From: Desulfuromonadales bacterium | Lineage (GTDB): Bacteria > Desulfobacterota > Desulfuromonadia > Desulfuromonadales > BM103 | Length of the DNA stretch: 64,000 nt | Assembly: GCA_014860225.1 (NCBI GenBank) | Contig: JACZKE010000046.1 | Location: 1-64,000, forward strand | Direction of reading: 5' to 3' | Shown here: piece by piece, positions 1 to 64,000 of the stretch | How positions within the stretch are numbered: the first letter of the stretch is position 1 | Layout: the number at the start of each line of letters is the position of its first letter | Notes under the pieces: model-generated | The model's input: the letters and a program-made list of their open reading frames with translations, nothing else | Databases searched by the model: none | Told to the model about the DNA's origin: nothing | Program-made: the position numbers and the translations under genes

Positions 1-44
1 TACCGCCAGCGTTCGTTCTGAGCCAGGATCAAACTCTCCAGTTG
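1..44 (-). rRNA. 16S rRNA, 5' end only
   Basis: The complementary strand carries the universal 16S 5' segment AGAGTTTGATCCTGGCTCAG followed by AACGAACGCTGGCGGTA, and the gene runs off the left edge of the window. The mature 5' end is placed about 7 bases before AGAGTTTG by analogy with E. coli, so the boundary at 44 is approximate. It is the first gene of an rRNA operon read leftward from the promoter at 209-237. Confidence 0.97.
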
Positions 45-208
45 ATAACTGTATAATTTGATTCTGTTTGTTACTTTTTAATTTGTACTGCTTCTAACAA
101 ATCATCTCAAACATCTGCTATTTAGTTTTCAAAGACCCGGTATCAAGCAAACAGCTCCATTGAGCATTTTGCTTTTGCCGTCGCCGTTTTTGCTGGCAAC
201 GAGGGGGG

Positions 209-237
209 AATCTAACGGACTTGACGCTGATAGTCAA
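209..237 (-). promoter_or_regulatory. rRNA operon promoter
   Basis: On the minus strand, TTGACT (232-237) and TAGATT (209-214) are separated by exactly 17 bases. Upstream, at 238-275, are A/T tracts of the kind that form UP elements. Downstream of the -10 is a GC-rich discriminator beginning CCCCCC, the usual mark of stringent (ppGpp) control. About 165 bases of leader separate it from the 16S 5' end; that leader includes GGTCTTTGAAAACT, a segment typical of rRNA leaders. Confidence 0.8.
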
Positions 238-291
238 GGGGTTTTTTCAAGTTTTTTTCAAAAAAATCAGGCTTCAGCCAACTACCTGTTT

Positions 292-408
292 TCAGGTGAA
301 AAATAAGCGCGCAAAACGTCGCTTGCCAGCCTGAAGAATGATCTTACCTACCGGTTCCACTTCCATCTCCGCATTGTCAATCTTCTCACCGTTCAGTTTG
401 ACACCGCC
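292..408 (-). pseudogene. relic 3' end of a second tyrosyl-tRNA synthetase gene
   Basis: In the frame offset from the intact tyrS, the minus strand encodes 38 residues and a stop. They read [15 protein letters not shown], then VGKIILQ and AGKRRFARLFF. This is the end of the S4 RNA-binding domain in the other bacterial TyrRS subclass (tails of the VGKRKFAR type). The preceding codon in this frame is a stop and there is no start, so it cannot be expressed alone. It begins inside the last codons of the intact tyrS, whose tail is instead of the GKKNYYII type. I infer that a resident tyrS was replaced by a different tyrS, leaving the old 3' end behind. Confidence 0.7.
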
Positions 409-1691
409 TCAATGATATAGTAATTTTTCTTGCCCTTCTGTACCAGTATGTATGATCCGCTGATCAGATCTGTCTTTGTCACCAGGTACTCCTGATCGGT
501 CAACTTGGCCTTGTTCAGGCTGAGTCCGTTTCCTTTTATCGTACGCCGTAGCTCACCTTTAGACGGAAAAGCAGCTGTTTCAGTGGTAAGCAGTTCTACG
601 ACCGGCACACCAGCATCGAGCTTTTCACGGTCGATTTCATAGGTTGGCACACCTTCAAACACCGTAAGAAAGGTCTCCTTATCCAGTTTTGCCAGGCTTT
701 CGGTCGTGGCGTTACCAAAAAGAATCTGTGATGCTTCAACGGCCTTGCTGTATTCGTCTTCATCATGGACCATACAGGTGACCTCTTTTGCCAGGTGTTT
801 CTGCAATGGTCGCAGGTGCGGTGCAGCTTCCTGCTCTTTGACCAGCGCCGTCACTTCATCCTTGCTTAAGAGCGTAAAGATCTTAATGTATTTCTCAGCA
901 TCGGCGTCAGAGACATTGAGCCAGAACTGGTAGAATTTATACGGTGTGGTTAGTTTTGGATCGAGCCAGACGTTGCCGCTTTCTGTTTTTCCGAATTTAC
1001 CGCCGTCCGCCTTGGTGATGAGCGGACAGGTCAAGGCAAAGGCTTCACCGCTTTCCTTGCGGCGGATAAGCTCTGTCCCTGTCAGGATGTTCCCCCATTG
1101 GTCGGACCCGCCCATCTGCAACTTGCAGTTCTTCTCTCGGTACAGGTGTAAATAATCGGCTCCCTGAACCAATTGATATGAGAATTCGGTGAAGGACAAG
1201 CCCATCTTGGCCTCTTCGCCCAGACGTTTTTTGACGCTGTCCTTAGCGATCATGTAATTGACCGTAATATGCTTGCCGATGTCGCGGATAAATTCGAGGA
1301 AACTGAAGTCTTTCATCCAATCGTAATTGTTGACCAGTTCAGCAGCATTGGCTGCATTCGATTCAAAATCGAGGAACTTCGCCAGCTGCTTTTTCAGACA
1401 GACCTCGTTGTGACGGAGGGTCTGCTCATCAAGCAGATTACGTTCCGCCGACTTCCCCGACGGGTCGCCGATCATGCCGGTCGCACCACCGATAAGCGCG
1501 ATCGGTTTATGGCCGGCGATCTGGAAATGCTTAAGCATCATCACGCTGACGAGGTGCCCAATATGTAGAGAATCAGCAGTCGGGTCAATCCCAACGTAGG
1601 CCGATGTCATTTGTTTTTGAAGTTGTTCTTCCGTCCCGGGCGTGATGTCGTGGATCATGCCACGCCAGGTCAATTCTTCGATAAAGTTCAT
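393..1691 (-). CDS. tyrS: tyrosyl-tRNA synthetase
   Basis: Charges tRNA-Tyr with tyrosine in the cytosol. The 432-residue product shows [16 protein letters not shown] (the HIGH-class motif), the tyrosine-pocket segment [12 protein letters not shown], the [13 protein letters not shown] stretch carrying the KMSKS-equivalent loop, and a C-terminal S4 domain ending GKKNYYII. That places it in the E. coli/Bacillus subclass. The ATG at 1691 (MNFIEEL) fits family N-termini; a TTG four codons upstream at 1703 is also open, and neither has a good ribosome site. The last four codons overlap a relic of another tyrS. It is the last gene of the minus-strand block before the rRNA operon. Confidence 0.96.
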
Positions 1692-1806
1692 TTTCAATAC
1701 CAACTATTCAGTCTGTTTGGGTTATCTTTCTACCTTGACTGCATCCGCAGACAGGCAAAAACCTCAACTGTCCCGCTCCATGACCCTCTCTATCTACCGG
1801 ACCATT

Positions 1807-1977
1807 GCTAGCAGTCTGTCGGACTATCCATGAGCCGGCTGCAAATCCGGCTGTTTAGCCCATATTTCAGCTCCTTTTTGGTCCATAGCTACGGCTATGA
1901 ACCTGCAAATGAGCTAAAATCTGTTCTCAAACATCCAAATTTTCGCTTCGGCCCGTATAGTCCGACAGACTGCTAGC
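1807..1977. repeat. MITE-like element with perfect 20-bp terminal inverted repeats
   Basis: GCTAGCAGTCTGTCGGACTA at 1807-1826 is repeated as its exact reverse complement at 1958-1977, bounding 171 bp with no gene. The interior holds smaller palindromic pieces (around 1835-1851 and 1887-1918), so the whole could fold as a long hairpin in RNA. It lies between tyrS and the YmdB gene, and its right arm supplies the stop codon of the latter (TAG, 1973-1975). No transposase is nearby, so it would be a non-autonomous element. No second copy was seen in the window by eye. Confidence 0.7.
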
Positions 1978-2752
1978 CTTCAACTTGAATACGCTCTATC
2001 CCAGTGGCCTTGCCCGTCGATTCGTCGATTGAGACGACTACACCACAAAGGACCGGATCCTTCTTGGCAATTTCATAGCGAACCGGCATCTGGGTCAAAA
2101 AGCGCTGGATCGACAGCTCTTTGCGAATCCCGATCACGGAATCACGCGCCCCCGACATGCCGACATCGCTGATAAACGCGGTACCACCCGGCAGGACCCT
2201 CTCATCGGCGGTCTGCACATGGGTATGGGTGCCGACTACAGCACTGACCCGACCATCAAGGTAGGCAGCCAAAGCACCTTTTTCACTGGTCGCTTCGGCG
2301 TGAAAATCTACGAAAACGATGCGCTGCTGAGGACCGAGCGCAGTCAGGATTGCGTCCGCCTTGCGAAACGGGCAATCCAGATTTCCCATAAAAACACGGC
2401 CCTCCAGGTTCATTACAGCAACAGACAGTCCTGCCGGAGTCTGGAAGACGCCGACACCTCGGCCCGGCACATCATCAGGATAATTTGCCGGTCGCAATAG
2501 AGCAGGCTCCTGCTCCAGGCAGACCAGCCCGTCACGTTTATCCCAGACATGATTGCCCGTGGTCAGGACATCGATGCTCAGATCGAACAATTCGGCAACG
2601 ACGTCAGGAGTCAAGCCGAAGCCGGCTGCGGCATTTTCGCCATTGGCAACAACAAAATCAATCATATGTTGATCGATGAGGCGGGGCAGAACATCACGGA
2701 CCAGCTGCCGCCCCGGACGACCAATGATGTCACCGATAAAAAGGATTTTCAA
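1973..2752 (-). CDS. ymdB: YmdB-family metallophosphoesterase
   Basis: A 259-residue protein of the TIGR00282/YmdB family, cyclic-nucleotide phosphodiesterases with a binuclear metal centre. Visible motifs are ILFIGDIIGRPGR at the N-terminus, DFVVANGENAA, TTGNHVWDK, and the metal-binding VVGTHTHVQTAD near residue 185. The start is TTG at 2752, because CTGGAG sits 6 bases before it and the family begins MKILFIGD; upstream in-frame codons lack a ribosome site. It follows RNase Y, the same pairing seen in Firmicutes, which suggests a joint role in RNA or signalling turnover. The stop codon lies inside the inverted repeat at 1958-1977, so an element has inserted at the very end of the gene. Confidence 0.9.
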   Translation of the reverse strand: MKILFIGDIIGRPGRQLVRDVLPRLIDQHMIDFVVANGENAAAGFGLTPDVVAELFDLSIDVLTTGNHVWDKRDGLVCLEQEPALLRPANYPDDVPGRGVGVFQTPAGLSVAVMNLEGRVFMGNLDCPFRKADAILTALGPQQRIVFVDFHAEATSEKGALAAYLDGRVSAVVGTHTHVQTADERVLPGGTAFISDVGMSGARDSVIGIRKELSIQRFLTQMPVRYEIAKKDPVLCGVVVSIDESTGKATGIERIQVEG

Positions 2753-2845
2753 ATCAACTCCAGAAACTGGAAGAAGAGGATAAAAGAGCAACAGGGGGAT
2801 AGCACAGGCCATCTCCCCCAACTGCCAGGTTCACTATTATTGCGT

Positions 2846-4405
2846 TTACTTTGCGTAATCAGTCGCTCTGGTTTCGCGAATTACATTCACCCTGATCTGA
2901 CCAGGGTAAGTCATCTCGTTCTCGATCTTGCGGGCGATGTCTTTAGCCAGAACATGCGAATAGTCATCAGAGACAACCTCGCTGGAGACCATGACACGGA
3001 CTTCACGCCCGGCCTGGATTGCGTAACAGGAGGTTACCCCGTTAAACGAGGTACCGATGCGTTCAAGATCTGCCAGACGCTTGACATAAGTCTCCAGCAT
3101 TTCGCGCCGCGCACCCGGCCTGGCTCCCGACAAGGCATCGGCGGCCTGCACCAGAACAGCCAGGATCGTCTCCGGCTTCTCATCTTCATGGTGAGCGCCA
3201 ATGGCGTGCACGATCTCGGACGATTCACCATGCTTCCTGGCCAGGTCGGCACCAATGACCGCGTGCGACCCTTCGATCTCATGGTCAACCGCCTTACCAA
3301 TATCGTGTAACAAGCCGGCGCGTTTTGCCTGCTTGATATCGATACCAAGCTCAGCCGCCATAATGCCGCACAGGAAAGAAACCTCGAGCGAGTGTTGCAG
3401 GACATTCTGGCCGTAAGAAGTCCGGTACCGCAGCCGTCCGACCAGCTTGACGATCTCCGGGTGAATGCCGTGAACACCAACATCGAACGTTGCCTGCTCG
3501 CCCGCCTCGCGGATCGTCGCATCAACCTCCTGCTCGGCCTTTTTAACCACCTCTTCAATACGCGACGGGTGAATTCGACCGTCGGTAATCAGACGTTCGA
3601 GAGCCAACCTGGCGACTTCGCGGCGAACCGGGTTGAAGCCGGAGATTATGACTGCCTCGGGCGTATCATCAATAATCAGGTCGATGCCGGTTGCAGCCTC
3701 AATAGCTCTGATATTGCGGCCCTCACGGCCGATAATTCGACCCTTCATCTCGTCATTTGGTAAAGCTACCGAATTGATCGTTTTCTCGGCTACGTAATCA
3801 CCGGCATAGCGCTGTATTGTCAGCGACAGGATTTTCTTGGCTTTCTTGTCAGCGGACTCCTTGGCCTCATCCTCAATCTGCCTGATCATCTTGGCGGCAT
3901 CATGGCGAGCTTCGCTCTCCATGGACGTCATCAGTTGCCGCTTGGCCTCATCAGAGGTAAGCCCGGAAACCATTTCCAGCTTGGTGCGCTGTTCGACAAT
4001 CAGAGCATCCACCTCGTCGGTGCGCTTTTGCAGGTTGCGGTCGCGATCTATCAACGACTGTTCACGACGAGCCATCTCCTGATCTTTTTCGTCAACCTGA
4101 ATGGCCTTGCGATCAAGATTTTCCTCTTTTTGAACCAGGCGCTTTTCCTGGGACAGAAGCTCCTTGCGGGCTTCACGCACCTCATCCTCCCAGTCGGCCT
4201 TCGCTTTAAAAACCACGTCCTTGGATTGTATCTCCGCTTCCTTGCGGATCGTGTCTGCCTCTTTTTTCGCTGTCTCGACAATTAACGCGGCTTCACGTTC
4301 TGCGTTGGCCAGTTTTGAGCCCGAAGACTTGGCACGGATTATAGCGCCAAGAAAACCGCCAACGATCAAACCGACAATCAGTAGCAAAATCATTTCTGTA
4401 TTCAA
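2846..4405 (-). CDS. rny: ribonuclease Y
   Basis: Membrane-anchored endoribonuclease that starts mRNA decay. Of 519 residues, the first 25 form a transmembrane helix ([19 protein letters not shown]). They are followed by a long charged coiled coil to about residue 200, a KH domain ([19 protein letters not shown]) and an HD phosphohydrolase domain ([22 protein letters not shown]). The start is the TTG at 4405: AAGGAGG ends 8 bases before it, whereas the GTG three codons upstream lies inside that ribosome site and the ATG at 4393 is 20 bases away. It is followed by the YmdB gene after 93 bases and preceded by the cyclo-ligase. Confidence 0.96.
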
Positions 4406-4466
4406 AGCCGTCACCTCCTTATTGGCATTATTTTTTGATGAAGCGTCCTATCTGCGGCAACAGCCA

Positions 4467-5042
4467 TCAGACGGTAAAATTCAAAGTGCGACTTTCAGTA
4501 ATAAGCACGGAAAGTCTCTGATCATGTTTTGCAGCTGGCAATGCATCAAGTAGCTGTGAATCGTAAGCAAAACCAACTTTCATACAATCAGCCCTGCATG
4601 CGGCCAGTGTACGGTCGTAGAAACCGCGACCGTAACCCAGGCGGTGGCCAGCTAGGTCGAAAGCCACGCCCGGGACTACAACCAGGTGCAATTCTTCGAT
4701 TGGCACCAATTGGCTCCCCTTCGGCTCCAGAACACCAAATGCTCCGGGGGCCAGGTCGACCAGGCTCAAGACTTCTACAAACTCAAGTTCATCATCCTTG
4801 ATGCGCGGATAAACCAGAGTCTTGCCGTCTTCAATTGCCCGCGTGAAGACTGTATCTGTCAACACCTCGTTATGAATGGCGCTGTACAAAGCCAGGCATT
4901 CTGCACGACAAAACAAGTCAGACTGAAGAAACCGTCGCTGGATCTCCATGCTTGAGTTGATGCAGGTTTCGATCGGCCGTGATCTACGTTCAGCCAGGAG
5001 CTGGGTTCTTATGGATCGCTTTGGCATTGGCAGAGATCTCAC
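4467..5042 (-). CDS. 5-formyltetrahydrofolate cyclo-ligase
   Basis: Converts 5-formyl-THF to 5,10-methenyl-THF with ATP, returning a storage folate to the one-carbon pool. The 191-residue product shows the family signature GHRLGYGRGFYDRTLA near residue 133 and VVVPGVAFDLAG before it, with a basic N-terminus (KRSIRTQLLAERR) matching the substrate-binding segment. The GTG at 5042 has GGAG ten bases upstream; ATG at 5027 (MPKRSIR) is the alternative. It lies upstream of rny. In proteobacteria this gene often follows zapA and the 6S RNA gene, and that order is kept here. Confidence 0.92.
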   Translation of the reverse strand: MRSLPMPKRSIRTQLLAERRSRPIETCINSSMEIQRRFLQSDLFCRAECLALYSAIHNEVLTDTVFTRAIEDGKTLVYPRIKDDELEFVEVLSLVDLAPGAFGVLEPKGSQLVPIEELHLVVVPGVAFDLAGHRLGYGRGFYDRTLAACRADCMKVGFAYDSQLLDALPAAKHDQRLSVLITESRTLNFTV

Positions 5043-5099
5043 GAATCGAGATCTCCGGACGGGAGCGTTCAGATAGAAGGAGGGTATATACGGCGCAGA

Positions 5100-5300
5100 G
5101 CATCCGCATCAAATTATTCTTACTGAGGTCTCCACCCGCAGCATGCCTTCGGCTCGGTTAAACCGCTGACAACACTGCAAAAACATTCTGGAGTTCCTGA
5201 GTTCATAACTATCATGCAACATGTTTCTCGTCGTAATTTTTTAACGCCCATAACGGACGGTAATACCAGTGACCAATCTATCTTGAAATCCCCGTACGGA
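5100..5300 (-). ncRNA. possible 6S RNA (ssrS) in the zapA / cyclo-ligase interval
   Basis: The 308-base gap between zapA and the cyclo-ligase is where ssrS sits in many proteobacteria. The minus strand is rich in pairing. ACTCAGG..ACTCCA near 5195 can pair with TGGAG..CCTCAGT near 5125, enclosing GCAG/CTGC and two small hairpins (CGGTTTAACCG and GCCGAAGGC). CTGCGGGTGGAGACCTCAG resembles the 3' part of 6S RNA. I could not build a convincing full rod of about 185 bases, so the ends are guesses and the assignment rests mainly on position. Confidence 0.4.
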
Positions 5301-5350
5301 GATGCATTGTTAAATCAACCGTTGCCCGGGCAGAGAGGGGTGACACATCC

Positions 5351-5629
5351 CTAATCCAAGGCTGCTTCTATCTTTCCGACCAACAGGATCAAACGCGGGT
5401 CTTCCGTCACCGAACGACCCACCACTGACTCCTCTTTAAGGTGAGCGGCTGAAACGTTGAGCAGGGCAAGAATGGTTGCCTGTAGAGAGTCGACGGCCCT
5501 ACCACTGGAAGTCACTTGGGCAATCTGGTCTTCTACAAATCTGGCGACCCGATGAACCTGCTCAGGAGAAGCGTCACTTCTGAGGTTAAACTGCTGTCCG
5601 AGAATGGAGACCTGGATGCTCTGTTTCAC
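5351..5629 (-). CDS. zapA: cell division protein ZapA
   Basis: ZapA binds FtsZ and bundles protofilaments at the Z-ring. The 92-residue product starts KQSIQVSILGQQFNLRSDAS, the usual ZapA N-terminal strand pattern. Then come EQVHRVARFVEDQI and a helical, alanine/leucine-rich C-terminal half suited to coiled-coil dimerisation. The ATG overlaps the stop of the preceding small gene (ATGA at 5626-5629), so the two are translationally coupled. Length is slightly under the E. coli protein (109). Confidence 0.88.
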   Translation of the reverse strand: MKQSIQVSILGQQFNLRSDASPEQVHRVARFVEDQIAQVTSSGRAVDSLQATILALLNVSAAHLKEESVVGRSVTEDPRLILLVGKIEAALD

Positions 5630-5817
5630 TGATTTTCCCCCTCCAGGTGTTCAAGCTTGTCCAACAATTTATCTAACTCGTCGCTAACTCTGGAACGATC
5701 CTGAAGCAACCGATCGCATTCTGCGCTGAGCTCCCGATTACGCTCCTGCAACTCGATACGTTCAGTCAATAACTGATCAACAAGTTCTTCCAGTCGCGCA
5801 ATCGCTTCCAAAGCCAC
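5626..5817 (-). CDS. small coiled-coil protein, ZapB-like
   Basis: A 63-residue protein that is coiled coil almost end to end (ALEAIARLEELVDQLL, then heptads of L, E, R and D). ZapB of E. coli is a similar short coiled coil that bridges ZapA to the Z-ring and chromosome terminus. The overlap with zapA is the main argument; the sequence itself is low-complexity helix and would match many coiled coils. A possible promoter lies upstream on the minus strand (TTGACT then TACGCT at 17-base spacing, around 5846-5874), just after ftsY. Confidence 0.72.
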   Translation of the reverse strand: MALEAIARLEELVDQLLTERIELQERNRELSAECDRLLQDRSRVSDELDKLLDKLEHLEGENQ

Positions 5818-5883
5818 TTAAAGACTCCCCCCTTTAATTATAATTTTCAGCGTAGGTCAAAGACTGTAAAAAGTCAAGCGATC

Positions 5884-7164
5884 TCAATTGTTAGCAAAGA
5901 GTGCTGCAACAAATTCATCAGCATCGAAGGGGCGCAGATCGGCAACACCTTCGCCGACACCGATCAAACGCACCGGCAGATCGAGCTGAGAGCTGATTGC
6001 CACGACAATACCGCCCTTGGCAGTACCGTCCAGCTTGGTCAATGCGATACAGGAGACCTCCACAGCCTCCTGAAACATGCGGGCCTGAATCAGAGCATTC
6101 TGACCTGTAGTTGCATCGAGAACCAAGAGGGTTTCATGGGGAGCGCCCGCAATCTCCCGATCAACAACCCGTCGCACCTTCTTCAGCTCTTCCATCAGGT
6201 TGACCTTGGTATGCAGCCTGCCGGCAGTATCCAGAATCAAGACATCGGCCTTACGTGCAACAGCAGCTTTGGCTGAGTCAAAGGCCACGGCAGCAGGATC
6301 GGAGCCCTCGGCATGCCGGATAACTTCCGCCCCGGCACGTTCACCCCAGATCTCGAGTTGCTCGGCCGCTGCAGCTCGGAAAGTGTCGCCGGCACCGAGG
6401 ACTACTTTCTTGCCCTGATCGGCAAACTGTTTTGCCAGTTTACCGATCGTTGTCGTCTTGCCGACACCGTTAACACCGACGACCATAATCACCAGAGGAC
6501 CACTCTCCGGAGTCGGCCAATCCGGCTCGCCGGTCTTCAAACGGGCACGTATTTCCTCACCGAGGACTTTATGCAGTTGATCGGGCTGGTTCTGATCAAT
6601 CTCCTTGAGCCGTCCGTTCAGCGCATGCACCAATTCCTGGGTTGCCCGCATTCCAAAATCAGCAGTAATCAGGATTTCCTCCAATTCCTCGAGGAATTCG
6701 CTATCCAGACTGGCATGACTTCCCAGCAAAGCATCCATCCGGCCGACCAGAGAGCTGCGCGTCCTGGCCAAACCTTGCCGCATGCGCTGGTAAAGGTTGG
6801 CCGGTTCCTCAACCTCGGGCACTGTTGTCAACGTCGACGGCGGTTCCTCAACCTCGGGCATTGCTGTCAACGTCGGCGGCGGCTCCTCAACGAAGACTTC
6901 TTCCACCTCACCCGGAGTGGTCACTTCTTCCGTTGCAACCTCATCGGTCGTCTCGGGTTCTTCAACAAGTGCTTCTGCAGACACCTCATCCCGGACTTCG
7001 CCAGGGCGGAATTTTCTTCTCAGCAGCAGCACGACTACAATCAGAGACAACAGCGTCAAAGAGAGGAAAACCAGCCCCAGGGCCGCCATCGGTCCATGCT
7101 CAGCAGGGACTCCCGCCTTAACAAGAAAATCAGCAAGTTTTGTCAGCCAGCGTTCAAAATCCAT
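5884..7164 (-). CDS. ftsY: signal recognition particle receptor FtsY
   Basis: GTPase that docks SRP-ribosome complexes to the Sec translocon. The 426 residues contain an N-terminal hydrophobic helix (about residues 26-48), an acidic linker of about 90 residues, the four-helix N domain, and the G domain. The G domain shows GVNGVGKTTTIGKLAKQF (P loop), DTFRAAAAEQL, DTAGRLHTK and TKLDGTAKGG. The linker contains a 13-residue repeat (EEPPSTLT..PEV) encoded by a 39-bp tandem DNA repeat. An N-terminal membrane helix is not typical of E. coli FtsY but occurs in other bacteria. It follows the roadblock gene by 78 bases. Confidence 0.96.
   Translation of the reverse strand: MDFERWLTKLADFLVKAGVPAEHGPMAALGLVFLSLTLLSLIVVVLLLRRKFRPGEVRDEVSAEALVEEPETTDEVATEEVTTPGEVEEVFVEEPPPTLTAMPEVEEPPSTLTTVPEVEEPANLYQRMRQGLARTRSSLVGRMDALLGSHASLDSEFLEELEEILITADFGMRATQELVHALNGRLKEIDQNQPDQLHKVLGEEIRARLKTGEPDWPTPESGPLVIMVVGVNGVGKTTTIGKLAKQFADQGKKVVLGAGDTFRAAAAEQLEIWGERAGAEVIRHAEGSDPAAVAFDSAKAAVARKADVLILDTAGRLHTKVNLMEELKKVRRVVDREIAGAPHETLLVLDATTGQNALIQARMFQEAVEVSCIALTKLDGTAKGGIVVAISSQLDLPVRLIGVGEGVADLRPFDADEFVAALFANN
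6802..6891. repeat. 39-bp in-frame tandem repeat within ftsY
   Basis: Two 39-bp copies (6802-6840 and 6841-6879) differ at only a few bases, and 12 bases of a third copy follow. The unit is a multiple of three, so copy-number change would lengthen or shorten the acidic FtsY linker by 13 residues without breaking the frame. Confidence 0.85.
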
Positions 7165-7242
7165 AATTCATCCTGAAACAGACAACAGTTTGCAGCTTAA
7201 CACTCAACAGACTGTGCGAAGGTTAACGTTGTGAAACAGAGA

Positions 7243-7602
7243 TCAAGCGATCTCCCGGTAAAGTCTCTTGATACAACGGCGGGCTTCCAGCAGGGCCCGA
7301 CCCAACATATCCGAGCGATCAAGAGTTAATACCAGATAGTAATCTTTGGTAACAGGCAGTACCAGCGTTTGTGTCTGTTTCGTGGTAATGATAATTTCCT
7401 TGAGTTCATCTTTACCGAGACGATCAGCCACTTCACGCATACTATGGAGGATAACGCCCTTGTGTGCACCAATCACTTTAAGATCATAATCGTCCATGAC
7501 ACCGACATGTTCGACAGCTTCGCCTTCCCAATCAGCAACGATTGCTCCCTGGGCACCGGGGACACGCTCTATCAGGGAATTCAGCAGAGACTTGAAAGGC
7601 AC
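7243..7602 (-). CDS. roadblock/LC7 domain protein
   Basis: A 119-residue single-domain protein of the roadblock/LC7 (MglB-like) fold. It shows LLNSLIERVPGAQGAIVADWEG at the N-terminus, a glycine-rich turn, and the strand pair LVLPVTKDYYLVLTLDRSD. In other bacteria such proteins dimerise and act on small Ras-like GTPases such as MglA. No MglA-like GTPase is in the window; the adjacent GTPase is FtsY. The start lies 3 bases after the smc stop, so it is probably translated together with smc. Function here is unknown. Confidence 0.82.
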   Translation of the reverse strand: MPFKSLLNSLIERVPGAQGAIVADWEGEAVEHVGVMDDYDLKVIGAHKGVILHSMREVADRLGKDELKEIIITTKQTQTLVLPVTKDYYLVLTLDRSDMLGRALLEARRCIKRLYREIA

Positions 7603-7605
7603 GGC

Positions 7606-11139
<3,534 letters not shown>

Positions 11140-11336
11140 GGGAATAGGCGTCGATACAGCGGAAGATCCGCTCCGGTCCTCTACATAAGCAGCTTCCATC
11201 CAGAGTTTACGGATGGACAAGAAGTAGCCGGTGATGTTAGCAAGCTCTGACAATGCTGTAAAGGAGATTTACTGCATCAAACCCCGAGGTTTTAACCCAT
11301 GTGACGGTTGCCCTGACAAGCTGTAACGGTTATGTT

Positions 11337-12251
11337 ATGAGCATGATTGCAACTGAATGGAAAATCAATCTCCGCGAAGAGAATCTCCCCCTGCTTGAAG
11401 CCCTTGCTTTGAGGGTACCGGCTGCGCCAGATGCTTTCCTCCGGCAGCTCTGTAAGAAGCAACGGGTAACTGTCAACAAACAACCTGCCGAAGCAGGCAG
11501 TTGTTTCCGTGCAGGTGAGACCATCGCTGTCAAAACTTCTCAGCGCTGGCAGGAGTGCCTGGCGCAGTCACACCTTCAACCCGGTCAGATTCTCTACGAA
11601 GACATGTACTGTATGGTGATCAACAAACCGGCAGGACTTGCCATCCATCATGCGCTGGGCCAAGACGACAATCTGCTGCAACGCATCCAGGATTTTTTAC
11701 GTCTGCGTGGAGAAACTTTTCAGGTCGCGCCAATTCACAGGCTGGATATCGGTACATCAGGTGCTGTTCTGTTTGGCAAGGGACGTGCGTCGATCAGCCA
11801 ATTGGGCCAGATGATCATGGCCGGACAGATGACCAAACATTACCTGGCGTTGATCGAGGGTTGCATGACTCGTCCAGGGGAACTGGACAGCTCTGTTCCA
11901 GCCAAAGGAAGCACAAAAACGGCCCTAACCAGATTTCGGCCTGTCGCCAATACCGACCGATACACTCTGCTCGAACTGCAGTTGGTCACCGGCCGGCGTC
12001 ACCAGATACGCCATCAGCTGGCAGCAATCGGCTCGCCGATCATTGGCGACACACGCTATCGTGGCAAAGTTATAAGTGACATGGACCGGCCTTTTTTACA
12101 TTGCCATCATCTGGCGTTCCTACAACCGGCAACTGGCCAGACTGTGGATATCCGTTGCCAGCTATCGTTGGACTTAATGATAATTTTGAAGTCCCTTGGT
12201 TTTTCGCACAGGACTCTCACAGAAGAAGAGGTACAAAACTTTTCCACATGA
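11337..12251 (+). CDS. RluA-family pseudouridine synthase
   Basis: Isomerises uridine to pseudouridine in rRNA or tRNA. The 304-residue product has an S4-like RNA-binding N-terminus (FLRQLCKKQRVTVNKQPAEA) and the catalytic HRLDIGTSGAVLFGK near residue 132, whose aspartate is the nucleophile. The downstream GRRHQIRHQLAAIGSPIIGD motif is also present. Which uridine it modifies cannot be told. An in-frame codon at 11301 allows a longer form, but ATG at 11337 fits better. It is divergent from smc with about 200 bases between, and followed 72 bases later by a histidine kinase. Confidence 0.9.
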   Translation: MSMIATEWKINLREENLPLLEALALRVPAAPDAFLRQLCKKQRVTVNKQPAEAGSCFRAGETIAVKTSQRWQECLAQSHLQPGQILYEDMYCMVINKPAGLAIHHALGQDDNLLQRIQDFLRLRGETFQVAPIHRLDIGTSGAVLFGKGRASISQLGQMIMAGQMTKHYLALIEGCMTRPGELDSSVPAKGSTKTALTRFRPVANTDRYTLLELQLVTGRRHQIRHQLAAIGSPIIGDTRYRGKVISDMDRPFLHCHHLAFLQPATGQTVDIRCQLSLDLMIILKSLGFSHRTLTEEEVQNFST

Positions 12252-12323
12252 CTGTAAATACAGATATAATGGCAACCAGTTCATTACATAAAGCGCCAAT
12301 AATACAGCAGGCTCAATCAAACC

Positions 12324-13697
12324 ATGTCCGCAGCTGACCCGCAAGACAGAAAAATTCTACACAGGCGCACTGCGGCACGTGCCGTCGCCTTTTATACTGT
12401 CTTCGCCTTCCTGTGGATTTATTTTTCCGACACGATCCTGGCATGGTTTATCAGCGACCCGAGCCTGCTGACCCGGGCGCAAACCATCAAGGGGTGGCTC
12501 TATGTGGTGGTAACGGCAACACTGCTTTACCTCTACCTGAGTCACTGTCTCCAGATGTTGCAAAACCGCGAAGAGGCGCTTGAAAAAGAGCAGTACAAGG
12601 CCCAACAAGACATCCGCGAACGCTTCAAACAGCTCAACACCCTGTTCGATTCAATGGGTGCCATAGTCTATGTTGCTGACCTTGAAACCTATGAGCTGCT
12701 CTATGTCAATCGTTTTGCCACAGAGTTTTTCGGTCAGGATTGGCATGGCCTCAAATGCTATCATTATCTGCAGGAGGGCATTGAGCAACCGTGCGGTTTC
12801 TGCACGAACCCAAAACTCATCAACAGTGACAAATCCGGTGACCCGATCAGTTGGGAGTTCCTCAACACCAGGAACAACCGTTGGTACGAATGCTTCGACA
12901 AGGCAATCCGCTGGACAGATGGTAGGCTGGTAAGGCTTGAGATTGCCTTGGACGTGACCGAACGCAAGGAGCTTGAACAGATCAAGGATGATCTGCTCTC
13001 CTCGATGAGTCATGAGATGCGGACCCCTTTGACCGCTATAAGCGGATTTGCCGAACTGCTTATGAATGATCCGGAAATCCCGGAACAGCATAGTCGGCAT
13101 ATTGAAATTATTTACCGGGAAGCTGAAAAGCTGACGGACCTCATTAACAGGTTTCTGGATGCACGGCGGCTGAAAACCGACCGGTCACGTATTAATTATG
13201 AGTATTTCCCACTTCAAGGTCTCTTGAAAAAAGCGAAGGCAGGTTGTCGGGATTGCAAAGAGCATCATGATATCCAGGTCGAATGCCAAGCAGGCTTACA
13301 AGTCTATGGCAACCGTCAGGAACTGACTCAGGTTGTTACTCAACTCCTGGATAATGCTTGTCGCTACTCCCCCCGTGGGGGGAAGATTTCTGTCATTGCT
13401 CAGTCTCTCCCTCAAGAAATCTCAATCCAGATAACTGACCAGGGGATAGGAATACCGCAACACGAACTGGAAGCGATATTCAAACCGTTCCATCGACTTG
13501 ACACCGGGAACAGTCGCAGTACAGGTGGTGTTGGCCTTGGCCTGTGCGTGGCGAGAGACATTGTCGCGCTGCACGGTGGTCAGATTCAGGTCAAGAGCAC
13601 TCCAGGCATGGGCAGTACTTTTACTGTTTTGTTACCTATACCAGTCGCTGGACAGGATTTTATGGACAACAAATCCATAGACACCACGCAATCATGA
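12324..13697 (+). CDS. membrane histidine kinase with Cys-containing PAS domain
   Basis: A 457-residue sensor kinase. Two transmembrane helices lie at about residues 20-43 and 56-74 with almost no periplasmic loop. A coiled linker follows, then a PAS domain (about 103-215), a HisKA domain with the phosphorylated His230 in SSMSHEMRTPLTAISGF, and a HATPase_c domain (QLLDNACRYSP, DQGIGIP, GGVGLGLCVA). The PAS domain carries C145, C157, C160 and C190, a pattern (PCGFC) that could bind a metal or sense redox. No response regulator is adjacent. Its stop overlaps the start of the AsmA-like gene (ATGA), so the two are translationally coupled. Confidence 0.9.
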   Translation: MSAADPQDRKILHRRTAARAVAFYTVFAFLWIYFSDTILAWFISDPSLLTRAQTIKGWLYVVVTATLLYLYLSHCLQMLQNREEALEKEQYKAQQDIRERFKQLNTLFDSMGAIVYVADLETYELLYVNRFATEFFGQDWHGLKCYHYLQEGIEQPCGFCTNPKLINSDKSGDPISWEFLNTRNNRWYECFDKAIRWTDGRLVRLEIALDVTERKELEQIKDDLLSSMSHEMRTPLTAISGFAELLMNDPEIPEQHSRHIEIIYREAEKLTDLINRFLDARRLKTDRSRINYEYFPLQGLLKKAKAGCRDCKEHHDIQVECQAGLQVYGNRQELTQVVTQLLDNACRYSPRGGKISVIAQSLPQEISIQITDQGIGIPQHELEAIFKPFHRLDTGNSRSTGGVGLGLCVARDIVALHGGQIQVKSTPGMGSTFTVLLPIPVAGQDFMDNKSIDTTQS

Positions 13698-16600
13698 CAG
13701 AACACACACCAACAGTCAGATCGCGGAAACGTTTACTGCTATTTTTCGTACTGACAGCAATTACCCTGGCAGCAGTCTGGGTTGCCCACTTCCTGATCAA
13801 TTTCGATCTCAACAATTACCGTCAACAAGCAGAAGCAAGGCTCTCTTCATTGCTGTCGCTACCCGTGAAGGCCGGTGACATACATTACAATATTCACGAC
13901 ACCAACCTGGCCTTGCACCTTGCCGACCTGCAGATTGGCAACGATGACTCAGACGTACTGGTGGATGTCCCCGAAATCTTGATTAATCTACAATGGTGGG
14001 AACTTCTTGCACGCAACATAAAATTTGCCAAGATCAGCCTGATTGAACCACGAATCAGGGTAAGAGTTGCGCTCGATGTGCAAACCGATGAGAGTCGTCC
14101 TCAGGAAAAACCAGTCCGGACATTGACCAACCAGGCGCTGCTGCAGAACCTCAGCATTGACAAGCTGCAAATAGTCGGCGGAACATTACGTATTGAAGCG
14201 CTGCGACCTGATCAACGGACACAACATATTAACCTTGCAGAACTTAATGGCGAGTTGATCGACATAAAGTTGAACCATACGGCTCAAATCGCCATGAAAG
14301 GCAACTTGAAAATCCCGGGGCAACGGGGACAGAGTCTTTGGCAATTGCAGGGGGAAAGTGCTCTCGTAATCAACGAATATAACGTTCTCGAACCACATTT
14401 CAATCTTGACCTGAATACCAACACTCTGGATCTCAGTACAATCGGGACTTTTTTCACCGGAGAGGCTGCCGATTATTCCATAAAGGGCACAAGCGGCCTG
14501 CAGCTGCATGTAGAAGGGTCACCGAATAGAAACATTGATTTCCAGGCAGGACTGTCGTCCAGAGATACGATGCTTCTCGCCACCACCCCCTACACAGGCC
14601 CCATCCAGTTTCAAACCCTGCTGGGCAGCGGACGCCTGCAAACTTATGGAGATCAACCAGGCATCAAGGACCTCTCATTACAGATAGACGAATCCCGCTT
14701 GGCAGGAAGAATCAACTGGGCACCAGACGGACAACCATTCTCGGCGACCATTACCCTCCTTAGTGGCAATTTGGATGTACCCAAGGTCAAAAAATGGCTG
14801 CCCGATAACCTGGGAGCATGGCAAGCAATACGGCAGGATATTCTGGACCAGGGCTCCATCCAGATTGAACTGGCAGAATTCACTCTGTTCGAGAACTCGA
14901 CGTCAAAGAGAGAATGGCGGATAGACCGGTTAAAGGGAGAATTGCAGCACGTTTCCTTGAACCGTGAAAAGGCTCCTGCCATAGAGATCATTTCACTGCC
15001 ATTCAACTCCTCCGGAAATCTTTGGCAGATCAACAATGCACGGGGACGATGGGGTTCCCTGCAACTGGCTGTCAATGGGACAGCAGAGCATAACGAAGAC
15101 GGCATTTTACTGATGTCACTTGATTTTACTGGTGATGCCTTGCCAGGTGCGCTGTCAGATGAATGGCATCTCCCTCAACCTCCATTTTCAACAAATGGCA
15201 AGGTGGATCTCAACGGACATCTTGAGGGTTCACTTGATCAACTCTCCCTGGACCTTCATGCGGACCTGTCTCAACTCAGCATAAGCCACTCCGGCGGGTT
15301 GTCGCTCACTCCGGGGCCTGAGGACAGGTTGACTGTGCATGCCACTGTGTCTCCGCAAAAAATCAGCCTTGATCACGGCACCCTTAGATGGTCAGTGGCA
15401 AAAGGACACATCTCCGGTACTTACCTTACGAAGAATCCCGACAGTCTGGCGATCGACGCATTGCTGACGATTAGCGATATGACCAGACTTGCCGATAGCT
15501 GGCCGTTGTTGAAAAAACTGCAACTGCACGGCCAAGCCGAACTAAGCCTCAGTCAAAGAGGGCTACCTGAAAAAAACCGCCCGGAGATTGTTCTGACCTT
15601 GCGAGATGCTGGGCTTCGCGCGACCAGCCACATTGCTGACCTGAGTCAAATCAATGGCCGCGTTCAATTGACCCCAACCGGGCTGGTTGCCGACAATCTG
15701 AGGGTTCACCTGGGCAAATCTCCTCTACATGTCCAGGCAAGGCTCGAAGACTTCAGAGACCCACGCCTGTTTCTGGACGTCAAAGCGTCATCCATTCGTG
15801 CCGACGAACTGATTTTCTATTCTGGCAAAACCTTGCTCCGTGATGTTAACGGCCATTTGGAGATTGATCGCGACGGCCTCTCCTTCGCTCCGGTCGACGT
15901 ACGCCTCGATGGCGGCACACAAGCCTCAGTGCGCGGCACAATTGCTTTTCATGCGCCCTTTGACACGAAACTCGACATAGCTTCCGAGTTTCTCCGCGTC
16001 GGCGAAGTGATCAGCCTGTGGGCAGATCGTTCCGAGGCATCGAAAAAACGCTCGCTCTCCAGAGGAGACAAAATCGACGGCACAGGGTCCAAACCAGTTA
16101 TCAATATCAACGCCTTGGTCAAACGTGGAGACTTGTACGGGATGAGCTTTCATGATGCTTCCGGCCTCATCGTCCCGAATCGCGAACGCCTGAGCATTCA
16201 CCCCCTCGACTTCTCAGTCGGTGAAGGTTTCTGCAATGCCCAGATTCTCACTGATTTTTCCAGAGAAAAGCCAACCCTGTTACGCATTTCCGGACATGCT
16301 CAAGATGTGGATGCCCTGGAGGTTTACCGTGAGCTTCTCAATCAGAAGAACGTTGTACGCGGCAAGTTACGTGGCGATTTTTACCTGACCGGAGAAATTG
16401 GTTCCAACTTTCTCCCCTCATCCTACGGCAACTTCAGTATTCAGATCATCGATGGTGTGTTGCACCAGTTCCCGGTTCTGAGTAAAATTTTTTCTCTGCT
16501 GAACGTATCGCAGATATTCGCCTTGCAGCTGCCTGACATGGATGTTGAAGGGATGCCATTTGACGTTTTGTCTGCAAACTTCCGCCTGAAAGAGGGTATT

Positions 16601-16957
16601 CTCACGAGCGAGGACTTAAAGATACAGAGTGAGGCAATGAACCAGTCTTATATCGGTGAATTGAACCTGATCGACAAAGATGTTGATTTTTCCGTGGCGA
16701 TACACCCACTCGGCACTGTTGACAAGATCATTTCACACATTCCGGTAGCAGGATGGTTGTTGACCGGTGAAGACAAGGCTTTACTGACCGCGCATTTTAC
16801 TGTCAAAGGAAAGGCCGGAGACGTATCGGTCAACCCCATGCCACTCGACACGCTTACCGAGCCGACAATCGGCCTGCTCAGAAGAACCCTGGGCCTGCCT
16901 TTCAAACTTGCTGAAGATCCGCAGATTCTATGGGGAGGGAAAGGCGGTAAGGAGTAA
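13694..16957 (+). CDS. AsmA-like / YhdP-type large envelope protein
   Basis: A 1087-residue protein anchored by one N-terminal helix (LLLFFVLTAITLAAVWVAHFLI, about residues 13-34). A very long beta-rich periplasmic region follows and ends in an AsmA-type C-terminal domain (GNFSIQIIDGVLHQFPVLSKIF then DVLSANFRLKEGIL). Proteins of the AsmA/YhdP/TamB group form hydrophobic grooves spanning the periplasm and are implicated in phospholipid transport to the outer membrane. The ATG at 13694 overlaps the upstream kinase stop. A longer frame opens at 13544 within the kinase gene, but it would add unrelated residues. Confidence 0.82.
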   Translation: MTEHTPTVRSRKRLLLFFVLTAITLAAVWVAHFLINFDLNNYRQQAEARLSSLLSLPVKAGDIHYNIHDTNLALHLADLQIGNDDSDVLVDVPEILINLQWWELLARNIKFAKISLIEPRIRVRVALDVQTDESRPQEKPVRTLTNQALLQNLSIDKLQIVGGTLRIEALRPDQRTQHINLAELNGELIDIKLNHTAQIAMKGNLKIPGQRGQSLWQLQGESALVINEYNVLEPHFNLDLNTNTLDLSTIGTFFTGEAADYSIKGTSGLQLHVEGSPNRNIDFQAGLSSRDTMLLATTPYTGPIQFQTLLGSGRLQTYGDQPGIKDLSLQIDESRLAGRINWAPDGQPFSATITLLSGNLDVPKVKKWLPDNLGAWQAIRQDILDQGSIQIELAEFTLFENSTSKREWRIDRLKGELQHVSLNREKAPAIEIISLPFNSSGNLWQINNARGRWGSLQLAVNGTAEHNEDGILLMSLDFTGDALPGALSDEWHLPQPPFSTNGKVDLNGHLEGSLDQLSLDLHADLSQLSISHSGGLSLTPGPEDRLTVHATVSPQKISLDHGTLRWSVAKGHISGTYLTKNPDSLAIDALLTISDMTRLADSWPLLKKLQLHGQAELSLSQRGLPEKNRPEIVLTLRDAGLRATSHIADLSQINGRVQLTPTGLVADNLRVHLGKSPLHVQARLEDFRDPRLFLDVKASSIRADELIFYSGKTLLRDVNGHLEIDRDGLSFAPVDVRLDGGTQASVRGTIAFHAPFDTKLDIASEFLRVGEVISLWADRSEASKKRSLSRGDKIDGTGSKPVININALVKRGDLYGMSFHDASGLIVPNRERLSIHPLDFSVGEGFCNAQILTDFSREKPTLLRISGHAQDVDALEVYRELLNQKNVVRGKLRGDFYLTGEIGSNFLPSSYGNFSIQIIDGVLHQFPVLSKIFSLLNVSQIFALQLPDMDVEGMPFDVLSANFRLKEGILTSEDLKIQSEAMNQSYIGELNLIDKDVDFSVAIHPLGTVDKIISHIPVAGWLLTGEDKALLTAHFTVKGKAGDVSVNPMPLDTLTEPTIGLLRRTLGLPFKLAEDPQILWGGKGGKE

Positions 16958-16974
16958 CTTTGCGGGGGGATAAG

Positions 16975-17688
16975 TCAGGCGCCGCGCGTGCCGACATGGA
17001 CCGCCGCAATCCCGCCGGTCAGATCATGGACTCTGACTTCAGTAAAACCGGCCTGTTCCATCATACCCTTGAAGGTTTCACGATCAGGAAATTCAAGCAC
17101 TGAGTCAGGAAGGTACTGATAAGCGCTGCGTTGGGAAATCAGACCGCCCAACCAGGGCAGTACGCGCAAAAAATAGAAGTAATAGACCGCCCGGAAAAAG
17201 CGATTGCGTGGTGTCGCAAACTCCAGGATGACAGCCCGACCACCTGGCTTGAGCACACGTGCCATCTCGCACAGCCCTTGCTGCCGATCAACCACATTGC
17301 GGATGCCGAAGGCGATGGTAATCCCGTCAAAGGTACTGTCCGGATGGGGCATTGCTTCGCAAGGGGCATTCACCAGTACAATCCGGTCACGGTATGGTGA
17401 TGCATCAATCTTGTCCCTGCCGAGAACCAGCATCCCCTGAGTGAAATCCGAACCGACAATTTTCACCGAAGCATCTGTCTGACGGCCTATCTCCAGCGCC
17501 ACATCACCGGTTCCCGTAGCGATATCAAGTACCTTGCCGTTTTTCGGTATAACCAGTTGCCGGACCGCGAAACGTCGCCAACGCCTGTCAATACCCAGCG
17601 AAAGAACGCGGTTAAGCAGGTCGTAGCGCGGCGCAATGTGATCAAACATATCGCGGATACCGCGACCTTTGTCAGTAAGTTCGGCCAT
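16975..17688 (-). CDS. ubiE: demethylmenaquinone/ubiquinone C-methyltransferase
   Basis: SAM-dependent enzyme making the last C-methylation of menaquinone (or of ubiquinone precursors). The 237 residues show the UbiE signatures MFDHIAPRYDLLNRVLSLGID and RRWRR, SAM motif I VLDIATGTGDVALEI, and DGITIAFGIRNV. GAGGG lies just before the ATG. Since deltaproteobacteria of this kind respire with menaquinone, MenG activity is the likely role. The gene converges on the AsmA-like gene, with 17 bases between stops. A second, divergent UbiE-like enzyme is at 51161-51907. Confidence 0.95.
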   Translation of the reverse strand: MAELTDKGRGIRDMFDHIAPRYDLLNRVLSLGIDRRWRRFAVRQLVIPKNGKVLDIATGTGDVALEIGRQTDASVKIVGSDFTQGMLVLGRDKIDASPYRDRIVLVNAPCEAMPHPDSTFDGITIAFGIRNVVDRQQGLCEMARVLKPGGRAVILEFATPRNRFFRAVYYFYFLRVLPWLGGLISQRSAYQYLPDSVLEFPDRETFKGMMEQAGFTEVRVHDLTGGIAAVHVGTRGA

Positions 17689-18028
17689 TTGCCCTCTTAT
17701 GCATCAATAGAAACGCCGGTTATGTAACATGCCGATGCAGTTCATGTCAGTAAAAATGTCGGGGCCTGGCTCGTCAGCCAACATTCTTGTTGTCTTATCA
17801 GGTTAATGCAACTACAAATAATGGCCGCAATGAATTCATCTCAGGGCCGTTTCCGGACGAAAACTGTGCGTGTGTTATCCGGAGTTTGGCCTGCGACCTG
17901 ATTTTCAGTGGTGTCTGGCTGAGCAGTTATCGCAGCAGGACGACAGGCGTACAACCGAACATGAAATTCTTTCTCTGAACTGCTATAGTACCCTGTATCC
18001 TATTGGATATAGGGTGCTAATGAAAAGA
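17689..18028. other. 340-base intergenic region
   Basis: Between ubiE and the DUF294-type gene, both on the minus strand. The right end holds an imperfect 15-bp stem-loop (17986-18000 with 18005-18019, loop TATT) directly after the stop of the right-hand gene. It is probably that gene's transcript end, although no U tract follows. A 60-codon open frame on the plus strand (about 17836-18019) has no ribosome site and no recognisable family; I do not call it a gene. Confidence 0.5.
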
Positions 18029-19942
18029 TTAAAATGGTGTACGGGAGAAATGGCGTTTGGTGGCATCCTGAAGTTTTGATACGGCCTGAAAGGATTCTTT
18101 CAGAAGATCCTGCTCGGTTTTGCTTAAGGCATGAGGATCGAGGAAATGTGAAGGGGTTTGACCGGCTTCGACCAGATCGATCTCATGACGCAGCCGCAAG
18201 AAAATCAAGGCTTCAAAAGCAGCCCTGATGTGCTCAGCAGTCTCCATCGCAAAAACGTTTTCGGCAACCAGTGCCTGAAGGCGCTCCATCGTAGAGATTG
18301 CCTGGAGGCCTCTTTCGAGGGCAAACATTCTGACACAATCGACGATATAGACGCAGCCGCCATACTTGAGGGAGAGCAATCCCGCGTTATCACCTTCTTT
18401 TTCAACCTGGAAACGCCCCAATAGACCGAGTGGCACTTTGTAGCGCAGATCAAGTGTCATCATGTGATAAATGAAGCCCTGGTGATTCGCAATGCCCTTG
18501 GTGACCATGTCGCGCAATTCGTGAGCCAGCTCAACATCGCCAACCAATGGCAGAAAATCAAAGAATATTGATGAATTTCTCACGTGAGCCGGCTCTGGAT
18601 CAAGCAGCCAGTTATTGAGACGCCCCTGCCAATCAACGAGTCGACCTCGCCATTCTTTATTGCTTGCCATGACATCGCCATCACAGAGAGGATATCCCGC
18701 TCTGGCCAGGGCCGCGTTGAGCTTTTCACTGAAGGGCACAAAAAAAGCGTCTACCTCAGGCTGGCGATCGGTTGCAAAATTCTCGAAGATGAAGCCGTTG
18801 TCCTGATCCGGATACAGCAGCATCTCCCTACGGCCGGCGCTTCCCATGACCAGGAAACAGTGACGAATATCCGGCATCGTTAAGCCATCGGCAGCCATCT
18901 CGTCAAGACAGATCTGGTAGGTACGCCGCATGATTGCATGGTGGATATGGGATAATATTTCCATGACCTCCGGGGTGCTGCGTGTCTCGGAGAGCAGCGC
19001 GCGGGCAACCCGGACAAGCTCTTTGCGAATTGACGCCAGTCCCTCAATACTCTCCTCTTCCTTGATATTGCCGAGCAGCAGCAAGGCCTTCTGGGAGCGG
19101 TATCGCATCAAATCACGCGGAGTGACCACACCGACCAGTTGATTGCGATCAACAACCGGCAGGTAATTAAGGTTATGTCTTGTCATAAGCGCCATGGCTT
19201 CGTACATATAGGTCTCCGGAGTCATGGTGCGCGGCCTGGCACGCATGACCTCCCGGGCCGTCATCGCCTGGGCATCTACATTCTCTGGAGCAAGGACTTT
19301 TGCCACCAGATCACTGCCGGTAATGATGCCTACCGGTTCGTTCTCGGTATTGGTCACAACCAGAAAGCTGATATTATGTTCGGTCAGTTGGCGGGCAACG
19401 GTACCGACGGACGTATCGGGACTGCAAGTCACTGCCGGTGAAGTCATGATTTCAGAGAGGCGCTTTTTAAATGGATAGGCCTCCATCTGGGTCAACGCTG
19501 AGCCGGAATGTTCCGAAACAATTTCTGAATAAAGCTTACGAACCCTGGAGAGGACAGCGCTGGTAAAAAAACGGCCGATCTGGGGGTTGTCCTTTTGCAG
19601 CCGATGAAGAATGTCTGCAGGTATAAGATAGCACAGTGTAGGCTTTACGGTACGAGCACCACCAGCATAAGGTTCTCCGGTAAAGATTGGTGTTCCTCCG
19701 AAGAACTGCCCTTCTTTACGATAATCAACCACCATATCTATCCCCCCTGGAGAGACCAGGGTAATAGTAACCAAACCTTCTTTAATCACATAGAGATAAC
19801 CGGTTGGCGGGTTATTTTGCTGAAAAATATCGTAATTGGCCGGGTATTGCTTCTGGATCGCCGCCTCGCGCAATTCTGCAAAGACAGACTCAGGAAGTTG
19901 ACTGAAAGGTTCGGTTTCCTGTAAATGTTTGATTAGCGGCAT
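18029..19942 (-). CDS. cNMP-binding / CBS / DUF294 nucleotidyltransferase-like protein
   Basis: A 637-residue cytosolic protein with four parts. These are a cyclic-nucleotide-binding beta-roll (about 15-130; GYLYVIKEGLVTITLV), a tandem CBS pair (about 165-285; VTCSPDTSVGTVA, GVVTPRDLMRY), a DUF294 nucleotidyltransferase-like domain (about 330-470; VMGSAGRREMLLYPDQDNGF) and the DUF294 C-terminal helical domain. The GSxGRxE..DxDN pattern is shared with GlnD-type uridylyltransferases, so it may modify a protein or sense nucleotides. Homologues occur beside acetate uptake genes and DNA polymerase III epsilon-like exonucleases, but neither is adjacent here. Substrate unknown. Confidence 0.85.
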   Translation of the reverse strand: MPLIKHLQETEPFSQLPESVFAELREAAIQKQYPANYDIFQQNNPPTGYLYVIKEGLVTITLVSPGGIDMVVDYRKEGQFFGGTPIFTGEPYAGGARTVKPTLCYLIPADILHRLQKDNPQIGRFFTSAVLSRVRKLYSEIVSEHSGSALTQMEAYPFKKRLSEIMTSPAVTCSPDTSVGTVARQLTEHNISFLVVTNTENEPVGIITGSDLVAKVLAPENVDAQAMTAREVMRARPRTMTPETYMYEAMALMTRHNLNYLPVVDRNQLVGVVTPRDLMRYRSQKALLLLGNIKEEESIEGLASIRKELVRVARALLSETRSTPEVMEILSHIHHAIMRRTYQICLDEMAADGLTMPDIRHCFLVMGSAGRREMLLYPDQDNGFIFENFATDRQPEVDAFFVPFSEKLNAALARAGYPLCDGDVMASNKEWRGRLVDWQGRLNNWLLDPEPAHVRNSSIFFDFLPLVGDVELAHELRDMVTKGIANHQGFIYHMMTLDLRYKVPLGLLGRFQVEKEGDNAGLLSLKYGGCVYIVDCVRMFALERGLQAISTMERLQALVAENVFAMETAEHIRAAFEALIFLRLRHEIDLVEAGQTPSHFLDPHALSKTEQDLLKESFQAVSKLQDATKRHFSRTPF

Positions 19943-20195
19943 AGGAGAAATAGTGTTGTAGTTGGCTAGGAGTCTTACATTCGAGAGTTAATTTATCATC
20001 AATCGCACAGAGAGAGCAATCGCATTAATCACAAAGGCAGGGTTTGAGCTCGTCAGAAAACTGGAAACGAGGAATTATTCGGAAGATCAAGAAAATCTGG
20101 CTCTTACGCGGAGGAAGACATCGGTACGCCGCACAAGTAAGTGCACTGATTGGCGCAGAGATCGCGGCAAAGATTCGTCTCCGGATGAAAACCAA

Positions 20196-20960
20196 TCAGG
20201 AGAACTTGCGGGGGGTCTGGGTAGAATGCCAGCCCAACTTAGAGGAAATAATGCCGCATGTGTCAAGTAATGGATTCAGAACCTGCTTTTGAATAACCTC
20301 CTGCGTAAATCTAAACTCTGGCCCGACAATACAAAGTACGCCATGAAGTTTGCCACCACTGCCGAAAAGCGGTGCCGCCACACTGATTATGCCATCGCCC
20401 AGAGCATTAAGGTCCTGCGCATAACCCTGACGACGAATCATGGCAAGGTGTTTGATATCTGCTTGTGCTATATCACTGTCCTGAGTGTTCAGGGTATTGT
20501 TAAAGGCCAACAGGGCCTGACCGGCGGCGGTTGAATCGAGAGGATAGCGGTTCCCGACCAGAGGAACAATTTTCACCTTCTGAGCAGTATCTGCCATGTC
20601 AAGAAAAAGCACTTCCTGGCCACGGCGGACAGCTATATAGACCGCTTCATTACATCCCCGCGCGAGTCGTTCGACAACCGGACGTGCATGCCTCAACAAA
20701 AGCATACGGGAAAGGAACTTCTGACCGATCTCATAGGCAGAGAGACCCAAACGATATTTTCCGGAAAGCTCTTCCCTTTCAACATAGCCACGATTTTCAA
20801 ATGTCGCCAAAAGCCGAAAAACGCTTGTCTTGTTCATGCCAAGCTTTTCACTTAATTGACTGATGCGGACGTCATCTTCAATTTCACTGAGAGCTTCCAG
20901 AACATCAAGAGCATTTTCAACCGCTTGTATAGAATAAGATTCCTTATCTCTGGAGGACAC
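20196..20960 (-). CDS. IclR-family transcriptional regulator
   Basis: A 254-residue regulator with a winged-helix N-terminus (SIQAVENALDVLEALSE, KLGMNKTSVFRLLATFENRGYVE) and an IclR effector-binding domain from about residue 85 (RHARPVVERLARGCNEAVYI, PLDSTAAGQALLAF). The start is GTG at 20960, with AAAGGAG 6 bases upstream. IclR proteins usually control an adjacent, often divergent catabolic gene, but here the divergent side has only a 12-codon stub (21131-21169). Its target is therefore unclear, and the regulated gene may have been lost. Confidence 0.9.
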   Translation of the reverse strand: MSSRDKESYSIQAVENALDVLEALSEIEDDVRISQLSEKLGMNKTSVFRLLATFENRGYVEREELSGKYRLGLSAYEIGQKFLSRMLLLRHARPVVERLARGCNEAVYIAVRRGQEVLFLDMADTAQKVKIVPLVGNRYPLDSTAAGQALLAFNNTLNTQDSDIAQADIKHLAMIRRQGYAQDLNALGDGIISVAAPLFGSGGKLHGVLCIVGPEFRFTQEVIQKQVLNPLLDTCGIISSKLGWHSTQTPRKFS

Positions 20961-21130
20961 CGATGACTCCTTTAGAATCAGGCAAAAAACCAATACAAAA
21001 CATGAGAAATAAAATAATACGGCGTTTTATTAATGTCAACATTTTGCGGAGAGTAGTGAAAGAAAAATCAGGATATCAGGTTGTATAAATTCACAATAAA
21101 TGTGCATTTCACTTTTAAGGAGCATTTAAA

Positions 21131-21169
21131 ATGGGCAGAAAACCGATTCTAATCGAATTGTCTCGCTGA
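21131..21169 (+). pseudogene. 12-codon stub with a strong ribosome site beside iclR
   Basis: AAGGAG (21117-21122) sits 8 bases before an ATG that opens MGRKPILIELSR and then stops. The stub is divergent from the IclR gene with AT-rich DNA between, the position expected of an IclR target gene. It could be the surviving 5' end of a lost gene or a short leader peptide. No further frame continues it and the next gene on this strand starts at 21808. Confidence 0.25.
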
Positions 21170-21211
21170 TAAATGTAATTTTAAAAATACTGTTTTAAAA
21201 ACACGGATTGC

Positions 21212-21652
21212 TCAAGATGGGTGGCATAGATGTTTTCTAAAACTTTTCAGACGGCAGATTATCGGTTGGTCGGCGGGAAGAATAGAGAAGTCCGTCAGTT
21301 CTCGGGGATGGACCCAGCGATGCTCGGCAACCCCGAAATTACGGAGATTATTTGTGAGAAGTTTGCAATTGTAAGCAAGGATCAGCACTGGTCCCCAATC
21401 GTAACGATAAAAAGCTACTTCAAATATCCCTGCAACCTGAACTTCTGCATCAAGCTCTTCGCAGATTTCGCGGTATAAGGCTTCTTCAGGGCTTTCTCCA
21501 GGATCCACTTTCCCGCCTGGGAACTCCCAGAAACCTGCATGACTCTTGTTATCCGGCCGGCGGGTGATGAGGACTTTATCTCCATTGAAAATAACCGCAG
21601 CGGTGACCAGTAGTGGCATGACAGCGTTCTCTGATTCGTGCATATCTCTCAT
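21212..21652 (-). CDS. Nudix hydrolase, MutT-like
   Basis: Hydrolyses a nucleoside diphosphate linked to another moiety; MutT relatives remove 8-oxo-dGTP. The complete Nudix box is present (GGKVDPGESPEEALYREICE, continuing EL), preceded by VTAAVIFNGDKVLITRR. The product is 146 residues from ATG at 21652; the frame stays open upstream to 21742 and other ATGs lie at 21643 and 21619, none with a clear ribosome site. It is divergent from upp. MutT-type assignment is likely from length and box, but the substrate is inferred. Confidence 0.85.
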   Translation of the reverse strand: MRDMHESENAVMPLLVTAAVIFNGDKVLITRRPDNKSHAGFWEFPGGKVDPGESPEEALYREICEELDAEVQVAGIFEVAFYRYDWGPVLILAYNCKLLTNNLRNFGVAEHRWVHPRELTDFSILPADQPIICRLKSFRKHLCHPS

Positions 21653-21807
21653 AGGGGCAACGATAACAGATCTGACGTTACAAAAGCTATCGGGATGGTC
21701 GTCGCACAAGACGCCCTTTATCAATCCCTTGCCGCAAGGCAATGATCATGATAATTTATCGTGTTTTCTCATACAACAAAACCACTCATGATATTCAGGA
21801 GAAAAGT

Positions 21808-22434
21808 GTGTCTGTCCATGAAATAAAACACCCGCTGGTACGGCATAAGCTGGGGCTGATGCGCCGGGAGGGGATCAGTACCAAGGATTTTCGCGAACTT
21901 TCCTCAGAAGTTGCCCGGCTTTTGACCTACGAAGCAACCAGCGACCTGGAAACGGAAAAAGAAACAATCGAAGGTTGGGCCGGCATGGTTACGGTTGACT
22001 CCATCAAGGGCAAGAAGATCACGATTGTACCGATTCTGCGCGCCGGACTCGGCATGATGGATGGTGTCCTCGACTTGATCCCGAGTGCCCGGGTCAGTGT
22101 TGTCGGCCTGTATCGCAACGAAGAGACGCTGGAACCGGTCGCCTACTTTCAGAAATTCACCAGCCAGATAAGCGATCGTATTGCGATGATTCTCGACCCG
22201 ATGCTGGCGACCGGAGGTAGCGTAATTGCCGCCGTCGACATGCTCAAGGAAGCTGGCTGCAATAAGATCAAGGGGCTGTTTTTGGTGGCGGCTCCAGAGG
22301 GGATCGCCGCTTTACAGGCTAAACACCCGGACGTCGATATCTACGTGGCGTCAGTCGATGACAGATTAAACGAAGCCGGTTATATCCTGCCAGGTCTCGG
22401 TGATGCCGGGGACAAAATTTTCGGCACCAAATAA
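21808..22434 (+). CDS. upp: uracil phosphoribosyltransferase
   Basis: Converts uracil and PRPP to UMP in pyrimidine salvage. The 208-residue product starts [20 protein letters not shown] and contains [18 protein letters not shown] and the PRPP loop [18 protein letters not shown], nearly collinear with the E. coli enzyme. The start is GTG at 21808 with AGGAG 6 bases upstream; an upstream ATG at 21742 would add 22 unrelated residues. The permease gene follows after 22 bases, so uptake and capture of uracil are co-expressed. Confidence 0.97.
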
Positions 22435-22456
22435 TTTCATCCCTGGAGGAATTTCA

Positions 22457-23776
22457 ATGTCTGACAAACAGCTGGAGTACCGCTTCAGCTTCAAGCCGAA
22501 AGAGATGGTCATCGGTGCCCAGATGCTCTTTGTTGCTTTCGGCGCCCTGGTATTGGTCCCTTTATTGACCGGTCTCAACGCCAACGTCGCACTCTTCACC
22601 GCCGGTGTCGGTACCCTGCTGTTTCAGGTTATTACCCGCGGCAAGGTGCCGGTTTTCCTGGCGTCAAGTTTCGCCTTTATCGCACCGATTATATACGGAG
22701 TGCAGCAATGGGGAATACCCGGGACCATGTGCGGCCTGGCTGCAGCGGGGCTCCTTTATGTCGCCATCAGCTTCACTGTCCGCATTTTCGGATCGGAGAT
22801 CCTGCACCGCATCCTGCCGCCGATTGTCACCGGGCCGGTGATCATGGTGATCGGACTGGTTCTGGCTCCGGTTGCCGTGCACATGGCCTCCGGCCGTACC
22901 GGCGATGGTGCCGCCTGGCTGGTCCCACAACCAACTGCCTATCTGATTGCCGGCGTCGCCCTGGTGGTCACTGTGCTGGTTTCCCTGCTCGGCAAAGGCC
23001 TGTTCAGGCTGATCCCGATTCTCTGCGGTGTTGCCAGCGGTTATTTGACCGCACTGATACTCGACGCTTCTGGGGTTTCTGCTTCGGTGCAGTCCGCGTT
23101 TGACCCCGGCAGCCTGCAGAACTGGACCGGTCCGGCACTGATCTCGATGCAAACGGTTTTTGGTGCTCCCTGGCTGGCCATGCCTGACTTCAGCCTGCCG
23201 GTCTGGAATCTGCAGGCTATCCTCTTTATCGTACCGGTCGCCATCGCTCCGGCGATTGAACATTTCGGCGATGTCCTGGCTATAGGCAGCATCACCGGCA
23301 AAGACTACGTAGACGAACCAGGCATTCACAAGACCCTTCTCGGCGATGGCCTGGCCACCACCTTGGCCGCATGTCTCGGCGGCCCTCCCAACACGACCTA
23401 CTCCGAAGTCTCCGGAGCTGTAGCCCTGACCCGTTCTTTCAATCCGGTGATCATGACCTGGGCAGCCATAAGCGCTATCCTGCTTGCCTTCGTCGGAAAA
23501 TTGGGAGGTTTTCTCAATACCATTCCGACACCGGTAATGGGCGGCATTATGGTGCTGCTCTTCGGCGCGATAGCAGTTATCGGCATCAACACTCTGGTCC
23601 GGGCAGGTACCGATCTGATGCAGCCGCGCAACTTGACGATTGTGGCCGTGATCCTGGTTTTCGGTATCGGCGGCATGAGCTTTGATTTGGCCGTGGTCAA
23701 ACTCGGCGGCATCGGCCTGGCAGGTGTCGTTGGCGTACTCCTCAACCTGATTCTTCCGAACGGACATAAACAATAA
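22457..23776 (+). CDS. uraA: uracil permease, NCS2 family
   Basis: Proton-coupled uracil symporter of the inner membrane. The 439 residues form about 14 hydrophobic segments and show the NCS2 signature VPVAIAPAIEHFGDVLAIG and GGPPNTTYSEVSGAVALTR. TGGAGGA lies upstream of the ATG at 22457. Pairing with upp fixes uracil as the likely substrate, although xanthine or other bases are handled by related NCS2 members. Confidence 0.93.
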   Translation: MSDKQLEYRFSFKPKEMVIGAQMLFVAFGALVLVPLLTGLNANVALFTAGVGTLLFQVITRGKVPVFLASSFAFIAPIIYGVQQWGIPGTMCGLAAAGLLYVAISFTVRIFGSEILHRILPPIVTGPVIMVIGLVLAPVAVHMASGRTGDGAAWLVPQPTAYLIAGVALVVTVLVSLLGKGLFRLIPILCGVASGYLTALILDASGVSASVQSAFDPGSLQNWTGPALISMQTVFGAPWLAMPDFSLPVWNLQAILFIVPVAIAPAIEHFGDVLAIGSITGKDYVDEPGIHKTLLGDGLATTLAACLGGPPNTTYSEVSGAVALTRSFNPVIMTWAAISAILLAFVGKLGGFLNTIPTPVMGGIMVLLFGAIAVIGINTLVRAGTDLMQPRNLTIVAVILVFGIGGMSFDLAVVKLGGIGLAGVVGVLLNLILPNGHKQ

Positions 23777-23804
23777 CCATTTCAGGTAATCGGCTTCAGC
23801 AACT

Positions 23805-23834
23805 AAAAAAGGCCGGAGAAAGTTTTCTCCGGCC
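23805..23834 (-). terminator. intrinsic terminator after proX
   Basis: GGCCGGAGAAA and its complement (23811-23834) form a tight GC-rich stem. On the minus strand it is followed by TTTTTT (23805-23810), so it terminates the leftward betaine-transporter operon. On the plus strand no T tract follows, so it serves the uracil operon poorly. Confidence 0.85.
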
Positions 23835-23859
23835 AGACACATGTTACCTGAGTTAATAA

Positions 23860-24879
23860 CTATTTAGCCGCATTTCGAGCGGCTTCAAGCCATGAATTCC
23901 ATGTCTCCTGATTTTTCTTGATCCATTCCTGAGCGTGTCGTTCAATGTCCTTCTGGGATTTTTCACCCTCCTCCATGAGCGTATTCTGGGCATTGATGTC
24001 ACCGAGTGGCAGAGTGAATTGTTTAAAGAATTCTTTCGCCGCGGGATTCTCGGCGAGGAACTCTTTGTTGGCGACAATCTGGATATCGGCGACCACGAAG
24101 CCGAGCTTGATCGGATCACTGACCGCTCCGGTGATGCCGCTGGCAGTCAGACGATCGACCTGATCTTTCTGCGCCTCTGTAGGCATGATCTCGGGAACAT
24201 TTATCCAAACGACATCTTCACCTGGCTTGAACTTGAAGATGGTCCAGTTCGGCGCCCAGGTATAGAAGAACACCGGCTTGCCCGCATTGTAGCGTGCCAG
24301 AGCATCGGCCATGCTCGCCGAATAGGATGCCTTGATCGGATTGACATGCTCATTGAGGTTATAGACATCGAGATGATGCGTGATGGTTTGTTCACATCCC
24401 CAGCCGGCAGGACAAGCAGTCAGGTCGGCTTTGCCGTCGCCATTTGCATCGAAAGCCTCTTTGACTTCCGGGCGCTTGAAATCATCGAGTGACTTGATGT
24501 TGAATTTTTCCGCGTCTTTTTTTGACACCAGATAGCCTTGCAGACCGCCGGACTTGACGACATATCCAACCTTTTCGCCCTTGTCATAAAAATTTTTCGG
24601 CAACTGGCCTTCATGGACGGGAAACCAGCCGTTGGCCCAGTAATCGACATCACCCAGAGCCAGTGACTGGTAAAAAAGAGGGTTCTGCAACTCCTTCGGC
24701 TTATTCACATTATAACCGAGTTCCTCCAGGCCGGCTCTAACCAGGGCCTCCTGGAAGTAACCTGTATTCCAGGTAGCGCGGGCGGGTTGGACCTTACCCC
24801 CTTTACCGGGCAAGTGTTGGGCAGCGAAAGCCGGCAGGGCCAGCGACAAGATTAGCAATACCAGAAGTATTCTTTTCAT
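23860..24879 (-). CDS. proX: glycine betaine/proline ABC transporter, substrate-binding protein
   Basis: Periplasmic binding protein for compatible solutes. It has a signal peptide (RILLVLLILSLALPAFA, cleavage near residue 19) and an OpuAC/ProX-type mature domain. Tryptophans able to form the aromatic cage for a quaternary amine appear in DYWANGWFPVHE, CPAGWGCEQ and YTWAPNWTIF. 339 residues is usual. AAGGAG precedes the ATG. It is the last gene of a proV-proW-proX operon and is closed by the terminator at 23805-23834. Confidence 0.94.
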   Translation of the reverse strand: MKRILLVLLILSLALPAFAAQHLPGKGGKVQPARATWNTGYFQEALVRAGLEELGYNVNKPKELQNPLFYQSLALGDVDYWANGWFPVHEGQLPKNFYDKGEKVGYVVKSGGLQGYLVSKKDAEKFNIKSLDDFKRPEVKEAFDANGDGKADLTACPAGWGCEQTITHHLDVYNLNEHVNPIKASYSASMADALARYNAGKPVFFYTWAPNWTIFKFKPGEDVVWINVPEIMPTEAQKDQVDRLTASGITGAVSDPIKLGFVVADIQIVANKEFLAENPAAKEFFKQFTLPLGDINAQNTLMEEGEKSQKDIERHAQEWIKKNQETWNSWLEAARNAAK

Positions 24880-24948
24880 GCTTTTCTCCTTATTACTGAT
24901 GGGGTGAATGCAGCTGTGTTTGTGTCATCCGGAGTGTCAGGATGGACA

Positions 24949-25788
24949 CTATTTATGAGCAATCCCTTGGGTGATACGATCCAGAACCATAGCCAGCAGG
25001 ACTATCGACAGGCCACCGATGGTCGCCAGGCCGATTTCCAGGGTATTCAACCCTTGCACCACGGGATTACCCAGTCCGCCGGCACCGATCAGAGCCGCGA
25101 TGACCACCATCGACAGGGCCATCATGATCGTCTGGTTGAGTCCGGCCATAACTGAAGGCATGGCGAGCGGCAGCTGAACCTTGCGCAAGACCTGCCACGG
25201 AGTAGCACCAAAAGCGAGTGCTGCCTCTATCAGCTCCGGATGGACCTGACGGATACCGAGATTAGTCAGGCGAATGATCGGTGGCAGGGCGAAAACGATG
25301 GTTGCCAGAATGCCGGAGACGGTGCCGATACTGAACAACATAACCACCGGGATCAGGTAAACAAAGGCCGGGGTTGTCTGCATAGCGTCCAGAAACGGCC
25401 GCAGGAGCATTTCAAAACGATCGCTGCGGCCCGCCAGAATCCCGAGTGGGATCCCAACAATCGCACAAAAAGCTACTGAGCAAATAACCATCGCCAGGGT
25501 CGTCATAGTCTCTTCCCACAAGCCGAGATAGCCGACCAGCAGGAATGACAGAACAGTAAATACGGCCATGCGTTTGCCGACATAACGCCAGGCGGCGATA
25601 GCAAAAAGCAGAATAATCACAAACGGCGGCAAGGTCGAGAAAAGCCATTCCAAGCTTTCCAGGCTGACCTCGACCGGCACCTTGATTACCTGAAAAAACT
25701 CACGATAGTTGAGCACCAGCCAGTCGACACCGGTCTGTATCCATTCATCAAGTGGTATAAATTGATCATCAAAATTGAAAATTCGCAT
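24949..25788 (-). CDS. proW: glycine betaine/proline ABC transporter, permease
   Basis: Membrane subunit of the osmoprotectant importer. The 279 residues have about 7 membrane segments and the coupling loop EAALAFGATPWQVLRKVQLP. The N-terminus carries FDDQFIPLDEWIQTGVDWL, characteristic of ProW. AAGGA sits before the ATG. It lies between the ATPase gene (28-base gap) and the binding protein gene. Confidence 0.95.
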   Translation of the reverse strand: MRIFNFDDQFIPLDEWIQTGVDWLVLNYREFFQVIKVPVEVSLESLEWLFSTLPPFVIILLFAIAAWRYVGKRMAVFTVLSFLLVGYLGLWEETMTTLAMVICSVAFCAIVGIPLGILAGRSDRFEMLLRPFLDAMQTTPAFVYLIPVVMLFSIGTVSGILATIVFALPPIIRLTNLGIRQVHPELIEAALAFGATPWQVLRKVQLPLAMPSVMAGLNQTIMMALSMVVIAALIGAGGLGNPVVQGLNTLEIGLATIGGLSIVLLAMVLDRITQGIAHK

Positions 25789-25816
25789 TAGTCCTTACTT
25801 TGCTCCATGTTTTTAA

Positions 25817-27046
25817 TCAGGCAGTCACGTCTGTAACTTCTTCCGGATCGCTGCGCTGTAGAGTCCGCAAAAAGAGATTTTTTGACACGGCTCCCAAGTA
25901 AGCGCCCTCATCATCAAGAATCGGCAGAGCCCAGGGATGGCTGACCACTTCGGGCAGAATGTCCTGCATTGAATCGCCGGCATGAGCGGGAACGATGCCC
26001 TTGATATACGCTTTGGTAATCAACTGCGGCTGTTCAGGAAGGTCGATGATCTCGCGCAGGGAATCCGTTGAAACAATCCCCTGAAATCTGCGGTTGCTAT
26101 CGATGACGTAACCGAAGTCACGGTCGTTCTTGATCAGACGCTGCAGGGCGGCACGGGGGCTTTGACCTTCGGTAATAACGATCGTTACCTGGGTATCACT
26201 GGCGATATCGCCAGCGGTGAGGATATTGGTTGGGTCGACGCCGCGAAAGAAGGCCCGAACGTAATCGTCGACAGGATTCTGCAGAATCTCCTCCGGAGTA
26301 CCAACCTGCACTACGCTCCCCCCCTCCATAATGGCAATCCGATCGCCGATACGCATCGCTTCATCAAGATCGTGGGAGATGAACACAATCGTCCGTTTCG
26401 CCTTGGCTTGCAGCTTCAGCAGTTCATCCTGCATTTCGGTCCGGATCAGCGGATCTAGCGCCGAAAAAGCTTCATCCATCAACAGGATGTCGGGATCAAC
26501 CGCCAGTCCGCGAGCCAGTCCGACCCGCTGCTGCATGCCACCGGATAATTCATTCGGCATGCTCGCCGCATAGGCTTCCAGTCCGACCTGCGCCAGGGCC
26601 TGCAATGCGCGGGCTTCACGGGTTGGTTTGTCAATACCGTCCATCTCCAGGCCAAAGGCGGCGTTCTGCAACACCGTCATGTGCGGCATCAGGGCAAAGG
26701 ACTGAAAAACCATGCTCATTTTTTTTCGCCGCATCTTGACCAACTGGTCATTATTCATGCTGATGATATCTTCACCATCGATCATCACCTGCCCGGCAGT
26801 CGGCTCAATCAGTCGGTTAAGCATCCGTACCATGGTGGATTTTCCGGACCCGGAAAGTCCCATGATGACAAAAACCTCGCCGGTATAAATCTCGAAGCTG
26901 GCATCCTGCACACCGATCGTCGTCTCGGTTTTTTCGAAAATCTCGGCTTTATCCAGGCCCTGTTTGAGCAAGCTCATAGCCTTTTTCGGATGAGGTCCGA
27001 AAATCTTATATAAACCCTTGACTGCAACTTTGACTTTTTGCGCCAT
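25817..27046 (-). CDS. proV: glycine betaine/proline ABC transporter, ATP-binding protein
   Basis: Energises betaine/proline uptake. Of 409 residues, the first about 275 are the ABC domain: Walker A GLSGSGKSTMVRMLNRL, Q loop, signature LSGGMQQRVGLARGL, Walker B ILLMDEAFSALDP and H loop FISHDLDEA. A tandem CBS module follows, which in OpuA-type transporters senses ionic strength or cyclic di-AMP. AAGGAG precedes the ATG. It is first in the operon, behind an unusually long leader that starts near 27370. Confidence 0.95.
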   Translation of the reverse strand: MAQKVKVAVKGLYKIFGPHPKKAMSLLKQGLDKAEIFEKTETTIGVQDASFEIYTGEVFVIMGLSGSGKSTMVRMLNRLIEPTAGQVMIDGEDIISMNNDQLVKMRRKKMSMVFQSFALMPHMTVLQNAAFGLEMDGIDKPTREARALQALAQVGLEAYAASMPNELSGGMQQRVGLARGLAVDPDILLMDEAFSALDPLIRTEMQDELLKLQAKAKRTIVFISHDLDEAMRIGDRIAIMEGGSVVQVGTPEEILQNPVDDYVRAFFRGVDPTNILTAGDIASDTQVTIVITEGQSPRAALQRLIKNDRDFGYVIDSNRRFQGIVSTDSLREIIDLPEQPQLITKAYIKGIVPAHAGDSMQDILPEVVSHPWALPILDDEGAYLGAVSKNLFLRTLQRSDPEEVTDVTA

Positions 27047-27204
27047 TTCTCTCCTTGTTTTTCATACTCTTTGCGGAAACATACTATAAACGGAATCCGG
27101 AGCTAAAGTTCCGGCAAACGAAAAGACACCCGGAGCTACGGCCAAATGTGAAAGGAAAAAGATAGTTGCCTGAATTCAGCAGTGTCCTGGGAAGTGTCTT
27201 GATT

Positions 27205-27375
27205 TAATTATTAATTGACCAGAGCGACCCGCGACCAGACTCTGAAGGTAAGATCAGAACCAGGCGCTACTCTGTAAGAAAGGGAGATCTGTGAAGCACC
27301 ACACGGGGCGATGTTCTTAACGATCTCCTTGCGGGGCAAGGACGGAACACCCTGGCAAGGTGTCGCCTAAGACAC
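27205..27375 (-). promoter_or_regulatory. structured leader upstream of proVWX
   Basis: The leader RNA can form three hairpins: 27360-27375 (5-bp stem GTGTC/GACAC), 27327-27341 (CCTTGC/GCAAGG, 3-base loop) and a larger one pairing 27322-27328 with 27283-27289, containing an inner TGTG/CACA stem. The second and third share two bases and so compete, as in a switch. No known riboswitch consensus was recognised. The same stretch also contains a 51-codon open frame without a start (27211-27366), so a gene relic is an alternative reading. Confidence 0.4.
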
Positions 27376-27376
27376 A

Positions 27377-27405
27377 ACCATACATGGATTAGAGAACAAG
27401 GTCAA
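27377..27405 (-). promoter_or_regulatory. sigma-70 type promoter for proVWX
   Basis: TTGACC (27400-27405) and TATGGT (27377-27382) on the minus strand have 17 bases between them. It points to proV, 330 bases away, leaving a leader of roughly 320 bases. The remaining part of the 27047-27503 gap shows no gene. Confidence 0.6.
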
Positions 27406-27503
27406 ATCGCGCGCGGCAGTATAGCTGGCAAAGGAGCAGAAAGAGCTCTCTGGATCAACTCGATATTCATAAATCCTCTGAACGACGAACGACAGCCTGT
27501 TTT

Positions 27504-28709
27504 TTATTTTATCAGCGCCATAACACGTTCGGCAATATGCTCACCGATGCTCAAGGACGCAGTCGCAGCCGGTGAAGGGGCATTGAGGACATGGACCATG
27601 CGTCCTTCAGTCTGGATGCAAAAGTCATCGATCATTCGTCCTTTTCTATCGACAGCCTGGGCGCGCACTCCGCTGCCCCCTCGGATCAAGTCATCACTCC
27701 TGATTTCCGGCATAAGACGCTGCAGACTTTTAACAAACAAGCTTTTCGAGAAAGAACGACCATGCTCTTCGAGACCCACACGCCAGAAACGCGCAGACAG
27801 TTTCCAAAAACCGCGGAAGGTCAGGGTGTCAGCCAGGTCGCGCAGCGAGATGTCGCTGCGATGATAACCTTCGCGCCGCCACGCCAGTACCGCGTTAGGG
27901 CCGGCTTCGACAGTGCCGTCGATCATGCGGGTGAAGTGGACACCGAGAAACGGCATCTGCGGATCTGGGACCGGGTATATCAGGTGTTTGACGAGACTGC
28001 TGCGTTCCGGCTTGAACTCGTAATATTCGCCGCGGAAAGGGATGATGCGTAAATCCGGGTGCATACCGGCCGAGATGGCGACCCGGTCTGCATGCAGCCC
28101 TGCGCAGTTGACCAGACTGCGGGCGCGGAAAGTGCTGTTGCGAGCACGGATCAGATAGCTGTCAGAATCCCTGCTTACCTGCGTGATTGGTGTATGCAGA
28201 TGAATGACGCCACCGCGGGACTGGAAGATTCCGGCCATTGTTTGCGTAACACGAACGTAATCGACGATGCCGGTCTGTGGTACTAGCAGGCCTGCTATCC
28301 CCCTGACATGCGGCTCACGCTTCTGCAGTTCGGAGGCAGTCAGCCGCTGCAGGCCGTTGAGACCGTTCTCCTGGCCACGCCGCTCGAGTTCGTCCAGCGC
28401 CGGCAACTCCGTTTCGTCAACAGCAACAACAACTTTGCCGCAGCGCTGGTGAGGGATGTCGTGCTCAACGCAGAAGCGGTAAAGAGCTTCCCGCCCTGAG
28501 GCGCAGGTCGTCGCCTTAAGGGAGCCTGGCCGGTAATAGAGGCCGGCGTGGATCACACCGCTGTTGTGGCCAGTCTGGTGGCTCGCCAGTTGCATTTCTT
28601 TTTCGAAAAGGACGATTTTCAGGCCGGGGTTGCGTGAGATGATTGCCAGGGCTGTGGCACAGCCGACGATCCCTCCTCCAATAATGGCCAGATCAGCTGA
28701 TGTGCTCAT
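27504..28709 (-). CDS. lhgO: L-2-hydroxyglutarate oxidase
   Basis: FAD enzyme oxidising L-2-hydroxyglutarate to 2-oxoglutarate, passing electrons to the quinone pool. The 401 residues begin ADLAIIGGGIVGCATALAI (dinucleotide-binding motif) and contain HQTGHNSGVIHAGLYYRPGS and the C-terminal VLNAPSPAATASLSIGEHIA, both typical of LhgO. The ATG at 28709 overlaps the hydrogenase large-subunit stop (ATGA), so it is translated as the last gene of the hydrogenase operon. This is an unusual partner. The family assignment is firm; a related glycerol-3-phosphate-type substrate cannot be excluded. Confidence 0.9.
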   Translation of the reverse strand: MSTSADLAIIGGGIVGCATALAIISRNPGLKIVLFEKEMQLASHQTGHNSGVIHAGLYYRPGSLKATTCASGREALYRFCVEHDIPHQRCGKVVVAVDETELPALDELERRGQENGLNGLQRLTASELQKREPHVRGIAGLLVPQTGIVDYVRVTQTMAGIFQSRGGVIHLHTPITQVSRDSDSYLIRARNSTFRARSLVNCAGLHADRVAISAGMHPDLRIIPFRGEYYEFKPERSSLVKHLIYPVPDPQMPFLGVHFTRMIDGTVEAGPNAVLAWRREGYHRSDISLRDLADTLTFRGFWKLSARFWRVGLEEHGRSFSKSLFVKSLQRLMPEIRSDDLIRGGSGVRAQAVDRKGRMIDDFCIQTEGRMVHVLNAPSPAATASLSIGEHIAERVMALIK

Positions 28710-29992
28710 GGCTTTGCCATAGACGATCCGTATGAAGCTGCGACCGGTACAAGGTGTACAGCACACGATATGCATGGATCGTAGGCACGCACGATCCGTT
28801 CCGCTCCAGCCATCAGGTGAGCATGATTCTGCTCATCAGCCAGGTCCGCCATTATCTGGGTTGCCATCACCCGCTGATTGATCGAAGTCGGCGTCACGAC
28901 GTCTGCTGACACCACAGTTCCCCATTCATCGACGACATAGTGGTGTACCAGCAGGCCACGCGGAGCTTCCGTGACAGCCGTGCCGATGCCGCCGCCGATT
29001 TGCGCCGGAGCGGTTTGCAACGGTGCTGTATAATCATCGTCCAGCAAGATTTCCAAGAGATGCCCGACCCTCTGCAAGGCCCAGTCGACCTCTCTGACCT
29101 GGGCGATGTTGTTGCCATGAATGCCAAGTCCGGCCAGCGGCAAATCCACAGGCAACCCCCTGCCGGCTACCAGGCGAGCTCGCGCCAGAGCGCCGGTCAA
29201 AAAAGGGCCAGAATCGCCGGCAGCGTCCATGGCGTGTGAATCCAGCCTGGCCCGCTCCCCAAGCAGTCGCGCATAGTCGGCAACCGGGACCGCTCCGTCT
29301 TTTTCAAGCCACAGGCGATCACCTGTCAGTGTAAAAGCCCCCCCACTTCCGGCCGCAATAGCGTTGCCGATGGCCGGACATGCGTCAGGATAGTTGCCGA
29401 ACTGTAAAAATCCATCGGCAAGATCCGGCCAGTCACGCTGCCAACGGAGCAGATCAACCGCAAGGGTTTCGATGTCGCTCTTGCCGGGACGATAGGCGAC
29501 TCCACCAAAAACCGGATTGACCGGATGAATCAACCGACCGCCGGCAACTTTCTGAATCCGGTTGCCAAAAGCCTTTAAATCGAGCCCGGCCTTTGCCAGG
29601 GGGTCATTGTGCCGCAGCAGTTCGACGATGTCAGGCGTGCCGCGCAGATCGGGGAGAATCAGGCAGAAGAGATGCAGGGCATGGCTCTGGATATGCCCGC
29701 CCAGCAGCAGCAACTCACGGATCGTGGCGGCAAGCGGCGGGACGGTGATCGCCATAGCGTTCTCGAGGGCCTGCAGGGACGTCAATTTGTGTACTGCCGA
29801 GCAGATCGCGCAGATACGACAGACCAGGTCTGGCACTTCATCATAACGGCGGCCGACAACCAGTGCCTCAAAGAGGCGCGGAGCATCGAGCAGCCGCACC
29901 TTGACGTCATCCAGGCGACCGTCCTTGAGCAGCAGTTCGATCCGGCCATGCCCCTCGACACGTGTTAAAGGATCAACGATCAACCTGGTCAT
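28706..29992 (-). CDS. hydA: NiFe hydrogenase (sulfhydrogenase) large subunit
   Basis: Catalytic alpha subunit of a group 3b-type cytosolic hydrogenase. The 428 residues contain VDPLTRVEGHGRIEL and both NiFe-binding pairs: CRICAICSAVH near residue 63 and DPCISCAVH near the C-terminus. A 15-residue tail (LVPVAASYGSSMAKP) after the last histidine should be removed by a maturation protease, which is not in this window. The alanine in RxCAxC is common in group 3. The ATG at 29992 overlaps the small-subunit stop. Confidence 0.95.
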   Translation of the reverse strand: MTRLIVDPLTRVEGHGRIELLLKDGRLDDVKVRLLDAPRLFEALVVGRRYDEVPDLVCRICAICSAVHKLTSLQALENAMAITVPPLAATIRELLLLGGHIQSHALHLFCLILPDLRGTPDIVELLRHNDPLAKAGLDLKAFGNRIQKVAGGRLIHPVNPVFGGVAYRPGKSDIETLAVDLLRWQRDWPDLADGFLQFGNYPDACPAIGNAIAAGSGGAFTLTGDRLWLEKDGAVPVADYARLLGERARLDSHAMDAAGDSGPFLTGALARARLVAGRGLPVDLPLAGLGIHGNNIAQVREVDWALQRVGHLLEILLDDDYTAPLQTAPAQIGGGIGTAVTEAPRGLLVHHYVVDEWGTVVSADVVTPTSINQRVMATQIMADLADEQNHAHLMAGAERIVRAYDPCISCAVHLVPVAASYGSSMAKP

Positions 29993-30732
29993 AAAACTTC
30001 TCCAAAACGTTCCAAACGATGGCGGATGTCCTGTTCCGAGAGGCCGGCAGCAAAAAACAATCTGCATAATTCGTCCTGGTTCGCCTCCGCGACAACTCCC
30101 CGGCAACCTTCACAAGGGACACCGATTCCCGGGCATAAGGCATGGCAGCCGGCACGTGTGATCGGACCTAGACAGGGGGCATGGTCCTCTTCGAGCAGGC
30201 AGCGGTTTTCATTGATGCGACACTCCATGCATACCGGCATCACCTGACGGCCGGGCCACCCGCCGTGCAGAATTGCAGCGATCATCTCTAAAAGTTCGTG
30301 CTGCTCAGGCGGACAGCCGGGAATCTGCCAGTCAACTTTTACAAAGTGGTGTACCGGTTGCGGCGGAAAAGTATCCCACTCTGTACCTGGCTTGCCGTAA
30401 ATCGATTCCATGGCCCTGCGACGTTCACCCTTGACCATAACATTGACGCCCCCGGTCAGGGCACAGGCACCTACGGCTACCAGCAGACCGGCTTTGCGAC
30501 GAAGCGCCAGCAGGCGCTTGACTTCGGAGGGAGACGTCAACGAGCCTTCCACCAACGCAACATCGATAACCTCGCTGTTGCCTAAAGCGGAAGAAACGAG
30601 GGCGAAATCGTGAAGTTCCACGACCGCTGAAAGCGCCGTCATGGAGGCTTCGCAGTTGACCAATGTCAACTGACAACCGCTGCAGGAGGTAAAGCGGTGC
30701 CAGGCCAGCTTGATGGGAGTTTTGAATTTCAT
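29989..30732 (-). CDS. hydD: NiFe hydrogenase (sulfhydrogenase) small subunit
   Basis: Delta subunit carrying iron-sulfur clusters from the active site to the flavin subunit. The 247 residues show the proximal-cluster motif TSCSGCQLTLVNCE, GACALTGG, IPGCPPEQHELL and a Cys-rich C-terminus (CMECRINENRC, PCLGPITRAGCHALCPG, CEGCRG), enough for three clusters. Its start overlaps the stop of the upstream flavin subunit (30729-30732), and its stop overlaps the large subunit start. Confidence 0.95.
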   Translation of the reverse strand: MKFKTPIKLAWHRFTSCSGCQLTLVNCEASMTALSAVVELHDFALVSSALGNSEVIDVALVEGSLTSPSEVKRLLALRRKAGLLVAVGACALTGGVNVMVKGERRRAMESIYGKPGTEWDTFPPQPVHHFVKVDWQIPGCPPEQHELLEMIAAILHGGWPGRQVMPVCMECRINENRCLLEEDHAPCLGPITRAGCHALCPGIGVPCEGCRGVVAEANQDELCRLFFAAGLSEQDIRHRLERFGEVL

Positions 30733-31553
30733 ATCGCCTCCGCCATGCCTCTCAATGCTTCAAGGCTGAAGACCGGCCCGTCCTTGCAGATGTAGCGCCC
30801 CCCTGCCACGCAGTGGCAGCATTCACCGATGCCGCAGCGCATGCGTCGTTCGAGGGTTGCGAAGATCTTTGCCGGCGGCAAACCCATTAATGCCAGCTCT
30901 TCGAGAACGCAACGGTAAAGGGCCGGCGGCCCACAGACCGCGGACACTGTTTTGCGCGGGTTGAAATCAAGGTCGGCAAGGAGCTCGGTGACCAGCCCGA
31001 TCCTGCACAAGACATCACCGCAAGGACCAGGCAGGATTTCGGCAAAATCGACAGAAAAACGCACATCTACCCGGCTGTGGCCGGCCAAGCTGACGAGTTC
31101 ATCACGAAAAAGCAGTGTCTCCGGTTGACGCGAACCGTAGAGTAAAATGATCCTGCCCGTTTGTCCGTTATCAAGCAGTGCTTTCAGCAGGGCCCTCATC
31201 GGCGCCATGCCGAGGCCGCCGGCAATCAGCAGGGCATCCTGTCCGGTGAACATTGACAGGGGAAAACCATTGCCGAACGGGCCGCGCATACCGATTAAGT
31301 CTCCCTCTTCAAGGTAGTAGAGTGCCTCGGTTACGCGTCCGGTGCGACGGATACAGGAGCTGATGAGCCCCTCGCGGACGAGATCACAAGGGGAGACCGG
31401 AAAACTGCCGACTCCGGGAATGCTGATTTCGACAAACTGCCCGGGGACAAGTTCAATCGACTGTTCCGGCCGGAGAGTAAAGATGTGATTGTTGATAACA
31501 GACCGGTCGATTGTATCAATAACAGCAGGAATCGGCAGCAGTGCATGGTTCAT
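30729..31553 (-). CDS. hydG: sulfhydrogenase gamma subunit, FAD/NAD(P)-binding
   Basis: Diaphorase subunit moving electrons between NAD(P)H and the iron-sulfur chain. The 274 residues have a ferredoxin-reductase-like FAD domain (GRVTEALYYLEEGDLIGMRG), an NAD-binding segment (ALLIAGGLGMAPMRALL) and a C-terminal [2Fe-2S] site CGIGECCHCVAGGRYIC of the dihydroorotate-dehydrogenase electron-transfer type. It overlaps its neighbours by 4 bases on both sides. Confidence 0.93.
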   Translation of the reverse strand: MNHALLPIPAVIDTIDRSVINNHIFTLRPEQSIELVPGQFVEISIPGVGSFPVSPCDLVREGLISSCIRRTGRVTEALYYLEEGDLIGMRGPFGNGFPLSMFTGQDALLIAGGLGMAPMRALLKALLDNGQTGRIILLYGSRQPETLLFRDELVSLAGHSRVDVRFSVDFAEILPGPCGDVLCRIGLVTELLADLDFNPRKTVSAVCGPPALYRCVLEELALMGLPPAKIFATLERRMRCGIGECCHCVAGGRYICKDGPVFSLEALRGMAEAI

Positions 31554-32515
31554 GAGCCCCCCTCCCCGTCCAGTCGTTCGGCAATCTGGTCGAGGTCAAT
31601 GTCGACCGGACAGACCTTGCGGCAGCGGCCGCAACCGACGCAGGAATTCTGGCCACGCAGCGCCCCGAAGCCGAATCGCTTGTGCTCCATGCGGAAACGC
31701 AGACGATTGGCTCGGCCCGGCCGGAAATCGTAATCACCGGCAACCTTGCCGTGCTCAGCGAAAAAACAGTTGTCCCAGATGCGGTGCCGGGTCACGCTGC
31801 CGTCCAGGGCTGCTGCATCCAGCATATCGAAGCAGTAGCATGTCGGACAGACTGCGGAACAGGCCCCACAGGAGAGGCAGCGTTTCGCTTCATCTGTCCA
31901 TATGGCGGCTTCGGTTGTTGAAAAAAATTGTTTCTGCGTAAGCGCATGGCGTTTCCCTGTTACAGCCACCGGCCATGACAGGGGCATCTCCTGCGAAACC
32001 TGGCAACCGCAGGCACGCAACAGCGCCTGGCCTGCCGGCGAAAGGGCCCAGACACGTTCCTGGTCGACAAAAAGATCGCCGGCCAGGGGCATCGACAGTC
32101 CGTCACAGCGGCATTCCGGACCCGGCACACACGCCATGCCTACAAGAAGAGCCTGAGCTCTCCTGGCCTGATACGGCAAATCGTCGGCAAATGCCTGGTC
32201 GAGATACCAGACCGCCTGCAGATCACAGAGAGGAACACCGACAACCGCAAAAGCTTGAGGTACTTGAGCCGTACAATACTCTCCGGAGCGAAAACTCCAA
32301 ATCTCTTCACGGGGTGGCAGCAGCAATTTTTTCAAGGGGAGGAACGCCGTGATCGCCACGCGCGGCAACGATCCTTCGCCCATCGGCTGGAGTCGACAGT
32401 GACCGTCTGCGCCCGTATGTGGAGCCCAGAGAGCCCGTTCCGCTCTTATGACGCCGAGCAGTTCATCAAGGGCAACCTGTTCGAGAGGATAGCTGGGAAA
32501 GGTAGAAGCAAGCAC
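31550..32515 (-). CDS. hydB: sulfhydrogenase beta subunit, 4Fe-4S protein
   Basis: Electron-transfer subunit of the same enzyme, 321 residues. Two cluster motifs are visible at the C-terminal end: CLSCGACSAVCPTCYC and CVGCGRCRKVCPVDI. The N-terminal 200 residues match the HydB/AsrA-like fold that contacts the flavin subunit. The start is GTG at 32515, with TTGGAGG 6 bases upstream. It is first in hydB-hydG-hydD-hydA-lhgO; every junction in this operon is a 4-base overlap, implying strict co-translation. Confidence 0.92.
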   Translation of the reverse strand: MLASTFPSYPLEQVALDELLGVIRAERALWAPHTGADGHCRLQPMGEGSLPRVAITAFLPLKKLLLPPREEIWSFRSGEYCTAQVPQAFAVVGVPLCDLQAVWYLDQAFADDLPYQARRAQALLVGMACVPGPECRCDGLSMPLAGDLFVDQERVWALSPAGQALLRACGCQVSQEMPLSWPVAVTGKRHALTQKQFFSTTEAAIWTDEAKRCLSCGACSAVCPTCYCFDMLDAAALDGSVTRHRIWDNCFFAEHGKVAGDYDFRPGRANRLRFRMEHKRFGFGALRGQNSCVGCGRCRKVCPVDIDLDQIAERLDGEGGS

Positions 32516-32734
32516 GGAAAACCTCCAACTTGAATCTTATCACGCTTGAACACTGCGGCAAGCGATGGGTGGCTGTTCCATAACCTCCCCGGGAAGGGAT
32601 GCTGGCCGGCTGCGTTTCCAGCTTCTACTGACGTTGCCTTAATCAACTCGGGCAGATTCCGGAGATTTACGCATCACCGCTTGATAGATAGCCGCCAAAC
32701 TGGTCAGTAATCAAGCAGGGACCAAACCGCCGGC

Positions 32735-33523
32735 TCATGAATAAACCGACACACTCCCCGGAGGATTGAAATAGTCTTTGGCCATGGACGTCAGGCGTCG
32801 TTCAACCTCTGACACAAATTCGACTGAAGATTGCTGTATTGATCCCTCAAGGCAATTACGCAAGGTGGTACAGGACTCTGCGGTGAACTGTTGCAGATTG
32901 CCACAAAGACGATAGAATGTGTTGATTTTTTCGGTCGCTTCAACAATATCCATATCCACCAGTAAACAGGCATGTGCAAGTACCGCTGCCTGCTTCCGGC
33001 TGCCGCCAGCCCAACGCTGGGCAGTCCCCACCAGCTTCTGTCCCCCGACCTGCAGGTTATACCGGCCATCGCAAAAAGAGCCGGGGCTCTCGCCAGTGAT
33101 CGCGGTAAGACCGTAGCTTGCCAGGAACTTAGTCAGAAAGTCACAGATCAATTTGTAGCCATTTTCCAGTTGCCAGCCGCGGACCTTGGGGTGGACTATT
33201 GAAAAGTTGATGACTCCGGGACCCTGCGGAACACAGCTACCTCCGCTACATCGAACAATGACCGGCCAGCCTTGTTCGGCCAATTCCCGGCAGGACTCCT
33301 TGAAATTGATCATTCGGGACTCCCTGACCGTCGTCACCAGGCAACGGGGAGCACGATTGATGCAGAAGCAGGGACCGCTTTTCCCATTGATTACATGGTC
33401 CAATAAGAGTTCATCAAAAGTGGCCCATCGGGCCAAATCGTCATGCTCATTAAAGGTTTTCGGTTCCCAAGGTTGGTCGAACTGCAATAGGGAGACGTCA
33501 CTGTTAATGTATGGATTGGCCAT
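32735..33523 (-). CDS. lipoate-protein ligase family protein
   Basis: A 262-residue member of the biotin/lipoate ligase fold (LplA/LipM-like). It shows VIVRCSGGSCVPQGPGVINFSI, corresponding to the RxxGGxxVxH-type substrate loop, and YNLQVGGQKLVGTAQRW with the catalytic lysine. The usual histidine after the GG motif is replaced by proline-glutamine-glycine here. ATG at 33523 has AAGGTGG 8 bases upstream; the frame opens earlier at 33616. It could attach lipoate or octanoate to dehydrogenase E2 or GcvH, none of which is in the window. Confidence 0.82.
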   Translation of the reverse strand: MANPYINSDVSLLQFDQPWEPKTFNEHDDLARWATFDELLLDHVINGKSGPCFCINRAPRCLVTTVRESRMINFKESCRELAEQGWPVIVRCSGGSCVPQGPGVINFSIVHPKVRGWQLENGYKLICDFLTKFLASYGLTAITGESPGSFCDGRYNLQVGGQKLVGTAQRWAGGSRKQAAVLAHACLLVDMDIVEATEKINTFYRLCGNLQQFTAESCTTLRNCLEGSIQQSSVEFVSEVERRLTSMAKDYFNPPGSVSVYS

Positions 33524-33813
33524 CGGTTGCCCACCTTCCTCGACACAGGAAGAGGAAGCTCTTACCTGCCTGATTAAGTACGTTGATGAAAGTATACATG
33601 TTGCAGCAACGATCATACAATTGATGAAACTGTCATCCGATACGTATCACCCGATCCGCTATGACTGCAATGCTTAACGATCGTAGCGTCGCCTGCAAAT
33701 CCTGCTACACTTTACAGCCTAACTTTTTTCACCCGGGAAATCCGGACAACACAAGCACAGTTTTCGATCTGAAAGCAGTAGCAAGCCATCACATGCAACA
33801 GGAGGTTAACACC

Positions 33814-34764
33814 ATGCAAAAACTGGCATTTGTCAACAACGATCATCTGCCGATCCTCGGTCTGGGCACCTGGAAGTCCGAACCGGGAGAGGTCGGCAAG
33901 GCGGTTCGGGATGCAATCAGGATCGGCTATCGGCATATCGATTGTGCAGCCATCTACGGTAACGAAGCGGAAATCGGCAAAGCACTCATGGAGGCTATGC
34001 AGGCAGGTGAGGTTAAACGTGAGGAGCTGTGGATCACCTCAAAGCTCTGGAATAATGCCCACGCCAGAGAGCAGGCAATCGAAGCTCTAAAGAAAACCTT
34101 GCAAGACCTCTGTCTGGATTACCTGGATCTCTACCTGATTCACTGGCCGGTCGCCCTAAAGCCGGAAGTCATTTTTCCCAAAAAATGTGGCGACTTTTTC
34201 AGTCTGGAGGAGATGCCGCTTACAGAAACATGGTCCGGCATGGAGTCGTGTGTCCAGCAGGGGCTGACGAAACACATCGGCGTGTCCAACTTCAGCATCA
34301 GCAACATTGATTCGATCCGCAGCGTCGCGACACTCATGCCGGAGATGAACCAGATCGAGCTGCATCCATATCTGCAACAGGAGAAGATGCTGACCTACTG
34401 CCGGGAACACAACATTCACTTGACTGCATACTCACCGCTAGGTTCGGGGGACCGACCTGACGTTATGAAAAAAGCAAACGAATTAAGCCTGCTCGAGAAC
34501 CCTACAGTAACACGAATTGCACAAACACATGGCTACAGCCCTGCACAGGTTCTGCTTCGTTGGGCGATCGAGCGTGGCACCGCCGTGATCCCCAAGTCGG
34601 TCAAACCTGAGCGGCTGGCCGAGAACTTTCAGGCGGCAGAACTTGAGCTAAGCGGCCAGGATATGCAGGAACTAGCAAAACTCGACGTCGGTTTCCGTTA
34701 CGTGCATGGAGAATTCTGGACAATCAATGGGTCACCCTATACTCAGAAAAGTCTGTGGGAGTGA
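33814..34764 (+). CDS. aldo/keto reductase
   Basis: NADPH-dependent reductase of aldehydes or ketones, 316 residues. The catalytic tetrad is visible as Asp and Tyr in HIDCAAIYGNEAEIG, Lys in ITSKLW and His in DLYLIHWP. The cofactor segment IPKSVKPERLAENF follows near residue 260. AGGAGG lies 8 bases before the ATG at 33814; upstream in-frame codons add an unrelated N-terminus. Physiological substrate cannot be read from sequence. Confidence 0.93.
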   Translation: MQKLAFVNNDHLPILGLGTWKSEPGEVGKAVRDAIRIGYRHIDCAAIYGNEAEIGKALMEAMQAGEVKREELWITSKLWNNAHAREQAIEALKKTLQDLCLDYLDLYLIHWPVALKPEVIFPKKCGDFFSLEEMPLTETWSGMESCVQQGLTKHIGVSNFSISNIDSIRSVATLMPEMNQIELHPYLQQEKMLTYCREHNIHLTAYSPLGSGDRPDVMKKANELSLLENPTVTRIAQTHGYSPAQVLLRWAIERGTAVIPKSVKPERLAENFQAAELELSGQDMQELAKLDVGFRYVHGEFWTINGSPYTQKSLWE

Positions 34765-34787
34765 TATCAATAAACGCTGAATAATCA

Positions 34788-34820
34788 TAAAAAAAGGGGT
34801 GCCGCCGGGGCACCCCTTTC
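34788..34820. terminator. bidirectional terminator between aldo/keto reductase and gltA
   Basis: AAAGGGGTGCC (34793-34803) pairs with GGCACCCCTTT (34809-34819) around a 5-base loop. The A tract on the left becomes a U tract for the leftward gltA transcript; on the right only TTTC follows. The two genes converge on it. Confidence 0.85.
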
Positions 34821-34842
34821 TGCATGCATATGTACTGACGAT

Positions 34843-36153
34843 TTAGATACCGGCAGCTTCTTCCAGCATATCCGTAGTAACCGACTTCGGACGCTCGATA
34901 CCGTAACCGAGAGCACGGTCCCAGGTGATGTTGGCGAGGCAGCCGAGAGCACGGCCAATCCCGAACAGGACGGTGTAGAACTCGTACTGGGTGACGCCGT
35001 AGTACCACTGAATCACGCCGGACTGAGCATCGACGTTCGGCCAGGGATTCTTGGCCTTGCCGTGCTCGGTCAGAACGTCCGGAGCCACTTCGAAGATCAT
35101 CTTGACCAGCTGGAACAGCGGATAATCCTTGAGGCCAGGAGTCTTCATGCAGAATTCGCGCTGAGAGGTGTAGCGCGGATCAGTCTTGCGCAGAACGGCA
35201 TGGCCGTAACCCGGAATAACCTGACCACTGTTAAGAGTGTCCCACAGAGCTTTTTTGAGACCTTCTTCGGTCGGCACTTCGCCGCCGAGTTTGGCCATGA
35301 AATTCTGAGTCCAGCGCAGCACTTCTTCGTTGGCAAGTCCGTGCAGCGGGCCAGCCAGGCCGTTGATGCCGGCGCTGTAGGCGTAGTAAGCATCGGATAG
35401 GGCCGAAGCGACCAGGTGCGTGGTGTGAGCGGAAACATTGCCGGACTCGTGGTCTGAGTGGAGGATGAAGTACATGCGGGCAACATCATCATAAGGAGCA
35501 GGGATGCCCATCATGCGGGCAAAGTTACCGCCCATGTCGAGATCAGGATCTGCAGCGATGTGGGTGTCGCCCATGTACTTGATGCGATAGATGTAGGCAC
35601 CAATCGGGGCAAGTTTGGACATCAGGTTGGTACAATCCTCATACATGTCTTCCCAGCAGGTCATCTTGTTGAATTTACCGGCTGCATAGTTGCTGGCAAA
35701 AACCGAGTCGCGCTGCATGGCAATAATTGCCGAGGAGAACATGGCCATCGGATGGGAATCGCGCGGCAGGGCACGCAATACGTCAATGACGTACTGGGGA
35801 ATCTGCGAGCGTTTCTTCCAGTCCTCGACCACTTCCAGTGTCTGCTCCATGGTCGGAACGTCGCCGGTCATCAGCATCCACCAGAAACCTTCAACATACG
35901 GATAATCACTACCGGGAACTTTCGGCAGAGCTGCGAAGGTTTCGGGAATGGTTTTGCCGCGGAAGCGGATGCCTTCATAGGGGTCGAGGTAGGAGATATC
36001 GGTGACCAGGCACTTGATGCCTCGCGCGCCGCCGATGGCCTGACCGATGGTCACGTCACCCAGTTTGACATCGCTGCATTCCTTGACCAGACGGGTGATG
36101 CGGGGGCGGTGCTGGTCGATTTTCTTACGCAGGGTTTCCTTCAGTGTTGACAT
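34843..36153 (-). CDS. gltA: citrate synthase, eukaryote-like type
   Basis: Condenses oxaloacetate and acetyl-CoA at the entry of the TCA cycle. The 436-residue protein has catalytic histidines in LHSDHESGNVSAHTTHL and PGYGHAVLRKTDPR, and the family's LHGLANEEVL. The N-terminal region resembles mitochondrial citrate synthases rather than the hexameric E. coli enzyme, a trait reported for Geobacteraceae. AAAGGAG precedes the ATG at 36153. A promoter at 36390-36418 gives it a leader of about 230 bases. Confidence 0.95.
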   Translation of the reverse strand: MSTLKETLRKKIDQHRPRITRLVKECSDVKLGDVTIGQAIGGARGIKCLVTDISYLDPYEGIRFRGKTIPETFAALPKVPGSDYPYVEGFWWMLMTGDVPTMEQTLEVVEDWKKRSQIPQYVIDVLRALPRDSHPMAMFSSAIIAMQRDSVFASNYAAGKFNKMTCWEDMYEDCTNLMSKLAPIGAYIYRIKYMGDTHIAADPDLDMGGNFARMMGIPAPYDDVARMYFILHSDHESGNVSAHTTHLVASALSDAYYAYSAGINGLAGPLHGLANEEVLRWTQNFMAKLGGEVPTEEGLKKALWDTLNSGQVIPGYGHAVLRKTDPRYTSQREFCMKTPGLKDYPLFQLVKMIFEVAPDVLTEHGKAKNPWPNVDAQSGVIQWYYGVTQYEFYTVLFGIGRALGCLANITWDRALGYGIERPKSVTTDMLEEAAGI

Positions 36154-36526
36154 ACGCTCTCTCCTTTGGGAAATGGAATGGTGGCGGGTAAGAGTGCCCA
36201 CCAGAGTAAAACGGTCCCTTGCTTACCAAACAACAACTGTCACATGACAAATCATCCCGCCGGCCACCCAACCCCTGGTGCGCAGAACCCGCACCAGACA
36301 AAAGGCAATACGATGGGAAAAATACAGAGAAAACGGTCAAGAGCAAATCATGTCTGTAATTCTTTACTCTTTCTCATCTTCCAAATAACGTTCTAACAAG
36401 TCACCCCTGAACTGTCAAGCCGATTTTGTATACAGTATGCGATTTCTTTTTTCGTTAGTGGTTGTAATTTTCAATTGCTTTACTATCCCATCATGTTAAT
36501 ATGCACAAAAAATAGGCAATCAATCC
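36154..36526. other. gltA / dusB divergent intergenic region
   Basis: Holds the gltA promoter (36390-36418) and, in the gltA leader, an 8-bp hairpin (CTGGTGCG at 36275-36282 with CGCACCAG at 36290-36297). At 36425-36437 is a TATACAGTATG inverted repeat just upstream of the gltA -35, a possible operator facing both genes. No small gene was found. Confidence 0.5.
36390..36418 (-). promoter_or_regulatory. sigma-70 promoter of gltA
   Basis: TTGACA (36413-36418) and TAGAAC (36390-36395) on the minus strand with a 17-base spacer. The -35 is perfect and the -10 matches four of six. Confidence 0.75.
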
Positions 36527-37486
36527 ATGAAAATCGGTACCCTAAAACTCGAAAACCCTATCATTTCAGCACCTATGGCGGGTATCTCCGACCTGCCCTA
36601 TCGCCTCATCATGAAGCGTCACGGCGCTGCGCTGGTATTTACAGAGATGATCAGCGCCAATGGGCTCTTTTTCAATGGCAAGGCAACCCATGAACTGCTG
36701 AAATCCAGACCGGAAGAGCACCCTCTGGGGATTCAGTTGTTCGGCGAAGAACCTGCTCGCCTGGCTGAGGCGGTCAAGCAGGTTGAAGGATGTGGCGAGC
36801 TTATTGATCTTAACCTTGGCTGCCCGGTTCGCAAAGTCATTCGCTCGGGGGCAGGCAGCGCCCTGCTTCGCGAGCCGTCCAAGGTCGCCCGCATAATCTC
36901 CTCCGTGCGCCTCGTGACTTCCCTGCCGCTGACGATCAAGTTACGCTCCGGTTGGGACCACGACTCGGTCAACTTTCTTGAGATTGCCCGTATCGCTGCC
37001 GAAGAAGGTGTAGATGCTGTCACCCTGCACCCGCGCACACGCACCCAGATGTTCGGCGGACAGGCCGACTGGCATCAGATAAAAAGGCTCAAAGAAAGTC
37101 TTTCGATTCCGGTTATCGGCAGTGGCGACCTATTCACAGCAGAGTGCATTAAAACCATGTTTGAGCAGACCGGCTGTGACGCCGTTATGATCGGCCGGGG
37201 GGGCTATGGCAATCCTTGGATCATCGGTCAGGCGCTCGAGATGCTCGCCGATCAACCCGTGACACAACCATCCCTTGCAGAGCGGTTTGCAGTGGCTCGA
37301 AGTCATTTCGAACTCTGTCTGGAGACGTTCGGCCCGCAGAAAACGCTCGGTCAGATGCGCAAACATCTCTGCTGGTATGTGCGCGGCATGGAAAACGCAG
37401 CAGGGTTCCGCATGGAGATCAACCGGACTAAAACGATCGCCGAGATGAACGACCGGCTTGAGGATTTCTTTGCCGATGCTGCCTGA
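36527..37486 (+). CDS. dusB: tRNA-dihydrouridine synthase
   Basis: FMN enzyme reducing uridines in the tRNA D-loop. The 319-residue product starts with SAPMAGISDLPYRLIMKRHG and shows LNLGCPVRKVIRSGAGSALL with the catalytic Cys, ITLHPRTR-type segment VTLHPRTRTQMF and the FMN-phosphate loop MIGRGGYGNPWI. The following ntrB- and ntrC-like genes reproduce the nifR3-ntrB-ntrC order of alphaproteobacteria. The ribosome site before the ATG is weak. Confidence 0.95.
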   Translation: MKIGTLKLENPIISAPMAGISDLPYRLIMKRHGAALVFTEMISANGLFFNGKATHELLKSRPEEHPLGIQLFGEEPARLAEAVKQVEGCGELIDLNLGCPVRKVIRSGAGSALLREPSKVARIISSVRLVTSLPLTIKLRSGWDHDSVNFLEIARIAAEEGVDAVTLHPRTRTQMFGGQADWHQIKRLKESLSIPVIGSGDLFTAECIKTMFEQTGCDAVMIGRGGYGNPWIIGQALEMLADQPVTQPSLAERFAVARSHFELCLETFGPQKTLGQMRKHLCWYVRGMENAAGFRMEINRTKTIAEMNDRLEDFFADAA

Positions 37487-38609
37487 ACAGTGCAAAACGA
37501 CAGGCAAGACTGCCGGCAAGGCTTCGAGTACAGACTCGACACTTTACGGCATGATTTTGGAGAATATTGATCGTGCCGTGGTTGCCTTCAATCAGGATGG
37601 CCGGATTACTCTCTTCAATCCCGCCGCTGAAGCACTCATGGAGCGCTCATCGCGCCAAATGATCGGTCAACACTACCAGGAGCTGTTTAAAGAGCAGAAG
37701 ACTCTACTCTACCTGGTTAAAGTCGCCTTGGTGGATGGTCGCTCCATTACTGACGACGAAGGCCTCTACTTGCACCGTTCGAATGCGGCACCATTACCGG
37801 TCAACGCATACGCTGCGCCGATCTATACCCACCGGGGAGACCACGACGGAGCAGTTATGATCATCCGTGATCTGTCGCGGATCAAAGAACTGGAAGGGAC
37901 TTTGCGTCGCGCCGACCGCTTATCGATGCTGGGGACCCTGGCCGCCGGACTGGCCCATGAGATCAAGAATCCACTGGGAGGAATCAAGGGCGCGGCACAA
38001 CTGCTCGCCATGGAACTGGCCGAAAAAAGTTCCTTGCTGGACTACACGCAGATCATGATCAAAGAAGTGGAGCGAATCAACTTCATCATTGAGGAGTTGA
38101 TGGATCTTGGCAATCCCCGAGCTCCAGAAATCGGTGATGTCGATCTGAGCAGGATACTGAACGACATTATCTTGCTGCAAAGAGAAGCGGCACGCGGTCA
38201 GAGCATCAAGTTTACATTAAAGCTCGATCCGAGTATCCCGCCGATTAAAGGAGATGAGGGCTTTTTGACCCGGCTTTTTCTCAATCTCATCAAGAATGCC
38301 AGGGAAGCAATCGCCCGTAAGGGTGAAGTATTGATCGAAACCAGGATTTCCTCCAATTACCATATGACATGTCCTGGCAGACGCTCATCACAAATGGTGG
38401 ATATCACGATCAGCGATACAGGCTGCGGAATCGAAGCGGAGGAGATGGACCGCATCTTCACCCCTTATTTCACCACCAAGAGCACAGGGAGTGGCCTCGG
38501 GCTGGCGATCTGCCAGAAAATCATTGAAGACCACCATGGTCTACTGAAGATTGAGAGTTCCCCGGGTGAGGGAACGACTATGATCGTCTCATTGCCGCTG
38601 TATCGCTAA
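37476..38609 (+). CDS. NtrB-like PAS histidine kinase
   Basis: A 377-residue soluble kinase with a PAS domain (about 15-130; NIDRAVVAFNQDGRITLFNP), HisKA with the phosphorylated His in AAGLAHEIKNPLGGIKG, and HATPase_c (LFLNLIKNAREAI, DTGCGI, STGSGLGLAIC). Absence of membrane helices, length, and position after dusB support an NtrB-type role in nitrogen control, though the kinase could have been reassigned. The ATG at 37476 overlaps the dusB stop; TTG at 37458 is an alternative start. A repeat element separates it from its response regulator. Confidence 0.82.
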   Translation: MLPEQCKTTGKTAGKASSTDSTLYGMILENIDRAVVAFNQDGRITLFNPAAEALMERSSRQMIGQHYQELFKEQKTLLYLVKVALVDGRSITDDEGLYLHRSNAAPLPVNAYAAPIYTHRGDHDGAVMIIRDLSRIKELEGTLRRADRLSMLGTLAAGLAHEIKNPLGGIKGAAQLLAMELAEKSSLLDYTQIMIKEVERINFIIEELMDLGNPRAPEIGDVDLSRILNDIILLQREAARGQSIKFTLKLDPSIPPIKGDEGFLTRLFLNLIKNAREAIARKGEVLIETRISSNYHMTCPGRRSSQMVDITISDTGCGIEAEEMDRIFTPYFTTKSTGSGLGLAICQKIIEDHHGLLKIESSPGEGTTMIVSLPLYR

Positions 38610-38623
38610 TGCGTTTATTTTTT

Positions 38624-38806
38624 CGGACTTATAACCAAAACAAAGGTTAGCCACAAAGCCACCAAGACACGAAAAAATCACTTGCACGTTCCTGCAAACA
38701 TCAATAGTGCGAGATCGGGAAGAACGATTTTTACCCTCTAAAACACACTTCTTGGTGCCTTTGTGTCTAAGTGGCAAGCACGACCTTTTTATGGGTTATA
38801 GAACCG
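38624..38806. repeat. MITE-like imperfect palindrome between ntrB and ntrC
   Basis: The outer arms CGGACTTATAACC (38624-38636) and GGGTTATAGAACCG (38793-38806) are near complements. Inside them GCCACAAAGCCACCAAGA (38650-38667) pairs with CTTGGTGCCTTTGTGTCTAAGTGGC around 38751-38775 with an 8-base insertion. The 183-bp unit has no coding capacity. The motif CCACAAAGGCACCAAGACAC is, from memory, common in dispersed repeats of many bacteria. It ends just before the ntrC ribosome site and probably forms a hairpin in the mRNA. Confidence 0.65.
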
Positions 38807-38829
38807 ATTTTTTTAAGGAGTATTTGTAT

Positions 38830-40263
38830 ATGTCGATCAAACGGATTCTGGTTGCGGATGATGAAGAGAGCATTCGCTGGGTACTTTCCAAGTCACTGAC
38901 CAAACAAGGCTTTGAAGTTGACCTGGCCAGCAACGGTAAGGATGCTCTGCTCATGAGCAGGAAGCAGAGTTACGACCTGGCCGTGCTGGACATCAAAATG
39001 CCGGGGCTCTCCGGACTGGAACTGTTGCGCAAGTTTCAGGAGGAATGCCCACTCGCGCTGGTCGTTATCATGACAGCCGAATCATCAATGAATAACGCCG
39101 TCGAAGCAATGAAACGGGGCGCTTACGATTACCTAACCAAACCGTTTGATCTGGATGCTCTCGATGCCATCATTTTCAAAGCGCAGAAAGCTGCAGAGGT
39201 TTCCGCTGAGGTGTCGCTCCTCAAACAGGAGATCAAGAGCCATTACCAGCTGGAGCGCACGATCATCGGCCAGAGCCAGCCGATGCAGAAGATTTACAAG
39301 GTTCTCGGCAAAATCGCGCCTGCGGACGTCACCGTTCTGATTTATGGCGAAAGCGGCACTGGCAAGGAGTTGATTGCCCGGGCCATTCACTTCAACAGTG
39401 CGCGTCTCGGTAAGCCGTTTATTGCTCTCAATTGCGCCGCGATCCCCAGAGAACTTCTGGAAAGCGAATTATTCGGCCATGAAAAAGGGGCCTTCACCGG
39501 CGCCACGGAGAGAAAGATCGGCAAGTTTGAACAAGCCAAAGAAGGGACGCTTTTCCTTGATGAAATCGGCGACATGCCTTTGGAACTTCAGGCCAAGCTA
39601 CTGAGGGTCCTGCAGGAGAAAGAAATAACCCGAACTGGCGGCAATACCACCATTCATGTGAACACCCGCATCGTTGCGGCAACCAACCAGGATCTCAAGG
39701 AGAAAGTCCAGCGCAAAGAGTTCCGCGAAGACCTCTACTATCGTCTGAACGTTGTCCCTCTGGAACTGCCGCCACTGCGTGATCGCCGCGAAGACATTCC
39801 GAACCTGATAGACTACTTCCTGGTGAAAGCCAGCGAGGAATACAACACCTCAGCAACCGGCCTCTCCAAAGAAGCAATGGATTTGCTCTGCCATTACGAA
39901 TGGCCGGGCAATGTTCGCGAACTGGAAAACATCATCCAACGCGCAGCGCTGCTCTCGCCCGACAAGCTTCTCAACGTGGCGGATTTCCCCAGTCTGGTCT
40001 TGGGCCGCGACAACAGAGGCAATGGCACTTCTTTGGAAGGGCTGATCAATCAAAAGCTCCAGAGTTCTCTGGCGCAGATTGATTTACAGGACATGAACAA
40101 CCTGTACGAGATGGTGCTGCACCAGATGGAGCGCCCATTAATTAACATCGTCCTGGAAAAAACGCGCGGCAATCAGGTCAAGGCAGCCGAAGTCCTGGGG
40201 ATCAACCGCAATACGCTGAGAAAAAAAATCCAGACACTGAATATCACTGCCAAGCAGAACTAA
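38830..40263 (+). CDS. NtrC-like sigma-54 response regulator
   Basis: A 477-residue activator. The receiver domain has phosphoacceptor Asp in DLAVLDIKMPGLSG and conserved Lys in LTKPF. The AAA+ domain has Walker A GESGTGKE, the sigma-54-contacting loop GAFTGA and Walker B LFLDEIGDM. The C-terminal Fis-type helix-turn-helix reads VKAAEVLGINRNTLRKKI. AAGGAG lies 9 bases before the ATG at 38830. It is the cognate partner of the kinase just upstream. A long hairpin terminator follows at 40305-40349. Confidence 0.88.
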   Translation: MSIKRILVADDEESIRWVLSKSLTKQGFEVDLASNGKDALLMSRKQSYDLAVLDIKMPGLSGLELLRKFQEECPLALVVIMTAESSMNNAVEAMKRGAYDYLTKPFDLDALDAIIFKAQKAAEVSAEVSLLKQEIKSHYQLERTIIGQSQPMQKIYKVLGKIAPADVTVLIYGESGTGKELIARAIHFNSARLGKPFIALNCAAIPRELLESELFGHEKGAFTGATERKIGKFEQAKEGTLFLDEIGDMPLELQAKLLRVLQEKEITRTGGNTTIHVNTRIVAATNQDLKEKVQRKEFREDLYYRLNVVPLELPPLRDRREDIPNLIDYFLVKASEEYNTSATGLSKEAMDLLCHYEWPGNVRELENIIQRAALLSPDKLLNVADFPSLVLGRDNRGNGTSLEGLINQKLQSSLAQIDLQDMNNLYEMVLHQMERPLINIVLEKTRGNQVKAAEVLGINRNTLRKKIQTLNITAKQN

Positions 40264-40304
40264 CAAGGAAGCACAAAAGCAGCTTTGCCATAACTCACTT
40301 CACA

Positions 40305-40349
40305 ACAAAAACAGGCGGCGATCAATCTTTGATCGCCGCCTGTTTTTGT
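40305..40349. terminator. bidirectional 20-bp terminator
   Basis: A perfect 20-bp stem (40305-40324 with 40330-40349, loop ATCTT) has a GC-rich core GGCGGCGATCA and AAAAA/TTTTT flanks, so it works for both the rightward ntrC-like gene and the leftward deacylase gene. Confidence 0.9.
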
Positions 40350-40380
40350 TGAGTTGTTTAGCACCTTTTGTGTGGCTGGA

Positions 40381-40902
40381 TTAGAAACGCACCCCAATGC
40401 CAACCAGATGAAGATCGAGCCCGGGATTCTCGTTGTAGATGTCTGAGTTTGAAATGTGTTGATAACGGTAGCTGAGTGCAATCTGGTCCAGATTGAGGGT
40501 CGCCCCTACATGACTCGAGAATTGAACCGGCCCGCCAAAATCATCTTCGCCGATCTCATGCTTAAATAGCCAGGTCGGACGAAACCCACCCTCAATATCC
40601 CAGAGGCCATCCACCAGACTGAGAACAACATCCATTCCGGCAGCCAACCAGCCGTCATTCTGTGAATCGGCACGCAGGTAACCGGCGCCGACATCCAAGC
40701 GTGTGTAGAGCATTGCACCCGTGCCAAGCCGTTTCTGCCACGGCAGGTCCTGCAGGTAATAAATTTCAGCGGCAGCATAGCTCTCGTGCAGAGATCCCTT
40801 GTCTATACCTCCGCGCACGCCAAACTCCGTAATGGAGTCAATAGACCATGATGCCGCCGGGAAGAGCAGAACCATCAGAACAATAAGTAGACCAGACTTC
40901 AT
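40381..40902 (-). CDS. PagL-like lipid A deacylase (acyloxyacyl hydrolase family)
   Basis: A 173-residue outer-membrane beta-barrel candidate. It has a signal peptide (LLIVLMVLLFPAASWS), alternating amphipathic strands, and a terminal phenylalanine (VGIGVRF) as in Omp barrels. The C-terminal segment SYRYQHISNSDIYNENPG holds His149 and Ser151, the His and Ser of PagL's catalytic triad; the third residue would be Glu158 or Asp163. PagL removes the 3-O-linked acyl chain from lipid A. The family is called from this short motif and barrel layout, so activity is likely but not certain. Confidence 0.72.
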   Translation of the reverse strand: MKSGLLIVLMVLLFPAASWSIDSITEFGVRGGIDKGSLHESYAAAEIYYLQDLPWQKRLGTGAMLYTRLDVGAGYLRADSQNDGWLAAGMDVVLSLVDGLWDIEGGFRPTWLFKHEIGEDDFGGPVQFSSHVGATLNLDQIALSYRYQHISNSDIYNENPGLDLHLVGIGVRF

Positions 40903-41062
40903 AAGACCCCCATAAGTAGATGTTAAAAAATTACCATATATTGACTTTTCAACACAACAGACAAACTTCAAGCAAACGTCCGTAATGCACTCTCAAAAAG
41001 GAACAGATGGTTCACATTCTTCTCTGCTTTGTCTACAACCCCTGCAATGTTATCCTGTAAGC

Positions 41063-41575
41063 ATGCAGCGACAAAATGACCTCTCATCACAGCCGGGTAT
41101 GCCCCAAGTGGCGATCATTGCCGCCATGACGGGGAACCTTGTTATCGGCTCTGGCAATTCACTCCCCTGGCACCTGCCTGAGGATTTACAGCTCTTCAAA
41201 CGTCTGACCATGGGGTGCACAATAATCATGGGGCATAAAACCTATACGTCCATTGGCCGTCCTCTACCCGGACGACATAATATTGTCTTGAGCCGATCAC
41301 AAAAAAACTTGCCAGGCGTTCAGGTTTGCGACAGTTTCATAGCGTGCCTGACTGCTGCAGCACAACTGGGCCGCAAGGTCTTTGTGATCGGCGGAGAAGA
41401 GCTCTACCGCAAGGCACTTCCGATTGCTTCGGAATTACACATTTCCTGGGTCAAGGATACTATTCCCGGCGACGTGCACTTCCCTGGATTTGATCTCGAG
41501 AACTGGATCATTTGCGAGAGCATGAATCATCCCGGGTTTCGCTACATCCGCTACCAGCGCAAAGACAGCAGATAG
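41063..41575 (+). CDS. folA: dihydrofolate reductase
   Basis: Reduces dihydrofolate to tetrahydrofolate with NADPH. It shows VAIIAAMTGNLVIGSGNSLP then WHLPEDLQLFKRLTMG (the substrate-binding Asp is conservatively Glu), MGHKTYTSIGRPLPGR, and FVIGGEELYRKALP. 170 residues from ATG at 41063; ATG at 41099 gives 158, closer to the E. coli length, and no start has a good ribosome site. No thyA is adjacent. Confidence 0.93.
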   Translation: MQRQNDLSSQPGMPQVAIIAAMTGNLVIGSGNSLPWHLPEDLQLFKRLTMGCTIIMGHKTYTSIGRPLPGRHNIVLSRSQKNLPGVQVCDSFIACLTAAAQLGRKVFVIGGEELYRKALPIASELHISWVKDTIPGDVHFPGFDLENWIICESMNHPGFRYIRYQRKDSR

Positions 41576-41619
41576 CAATCACTACCTGTTTGAGATTTCA
41601 AATCTATTATTATAAAAAC

Positions 41620-41639
41620 TTGTGACCTTTGCGTCACAA
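41620..41639. promoter_or_regulatory. inverted repeat upstream of the membrane kinase
   Basis: TTGTGAC, six bases, GTCACAA: a perfect 7-bp dyad 32 bases before the kinase ATG. It resembles a CRP/FNR-type site, but the TGTGA half-sites are 8 rather than 6 bases apart. It could be an operator for the kinase-regulator pair. Confidence 0.4.
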
Positions 41640-41671
41640 AACCTGCAAAAACGCTTGCTAAGGACTTCTGC

Positions 41672-42943
41672 ATGGAAGACATCAACAGGTTTCGCGCACT
41701 GGCAATGATCCAGAGCAGCTTTTTTCTGCTTTTGTTTATATTACTGCTACTTTCTGGTAAGGGGACCAGCCTTATTTACGGAGGCAGCTCTTTCGCCCTC
41801 TTGATCGGACTGCACCTTTTTGTCGATTACCGCATGACAGCGGCACGGCTTGCCTCCTCTAAATTTATAATTACCTATATTATCATCTATCTGCTGCTTT
41901 GCACCCTCGTCGTTTGGACGACCAGGGGCAATGAGGAAAGCCCGTACTGGATTGTCTATTTCCTGCCAATCGTGATCGCCGCCTCTAATCTTGGTCTCAA
42001 AGCGACTCTGGCTACCTGTAGTGCGGCGCTACTGATGTTCATAAGTCATTTGCCTCCAAGCATGTATCTCGTCAGGAAAGAGAGAATCGAAGAGTTCCCG
42101 GAACTGTTCGGCTTTGGCATCATGTTTTTTATGGTGGGGATTCTGGTTTACACCTTTGCCCATCAGCATCGTCGGCAACTGGACCTTAAACAGCAACTCA
42201 ACGAAAAATTGCTGGAGAACCAGCAAAACCTGAAAAACTCTCTGGAAAGACTCGAAATTGCGGAGACGAGCCTGCGCACCAAGGAGCGTCTTGCTTCACT
42301 TGGGGAAATGTCGGCTGGAATTGCACATGAGATCCGCAACCCTCTTGGCATCATCTCCTCTTCAGCACAATTGCTCAAAAATGAAATCGCAAATGTGGAT
42401 GCCGGACAGCTGCTCGACATCATCCAGGAAGAATCTGCACGTCTGAATGGCCTGATCACGGATTTCCTGATCTTCGGGCGGCAACTCGAACCGCAATGTC
42501 AGAGCTGCGATCTCGCCACACTGGTCATGCGCAACCTTGAGCACCTCCACAGCATGGCAGAGCAGAAAAGAGTCAGACTCCGTCTCGAGCGTCGTTGCGA
42601 AGCCTGTGAGGCGTTCGTCGATGCCGATATGATGCAGCAGGTCGTGCTCAATCTACTTTTGAACGCACTGGATGCCACAACTGCAGAAGGAGAAATCGTG
42701 GTGACTGTACAACGAACCGATGACCGACTGGAGGTATTTGTACAGGACAATGGTTGCGGCATTCAACTGGCCGATCAGGAAAAGATTTACGACCCGTTCT
42801 TTACGACCAAGAGTAATGGAACCGGACTCGGCCTGGCGAACGCCTACAAGATTGTCGAGAGCCATAATGGCAGCTTGACGGTGCAAAGCGTACCCGGGGA
42901 AGGAAGCATTTTCAAGATTTCGCTCCCAGTGGAGGGCAGCTGA
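41672..42943 (+). CDS. membrane histidine kinase next to the polyketide cluster
   Basis: A 423-residue kinase. About six hydrophobic segments occupy residues 8-165, followed by a coiled linker, HisKA with the phosphorylated His in MSAGIAHEIRNPLGIISSS, and HATPase_c (QVVLNLLLNALDA, DNGCGIQ, SNGTGLGLANA). The membrane part has no large periplasmic domain, so it may sense something in the bilayer such as a lipid or quinone. The stop overlaps the start of the following sigma-54 regulator by one base (TGATG), marking them as a pair. Confidence 0.9.
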   Translation: MEDINRFRALAMIQSSFFLLLFILLLLSGKGTSLIYGGSSFALLIGLHLFVDYRMTAARLASSKFIITYIIIYLLLCTLVVWTTRGNEESPYWIVYFLPIVIAASNLGLKATLATCSAALLMFISHLPPSMYLVRKERIEEFPELFGFGIMFFMVGILVYTFAHQHRRQLDLKQQLNEKLLENQQNLKNSLERLEIAETSLRTKERLASLGEMSAGIAHEIRNPLGIISSSAQLLKNEIANVDAGQLLDIIQEESARLNGLITDFLIFGRQLEPQCQSCDLATLVMRNLEHLHSMAEQKRVRLRLERRCEACEAFVDADMMQQVVLNLLLNALDATTAEGEIVVTVQRTDDRLEVFVQDNGCGIQLADQEKIYDPFFTTKSNGTGLGLANAYKIVESHNGSLTVQSVPGEGSIFKISLPVEGS

Positions 42944-44346
42944 TGGCGCATATCCTGATTGTCGATGACGAGAAGAACTACCGGATTGTTCTTTCCCGGA
43001 TTCTCGAGGATGCCGGACACCGTGTGTCTCTAGCGGAGAACCCGTTTGCAGCTCTGGAGCTACTGTCTCACGAAGGCGTGGCTCTGATCCTCTCCGATCT
43101 GCGGATGCCGCACATGGACGGCATGGCTTTTTTTCAACGGGTCCGTGAAGAGGTAGGTGATGTGCCGTTCATCATCATGACCGCGTTTGCAACGGTCGAG
43201 ACGGCACTGCAGGCGATGAAGGCGGGTGCCTTCGATTACCTGATGAAGCCATTCCAGAACGAGGAGATACTGATTATCGTCGAGAAGGCGCTCACATTTG
43301 CCCGACTGCAGACTGAGAATGCCCTGCTGCGCCGCCAACTCGAAACCAGTATCGGCCAGGAGATCATGGGCCAGGCTCCAGCGATCCGCCAGCTTCTTCA
43401 GGATATCGGTCGGGTTGCACCGACCCCGACATCAGTTCTGATCTGTGGCGAAAGCGGGACCGGCAAGGAACTGGTGGCGCGGGCACTACATCGGTCGAGT
43501 CCCCGGAAAGCAGCTGCGTTAGTAACTATCAATTGTGCAGCGTTTGCCGAGAACCTGATTGAAAGTGAGTTGTTCGGCCATGAGCGCGGAGCATTCACCG
43601 GGGCAATTGAACGGAAGCGAGGACTGGTCGAAATGGCTGATGGCGGAACCTTGTTCCTCGATGAGATTGGTGAGCTCCCTTTGCCTCTGCAGCCAAAATT
43701 GCTACGACTGTTGCAGGAAAAACGCTTCCGTCGGGTGGGTGGGACTGCCGAGATCGAAACTGATGTGCGCGTGGTGGCGGCTACGCACCGTGACCTGCAG
43801 GCCATGATTGATGCCGGGCAGTTTCGTGAAGATCTCTATTACCGCCTCAACGTAGTGTCTCTGCAGATTCCGCCCTTGCGTAAGAGACCTGAGGATATCG
43901 GGCTGCTGGGACTGTTCTTCATCGAAGATTACGCCCGCAAGCTGGGACGTCCGGTTCATGGATTCTCTGCTGAGGCCTTGCGTCTGCTACAAGACTACAG
44001 TTGGCCGGGAAATATCCGTGAGCTGCAGAATGTGATTGAGCGGGGAGTGTTGTTCTGCAGTGGCGAGCAACTGCTGCCCGAAGACCTGCCTGATATCTTC
44101 CGGAAAGACAATGTAACTGCGGAGCCACGACCTTTGCCCCCACTTGAGTTCAACAAGCCGCTGCCTGAGCAGCTTGACGAGATCGAGGAAAACCTGATCC
44201 GCAGGGCCATGGTGCAGGCACGCGGCGTGCAAGCCCATGCTGCCCGCCTGCTGGGGATCAGTCGTAGCAATCTGCAGCATAAACTGCACAAATACGATCT
44301 TGGCTCGAGCAAATTTTCATCCGCAGAACAAACGGTTCCGGATTGA
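42943..44346 (+). CDS. sigma-54 response regulator next to the polyketide cluster
   Basis: A 467-residue NtrC-family activator. The receiver domain begins ILIVDDEKNYRIVLSRIL, with Asp in LILSDLRMPHMDG. The AAA+ domain has GESGTGKELVARAL, GAFTGAIERKRG and LFLDEIGEL, and the Fis-type DNA-binding end reads VQAHAARLLGISRSNLQHKL. Partner of the kinase upstream. The only sigma-54 promoter close by (44486-44502) lies 140 bases downstream and faces the polyketide operon, its likely target. Confidence 0.92.
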   Translation: MAHILIVDDEKNYRIVLSRILEDAGHRVSLAENPFAALELLSHEGVALILSDLRMPHMDGMAFFQRVREEVGDVPFIIMTAFATVETALQAMKAGAFDYLMKPFQNEEILIIVEKALTFARLQTENALLRRQLETSIGQEIMGQAPAIRQLLQDIGRVAPTPTSVLICGESGTGKELVARALHRSSPRKAAALVTINCAAFAENLIESELFGHERGAFTGAIERKRGLVEMADGGTLFLDEIGELPLPLQPKLLRLLQEKRFRRVGGTAEIETDVRVVAATHRDLQAMIDAGQFREDLYYRLNVVSLQIPPLRKRPEDIGLLGLFFIEDYARKLGRPVHGFSAEALRLLQDYSWPGNIRELQNVIERGVLFCSGEQLLPEDLPDIFRKDNVTAEPRPLPPLEFNKPLPEQLDEIEENLIRRAMVQARGVQAHAARLLGISRSNLQHKLHKYDLGSSKFSSAEQTVPD

Positions 44347-44642
44347 AAACTGCATCGCGACGATCCGGAGTCTCCAGTACAAAATCCTGGCACAGGGTTT
44401 CATAGCCCACCGTTGCCGTATAAATAATTGTACAATATACTCTCTTCCTGGCTGCATCCCCCACTGATATCAGCAAGTTACCCTTTTGGCACAATGTCTG
44501 CTATCTAGATGACTGTCGGTTCATATAGTCAACAGGCACCTGGAGGAACGACAATCGCCTTGCCAAGATGTTCATATTTGCCTCAGAGCCTTCCGCAGGG
44601 AGACCTTTGTTTTACAATGCAGATGATGCAACAGGAGTTTGA
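44347..44642. other. regulatory region of the polyketide operon
   Basis: A 296-base gap without a gene. It contains a 10-bp palindrome ATTGTACAAT (44427-44436) about 55 bases upstream of the sigma-54 promoter, a possible activator site, and the promoter itself. The transcribed leader would be about 130 bases. A second TGGCAC at about 44390 lacks a matching -12 element. Confidence 0.55.
44486..44502 (+). promoter_or_regulatory. sigma-54 promoter of the polyketide operon
   Basis: TTGGCACAATGTCTGCT has the -24 TGGCAC, five bases, then CTGC at -12, with GG and GC at the required 10-base separation. One mismatch to the TGGCAC-N5-TTGC consensus. Transcription would start near 44513. Confidence 0.75.
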
Positions 44643-45125
44643 GTGAAGATGAGCTTCATTGCCGCGACAAGACTGCCGATCCTCGTCGTCGATGACGAGA
44701 AGAACTATCGAATCATCCTGTCGAGGATATTGACAGGAGCAGGTTATCAGGTTTTGACCGCCGACGGTTTGCAGGCCGCCATGAGACTTCTCCGGGAGCA
44801 ACCCGTTGCACTGATTCTTTCCGACATGCACATGCCAGAAATCGGTGGTCTGGAATTATGTCGGCTCGTTTCACGAGACATCGGCTCAATTCCGTTTATA
44901 CTTTTTTCAGCCTTTATCTCAGCACACTCTCGGCAACAGATCGATGCGACCGTTGATTCGTGGGGTAGCCTGAGCAAACCTTTCGACAATCAGGACGTAC
45001 TGTCGCTGATCGAAACAGTACTGACTGCGTCGACAAGCTGCCCGCAGTCGACGCATGAGCAGAACCACGACAAAACGGCATCAAAAAAGTTTCACATCTA
45101 TACTGATGAGCAGGAGAACATATGA
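44643..45125 (+). CDS. stand-alone receiver domain
   Basis: A 160-residue protein consisting of one receiver domain (about 8-125) and a short charged tail, with no output domain. VVDDEKNYRIILSRILTGAG and LILSDMHMPEIGGLE are nearly the same as in the sigma-54 regulator upstream, so it is probably a duplicate of that receiver. The phosphoacceptor Asp and the Lys (LSKPF) are kept. It may act as a phosphate sink or shuttle for the same kinase. The start is GTG at 44643, with GGAG 6 bases before. Its stop overlaps the next start (ATGA, 45122-45125). Confidence 0.88.
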   Translation: MKMSFIAATRLPILVVDDEKNYRIILSRILTGAGYQVLTADGLQAAMRLLREQPVALILSDMHMPEIGGLELCRLVSRDIGSIPFILFSAFISAHSRQQIDATVDSWGSLSKPFDNQDVLSLIETVLTASTSCPQSTHEQNHDKTASKKFHIYTDEQENI

Positions 45126-45703
45126 AGCACAAAGCCCTGGCAAGCTTGGTTGTATTCCTGCTGTTGGCGACAACAGCATCAGCACTGACCCTGGAAGGGA
45201 GCTGCGACATCCGCTTCTTTGGTCGCTCGACCCTGCACAACTTTGACGGCACAGCGGCCTGTCAACCCTTCACCCTGACAACCTCAGGTGAAATCGGGGA
45301 CAGCGGAATTATCCGGCAAACGGTGGTCGAAGTGTTGGTCGAGGAGATGGATACCGGCAATTCTATTCGTGACAAGCAGATGTACGCCATGTTCGGACAA
45401 AAGAGCTATCCACATATTCAGGGCCTGTTCGACGATCTCGATCCTGATGTAGTCATAAAACAGTTGCAGGCGGAGAACGATGCTTCGGCACACCTGGAAT
45501 TTGACCTGCGGATTCGCGATATCAGCCAGCGGGTGAAGGCCGTGACCCGTGACCTGGTGGTTAATCCGGAACAGATTTCATTCACAATGGTATTCCCGGT
45601 TTCTCTGGTCAGCTTCCAACTGCATCCTCCCAGTGTTCTGGGCTTCATCAAGGTCGACGACCAGATACAAGCGGAAGTCAGGGTGTTGTTATTGCGGCAT
45701 TGA
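45122..45703 (+). CDS. YceI-like periplasmic lipid-binding protein
   Basis: A 193-residue exported protein: signal peptide ALASLVVFLLLATTASA, then a YceI-like lipocalin fold. Recognisable pieces are the strand GRSTLHNFDGTA, the EEMDTGNSIRDKQMYAMF segment with YPHIQG, and a beta-rich C-terminal half. Characterised YceI proteins bind polyisoprenoid chains, including quinone-like lipids. Its start overlaps the receiver gene, and the polyketide synthase follows 41 bases later. I infer a carrier for the cluster's lipid product; the fold assignment is moderately strong. Confidence 0.72.
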   Translation: MKHKALASLVVFLLLATTASALTLEGSCDIRFFGRSTLHNFDGTAACQPFTLTTSGEIGDSGIIRQTVVEVLVEEMDTGNSIRDKQMYAMFGQKSYPHIQGLFDDLDPDVVIKQLQAENDASAHLEFDLRIRDISQRVKAVTRDLVVNPEQISFTMVFPVSLVSFQLHPPSVLGFIKVDDQIQAEVRVLLLRH

Positions 45704-45744
45704 TCCATCCCATTGACGTTGAACTTACCAACAAGGAGATATCC

Positions 45745-46902
45745 ATGTCCGTCTGGATTCAGCATATTGAAACGTTAACGCCGGATATGATCTATTCTCA
45801 GGAATACGCCAGCAGCAAAATGCAGGAATGGACCGATGATGACCGACAACGTCGCATGATTCGGGCCCTTTACCGCAAATCGGGGATTGATAAACGGCAC
45901 AGCGTGATCACGTCCTTCGATCAGAACCTGCCAGGTGACTTTTTTCCACTCGGAGCTGACGGACAGCGCCGCGAGTTGTCCACGGCCGAGCGCAACAGGA
46001 TTTATACGCGGGAGTCCCAGCGCCTCGCGGTTGACCTGGCCCGCCAGACCATTGACAACTGCGCCGGGCTGAAGCCGTCGGGGATCACTCATGTAGTCAC
46101 GGCATCCTGCACGGGTTTCTGTAATCCCGGTCCAGACTACCACATCATTAACGAGCTCGGTCTGTCGCATGCCACGCAGCGTTACAATCTTGGCTTTATG
46201 GGTTGCTATGCGGCCTTTCCGGCTTTGCGTATGGCCAAACAATTCTGTGAAGCCGATCCTGCGGCGGTGGTCCTTGTCATGTGTCTGGAGCTCTGTACTC
46301 TGCATCTTCAGATCAACGGCGGTGAAGATTCCATGCTCGCCAACTCCCTGTTTGCTGATGGGGCTGCAGCAGCCATCGTCAGCGCCCGCACACCACAGGA
46401 GAATCAGTCCTGCTTCAAACTTGGCAATTTCCACTCCAGCCTGATCCCGAGCGGCAAAGACGATATGGCCTGGTCCATTGGTGATCTCGGCTTCGACATC
46501 GCCTTGTCAAGCTATGTGCCGAAGATCATCGGCGCCAATATCCGTGATGCCGTCCGCCCGGTGCTTACCTCCGGGGAGCTCGAGCTGGAAGACATCTCGA
46601 CCTGGGCCGTCCACCCGGGCGGCAAGGCGATCGTCGACAAGGTCGCTGAGAGTCTCGCCCTCAATCAGGACCAGGTTGCCTCCGCCCGAAAAGTCCTGCG
46701 CCAGTACGGCAACATGAGCAGCGCAACCATACTCTTCGTCCTCCAGGCGATCCTGCAACAGCAGGATCGCCCGCGCCATGAAGAGGTCTGCGCCATGGCC
46801 TTCGGACCGGGGTTGACCGTTGAGATGGGGCTGTTGCAGGCGCAACGAGCCCACAGCCCGAGCAGAGCAGAGGCCGAGAGCGAGGAGGCCCTGGTACCAT
46901 GA
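45745..46902 (+). CDS. type III polyketide synthase (chalcone/stilbene synthase family)
   Basis: A 385-residue homodimeric-type condensing enzyme that extends a CoA or ACP starter with malonyl units and cyclises the chain. The triad is complete: Cys154 (LGFMGCYAAF), His290 (WAVHPGGKAIVD) and Asn323 (YGNMSSATILF). CTGFCNPGPDYHIINELGL matches the family segment before the active Cys. FabH is excluded by YGNMSSA and length. Bacterial relatives make alkylresorcinols, alkylpyrones or phloroglucinols; which one applies cannot be read here. AAGGAG precedes ATG at 45745. The MMPL gene follows after 22 bases. Confidence 0.93.
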   Translation: MSVWIQHIETLTPDMIYSQEYASSKMQEWTDDDRQRRMIRALYRKSGIDKRHSVITSFDQNLPGDFFPLGADGQRRELSTAERNRIYTRESQRLAVDLARQTIDNCAGLKPSGITHVVTASCTGFCNPGPDYHIINELGLSHATQRYNLGFMGCYAAFPALRMAKQFCEADPAAVVLVMCLELCTLHLQINGGEDSMLANSLFADGAAAAIVSARTPQENQSCFKLGNFHSSLIPSGKDDMAWSIGDLGFDIALSSYVPKIIGANIRDAVRPVLTSGELELEDISTWAVHPGGKAIVDKVAESLALNQDQVASARKVLRQYGNMSSATILFVLQAILQQQDRPRHEEVCAMAFGPGLTVEMGLLQAQRAHSPSRAEAESEEALVP

Positions 46903-46924
46903 GTTTGTGGCTGCTGGCTGATTG

Positions 46925-49201
46925 ATGTCTGTGCTGGTGCAAAAATATCTGTTTTGGCTGCTTACCAGCGGACGCTACCCTGTTCTGGGATGCATATTGT
47001 TAATCACGGTTGTTTTGGCACTCTTTGCCGCCGAGGTGTCTGTTGAGCAGGGTACTCGCTCGATGAGTGCCCACCAACCGGGGCAGTTGGCTGACCATGA
47101 ACGTTTCCTCGACTTGTTCGGCAACGATGAAGACCTGTTGCTGACCATTACCCATCCACAATTGCTGACTCCGGCGGTTCTCGATCTGCTGGCCGAAGTA
47201 ACCCGACGACTCAGCGATCTGGAAGGGGTCCGGAGGGTTTTCAGCCTGAGTAATGCGCGGCAGTTGGTCAGTAGCAAATATGGTGCGGAAATCCGACCGC
47301 TGCTGCCGTCCTCCGATAATGCAGATTTCGCAAGAGTCCTGCTGGCCGCACTGAGCGCTAATCCTGAGTATGAAGGCCTGCTGATTTCGACAGACCGCAA
47401 GACCGCCGGTCTGGTCATTTCACTGAAGGACCAGCGCGGCGACCCCGCTCAGCGCAGCAGACTGATTGGTGAGGTGCGCGAACTGATGGCCAATCTGGGC
47501 GACCGCGCCGAGTTTCACCTGACCGGCGTCGGTGTTCAGCAAAGCGATGTGGCCGGCTACATCCAGCGTGACCAGCGGGTCATTCTCCCCATGGTGGCAA
47601 TCGCCCTGATGGTTATGTTGGCTGTGATTTTCAGAAGACTCTCGGGAATACTGCTACCGTTGCTTGCAACCGGCATCAGTCTCATCTGGACCATGGGTCT
47701 CTATGTATTGGGCGGCTTTGAACTCAACACCATCACCTCCCTGCTGTCACCGGTGGTGATGGTGCTGGCGATCTCAAACTGCGTCCATATTTATAACGGT
47801 TGGCTGCATCTTGACGGAGCTGATGACCACCGCATCGCACTGCTTGTCGACAAGGTTGATGAACTCTTTGTTCCCTGCCTGTTCACGGCACTGACCACGG
47901 CCCTCGGTCTGGTCTCCCTGACTATCAGCTCGGTGCCTGCGGTCCGCCAGTTCGGTCTGTTTGCGGCAGTCGGTGTCATGATCTCTTTCCTGGTCAGTCT
48001 GACTCTGGTGCCAATAGTCTTGAGCTACCTGCCGCTGCCCGGCCGCCGTTATCGTGACGGACTCGGCCTGCTCCGTTGGACCTTGCAGGCCATTGCCGGC
48101 CTGACAGTCCGGCATCCTCTGGCAATCATGCTGGTCGCCCTGCTTCTGCTGGGTATGGCCTTAACCGGGCTGCCAAGATTGGAGAACAACACCGCGCTGG
48201 TCGCATTTCTGCATACCGACGCGCCACTGGCTGTCGACACCCGTTATATCGATGAACACCTGGCTGGTGTCAATGCTCTCGAGTTCATATTAGAAAAACA
48301 GGATGGAAGCCCACTAGCAGAACTTGACGATTATACAAAACTAGTTGCATTCGAAGCTCTCGCCCAGCATCAGCAGCCGGTCACCAGCGTCTTTTCAATT
48401 CTGAGCCTGTTGCGCCAACTGCATCGCGCAGAGAGTGGCAGCCAGTCGTCAGAACTGCCCGCTGATGATGACGAGCTGCATTATGAACTTGACCTGCTCG
48501 GCATGGCAGAAGACCAATACATGCAAAGCCGCTTTTTAACGCCGGACCTGCAGACAGCGAGGATCAGCGTATGGCTCCACGATGTCGGCAGCCGTTCTGC
48601 CGCAGCTGTAACCGACAAGCTTCTGGAACAGGGTCGTGCCCTCTTCGGATCGGACTACCGGCTGACGCCGACCGGCAGCTTTTACCAGATGAATCACGAT
48701 TCGAACCGCCTGGTAGCCGATATGGTCAAAAGCTTCTCTCTTTCGATTGGCCTGGTTCTGTTGTCGATTCTGGTCTTGCTTCGCTCGCTGCGTTTAACCC
48801 TGCTGGCGATGATTCCGAATGTCATTCCAATCCTCTGGGCGCTAGGCCTGATGGGATTCTGCGGCATCGATCTCAGCACCGGTACAGCGATGATCGGTGC
48901 AGTGGTCTTCGGTCTTGCTGTTGACGACACTATTCACTATCTGGTGCACTACCGACGGATCTATGCCGGCGTTGCCAGAGAAGCGGTGACAACCACTACT
49001 ACCCGGACCGGAAGGGCACTGATGATCGCTTCTCTGGTACTGGCAGTCGGTTTCTGGGTCGGTTGCTTCAGCAGCTTCAAGCCGACCGTCTACTTTTCAT
49101 TGCTGGTGGGCGGAACCCTGCTCGGCGCGCTGATCTGCGACCTGCTGGTCCTGCCTGCCTGTCTGATCCTCAACTGCCCATCTCGTAAGGGAGTGCGCTG
49201 A
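46925..49201 (+). CDS. MMPL/RND-family lipid exporter
   Basis: A 758-residue inner-membrane transporter with the RND duplication. TM1 is followed by a periplasmic domain to about residue 215, then five or six helices including LLSPVVMVLAISNCVHIYNGW. A second TM plus periplasmic domain follows, and a final bundle with AVVFGLAVDDTIHYLVHY. Relatives move hydrophobic molecules such as hopanoids and mycolates. The ribosome site is weak; TTG at 46922 is equally possible. It follows the polyketide synthase by 22 bases and shares TGATG with the next gene. Likely exporter of the cluster product. Confidence 0.9.
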   Translation: MSVLVQKYLFWLLTSGRYPVLGCILLITVVLALFAAEVSVEQGTRSMSAHQPGQLADHERFLDLFGNDEDLLLTITHPQLLTPAVLDLLAEVTRRLSDLEGVRRVFSLSNARQLVSSKYGAEIRPLLPSSDNADFARVLLAALSANPEYEGLLISTDRKTAGLVISLKDQRGDPAQRSRLIGEVRELMANLGDRAEFHLTGVGVQQSDVAGYIQRDQRVILPMVAIALMVMLAVIFRRLSGILLPLLATGISLIWTMGLYVLGGFELNTITSLLSPVVMVLAISNCVHIYNGWLHLDGADDHRIALLVDKVDELFVPCLFTALTTALGLVSLTISSVPAVRQFGLFAAVGVMISFLVSLTLVPIVLSYLPLPGRRYRDGLGLLRWTLQAIAGLTVRHPLAIMLVALLLLGMALTGLPRLENNTALVAFLHTDAPLAVDTRYIDEHLAGVNALEFILEKQDGSPLAELDDYTKLVAFEALAQHQQPVTSVFSILSLLRQLHRAESGSQSSELPADDDELHYELDLLGMAEDQYMQSRFLTPDLQTARISVWLHDVGSRSAAAVTDKLLEQGRALFGSDYRLTPTGSFYQMNHDSNRLVADMVKSFSLSIGLVLLSILVLLRSLRLTLLAMIPNVIPILWALGLMGFCGIDLSTGTAMIGAVVFGLAVDDTIHYLVHYRRIYAGVAREAVTTTTTRTGRALMIASLVLAVGFWVGCFSSFKPTVYFSLLVGGTLLGALICDLLVLPACLILNCPSRKGVR

Positions 49202-49839
49202 TGAGAATTGTTATGCTGACCTGGATCGGGATTTTTTGCCTGGCTACCTGGTCGATTGCTGCCCAGGAGCCTGGGGCGCGCTATGCCGGGCAGTTGGACT
49301 GGACCCGGGATCTGATCGTGAAAAGAGTCGTCGTTCCTTCCGCAGATCAGCCCGAGGGCGAGGTGCAGCTGATCCGGCGCGGCGACCTTCTGGTGGTGCG
49401 GACTCTGCTTTCGAGTCGGATTCTGAAACGGGTAGTCGCAGCAATTGACTCCAGGGAAAACCGCAGTTGGCCAGAAACACGTGAGGGCCATATTGATTCA
49501 CTCCGTTACCGTGAAGAGCTGTTTCGCGCCACAGAGAAGTCCTGGGAAGCCTTCCGGCAGCGCAGTGACCGCAACCGGGATCGTCAGACGCTGGCGATTG
49601 AATTCATCCTCGGTCCGAATCAGTCGCTGATCGCCCTGTCGTTGCCGCAGCTATCAGAAAAAGGCGGCAATCTATGTTTGATCGACAAGCGCTCGCTAAA
49701 GGTCTGGAGGGGATCGGAAGATTATGTGCGAGCGAACATTCTTGAAATCATCAAAGACAGTTTTCATCTCGATGATGCCGCTATCGCAGAACTTTTAAAA
49801 CCGCTCTGGCCGAGTCATAAAAAGGCCTTGCGAGATTAA
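49201..49839 (+). CDS. exported protein of unknown function
   Basis: A 212-residue protein with a signal peptide (VMLTWIGIFCLATWSIAA). The mature part is rich in beta-like stretches (LIVKRVVVPSADQPEGEVQL, DLLVVRTLLSSRILKRVV) and ends in a helix. I recognise no family. MMPL exporters are often paired with LolA-like periplasmic chaperones, and the size and placement would fit, but no LolA motif is evident. It overlaps the MMPL stop by one base, so it is coupled to the exporter. Confidence 0.8.
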   Translation: MRIVMLTWIGIFCLATWSIAAQEPGARYAGQLDWTRDLIVKRVVVPSADQPEGEVQLIRRGDLLVVRTLLSSRILKRVVAAIDSRENRSWPETREGHIDSLRYREELFRATEKSWEAFRQRSDRNRDRQTLAIEFILGPNQSLIALSLPQLSEKGGNLCLIDKRSLKVWRGSEDYVRANILEIIKDSFHLDDAAIAELLKPLWPSHKKALRD

Positions 49840-49865
49840 GTCATCAACGTGTAAGGAGTCAAATA

Positions 49866-51146
49866 ATGAGATTGAGCATTGCAACCAACTTTGACCGGGA
49901 ACTGGTCGAACAGTGCCGCGATTACCCGGTTACCGAGCTGTTTGGCAAGCTGCAAACCGATGCGGTGGGCGGCGGACGGGCACCTTACCAGCTAGCCAGG
50001 GTGTCGCGTCGGCAACTGGCCGACCACGTCAAGCATGTCCGGAATTCCGGAATGGCCTTCAATTACCTGTTGAATTCTTCCTGTATGGGCAATCGTGAGA
50101 TTACCCGCAAAGGTCAGAAAGAGATCAACGTACTGCTTGACTGGATCAGCGATATCGGTGTCACGGCAGTGACCGTCGCTTCACCTTTCATGCTGCAGAT
50201 GATCAAAACCCGTCAGCCGCAACTTAAAGTACGCATCTCGGTGTTCGGCGGGGTTGACCGGGTGCGTAAAGCGCAGATGTGGGAGGAGCTGGGTGCCGAC
50301 TGCATCGTACTCGACAGCATTCTGGTCAATCGTGAGCTGGCAACCCTGGCTGAGATCCGCAAGTCGGTCAAATGCGACCTGGAGCTGATGGCCAACAACA
50401 ACTGCCTGACCGGCTGCGCCATGTCGCCGATGCATATGAACGCACTGGCTCATACCGGGCAATCCTGGCACGAGAACAAGGGTTTCTTCATCGACTGGTG
50501 CTTTTTGAAATGTACCGAAATGAAGTTGCGCGATCCGGTGCATTACATCCGCTCGGAATGGATCCGTCCCGAAGATCTGCATGTCTACGAAGGAATGGGT
50601 TACGACCTGTTCAAGCTCGCCGAACGCGACATCCCCACAGAGATGATGATGATCAGGATCAAGGCCTATGCCGCGCGCCGTTATGACGGCAACCTGCTCG
50701 ACCTGATTCAGGCCTACGGCTTCAAGGGGATCAAGGAGAGTCACAGTTACTACCGGCATGGTCTCAGCTGGCTACTGCGTTTCATCATCCGACCTGGCCT
50801 GGCCAATCCATTGCGAATGCTGCCACTCAAACGGCTGGCCGAACTCCGCGGCATGACCAGACCGGTCGAGGATCAAGCGCCGGTCTATATTGATAACCGT
50901 GCGCTGGACGGCTTCATAGAGCGCTTCCGCACCAACAGCTGCATGGATATCGATTGTGAGAATTGTCGCTGGTGTCATGAGTTCGCAGCCAAAGCGGTCA
51001 AGATTGATGAGACCAATCGCGACGCCGCTCTTGAAGCTTACGAAGAGCTGTTTGCATCCCTGCATGGCGGCAGCATGTGGTCTTACCTGCCTGAACGCAG
51101 CAGCGAGCCCGACCGCTCACCGCGCAAGCAGTGTAAATCGACTTGA
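49866..51146 (+). CDS. U32-family protein, UbiU/UbiV-like, with extra Cys cluster
   Basis: A 426-residue protein of the peptidase U32 fold (LSIATNFDRELVEQC, VFGGVDRVRKAQMWEELGAD, IRPEDLHVYEGMGYDLFKL). C180, C184, C212 and C216 are placed like the four Cys that bind a 4Fe-4S cluster in UbiU and UbiV, which hydroxylate ubiquinone precursors without oxygen. A second set, C359-X4-C364-X2-C367-X2-C370, lies near the C-terminus and could bind another metal centre. Beside a type III synthase and a UbiE-like methyltransferase, anaerobic ring hydroxylation is the most sensible role, but this is inference; other U32 proteins modify RNA or act as peptidases. Confidence 0.85.
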   Translation: MRLSIATNFDRELVEQCRDYPVTELFGKLQTDAVGGGRAPYQLARVSRRQLADHVKHVRNSGMAFNYLLNSSCMGNREITRKGQKEINVLLDWISDIGVTAVTVASPFMLQMIKTRQPQLKVRISVFGGVDRVRKAQMWEELGADCIVLDSILVNRELATLAEIRKSVKCDLELMANNNCLTGCAMSPMHMNALAHTGQSWHENKGFFIDWCFLKCTEMKLRDPVHYIRSEWIRPEDLHVYEGMGYDLFKLAERDIPTEMMMIRIKAYAARRYDGNLLDLIQAYGFKGIKESHSYYRHGLSWLLRFIIRPGLANPLRMLPLKRLAELRGMTRPVEDQAPVYIDNRALDGFIERFRTNSCMDIDCENCRWCHEFAAKAVKIDETNRDAALEAYEELFASLHGGSMWSYLPERSSEPDRSPRKQCKST

Positions 51147-51160
51147 GTCTGGAGGGATAT

Positions 51161-51907
51161 GTGTCTAAAAACAGTAAGTTCGCCCTGAAGATCAAGGATT
51201 ATATTCACTCTGCGGAGCGCAGGCGGGAGTATAACGAACAGCATTTCAGCGAGGCCGCCAGCCGTTATGATTTTGCCACCCGCGCGATGTCGCTCGGGCG
51301 TGATTCTGCCTGGAAAAAACAGCTGATCGAAGCCTTGCCGCAATTCACGGCCCCGGTCTGTGTCGATCTCGCCTGCGGGACGGGGGACATCGCTTTCCTA
51401 CTGGCTGAAAAATATCCGGCCGGTCGCATCATTGGCATCGACCTGACAGAACCGATGCTGAAACTGGCCCGGCTACGCAGCGATTCAATCAATATCGAGT
51501 TTGACCGCCAGGATATGGGGGCGACTGATTTCCCGGACGAGTTCGCAGACATCGTCACCGGCGGGTATGCCGTACGAAACGCAGCAGAACTTCGCCAGGC
51601 CTTTTTGGAGATACAGCGCATCCTCAAACCCGGCGGCTTCGTCGCCCTGCTCGATTTTTCCAAACCGCCCAATCTCTGGTTCCAGCAACTGCAGTACCTG
51701 GTCTTGAAATACTGGTGCGGGCTGTGGGGTTTCCTGCTGCATGGTAATTCCGAAGTTCATTCCTACATTTCGGCCAGCCTCAGAGCATTTCCGGACAGCG
51801 TGCAACTGCGCGAGTTCATCGCGGAAAGCGGTTTTGCCGTCGTCCACTCACGGCAATTCTACTTCGGGACTCTGGAGTTGCTGGTCTTACAGAAACAAAC
51901 GACGTGA
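51161..51907 (+). CDS. UbiE/MenG-like SAM methyltransferase
   Basis: A 248-residue class I methyltransferase of the UbiE type: HFSEAASRYDFATRAMSLGRD, SAM motif VDLACGTGDIAFLL, and VTGGYAVRNAAEL in place of the IAFGIRNV of the housekeeping enzyme at 16975. Divergence at this substrate-side segment suggests a different acceptor, plausibly the ring made by the polyketide synthase. The start is GTG at 51161, with GGAGGG 4 bases before; a TTG at 51143 overlapping the previous stop is possible. It is the last clear gene of the operon. Confidence 0.9.
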   Translation: MSKNSKFALKIKDYIHSAERRREYNEQHFSEAASRYDFATRAMSLGRDSAWKKQLIEALPQFTAPVCVDLACGTGDIAFLLAEKYPAGRIIGIDLTEPMLKLARLRSDSINIEFDRQDMGATDFPDEFADIVTGGYAVRNAAELRQAFLEIQRILKPGGFVALLDFSKPPNLWFQQLQYLVLKYWCGLWGFLLHGNSEVHSYISASLRAFPDSVQLREFIAESGFAVVHSRQFYFGTLELLVLQKQTT

Positions 51908-51936
51908 CCTGCGAGTTGTTAAATTCGGAGAATTGG

Positions 51937-52038
51937 ATGACTAAGGAGATGACATCAACAAAATGTTCGTGGCAAGATACGTGGGTTTGCCAGACAATAA
52001 CCTCTCGGGGATTACCTGGCGGGCTTCAGGCTGTGTAA
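51937..52038 (+). CDS. possible 33-residue peptide after the operon
   Basis: GGAG lies 7 bases before an ATG opening 33 codons (MTKEMTSTKCSWQDTWVCQ and on). It begins 30 bases after the methyltransferase and overlaps the 3' end of the convergent dnaB. It has two Cys and no recognised family; it may be chance. Confidence 0.2.
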   Translation: MTKEMTSTKCSWQDTWVCQTITSRGLPGGLQAV

Positions 52039-53402
52039 TCGTCATTTCGTCGTGAACGGCTTTCAAACCGCGTAAACTCACCCAGAAAGGTCAATTGCTC
52101 AATCCCGAGTGGACCGTTACGCTGTTTGCCAATGATCACCTCAGCGCTGCGTTCGTGATTTTCGGTGCAACTGTTGTCGCGCCTTTTACAGGCATCGCAA
52201 TATACCGTTTCCCGGTAAAGAAACATGATGACGTCGGCGTCCTGCTCAATAGCACCCGATTCACGCAGGTCAGCAAGAATGGGGCGTTTGTCAGTACGGC
52301 TCTCAAGGGATCGATTCAGCTGCGACAGGGCGATCACCGGAAGATTGAGCTCTTTGGCCAGGGCCTTCAGCGAACGGGAGATTTCCGAAATCTCCTGCTG
52401 CCGGCTTTCGGTGTTCTTGCCGGTCATCAACTGCAGATAGTCAACAACAATCAAGCCGATATTTTTTTCCGCCTTAAGACGACGAGACTTGGCGCGTACT
52501 TCGAGCACACTGATCGCCGGGGTGTCATCGATATAGATCGGGGCTTCAGCGATGATGCCGGCGGCATTGACCAGGGTCGGGAATTCCGACTGGGCCAGTT
52601 TGCCGGTGCGAACCCTACCAGCCTCAATGCGTGCCACCGAACAGAGCAGACGCTGTACAAGCTGCTCTTTACTCATCTCCAGCGAGAAGACAATTGATGG
52701 GATCGGCTGTGTTGCATGCATGGCGGCATGTTCGACAAGATTGAGGCAGAAAGCGGTTTTGCCCATCGAAGGACGACCGGCAATGATAACCAGATCCCCA
52801 CCCTGCAGGCCGGAGGTCATATTGTCGAGATCAGTAAAACCTGTCGGAACGCCGGTAATCAGTTCTTTGCGGTCATAAAGCTTCTCGATCGTCTTGATTG
52901 TTTCCTTGACGATATCCTTGGTAGCGAAGACCGAGGGTCGCGACTTCATATTGGCGATCTTGAAAATCTCGCCTTCCGCCCAGTCAAGTGAGGCCTCAAC
53001 TTCACCGCCTTCATAGCCCCTGGAAGCGATCTCTGTAGCGACCTTGATCAATTCACGGGAGATGGCCTTCTCTTTAACGATCTTGCAGTAATAGCTGATA
53101 TTCGCCGCGGTCGGCACGAAATCGACCAGGGTCGACAGATAGGAGCTGCCACCTACTTCCTCGAGCGCGTCCCGGTTTTTCAGGACTGCTGTCAAAGTGA
53201 CCAGGTCAGCAGGTTCATTGCGTTCGGAGAGAGTGATCAGAGCGGCAAAAATCTTGCGGTGAGCTTCCCGATAGAAGTCTTCCGGGCGCAGTACTTCCAA
53301 AGCCCGGTTGAGGGCCTCGTTTTCCAAAAGAACCCCTCCCAGAACAGACATTTCTGCTTCAAGGTTCTGAGGTGGCAGGCGATGTTCGGCGCGATCTTGC
53401 AC
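52026..53402 (-). CDS. dnaB: replicative DNA helicase DnaB
   Basis: Hexameric helicase of the replication fork. The 458 residues have the N-terminal scaffold (PPQNLEAEMSVLGGVLLENEA) and a RecA-like domain with Walker A GRPSMGKTAFCLNLV, IGLIVVDYLQLM (Walker B) and the late RQQEISEISRSLKALAKEL arginine-finger region. No intein is present. It lies after rplI, a common arrangement, with an intrinsic terminator between them. Confidence 0.97.
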   Translation of the reverse strand: MQDRAEHRLPPQNLEAEMSVLGGVLLENEALNRALEVLRPEDFYREAHRKIFAALITLSERNEPADLVTLTAVLKNRDALEEVGGSSYLSTLVDFVPTAANISYYCKIVKEKAISRELIKVATEIASRGYEGGEVEASLDWAEGEIFKIANMKSRPSVFATKDIVKETIKTIEKLYDRKELITGVPTGFTDLDNMTSGLQGGDLVIIAGRPSMGKTAFCLNLVEHAAMHATQPIPSIVFSLEMSKEQLVQRLLCSVARIEAGRVRTGKLAQSEFPTLVNAAGIIAEAPIYIDDTPAISVLEVRAKSRRLKAEKNIGLIVVDYLQLMTGKNTESRQQEISEISRSLKALAKELNLPVIALSQLNRSLESRTDKRPILADLRESGAIEQDADVIMFLYRETVYCDACKRRDNSCTENHERSAEVIIGKQRNGPLGIEQLTFLGEFTRFESRSRRNDDYTA

Positions 53403-53414
53403 GTTCGCCTCGTT

Positions 53415-53446
53415 AGAAAGAAGGGGCCTGTAGAGTAGCAGGCCCC
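53415..53446 (-). terminator. terminator of the rpsF-rplI operon
   Basis: GGGGCCTG (53423-53430) pairs with CAGGCCCC (53439-53446), with an 8-base loop. On the minus strand a TTCTTTCT tract follows, so it ends the ribosomal operon before dnaB. Confidence 0.8.
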
Positions 53447-53510
53447 TGAATCAGTTATAGCTCGTTGCAGACAGCTTCAGACATCAGTGGTCAGTGATGT
53501 GAACTGAGTC

Positions 53511-53960
53511 TTAAGCTTCTGCTCTGAGAACATTGATTTTGATCGTTGCATTGACACCGGCATTCAGTTTGATTTCAACTTCATGCACTCCGAGTTCCTT
53601 GATCGGCTGATCAAGTAGAATCTTGCGACGGTCAATTTCTATTCCCTTGGCAGCCAGCCCTTCGGCAATCTCCATGCTGGTGACTGAACCGAAAAGTTTG
53701 CCTTCATCACTTGCCTTGTGTGTGAAGGAACACTCGACAGCCTCTATTCTGGCCTTGACGTCTGCAGCTTCCTTGCTCAACTTCTCCGCCTTGTGAGTCA
53801 ACTGACGCCTGTGATGCTTCATCTCATTGATGTTGCGATCATTTGCTTCAACTGCCAAGCCTTGCGGGACCAGGTAATTACGGCCATAACCAGGCTTGAC
53901 TTTGACCACTTCACCAATGGTCCCAAGACCTTTAACATTTTCCGTCAGAATGATATCCAT
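53511..53960 (-). CDS. rplI: 50S ribosomal protein L9
   Basis: Binds 23S rRNA near the L1 stalk. The 149 residues start MDIILTENVKGLGTIGEVV followed by the signature GYGRNYLVPQGLAV, a connecting helix and the C-terminal domain. Length is standard. It comes 21 bases after the DUF2232 gene in the rpsF operon. Confidence 0.98.
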   Translation of the reverse strand: MDIILTENVKGLGTIGEVVKVKPGYGRNYLVPQGLAVEANDRNINEMKHHRRQLTHKAEKLSKEAADVKARIEAVECSFTHKASDEGKLFGSVTSMEIAEGLAAKGIEIDRRKILLDQPIKELGVHEVEIKLNAGVNATIKINVLRAEA

Positions 53961-53981
53961 CTTTTTATCCTCCCAAAATCT

Positions 53982-54923
53982 TTATGATTTAGGCTCTTTT
54001 GGTTTGCGAAAATCAGCCCACAAGTCAAAGATGCCAAGACCGGTGACCACCATGGGCAAGGGGTTAACCAGGGTGACCAGCAAATAGCCAACCGCTCTAA
54101 AAAATGGCGAAAAAGCCTTGCGGCGAAAAAAACAGTCAATTACAGCCAAGCCCTGCAGGAAATAGACCGGCAGCAGAATGACCAGTAGGTTCAAGGCAAA
54201 AATCCCCGGAAGACCATCAACGAAAGCCACCAGGAAACCGGCCAGAATCAATACCCAGACCAGATGCTCTGGAGCTTTCCATTGGGGAAACGCCTTGCCA
54301 GGGACAGAGTACCTGCCACGCGCAAGCACCGTCAGCAGAAACACCAGGCCGACAGTCATCAAACCACTGACAGTTATCGCGATTCCCGGATATGCATTCT
54401 GCAGGAAAGCCGCCATCTTTTCAACGGCCAGGCCGACCTCTTTCTTCTGGTTCGCCGGCAGGTCAGTCCCAGCGAACATTTCCTGCATGACTGCCGTGGT
54501 CTGGGAGATCTCGTTGCCAATAAGGTTACTGACCATTGCCAGAGGAGACTGCCCGGCAACGACTGAAACAACCAGCAGGCCGCAAATACTGACGGTAACC
54601 ATTGCCCAGAGCACAGCAACGGTTGCCTTATCCCAAGCGATGCCGCGATTCAACAACCATGGCAATGCGGCACCTGGAATGCCAAACTGAACCAGATACA
54701 TAAGCGCCGGGGAGTGACCACTCGACAGCAGCACAAAAAATGCAGTCAAAGCAACCGTGACCACGCCAGCCATAGAGCCGGCGCGCATGCCAATGAAAGC
54801 CGCCGGCAAGGGCGTCAAAAGGTTCACTGCGATAGCAGCAAAACCTAAAGCAGCAAAGCTTCCGAACAGCGCATACCCGGCTAATGCCCCGAGTACGATA
54901 TAAATCCCCCGCTGTGTCATCAT
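53982..54923 (-). CDS. DUF2232 (YybS-like) membrane protein
   Basis: A 313-residue polytopic membrane protein with about eight helices (RGIYIVLGALAGYALFGSFA at the start). This family of unknown function sits between rpsR and rplI in many bacteria, as here. Two consecutive ATGs at 54923 and 54920 are equal candidates; the frame opens earlier at 54998 but overlaps rpsR. Confidence 0.88.
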   Translation of the reverse strand: MMTQRGIYIVLGALAGYALFGSFAALGFAAIAVNLLTPLPAAFIGMRAGSMAGVVTVALTAFFVLLSSGHSPALMYLVQFGIPGAALPWLLNRGIAWDKATVAVLWAMVTVSICGLLVVSVVAGQSPLAMVSNLIGNEISQTTAVMQEMFAGTDLPANQKKEVGLAVEKMAAFLQNAYPGIAITVSGLMTVGLVFLLTVLARGRYSVPGKAFPQWKAPEHLVWVLILAGFLVAFVDGLPGIFALNLLVILLPVYFLQGLAVIDCFFRRKAFSPFFRAVGYLLVTLVNPLPMVVTGLGIFDLWADFRKPKEPKS

Positions 54924-54939
54924 TGCACGATCGCCGTAA

Positions 54940-55209
54940 TTAACGCCTCTCGAGAGCGTGGCTTGCGGTGAAGGGCAGCAGCGCAATATTGCGAGCACGT
55001 TTAATTGCTGCCGTCAGCTTGCGTTGATGATCCGAACAGGTACCGGAAATCCGGCGCGGTGTTATTTTGCCTCGCTCGGAGATAAAGTAGCGCAAGGAGC
55101 GGACATCCTTGTAATCGATAGTAGCTTTTTTATCGGCGCAGAAACGACAGACTTTGCGACGACCATAACGCCGACGAGGTGCAGCGGTACGACTTCCTTC
55201 ATATGCCAT
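54940..55209 (-). CDS. rpsR: 30S ribosomal protein S18
   Basis: Forms a heterodimer with S6 on the 30S platform. The 89 residues show [39 protein letters not shown] and the basic end [19 protein letters not shown]. Four Cys in the first and last strands recall the zinc-binding S18 variant. It follows rpsF by 41 bases. Confidence 0.98.
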
Positions 55210-55250
55210 GATTATTTCTCCTTCTTCATCGTCGTAGGTTGGTACGGAAG

Positions 55251-55700
55251 TTAGGCTTCTTCCGTCTTTTCTTCGGCAGCATCCACAGCTTCAGCTGTCG
55301 GCTCGACAGCTTCCCCGGTGGGCGCACTGGTCTCAACGGCTTCAGCAGTACCTTCTTCGGCCTCAGTAGAGGCTTCTTCAGGAGCAGCTTCAATCACTGG
55401 AGGGGCTTCATAACCGCCTTCCAGAGTGACCGTCTGGAACTTGATCACCTTTTCGTCGATGCGCATACGGCGCTCGTACTCGGCGATCACTTTCGGACCG
55501 GCTTCAAAGATCACCAGGACATAACAGCCCTTGGTTTGTTTTTTGACCGGGTAGGCCAGCGTCCGGACACCCCAGTTGTCCAGCTTGAGAATTTCCGCAC
55601 CTTGATCCGTCAAGATCGTCTTGTACTTGTCGATGATCGCGGTTTGGTCGTCCCCGACAACGTCCGGGTGTACGATGAAGATTGATTCGTAGGTTCGCAT
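55251..55700 (-). CDS. rpsF: 30S ribosomal protein S6 with acidic tail
   Basis: The first about 95 residues are a normal S6 domain ([40 protein letters not shown]). They are followed by a 50-residue tail almost wholly of Glu, Ala, Thr, Pro and Val. E. coli S6 has a short tail that receives extra glutamates; this one is encoded. GAGGAG precedes the ATG. First gene of rpsF-rpsR-DUF2232-rplI. Confidence 0.97.
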
Positions 55701-55731
55701 TAATAAACTCCTCTTGAGTTGTTAGCCCCGT

Positions 55732-55746
55732 CTTGTGCGGAGCAAG
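55732..55746 (-). promoter_or_regulatory. possible S6:S18 leader hairpin
   Basis: In the rpsF leader, CTTG and CAAG enclose a loop CTCCGCA carrying CCG, the triplet recognised by the S6:S18 complex in autoregulated rpsF leaders. Another stem, GAAGCAT/ATGCTTTC, lies just upstream at 55752-55771. Only a partial match to the motif as I recall it. Confidence 0.35.
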
Positions 55747-55898
55747 GAGCGAAAGCATCCAGTATGCTTCCGTCGAAAGAACTTTGTTTTTTACCACACC
55801 CCGTATTACGAGGCAACGGATTTTTGCTATAACGGCAGACAGAATTCAAAGAAGAGACAAAACTCGGTATCCGTCCCAAGGCACTTGGTGTCAGCCTT

Positions 55899-56993
55899 TC
55901 ATACATTAAAGCGGAAATGCATAATATCACCGTCTTTAACGACATACTCTTTACCTTCCAGGCGCATCAGTCCTTTTTCCTTGGCTTTGGACTCGCCTTT
56001 TGCTGCAACGAAATCCTCATAGCCGATCACCTCGGCACGTATAAATCCTTTTTCGAAGTCAGTGTGTATTACGCCGGCAGCCTGAGGCGCACGTGCTCCA
56101 CGACTCACTGTCCAGGCTCTGACCTCCTTGACCCCGGCTGTGAAGTAGGTAATCAGGCCGAGCAGGCGATAACCTGCGTGAATCATCCTGTCAAGACCGG
56201 ATTCGTCGAATCCGAGTTCATTCAGGAACTCCGACTTCTCCTCTTCTGGCAATTCGGCGATCTCTGCTTCTATCTTGCCGCAGATGACCACCATCTCCGC
56301 CCCTTCAGCAGTAGCATGTTCCTTGATGCGGGCAACAAAGGGATGCTCACCGGAAAGATCATCTTCGGCAACGTTGGCAACGTACAGAACCGGCTTGGCC
56401 GTAATCAGACACAGCTCACGCAGTGTCTTCCATTGCTCATCCGTCAACTCGGCATTGCGGGCGGGCTGGCCACTGTTAAGGCAGTCATGAACCTTCTCCA
56501 GCAAGGCCAGCTCTTCCTGCATTTTCTTGTCGCCGCTTTTAGCCTGTTTGCCGACCCGGTTGATCCGTTTCTCAACTGTATCCAGGTCCGCCAGGTTAAG
56601 CTCCGTCTGTATAACTTCAACATCTCGCAACGGGTCAATGCTACCATCGACATGCACGACATTGTCATCTTCAAAACAGCGCACAATGTGAGCAATAGCA
56701 TCAACCCGGCGGATATGGCCCAGGAACTGGTTGCCCAGCCCCTCACCGCGACTAGCCCCTTTGACCAGGCCGGCAATATCGACGAACTCCATGGTTGTCG
56801 GCAGCACCTGTTGCGGATTGACAATAGCAGATAAAACATCAAGACGCGGATCAGGAACCGTCACAATACCGACATTCGGCTCAATAGTGCAGAAGGGGTA
56901 ATTGGCCGCTTCCGCACCAGCTGACGTAATCGCGTTAAAAATTGTTGACTTGCCAACGTTTGGCAGGCCGACGATACCGCATTTGAATCCCAT
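55899..56993 (-). CDS. ychF: redox-regulated ribosome-associated ATPase YchF
   Basis: Obg-family P-loop protein preferring ATP, involved in translation and stress responses. The 364 residues contain [38 protein letters not shown], a coiled-coil insert and a TGS domain near the C-terminus ([20 protein letters not shown]). NVAEDD replaces the GTP-type NKxD, as in YchF. It follows hppA, with a terminator between. Confidence 0.97.
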
Positions 56994-57014
56994 AATCCCT
57001 CAATCTGTGTAAAT

Positions 57015-57049
57015 AACGATAGCCGGGATAAAGAACCCCGGCTATCGTT
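57015..57049 (-). terminator. hairpin between hppA and ychF
   Basis: AACGATAGCCGGG (57015-57027) pairs with CCCGGCTATCGTT (57037-57049), loop of 9. The tract after it on the minus strand (ATTTAC) is weak in U, so it may only partly terminate the hppA transcript. Confidence 0.7.
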
Positions 57050-57073
57050 ACTGTCGTGTTATATCCGCAGAGC

Positions 57074-59098
57074 TTAGACCAGCAGCGGCGCAATAACCAG
57101 CGCAACAACACTCATCAGCTTGATGAGAATGTTCATGGCCGGACCGGAAGTGTCTTTGAAGGGGTCACCGACAGTGTCGCCGATAACCGCGGCATTATGA
57201 GCATCGCCACCCTTCTTTTCACCGGCGAGCTTACCCTGTTCGATGTACTTCTTGGCGTTGTCCCAGGCACCACCACCGTTGGACATCATCAGCGCCAGCA
57301 GCACGCCAGCCACAGTTGCGCCGGCAAGCATTCCGCCGAGAGATTCCTTGCCAAGCACGAACCCGATCAGGACCGGGGCGGTGACCGCAACCATACCGGG
57401 CAGAATCATCTCACGCAGGGCGGCACGGGCCGAGATGTCGACGCATTTTTCCGATTCAGGCTTGACGCCTGGTTTACCTTCGAGCAGGCCGGGAATTTCA
57501 CGGAACTGGCGACGGATCTCGTCAACCATCTTGCCGGCAGCACGGCCGACGCTGGTCATGGTCAAGGCACCGATGAAGAATGGCAGAGCTCCGCCGATCA
57601 GCAGACCGATCACAACTCTCGGCTCAATCAGGTTGATTGATGTGAGACCAACCGTTGTAGCATAAGCCGAGAAGAGCGCCAGTGCGGTGAGGGCGGCAGA
57701 ACCGATGGCAAAACCTTTGCCGATAGCTGCGGTGGTATTGCCGATTGCATCGAGGCCATCCGTAATCTTACGGACATCAGGACCAAGGCCGGCCATTTCA
57801 GAAATCCCGCCGGCGTTATCAGCAATGGGACCGTAAGCATCAACGGTCATGGTGACGCCGACTGTGGCAAGCATGCCGACTGCGGCAATACCGATACCGT
57901 AAAGTCCGGCACAGTAGTCAGCTACGAAGATCGAAATGCAGATGATCAGAATCGGCAGCACAGTGGACTCAAGGCCAACCGCCAAACCATGAATGATGTT
58001 GGTGGCCGGGCCCGTTTTGCTGGCCTCGGCGATACGGGTAACAGGTGCGCGGGCGGTGTAGTATTCAGTGACCTGGCCAATGGCGATGCCAGCAAGGGTT
58101 CCTGCAAGGATGGCCCAGAAAACGCCTGTAGCCAAGTTGAGGTAGTTGATGAAGAAGAACGCTGCGACCAGGAAGCCGGCGGCGGCAACGAAGGTGGTGT
58201 AATGCAGAGCCTTGGCCGGATCCATCGACTTGAGAACTTTCATCGATCCGATACCGATGAAGGAAAAGATCAGGCCGATCATGGCCAGGCCAAGAGGCAG
58301 CAGCATCGCTGAAGACTGAGTCTGCAGACCGCTGGAGGCCGTGCCAAGTTTGAGCAGTAAGGCCGGGCTTGCAGCTGCGGCAATAGCGATGGTCGCGATA
58401 ATCGAACCGACATACGACTCGAAGATATCCGCACCCATGCCAGCGGTGTCGCCGACACAGTCGCCGACGTTATCGGCAATAACACCCGGGTTACGGGGAT
58501 CGTCTTCGGGAATACCGGCTTCTATCTTGCCGACCAGGTCGGAACCAACATCAGCAGCCTTGGTATAGATACCACCACCGACGCGGGCGAACAGGGCGAT
58601 TGAAGAAGCGCCCATGGCGAAACCGTTGATATATTTGGAAGTCGCAGGGTCGCCACCGAACATGACATAGGCGACGCCGACCCCGACCAGGCCGAGGGAA
58701 GCGACGGCAAGGCCCATAACGGCACCACCGTTAAAGGAAACCTCAAGCGCCTTTGCCTGACCGGACAGGCGAGCAGCCTCGGTCGTCCGGACATTGGCGC
58801 GGGTCGCCGCTTTCATGCCAATGAAGCCACAGGTCATGGAGCATATGGCGCCGCCGACAAAAGCGAAAGCTGTCTGGAAGTTCATGCCCATGGCAATCAA
58901 ACCGAATACCAGGACAATAAAGATCGCCAGGACGCGGTACTCACGGCCGAGAAAAGCCATGGCGCCAGCATGAATGTCTTCAGAGATTTCTCTCATTCTT
59001 TCGTTGCCAACAGGTTCGGCCTTGACCACGCGGTACAGGACAATCGCGACCAAAAAACCGACCACACCGAGAATCGGTGCAAACATCTGCAGTTCCAT
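57074..59098 (-). CDS. hppA: membrane-bound ion-pumping pyrophosphatase
   Basis: Hydrolyses pyrophosphate to pump H+ or Na+ across the inner membrane. The 674 residues have about 16 helices and the signature [30 protein letters not shown] has Ala at the position that is Lys in K+-independent enzymes, so this one should require K+. The ion pumped cannot be settled from sequence by eye. It would conserve energy from biosynthetic pyrophosphate in an energy-limited anaerobe. Confidence 0.96.
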
Positions 59099-59143
59099 CT
59101 TTTCATTCCTCCCTGTTTTTCGTTAAATTGAGTGGTTATATAC

Positions 59144-59719
59144 TCAGATCAATACTTCACGTTTGTTATAAATGTTCATGGCTTCCTGCGCCCCGTTTCG
59201 CACGAGCGACTCCAGGGCATCGACCGCCGTTTCAAGATATCGTTCCAGGTAAGCACGTTCGTTGGAACTGAAGCGACTCAAAACATACCCGGAGACATCT
59301 CCCCCGGCTTGAGGGCGACCAATCCCCATGCGCAACCGGCTATAGCCTGTTTCACCGAGCGACGCACAGATACTGCGTAGACCGTTATGCCCGCCATGAC
59401 CGCCGTCGACCTTGATACGCAGGCAGCCGAACGCCAGGTCAATTTCGTCATGAACCACAATCAAATCCCCCGGCGTAATACCGAGGGATTGATAGGCAGG
59501 AGCAACGCTTCCGCCACTGCGATTCATGTATGTCTGCGGCAGCAGAATCGTTGCCTCTTCACCGGCCACTCTGCCTACGCCGTAGAAACCCTGGTAACCC
59601 TTGCGCTTCAGGGCGATCCCGGCTCGCTCAGCTAAGTGCGTGGCGACCATAAAACCAATATTGTGGCGAGTTTCGGTATATTCCGTACCTGGGTTGCCCA
59701 ACCCGACGATCAACTTCAA
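59144..59719 (-). CDS. pth: peptidyl-tRNA hydrolase
   Basis: Releases tRNA from dropped-off peptidyl-tRNA. The 191 residues start LIVGLGNPGTEYTETRHNIG with the catalytic His in TRHN, followed by YMNRSGGSV, VVHDEIDLAFG and GGHGGHNGLRSI. It is 11 bases after rplY, the usual pairing. A weakly matching ribosome site lies inside the rplY tail. Confidence 0.97.
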   Translation of the reverse strand: MKLIVGLGNPGTEYTETRHNIGFMVATHLAERAGIALKRKGYQGFYGVGRVAGEEATILLPQTYMNRSGGSVAPAYQSLGITPGDLIVVHDEIDLAFGCLRIKVDGGHGGHNGLRSICASLGETGYSRLRMGIGRPQAGGDVSGYVLSRFSSNERAYLERYLETAVDALESLVRNGAQEAMNIYNKREVLI

Positions 59720-59730
59720 TGGCGCCTCGC

Positions 59731-60360
59731 CTAGTCTTCGTCAGCGGCCCCTGCTGCGACCACACCTTCTTCTTCCTCTTCACCAGGCTCAACCTCTTCG
59801 GCCTTATGGCCGACAACAGTCAAGACTGTGTAGTTGACGTCATGCAAGGATTCAACACCTGCAGGCAAAGCAACCTCTTCAATATGAACAACATCACCGA
59901 TACTCAGTTTGGTTACATCGATTTCTATAGATGTCGGGATATTTGTTGGAAGACAGTTAAGTTCCAGTTCATGACGAACCAGCTGTAAGGTTCCACCTTC
60001 AATTTCACCCTGAGATTTGCCTACGGGATGCACAGGGACCATGATCGAAAGTGACTTTTTCAGGTCGATCGCCAGGAAATCGACATGCTGGGTGTCGCGA
60101 CGAATCGCATCGATCTGCATATCTTTAAGAATAACGACCTGACCATCGAACGGGCCATCACCCTTAAGGGTAATCAGGGTGTTCCAACCTGCTTCGCTGG
60201 CAATCGCCTGCTGCAGGGCTTTCGGGTCAAGGCGAAGATTGAGTGCTTCAAAGCCCTTGCCGTAAACCACAGCCGGGATCAGTCCATCGCGACGGACTTT
60301 GCGGGAGCCGCCTTTACCTATGCGGACTCGCGTTTCTACGTTCAGTATCGATTTGGCCAT
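59731..60360 (-). CDS. rplY: 50S ribosomal protein L25, CTC type
   Basis: Binds 5S rRNA. The 209 residues comprise the L25 domain (RKVRRDGLIPAVVYGKGFEA, HVDFLAIDL) and the CTC-type C-terminal beta domain (INV-like PVHPVGKSQGEIEGG, SIEIDVTKLSIGDVVHIEEV), then an acidic tail with EEEEE. Between prs and pth, a conserved order. Confidence 0.97.
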   Translation of the reverse strand: MAKSILNVETRVRIGKGGSRKVRRDGLIPAVVYGKGFEALNLRLDPKALQQAIASEAGWNTLITLKGDGPFDGQVVILKDMQIDAIRRDTQHVDFLAIDLKKSLSIMVPVHPVGKSQGEIEGGTLQLVRHELELNCLPTNIPTSIEIDVTKLSIGDVVHIEEVALPAGVESLHDVNYTVLTVVGHKAEEVEPGEEEEEGVVAAGAADED

Positions 60361-60418
60361 TTATCTAGTTCCTCCATCTTCGTATAACTTTGGGTGTCTG
60401 TATTTTTTCCGCAGCAAC

Positions 60419-61360
60419 TCAGACAAAGAGCGAGCTGACAGATTCATCACCATGGATACGGCGGATCGCTTCCGCCAACAGGTTTGCTACGGAAACAATC
60501 CGCAGCCGCGAGCAATCATTGATTTTCTTTTCCGTAGGGATCGTATTACAAACCAGTACTTCCTTCAAAGGGCTCGCGTTGATCCGCTCCAGCGCAGGGC
60601 CCGACAGAACCGCATGAGTTGCTGTCGCGTAGATGTCACCGGCGCCATGCGCCTTGAGCGCGGCAGCCGCCTGGCAAAGGGTTCCTGCGGTATCGATCAT
60701 GTCGTCAACAATAATGCAGGTCTGGCCGTCGACCTCGCCGATGATATGCATAACTTCAGAAACATTGGCAGCGCTGCGGCGTTTATCGATAATCGCCAGT
60801 CCGGCATTCAATCGCTTTGCAAAAGCCCGGGCCCGCTCTGTGCCACCGGCATCAGGGGAAACGACAACCAGATCTTTGGGAAAACGGGACTTGATATCTT
60901 CGAGAACCACTGGAGCTGCATAGAGATGATCAACCGGGATGTTAAAGAAACCCTGGATCTGACCGGCATGCAGGTCGACGCACAAGACCCGTTGCGCCCC
61001 CGCTGTCGTAATCAGGTCGGCAACCAGTTTGCTGGTAATCGGCGTCCGGGGTGCAACCTTGCGATCCTGACGGGCATAACCGAAGTAAGGGATAACGGCA
61101 GTGATGCGGGCAGCCGAAGCGCGCTTCAGAGCATCGATCATAACCAGAAGCTCTATCAGATTCTCGTTGGCAGGCTGGCAGGTTGACTGAACAACAAAAA
61201 CGTCTCGACCGCGGACGTTTTCGTTAATTTCCACCATTATTTCACCGTCTGAAAAAGTCTTGACGGTTGCTTTGGCCAGAGGCACGGAAAGGTGATCACA
61301 GATTTCCTGTGCCAGAGCAGGGTTCGAATTACCGGTAAAGATCTTAAGTTCTTTAAGCAC
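60419..61360 (-). CDS. prs: ribose-phosphate pyrophosphokinase
   Basis: Makes PRPP for nucleotide, His and Trp synthesis. The 313 residues contain [44 protein letters not shown] and the PRPP loop [18 protein letters not shown]. Start is GTG at 61360 with AGGTGA upstream; the frame opens to 61429 but those residues are not family-like. tRNA-Gln lies about 130 bases upstream. Confidence 0.97.
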
Positions 61361-61491
61361 AATGTCACCTGTTGTTTTTGGAGACTTCAGGCCATGGCAA
61401 ATCGCGGCCTGTGTCTCGACTCTATTCAATTAGCAACATCGTCCTCGACACACTCTTAAAAAACAGAACTCGAGCACACAGACACTGCAAA

Positions 61492-61566
61492 TGGCAGGGG
61501 CGACAGGGATCGAACCTGTGAATGCTGGAATCAAAATCCAGTGCCTTACCGCTTGGCGACGCCCCT
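61492..61566 (-). tRNA. tRNA-Gln (TTG anticodon)
   Basis: A 75-base cloverleaf with encoded CCA. Acceptor AGGGGCG pairs with CGCCCCT, the anticodon arm is CTGGA-TTTTGAT-TCCAG with anticodon TTG, and the T arm is CACAGGTTCGATCCCTGTC. It lies between ispE and prs, probably in the same transcript. Confidence 0.97.
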
Positions 61567-61593
61567 ATATTTAATTGTCATTGAAGCAAACTT

Positions 61594-62433
61594 CTATAGC
61601 GGGTTGACCACTTTAACCCACCAGTCGGTTTCCGCAGAAAGAATATGAGCAGCATGCTCAGCACGGGAGGAGTCATCGAAGACACCGAACACCGTGGCCC
61701 CGCTGCCAGACATAAGCGCACCGTCGGCCCCGCTGGCAATCAGACGTTCCTTGATAGTCGTAATCACAGGGTGGTGTTGGCAGGTGACAACTTCAAGATC
61801 GTTATGCAGCAGATGCACCAGATCACTTGCTGTTTCGGGAAACCTCGGAATTCTAGCGGTTGGTCTGGTGCGTGTCAACCCCAAATTTTGGAAAACCCAT
61901 GCCGTTGAAACGACAATACCGGGGTTGACAAGAACCAGTGTCACCTGAGGCAATCCTGGCCAGGACTGCAAGCACTCTCCAATACCCGTTGCCCATGCTG
62001 TTTGCCCGTACAAGAAAAAGGGGACATCTGCGCCAAGACGCACCCCCAGAGCCATCATTTCGCTACGCGGCAATTCGGTTCCCAACAGATCATTCAGCGC
62101 CTGAAGGACCGCCGCGGCATCTGAAGATCCCCCGCCCAGACCTGCGGCAGACGGTGTTCTTTTGTCGATATTGATTGCGACACTGCACTCTTCTCCAAGG
62201 TGCTCCAAGAGCATCTTGGCGGCACGCGCGGCAATATTGTCAACGCCACTCGGAAGAGCCACGTGTGGACAATACACCGTTATACCTGAACCGCTTGATA
62301 CCGCCACTTCCAATCGATCTTGCAAATCAATTCTCTGCATCAAAGTTGCCAGATCATGATAACCATCATCACGTCGCCCCAGGACATGCAGGCAAAGATT
62401 AATTTTGGCTGGAGCGTAAACCACTTTTTTCAT
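61594..62433 (-). CDS. ispE: 4-diphosphocytidyl-2-C-methyl-D-erythritol kinase
   Basis: GHMP kinase of the MEP isoprenoid pathway. The 279 residues show YAPAKINLCLHVLGRRDDGY and the ATP loop TPSAAGLGGGSSDAAAVLQA, and near the C-terminus MSGSGATVFGVF. ATG at 62433 is preferred (TAGGT upstream); ATG at 62439 is two codons earlier. Divergent from the TAXI receptor gene. Confidence 0.96.
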   Translation of the reverse strand: MKKVVYAPAKINLCLHVLGRRDDGYHDLATLMQRIDLQDRLEVAVSSGSGITVYCPHVALPSGVDNIAARAAKMLLEHLGEECSVAINIDKRTPSAAGLGGGSSDAAAVLQALNDLLGTELPRSEMMALGVRLGADVPFFLYGQTAWATGIGECLQSWPGLPQVTLVLVNPGIVVSTAWVFQNLGLTRTRPTARIPRFPETASDLVHLLHNDLEVVTCQHHPVITTIKERLIASGADGALMSGSGATVFGVFDDSSRAEHAAHILSAETDWWVKVVNPL

Positions 62434-62671
62434 TTGCATACCTAACATCCATCTGCCCGGCTAGTTGCCATGCTGAGGCTAATCTTTCGCATAGAAGAGT
62501 AAAAGACATCGTCGGCAGAGCTTACATGTCAATCCAAGTCAATCTTTTATGGGGCATACAGTATAGATTAATGGGGACCATGACAACACCCTTTCATCTG
62601 TGAACGACCACAACCAAAAAACACCAAATACCGTTTTAGAGCCTACTTAAACCGCAAACACAATTGGCCAA

Positions 62672-62702
62672 TTTTCGCCACAAAAGAACGGTTTTCGCCA
62701 CA
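62672..62702 (+). promoter_or_regulatory. tandem activator site candidate
   Basis: TTTTCGCCACA occurs at 62672-62682 and 62692-62702, start to start 20 bases, two helical turns. It lies about 100 bases upstream of the sigma-54 promoter, the usual distance for an enhancer-binding protein. Confidence 0.5.
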
Positions 62703-62795
62703 TTTTTGGTCGACAAGTCAGCAAACGTCAGCTAATGTCTTGCAAAGACTCTGTTATGTGCTTAAATTTATAAGCTTACAAACAACATTTTAAAG

Positions 62796-62812
62796 TTGGC
62801 ATTCTCCTTGCG
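62796..62812 (+). promoter_or_regulatory. sigma-54 promoter of the TAXI receptor gene
   Basis: TTGGCATTCTCCTTGCG: TGGCAT, five bases, TTGC, with GG and GC correctly spaced. One mismatch to consensus. Start of transcription near 62823, leaving about 80 bases of leader with a good ribosome site. Confidence 0.8.
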
Positions 62813-62904
62813 TCTTTAAACTGCCGCAAACCATTGAGTATTAAAAATTGCGGTATGCGTTCTATCTCTGTAAACCCCAAACAAAAAGAAGGAGGCAACA
62901 CAAC

Positions 62905-63900
62905 ATGAAAACGGCAAAACGTCTACTGTCACTGCTTAGCGCCCTGGCCCTGATCGCCACCCTGGCCATCCCATGCACCGCCCTGGCCGCCAAAACCCGT
63001 CTGGCTTTCTCGGGCGGCCCCGATGGTGGCACATACCAGTATTTCTCCAACGCCATCTCCAGCCGCCTCTCGAAAAACGTCCCTGACATCGAAGTCTCCA
63101 ACATGGCCTCGGCAGGCTCGGTGGAGAACCTGCGCCGCGTCAACTCCGGTGATGCCGATTTCGGCATCTCATACGCCGGTGACCTTTACCTGGCCGCCAA
63201 CGGCAAATTGACCAACGATCCCAAGACCTACAACAACGTCTATGCGATGGCCTACCTTTACGGCGCTCCCGCACACCTCGTCGTACTTGCCGACAGCGGA
63301 ATTGACAAGGTCATGGATCTCGAGGGCAAACGGATTGGCGTAGGTCCTGCCGGCTCCGGTGCCGCCGCCAGTGCCCAGCGTTTTTTCACCTCGGTCGGTC
63401 TTTGGGACAAAATGAAGGTTGAGTTCATCGGCTACAGCGAAGCCGCTTCAGCCCTCGGCGATAAGAAGCTCGATGCCATGTGGGTTTTTGCCGGCTACCC
63501 TAACTCCTCCATCATCCAGGCTGCCGCCAGCAACAAGATAAAACTCCTCAGCCTGGTCGAGACTGCCAAGGCCTCGAATTTTTTCAAGGATAATCCCTAT
63601 TACGCCGAACTGATCATCCCCGCCGGAACCTACAGCGGCGTCGACTATGACGTCCAATCGGTTCAGGACTCGGCCATCTGGGTGGCTGGCAAGCATGTCG
63701 CTGACGACATCGTCTATGCCGCTCTTCAAGACACCTACTCCGATGAAGGTTTGGCCTACATGGTCAGCGTGACCAAGGCCGCCAAATCCATGCAGATCAA
63801 GGACGGCGTCTATGGCATCGTTACACCAGTGCATCCAGGGGCCGCCAAATTCTGGACCGAAAAGGGTCTGACCTTGACCGAGGACCAGAAGGTCAAATAG
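62905..63900 (+). CDS. TRAP transporter solute receptor, TAXI family
   Basis: Periplasmic binding protein of a TRAP uptake system, 331 residues. Signal peptide RLLSLLSALALIATLAIPCT to ALAA, then LAFSGGPDGGTYQYFSNAIS, GSVENLRRVNSGDADFGISY and GVGPAGSGAAASAQRFF, all typical of the TAXI type. AAGGAGG lies upstream of ATG at 62905. The fused membrane subunit is expected to the right, beyond the window. Relatives bind glutamate or other carboxylates; the ligand here is unknown. Sigma-54 control suggests a nutrient-dependent role. Confidence 0.94.
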   Translation: MKTAKRLLSLLSALALIATLAIPCTALAAKTRLAFSGGPDGGTYQYFSNAISSRLSKNVPDIEVSNMASAGSVENLRRVNSGDADFGISYAGDLYLAANGKLTNDPKTYNNVYAMAYLYGAPAHLVVLADSGIDKVMDLEGKRIGVGPAGSGAAASAQRFFTSVGLWDKMKVEFIGYSEAASALGDKKLDAMWVFAGYPNSSIIQAAASNKIKLLSLVETAKASNFFKDNPYYAELIIPAGTYSGVDYDVQSVQDSAIWVAGKHVADDIVYAALQDTYSDEGLAYMVSVTKAAKSMQIKDGVYGIVTPVHPGAAKFWTEKGLTLTEDQKVK

Positions 63901-63932
63901 GATTCTGGAACAGAACGACACTGACAAAGCAA

Positions 63933-63959
63933 CGAAGCGGGGCCCGAGGCCCCGCTTCG
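63933..63959. terminator. hairpin after the TAXI gene
   Basis: CGAAGCGGGGCC pairs with GGCCCCGCTTCG around a 3-base loop, a 12-bp GC-rich stem. No U tract follows on either strand, so it may stabilise the 3' end or attenuate read-through into a downstream TRAP gene. Confidence 0.6.
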
Positions 63960-64000
63960 CATGTCACACCTGCCGGCCCGCAACTGCAATATATTCCATT

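Follow-up and report, generated by a model that had tools for sequence, protein, structure and literature searches.

UbiU and UbiV, two U32-family proteins of anaerobic ubiquinone synthesis in Escherichia coli, each bind a [4Fe–4S] cluster and support O2-independent hydroxylation, as stated in the accessible text of the paper describing them (PMC6747719). The accessible text of a 2024 review reports prephenate as the source of the hydroxyl group for UbiU/UbiV. It gives two substrates, ubiquinone and RNA, for the U32 oxidases characterized so far, and describes what their Fe–S clusters do as undetermined (PMC11574389). UbiU-V has also been described in another class of Desulfobacterota, in a paper whose accessible text lacks the words U32, polyketide and Desulfuromonad (PMC13386864).

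Polyketide quinones are made by operons that combine a polyketide synthase (PKS), a methyltransferase and an oxidoreductase, according to the accessible part of PMC9927152. In the polyketide-quinone operons of Actinobacteria and the hidABC-like operons of Planctomycetota and cyanobacteria, a type III PKS, a methyltransferase and a redox enzyme are encoded together, as they are in the operon described here, and a lipid/isoprenoid-binding gene adjoins the operon of 'Saltatorellus ferox', a probable further likeness to ours (PMC9927152, PMC10896814, as far as their accessible text goes). Our operon holds the type III PKS and methyltransferase genes together, whereas in place of a FAD-dependent oxidoreductase it carries a U32 gene; it also differs in that its methyltransferase is of the UbiE type and that an MMPL gene is present. 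In the open literature, no title or abstract opening among the matches listed connects U32 proteins to a type III PKS pathway; the terms 'U32' and 'polyketide' do co-occur in the text of several papers, including PMC7820076.

The window, i.e., the whole 64,000-nucleotide stretch of a Desulfuromonadales genome that was analysed, encodes on its forward strand a U32-family protein of 426 aa with an ATG start (49866–51146). We consider it likely that this protein hydroxylates an aromatic ring without O2 in a polyketide phenolic-lipid/quinone pathway, and that it is exchanged there with an O2-dependent enzyme. While it shares with the UbiU–UbiV pair the U32 domain, a four-Cys core and a proposed role in hydroxylating the ring of a lipid quinone precursor without O2, we note three differences. 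First, it stands on another branch of the family. Second, its core Cys residues are spaced differently, and it has an extra C-terminal Cys set. Third, its operon, a PKS operon, has one U32 gene instead of a pair. A single-gene U32 enzyme whose substrate is a small alkylphenol, accessible by synthesis, could lend itself to assays more readily than UbiU–UbiV with its polyprenyl substrates.

The operon and its proposed pathway

The U32 gene belongs to a run of genes on one strand, spaced −4 to 44 nt apart. The run begins with a stand-alone response-regulator receiver (44643–45125, PF00072) and a YceI-like protein (45122–45703), whose PF04264 score of 21.9 bits is just below the cut-off of 23.7. 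These are followed by a type III PKS (45748–46902, PF02797/PF00195), an HAE3-like MMPL-family transporter (46922–49201, PF03176), a 212-aa protein that accompanies the transporter and gave no family in a Pfam search (49201–49839), the U32 gene, and a UbiE/COQ5-type methyltransferase (51161–51907; PF01209, E 1.4e-35; TIGR01934, 165.6 bits vs 158.35). The methyltransferase likely starts at the GTG at 51161, 14 nt past the U32 stop, with GGAGGG before it. A histidine kinase and an NtrC-type sigma-54 activator (41672–44346, forward strand; PF02518, PF00158) are the likely regulators, and relatives of the two (58–73% identical) also lie upstream of the PKS clusters of genomes G083 and G114. Between the activator and the run, a sigma-54-like site, TGGCACAATGTCTGCT (44487–44502, forward strand), was found by pattern match; it is suggestive only, the window holding three matches vs 0.74 expected and 3 of 100 shuffles as many. 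Elsewhere in the window, on the reverse strand at 17032–17646, another stretch shows about 30% identity to the UbiE-type methyltransferase.

This neighbourhood is largely kept in the subfamily, which comprises 20 rows, those aligned being 63–91% identical to the window's U32 protein. By tblastn (gene calling, which missed some genes, served for gene order only), the methyltransferase gene lies immediately 3′ of U32 in 17 of the 20 loci and a PKS gene within the locus in 16, while a YceI-like gene lies 5′ of the PKS in 13 and the MMPL and 212-aa genes are found in 8. The PKSs of two planctomycete-labelled loci are only 42% (L007) and 36% (L008) identical to ours, that of L007 being on the opposite strand, and locus L025 ends before the PKS position. 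The three loci lacking the methyltransferase are L016 and L023, from Geothermobacter and a neighbour genome, and L013, which has neither PKS nor methyltransferase nearby. The U32 protein of L016, from Geothermobacter hydrogeniphilus, is 75% identical to ours. The genomes of L016 and L023 carry a PKS–MMPL–methyltransferase run elsewhere (L155, L157), and in the Geothermobacter-group genomes G045 and G056 the U32 gene stands apart from the PKS cluster.

In the pathway that we propose, the type III PKS would convert a fatty acyl starter into an alkylresorcinol-like phenol. The U32 protein would then hydroxylate the ring without O2 by means of a putative core [4Fe–4S] cluster, probably with prephenate as the oxygen donor by analogy with UbiU/UbiV, and the UbiE-type enzyme would methylate the product, yielding a polyketide (alkyl) quinone. 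The YceI-like, MMPL and 212-aa proteins may bind or move the lipid, and the conserved C-terminal four-Cys set would provide a probable auxiliary Fe–S cluster. The U32 substrate would probably be a phenolic lipid of polyketide origin rather than a ubiquinone precursor. The closest solved relative of the PKS is Pks18 (1TED, E 7.6e-50), and the two align across the stretches that bear the catalytic triad (Cys, His, Asn); Pks18 is an alkylpyrone synthase, so a pyrone product is also possible. If the proposal is true, anaerobes can make polyketide quinones, which would be possible extra electron carriers in Desulfuromonadales.

The two cysteine sets

The Cys residues of the U32 protein are at positions 17, 73, 146, 170, 180, 184, 212, 216, 359, 364, 367, 370 and 423, and the translated frame places both sets exactly where a sequence-only reading had put them. 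The core set C180, C184, C212 and C216 (CX3CX27CX3C; 50403–50513, forward strand) is recognizable by its conservation and by a profile alignment with RlhA, and the C-terminal set C359-X4-C364-X2-C367-X2-C370 (50940–50975, forward strand) by its conservation in the subfamily and beyond; shuffling the protein 200,000 times produced a CX4CX2CX2C motif in 45 cases. The same reading had taken the core residues to be those expected of UbiU and UbiV. Four Cys are indeed present, but their spacing is unlike the motifs given in the accessible text of PMC6747719, namely CX6CX16CX38C for UbiU, CXnCX12CX3C for UbiV and CX6CX15CX3/4C as the common form.

Relatives came from two sources, i.e., named genome contigs (12 loci) and whole-genome searches, which gave matches, several of them weak and to other U32 proteins, in 19 of 58 relatives, 16 of 136 genomes of the order, 74 of 395 of the phylum, and 17 of 294 of the phylum of the genome that holds L013, a MAG labelled Planctomycetota. 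After deduplication, 73 distinct sequences scored at least 50 bits, and exclusion of the partial L065 and L114 left 71 rows for the clade counts. All 20 subfamily rows have Cys at 73, 170, 180, 184, 212, 216, 359, 364, 367 and 370, so the lack of conservation that would have spoken against the sequence-only reading was not seen. In the wider clade, C180 and C184 are kept in 71/71 rows, C216 in 70/71 and C212 in 46/71, and of the further Cys, C73 (50082–50084, forward strand) in 68/71 and C170 in 59/71. The C-terminal CX3-5CX2CX2C is found in 71/71 rows, having been located by pattern in 12 of the 15 far rows, where the profile alignment lost the C-terminus. It is absent from the four E. coli U32 proteins and from the three other U32 proteins of the source genome. 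The second set is thus no peculiarity of this one protein but a mark of a large U32 clade, whose members occur in at least four gene contexts, and it is genuine and old.

The core set is less uniform. In the 35%-identical groups, 13 of 26 rows carry Pro at position 212, and thus 180/184/212/216 cannot safely be taken as the ligands throughout the clade. C73 is a candidate cluster ligand and may act as such in the groups without C212. The predicted model of the protein (mean pLDDT 71, built from 13 sequences) falls below pLDDT 50 at residues 181–211, too low to read the geometry of the core Cys from it. Flags of '1 TGA' in loci L026 and L027 had raised selenocysteine, which was rejected since the stops do not lie inside the gene.

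The auxiliary Fe–S cluster is set against a structural zinc site at the C-terminal Cys residues, which would leave a single-cluster U32 hydroxylase and is compatible with the reaction proposed above. We regard such a zinc site as a credible but somewhat doubtful reading. CX2C pairs are frequent in zinc sites, CX3-5CX2CX2C corresponds to no ferredoxin spacing known to us, and the predicted model has only moderate confidence in its C-terminal part. Retention of all four C-terminal Cys in 71/71 rows beside the core set fits cluster and zinc equally. Our preferred reading is that the C-terminal set probably holds an auxiliary Fe–S cluster.

Probable exchange with flavin monooxygenases

PKS orthologues, 53–100% identical, occur in 24 of the 136 genomes of the order (at a cut-off of at least 415 bits, which was our choice, the next match scoring 213 bits). 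The subfamily U32 gene is present in 11 genomes of the order, ten of them with a PKS orthologue; the eleventh, G030, has its U32 gene on a 4-kb contig and just a 33%-identical PKS match elsewhere. The other 14 PKS genomes lack U32, and the PKS cluster of 13 of them encodes a flavin monooxygenase, which is broken in two cases. In 11 genomes (G001, G003, G005, G007, G009, G020, G025, G048, G112, G113 and G074) a monooxygenase of about 400 aa adjoins the PKS. Five of these proteins (G009, G020, G025, G048 and G074) were tested and matched PF01494, the other six are 53–73% identical to that of G009, and a short piece of the G005 gene run alone gave no Pfam match. The gene is frame-broken in G007 and represented by a 161-aa piece only in G074, for which assembly error is a possible cause. 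G083 and G114 have instead a 510-aa PF01494 enzyme of a different type, encoded in the same orientation a few genes further upstream. In G012 (locus L147) the PKS adjoins the UbiE-type methyltransferase, and there is neither a U32 nor a monooxygenase gene. Conversely, a search for the ~400-aa monooxygenase in 25 genomes (the 24 with PKS and G030) gave only short matches (at most 59 aa) or none in the 11 U32 genomes, those in the ten genomes with PKS and U32 being N-terminal; the 510-aa type was sought within the fetched loci only.

Fisher's test on these counts (11/0 vs 1/13, G030 included) gives 2.7e-6, a value that treats related genomes as independent, which they are not, so the PKS tree is the better measure. 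On a tree of 32 loci (18 with U32, 13 with a monooxygenase and 1 with neither, rows outside the order included and two genomes with unlinked U32 scored as U32), the labels need four changes, and the starred branches force at least three for the monooxygenase label. The window's own genus holds both states, with U32 in G000, G002 and G006 and the monooxygenase in G001, G003, G005, G007 and G009. In the sister genome G006, whose U32 protein is 87% identical to ours, a broken relic of the 510-aa monooxygenase lies directly after the methyltransferase (L015:9422–9883). This relic is frame-broken and internally deleted, its pieces being 55–70% identical to residues 5–43, 38–120, 324–356 and 480–507, an appearance that would fit decay of the flavin enzyme next to U32. 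No such pieces were found in the window or in loci L014, L139, L140 and L141.

The exchange might instead mark related branches of the pathway, in which the U32 protein and the monooxygenase act on different intermediates or ring positions and do not replace one another. The two genes occupy different places in the cluster, U32 beside the methyltransferase and the ~400-aa monooxygenase beside the PKS, and U32 genes of related groups lie with LuxE/LuxC or with B12 radical-SAM genes, which points to varied substrates. However, the two are mutually exclusive across the 24 PKS genomes, the PKS tree shows several switches of state among PKSs that remain orthologous, and the monooxygenase loci, one of which (L159) is cut by a contig end, still hold the methyltransferase in 11/13 and YceI in 10/13, all of which makes separate branches unlikely. 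Replacement of one hydroxylase by the other is the reading that we retain, and a natural swap between a U32 and a flavin enzyme in one operon points to the substrate. Taken together, gene context and exchange make aromatic hydroxylation likely, and the comparisons argue strongly that it takes place without O2 and serves a polyketide phenolic-lipid pathway. A split by lifestyle was considered and rejected: cytochrome bd subunit I matches were found in 7 of the 25 genomes and COX1 matches in all 25, so terminal oxidases do not set the carriers of U32 apart from those of the monooxygenase, and the presence of U32 is not explained by a missing terminal oxidase.

Family placement and gene contexts of the wider clade

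The U32 protein matches the profile PF01136 (Peptidase_U32) with 38 bits against a curated cut-off of 22.4 (E 1.5e-9), as do all 16 rows of alignment A1 of its relatives at E 0.1 or better, while no NCBIfam profile matched it at E 0.001. By sequence, its sole clear solved relative is 5D88, the U32 protein Mk0906 of Methanopyrus, which is also the top solved fold match of the predicted model (Z 17.2 over residues 1–258, rmsd 3.2 over 203 aligned residues, unrelated barrels reaching Z 16.6); the identity is only 18%. A PDB sequence search with E. coli UbiU returned nothing at E 0.01. Among the characterized proteins, TrhP aligns by profile to the window's protein at E 7.7e-6 and RlhA at E 2.4e-4, with C180, C212 and C216 falling on RlhA C169, C192 and C196. 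The match to UbiU is weak (E 0.0026), and in the UbiV alignment (E 0.2) C73 falls weakly on UbiV C39.

A maximum-likelihood tree of 88 rows was built with 70 of the clade's 73 rows (omitting L006, L065 and L114; members sampled by similarity to the query) and, for comparison, E. coli UbiU, UbiV, RlhA and TrhP, the three other U32 proteins of the genome and eleven other U32 sequences. A branch supported at 100/100 separates all 70 clade rows from the others, although UbiV and several others form long branches and the program warns that some joins are perhaps false. The window's protein falls outside the UbiU/UbiV branch, as represented by the E. coli pair with UbiV on a very long branch of unsure place, outside the branches of E. 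coli RlhA and TrhP, and outside the other sampled U32 branches. The placement among RNA hydroxylases or peptidases that would have spoken against the sequence-only reading was therefore not seen, and of its proposal of a distinct subtype of anaerobic hydroxylase, the distinct clade is supported by the tree and both Cys sets, whereas the hydroxylase part, which draws on gene context and the monooxygenase exchange, is likely. No existing name was found for the clade. The window's protein has the U32 domain in common with RlhA and TrhP, but it differs from these E. coli proteins in its separate branch, in its C-terminal four-Cys set, and in a neighbourhood that suggests a lipid substrate. It is highly improbable that the protein is an ordinary U32 peptidase, or hydroxylates RNA as RlhA and TrhP do, and lies in the operon by chance: the Pfam name and the detectable profile alignments with TrhP and RlhA would suit such a role, but the clade is set well apart in the tree, the same genome has three further U32 genes, and the neighbourhood with its lipid-type pathway is conserved.

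The wider clade occurs in varied contexts. In a group about 40% identical to our protein, four of five loci (L095, L096, L143 and L144) have the order U32–methyltransferase–type III PKS; the fifth, L131, starts 0.3 kb before U32 and shows no PKS. In more distant groups, U32 lies downstream of flavoprotein, LuxE and LuxC genes (L085, L086, L091, L092 and L097), or with LuxE and LuxC without a flavoprotein match (L094), or is followed by a B12-binding radical-SAM gene of a BchE-like type (L087–L090, L093, L098 and L103). None of the five planctomycete sister loci fetched (L126–L130) has a PKS nearby. These contexts show that the U32 clade is no PKS specialist; they fit a general hydroxylase type with varied substrates, and they warn against inferring function from a single neighbourhood. 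More broadly, we propose, at somewhat less than an even chance, that a two-cluster, single-chain U32 clade, recognizable by its C-terminal CX3-5CX2CX2C set, hydroxylates without O2 in several lipid pathways, serving in Desulfuromonadales an anaerobic polyketide-quinone pathway with repeated monooxygenase exchange.

Three smaller observations concern individual loci. L085 and L086 (genomes G266 and G205) contain tandem U32 pairs in which one copy has C212 and D210 and its neighbour Pro and Gln, an arrangement reminiscent of a UbiU–UbiV-like pair. In L088, genes resembling those of a branched-chain amino acid ABC transporter also lie beside the U32 and radical-SAM genes. In one of the five sister loci (L126:1–3262, genome G689), U32 stands between TrpE-like and TrpG-like genes, which were named by eye.
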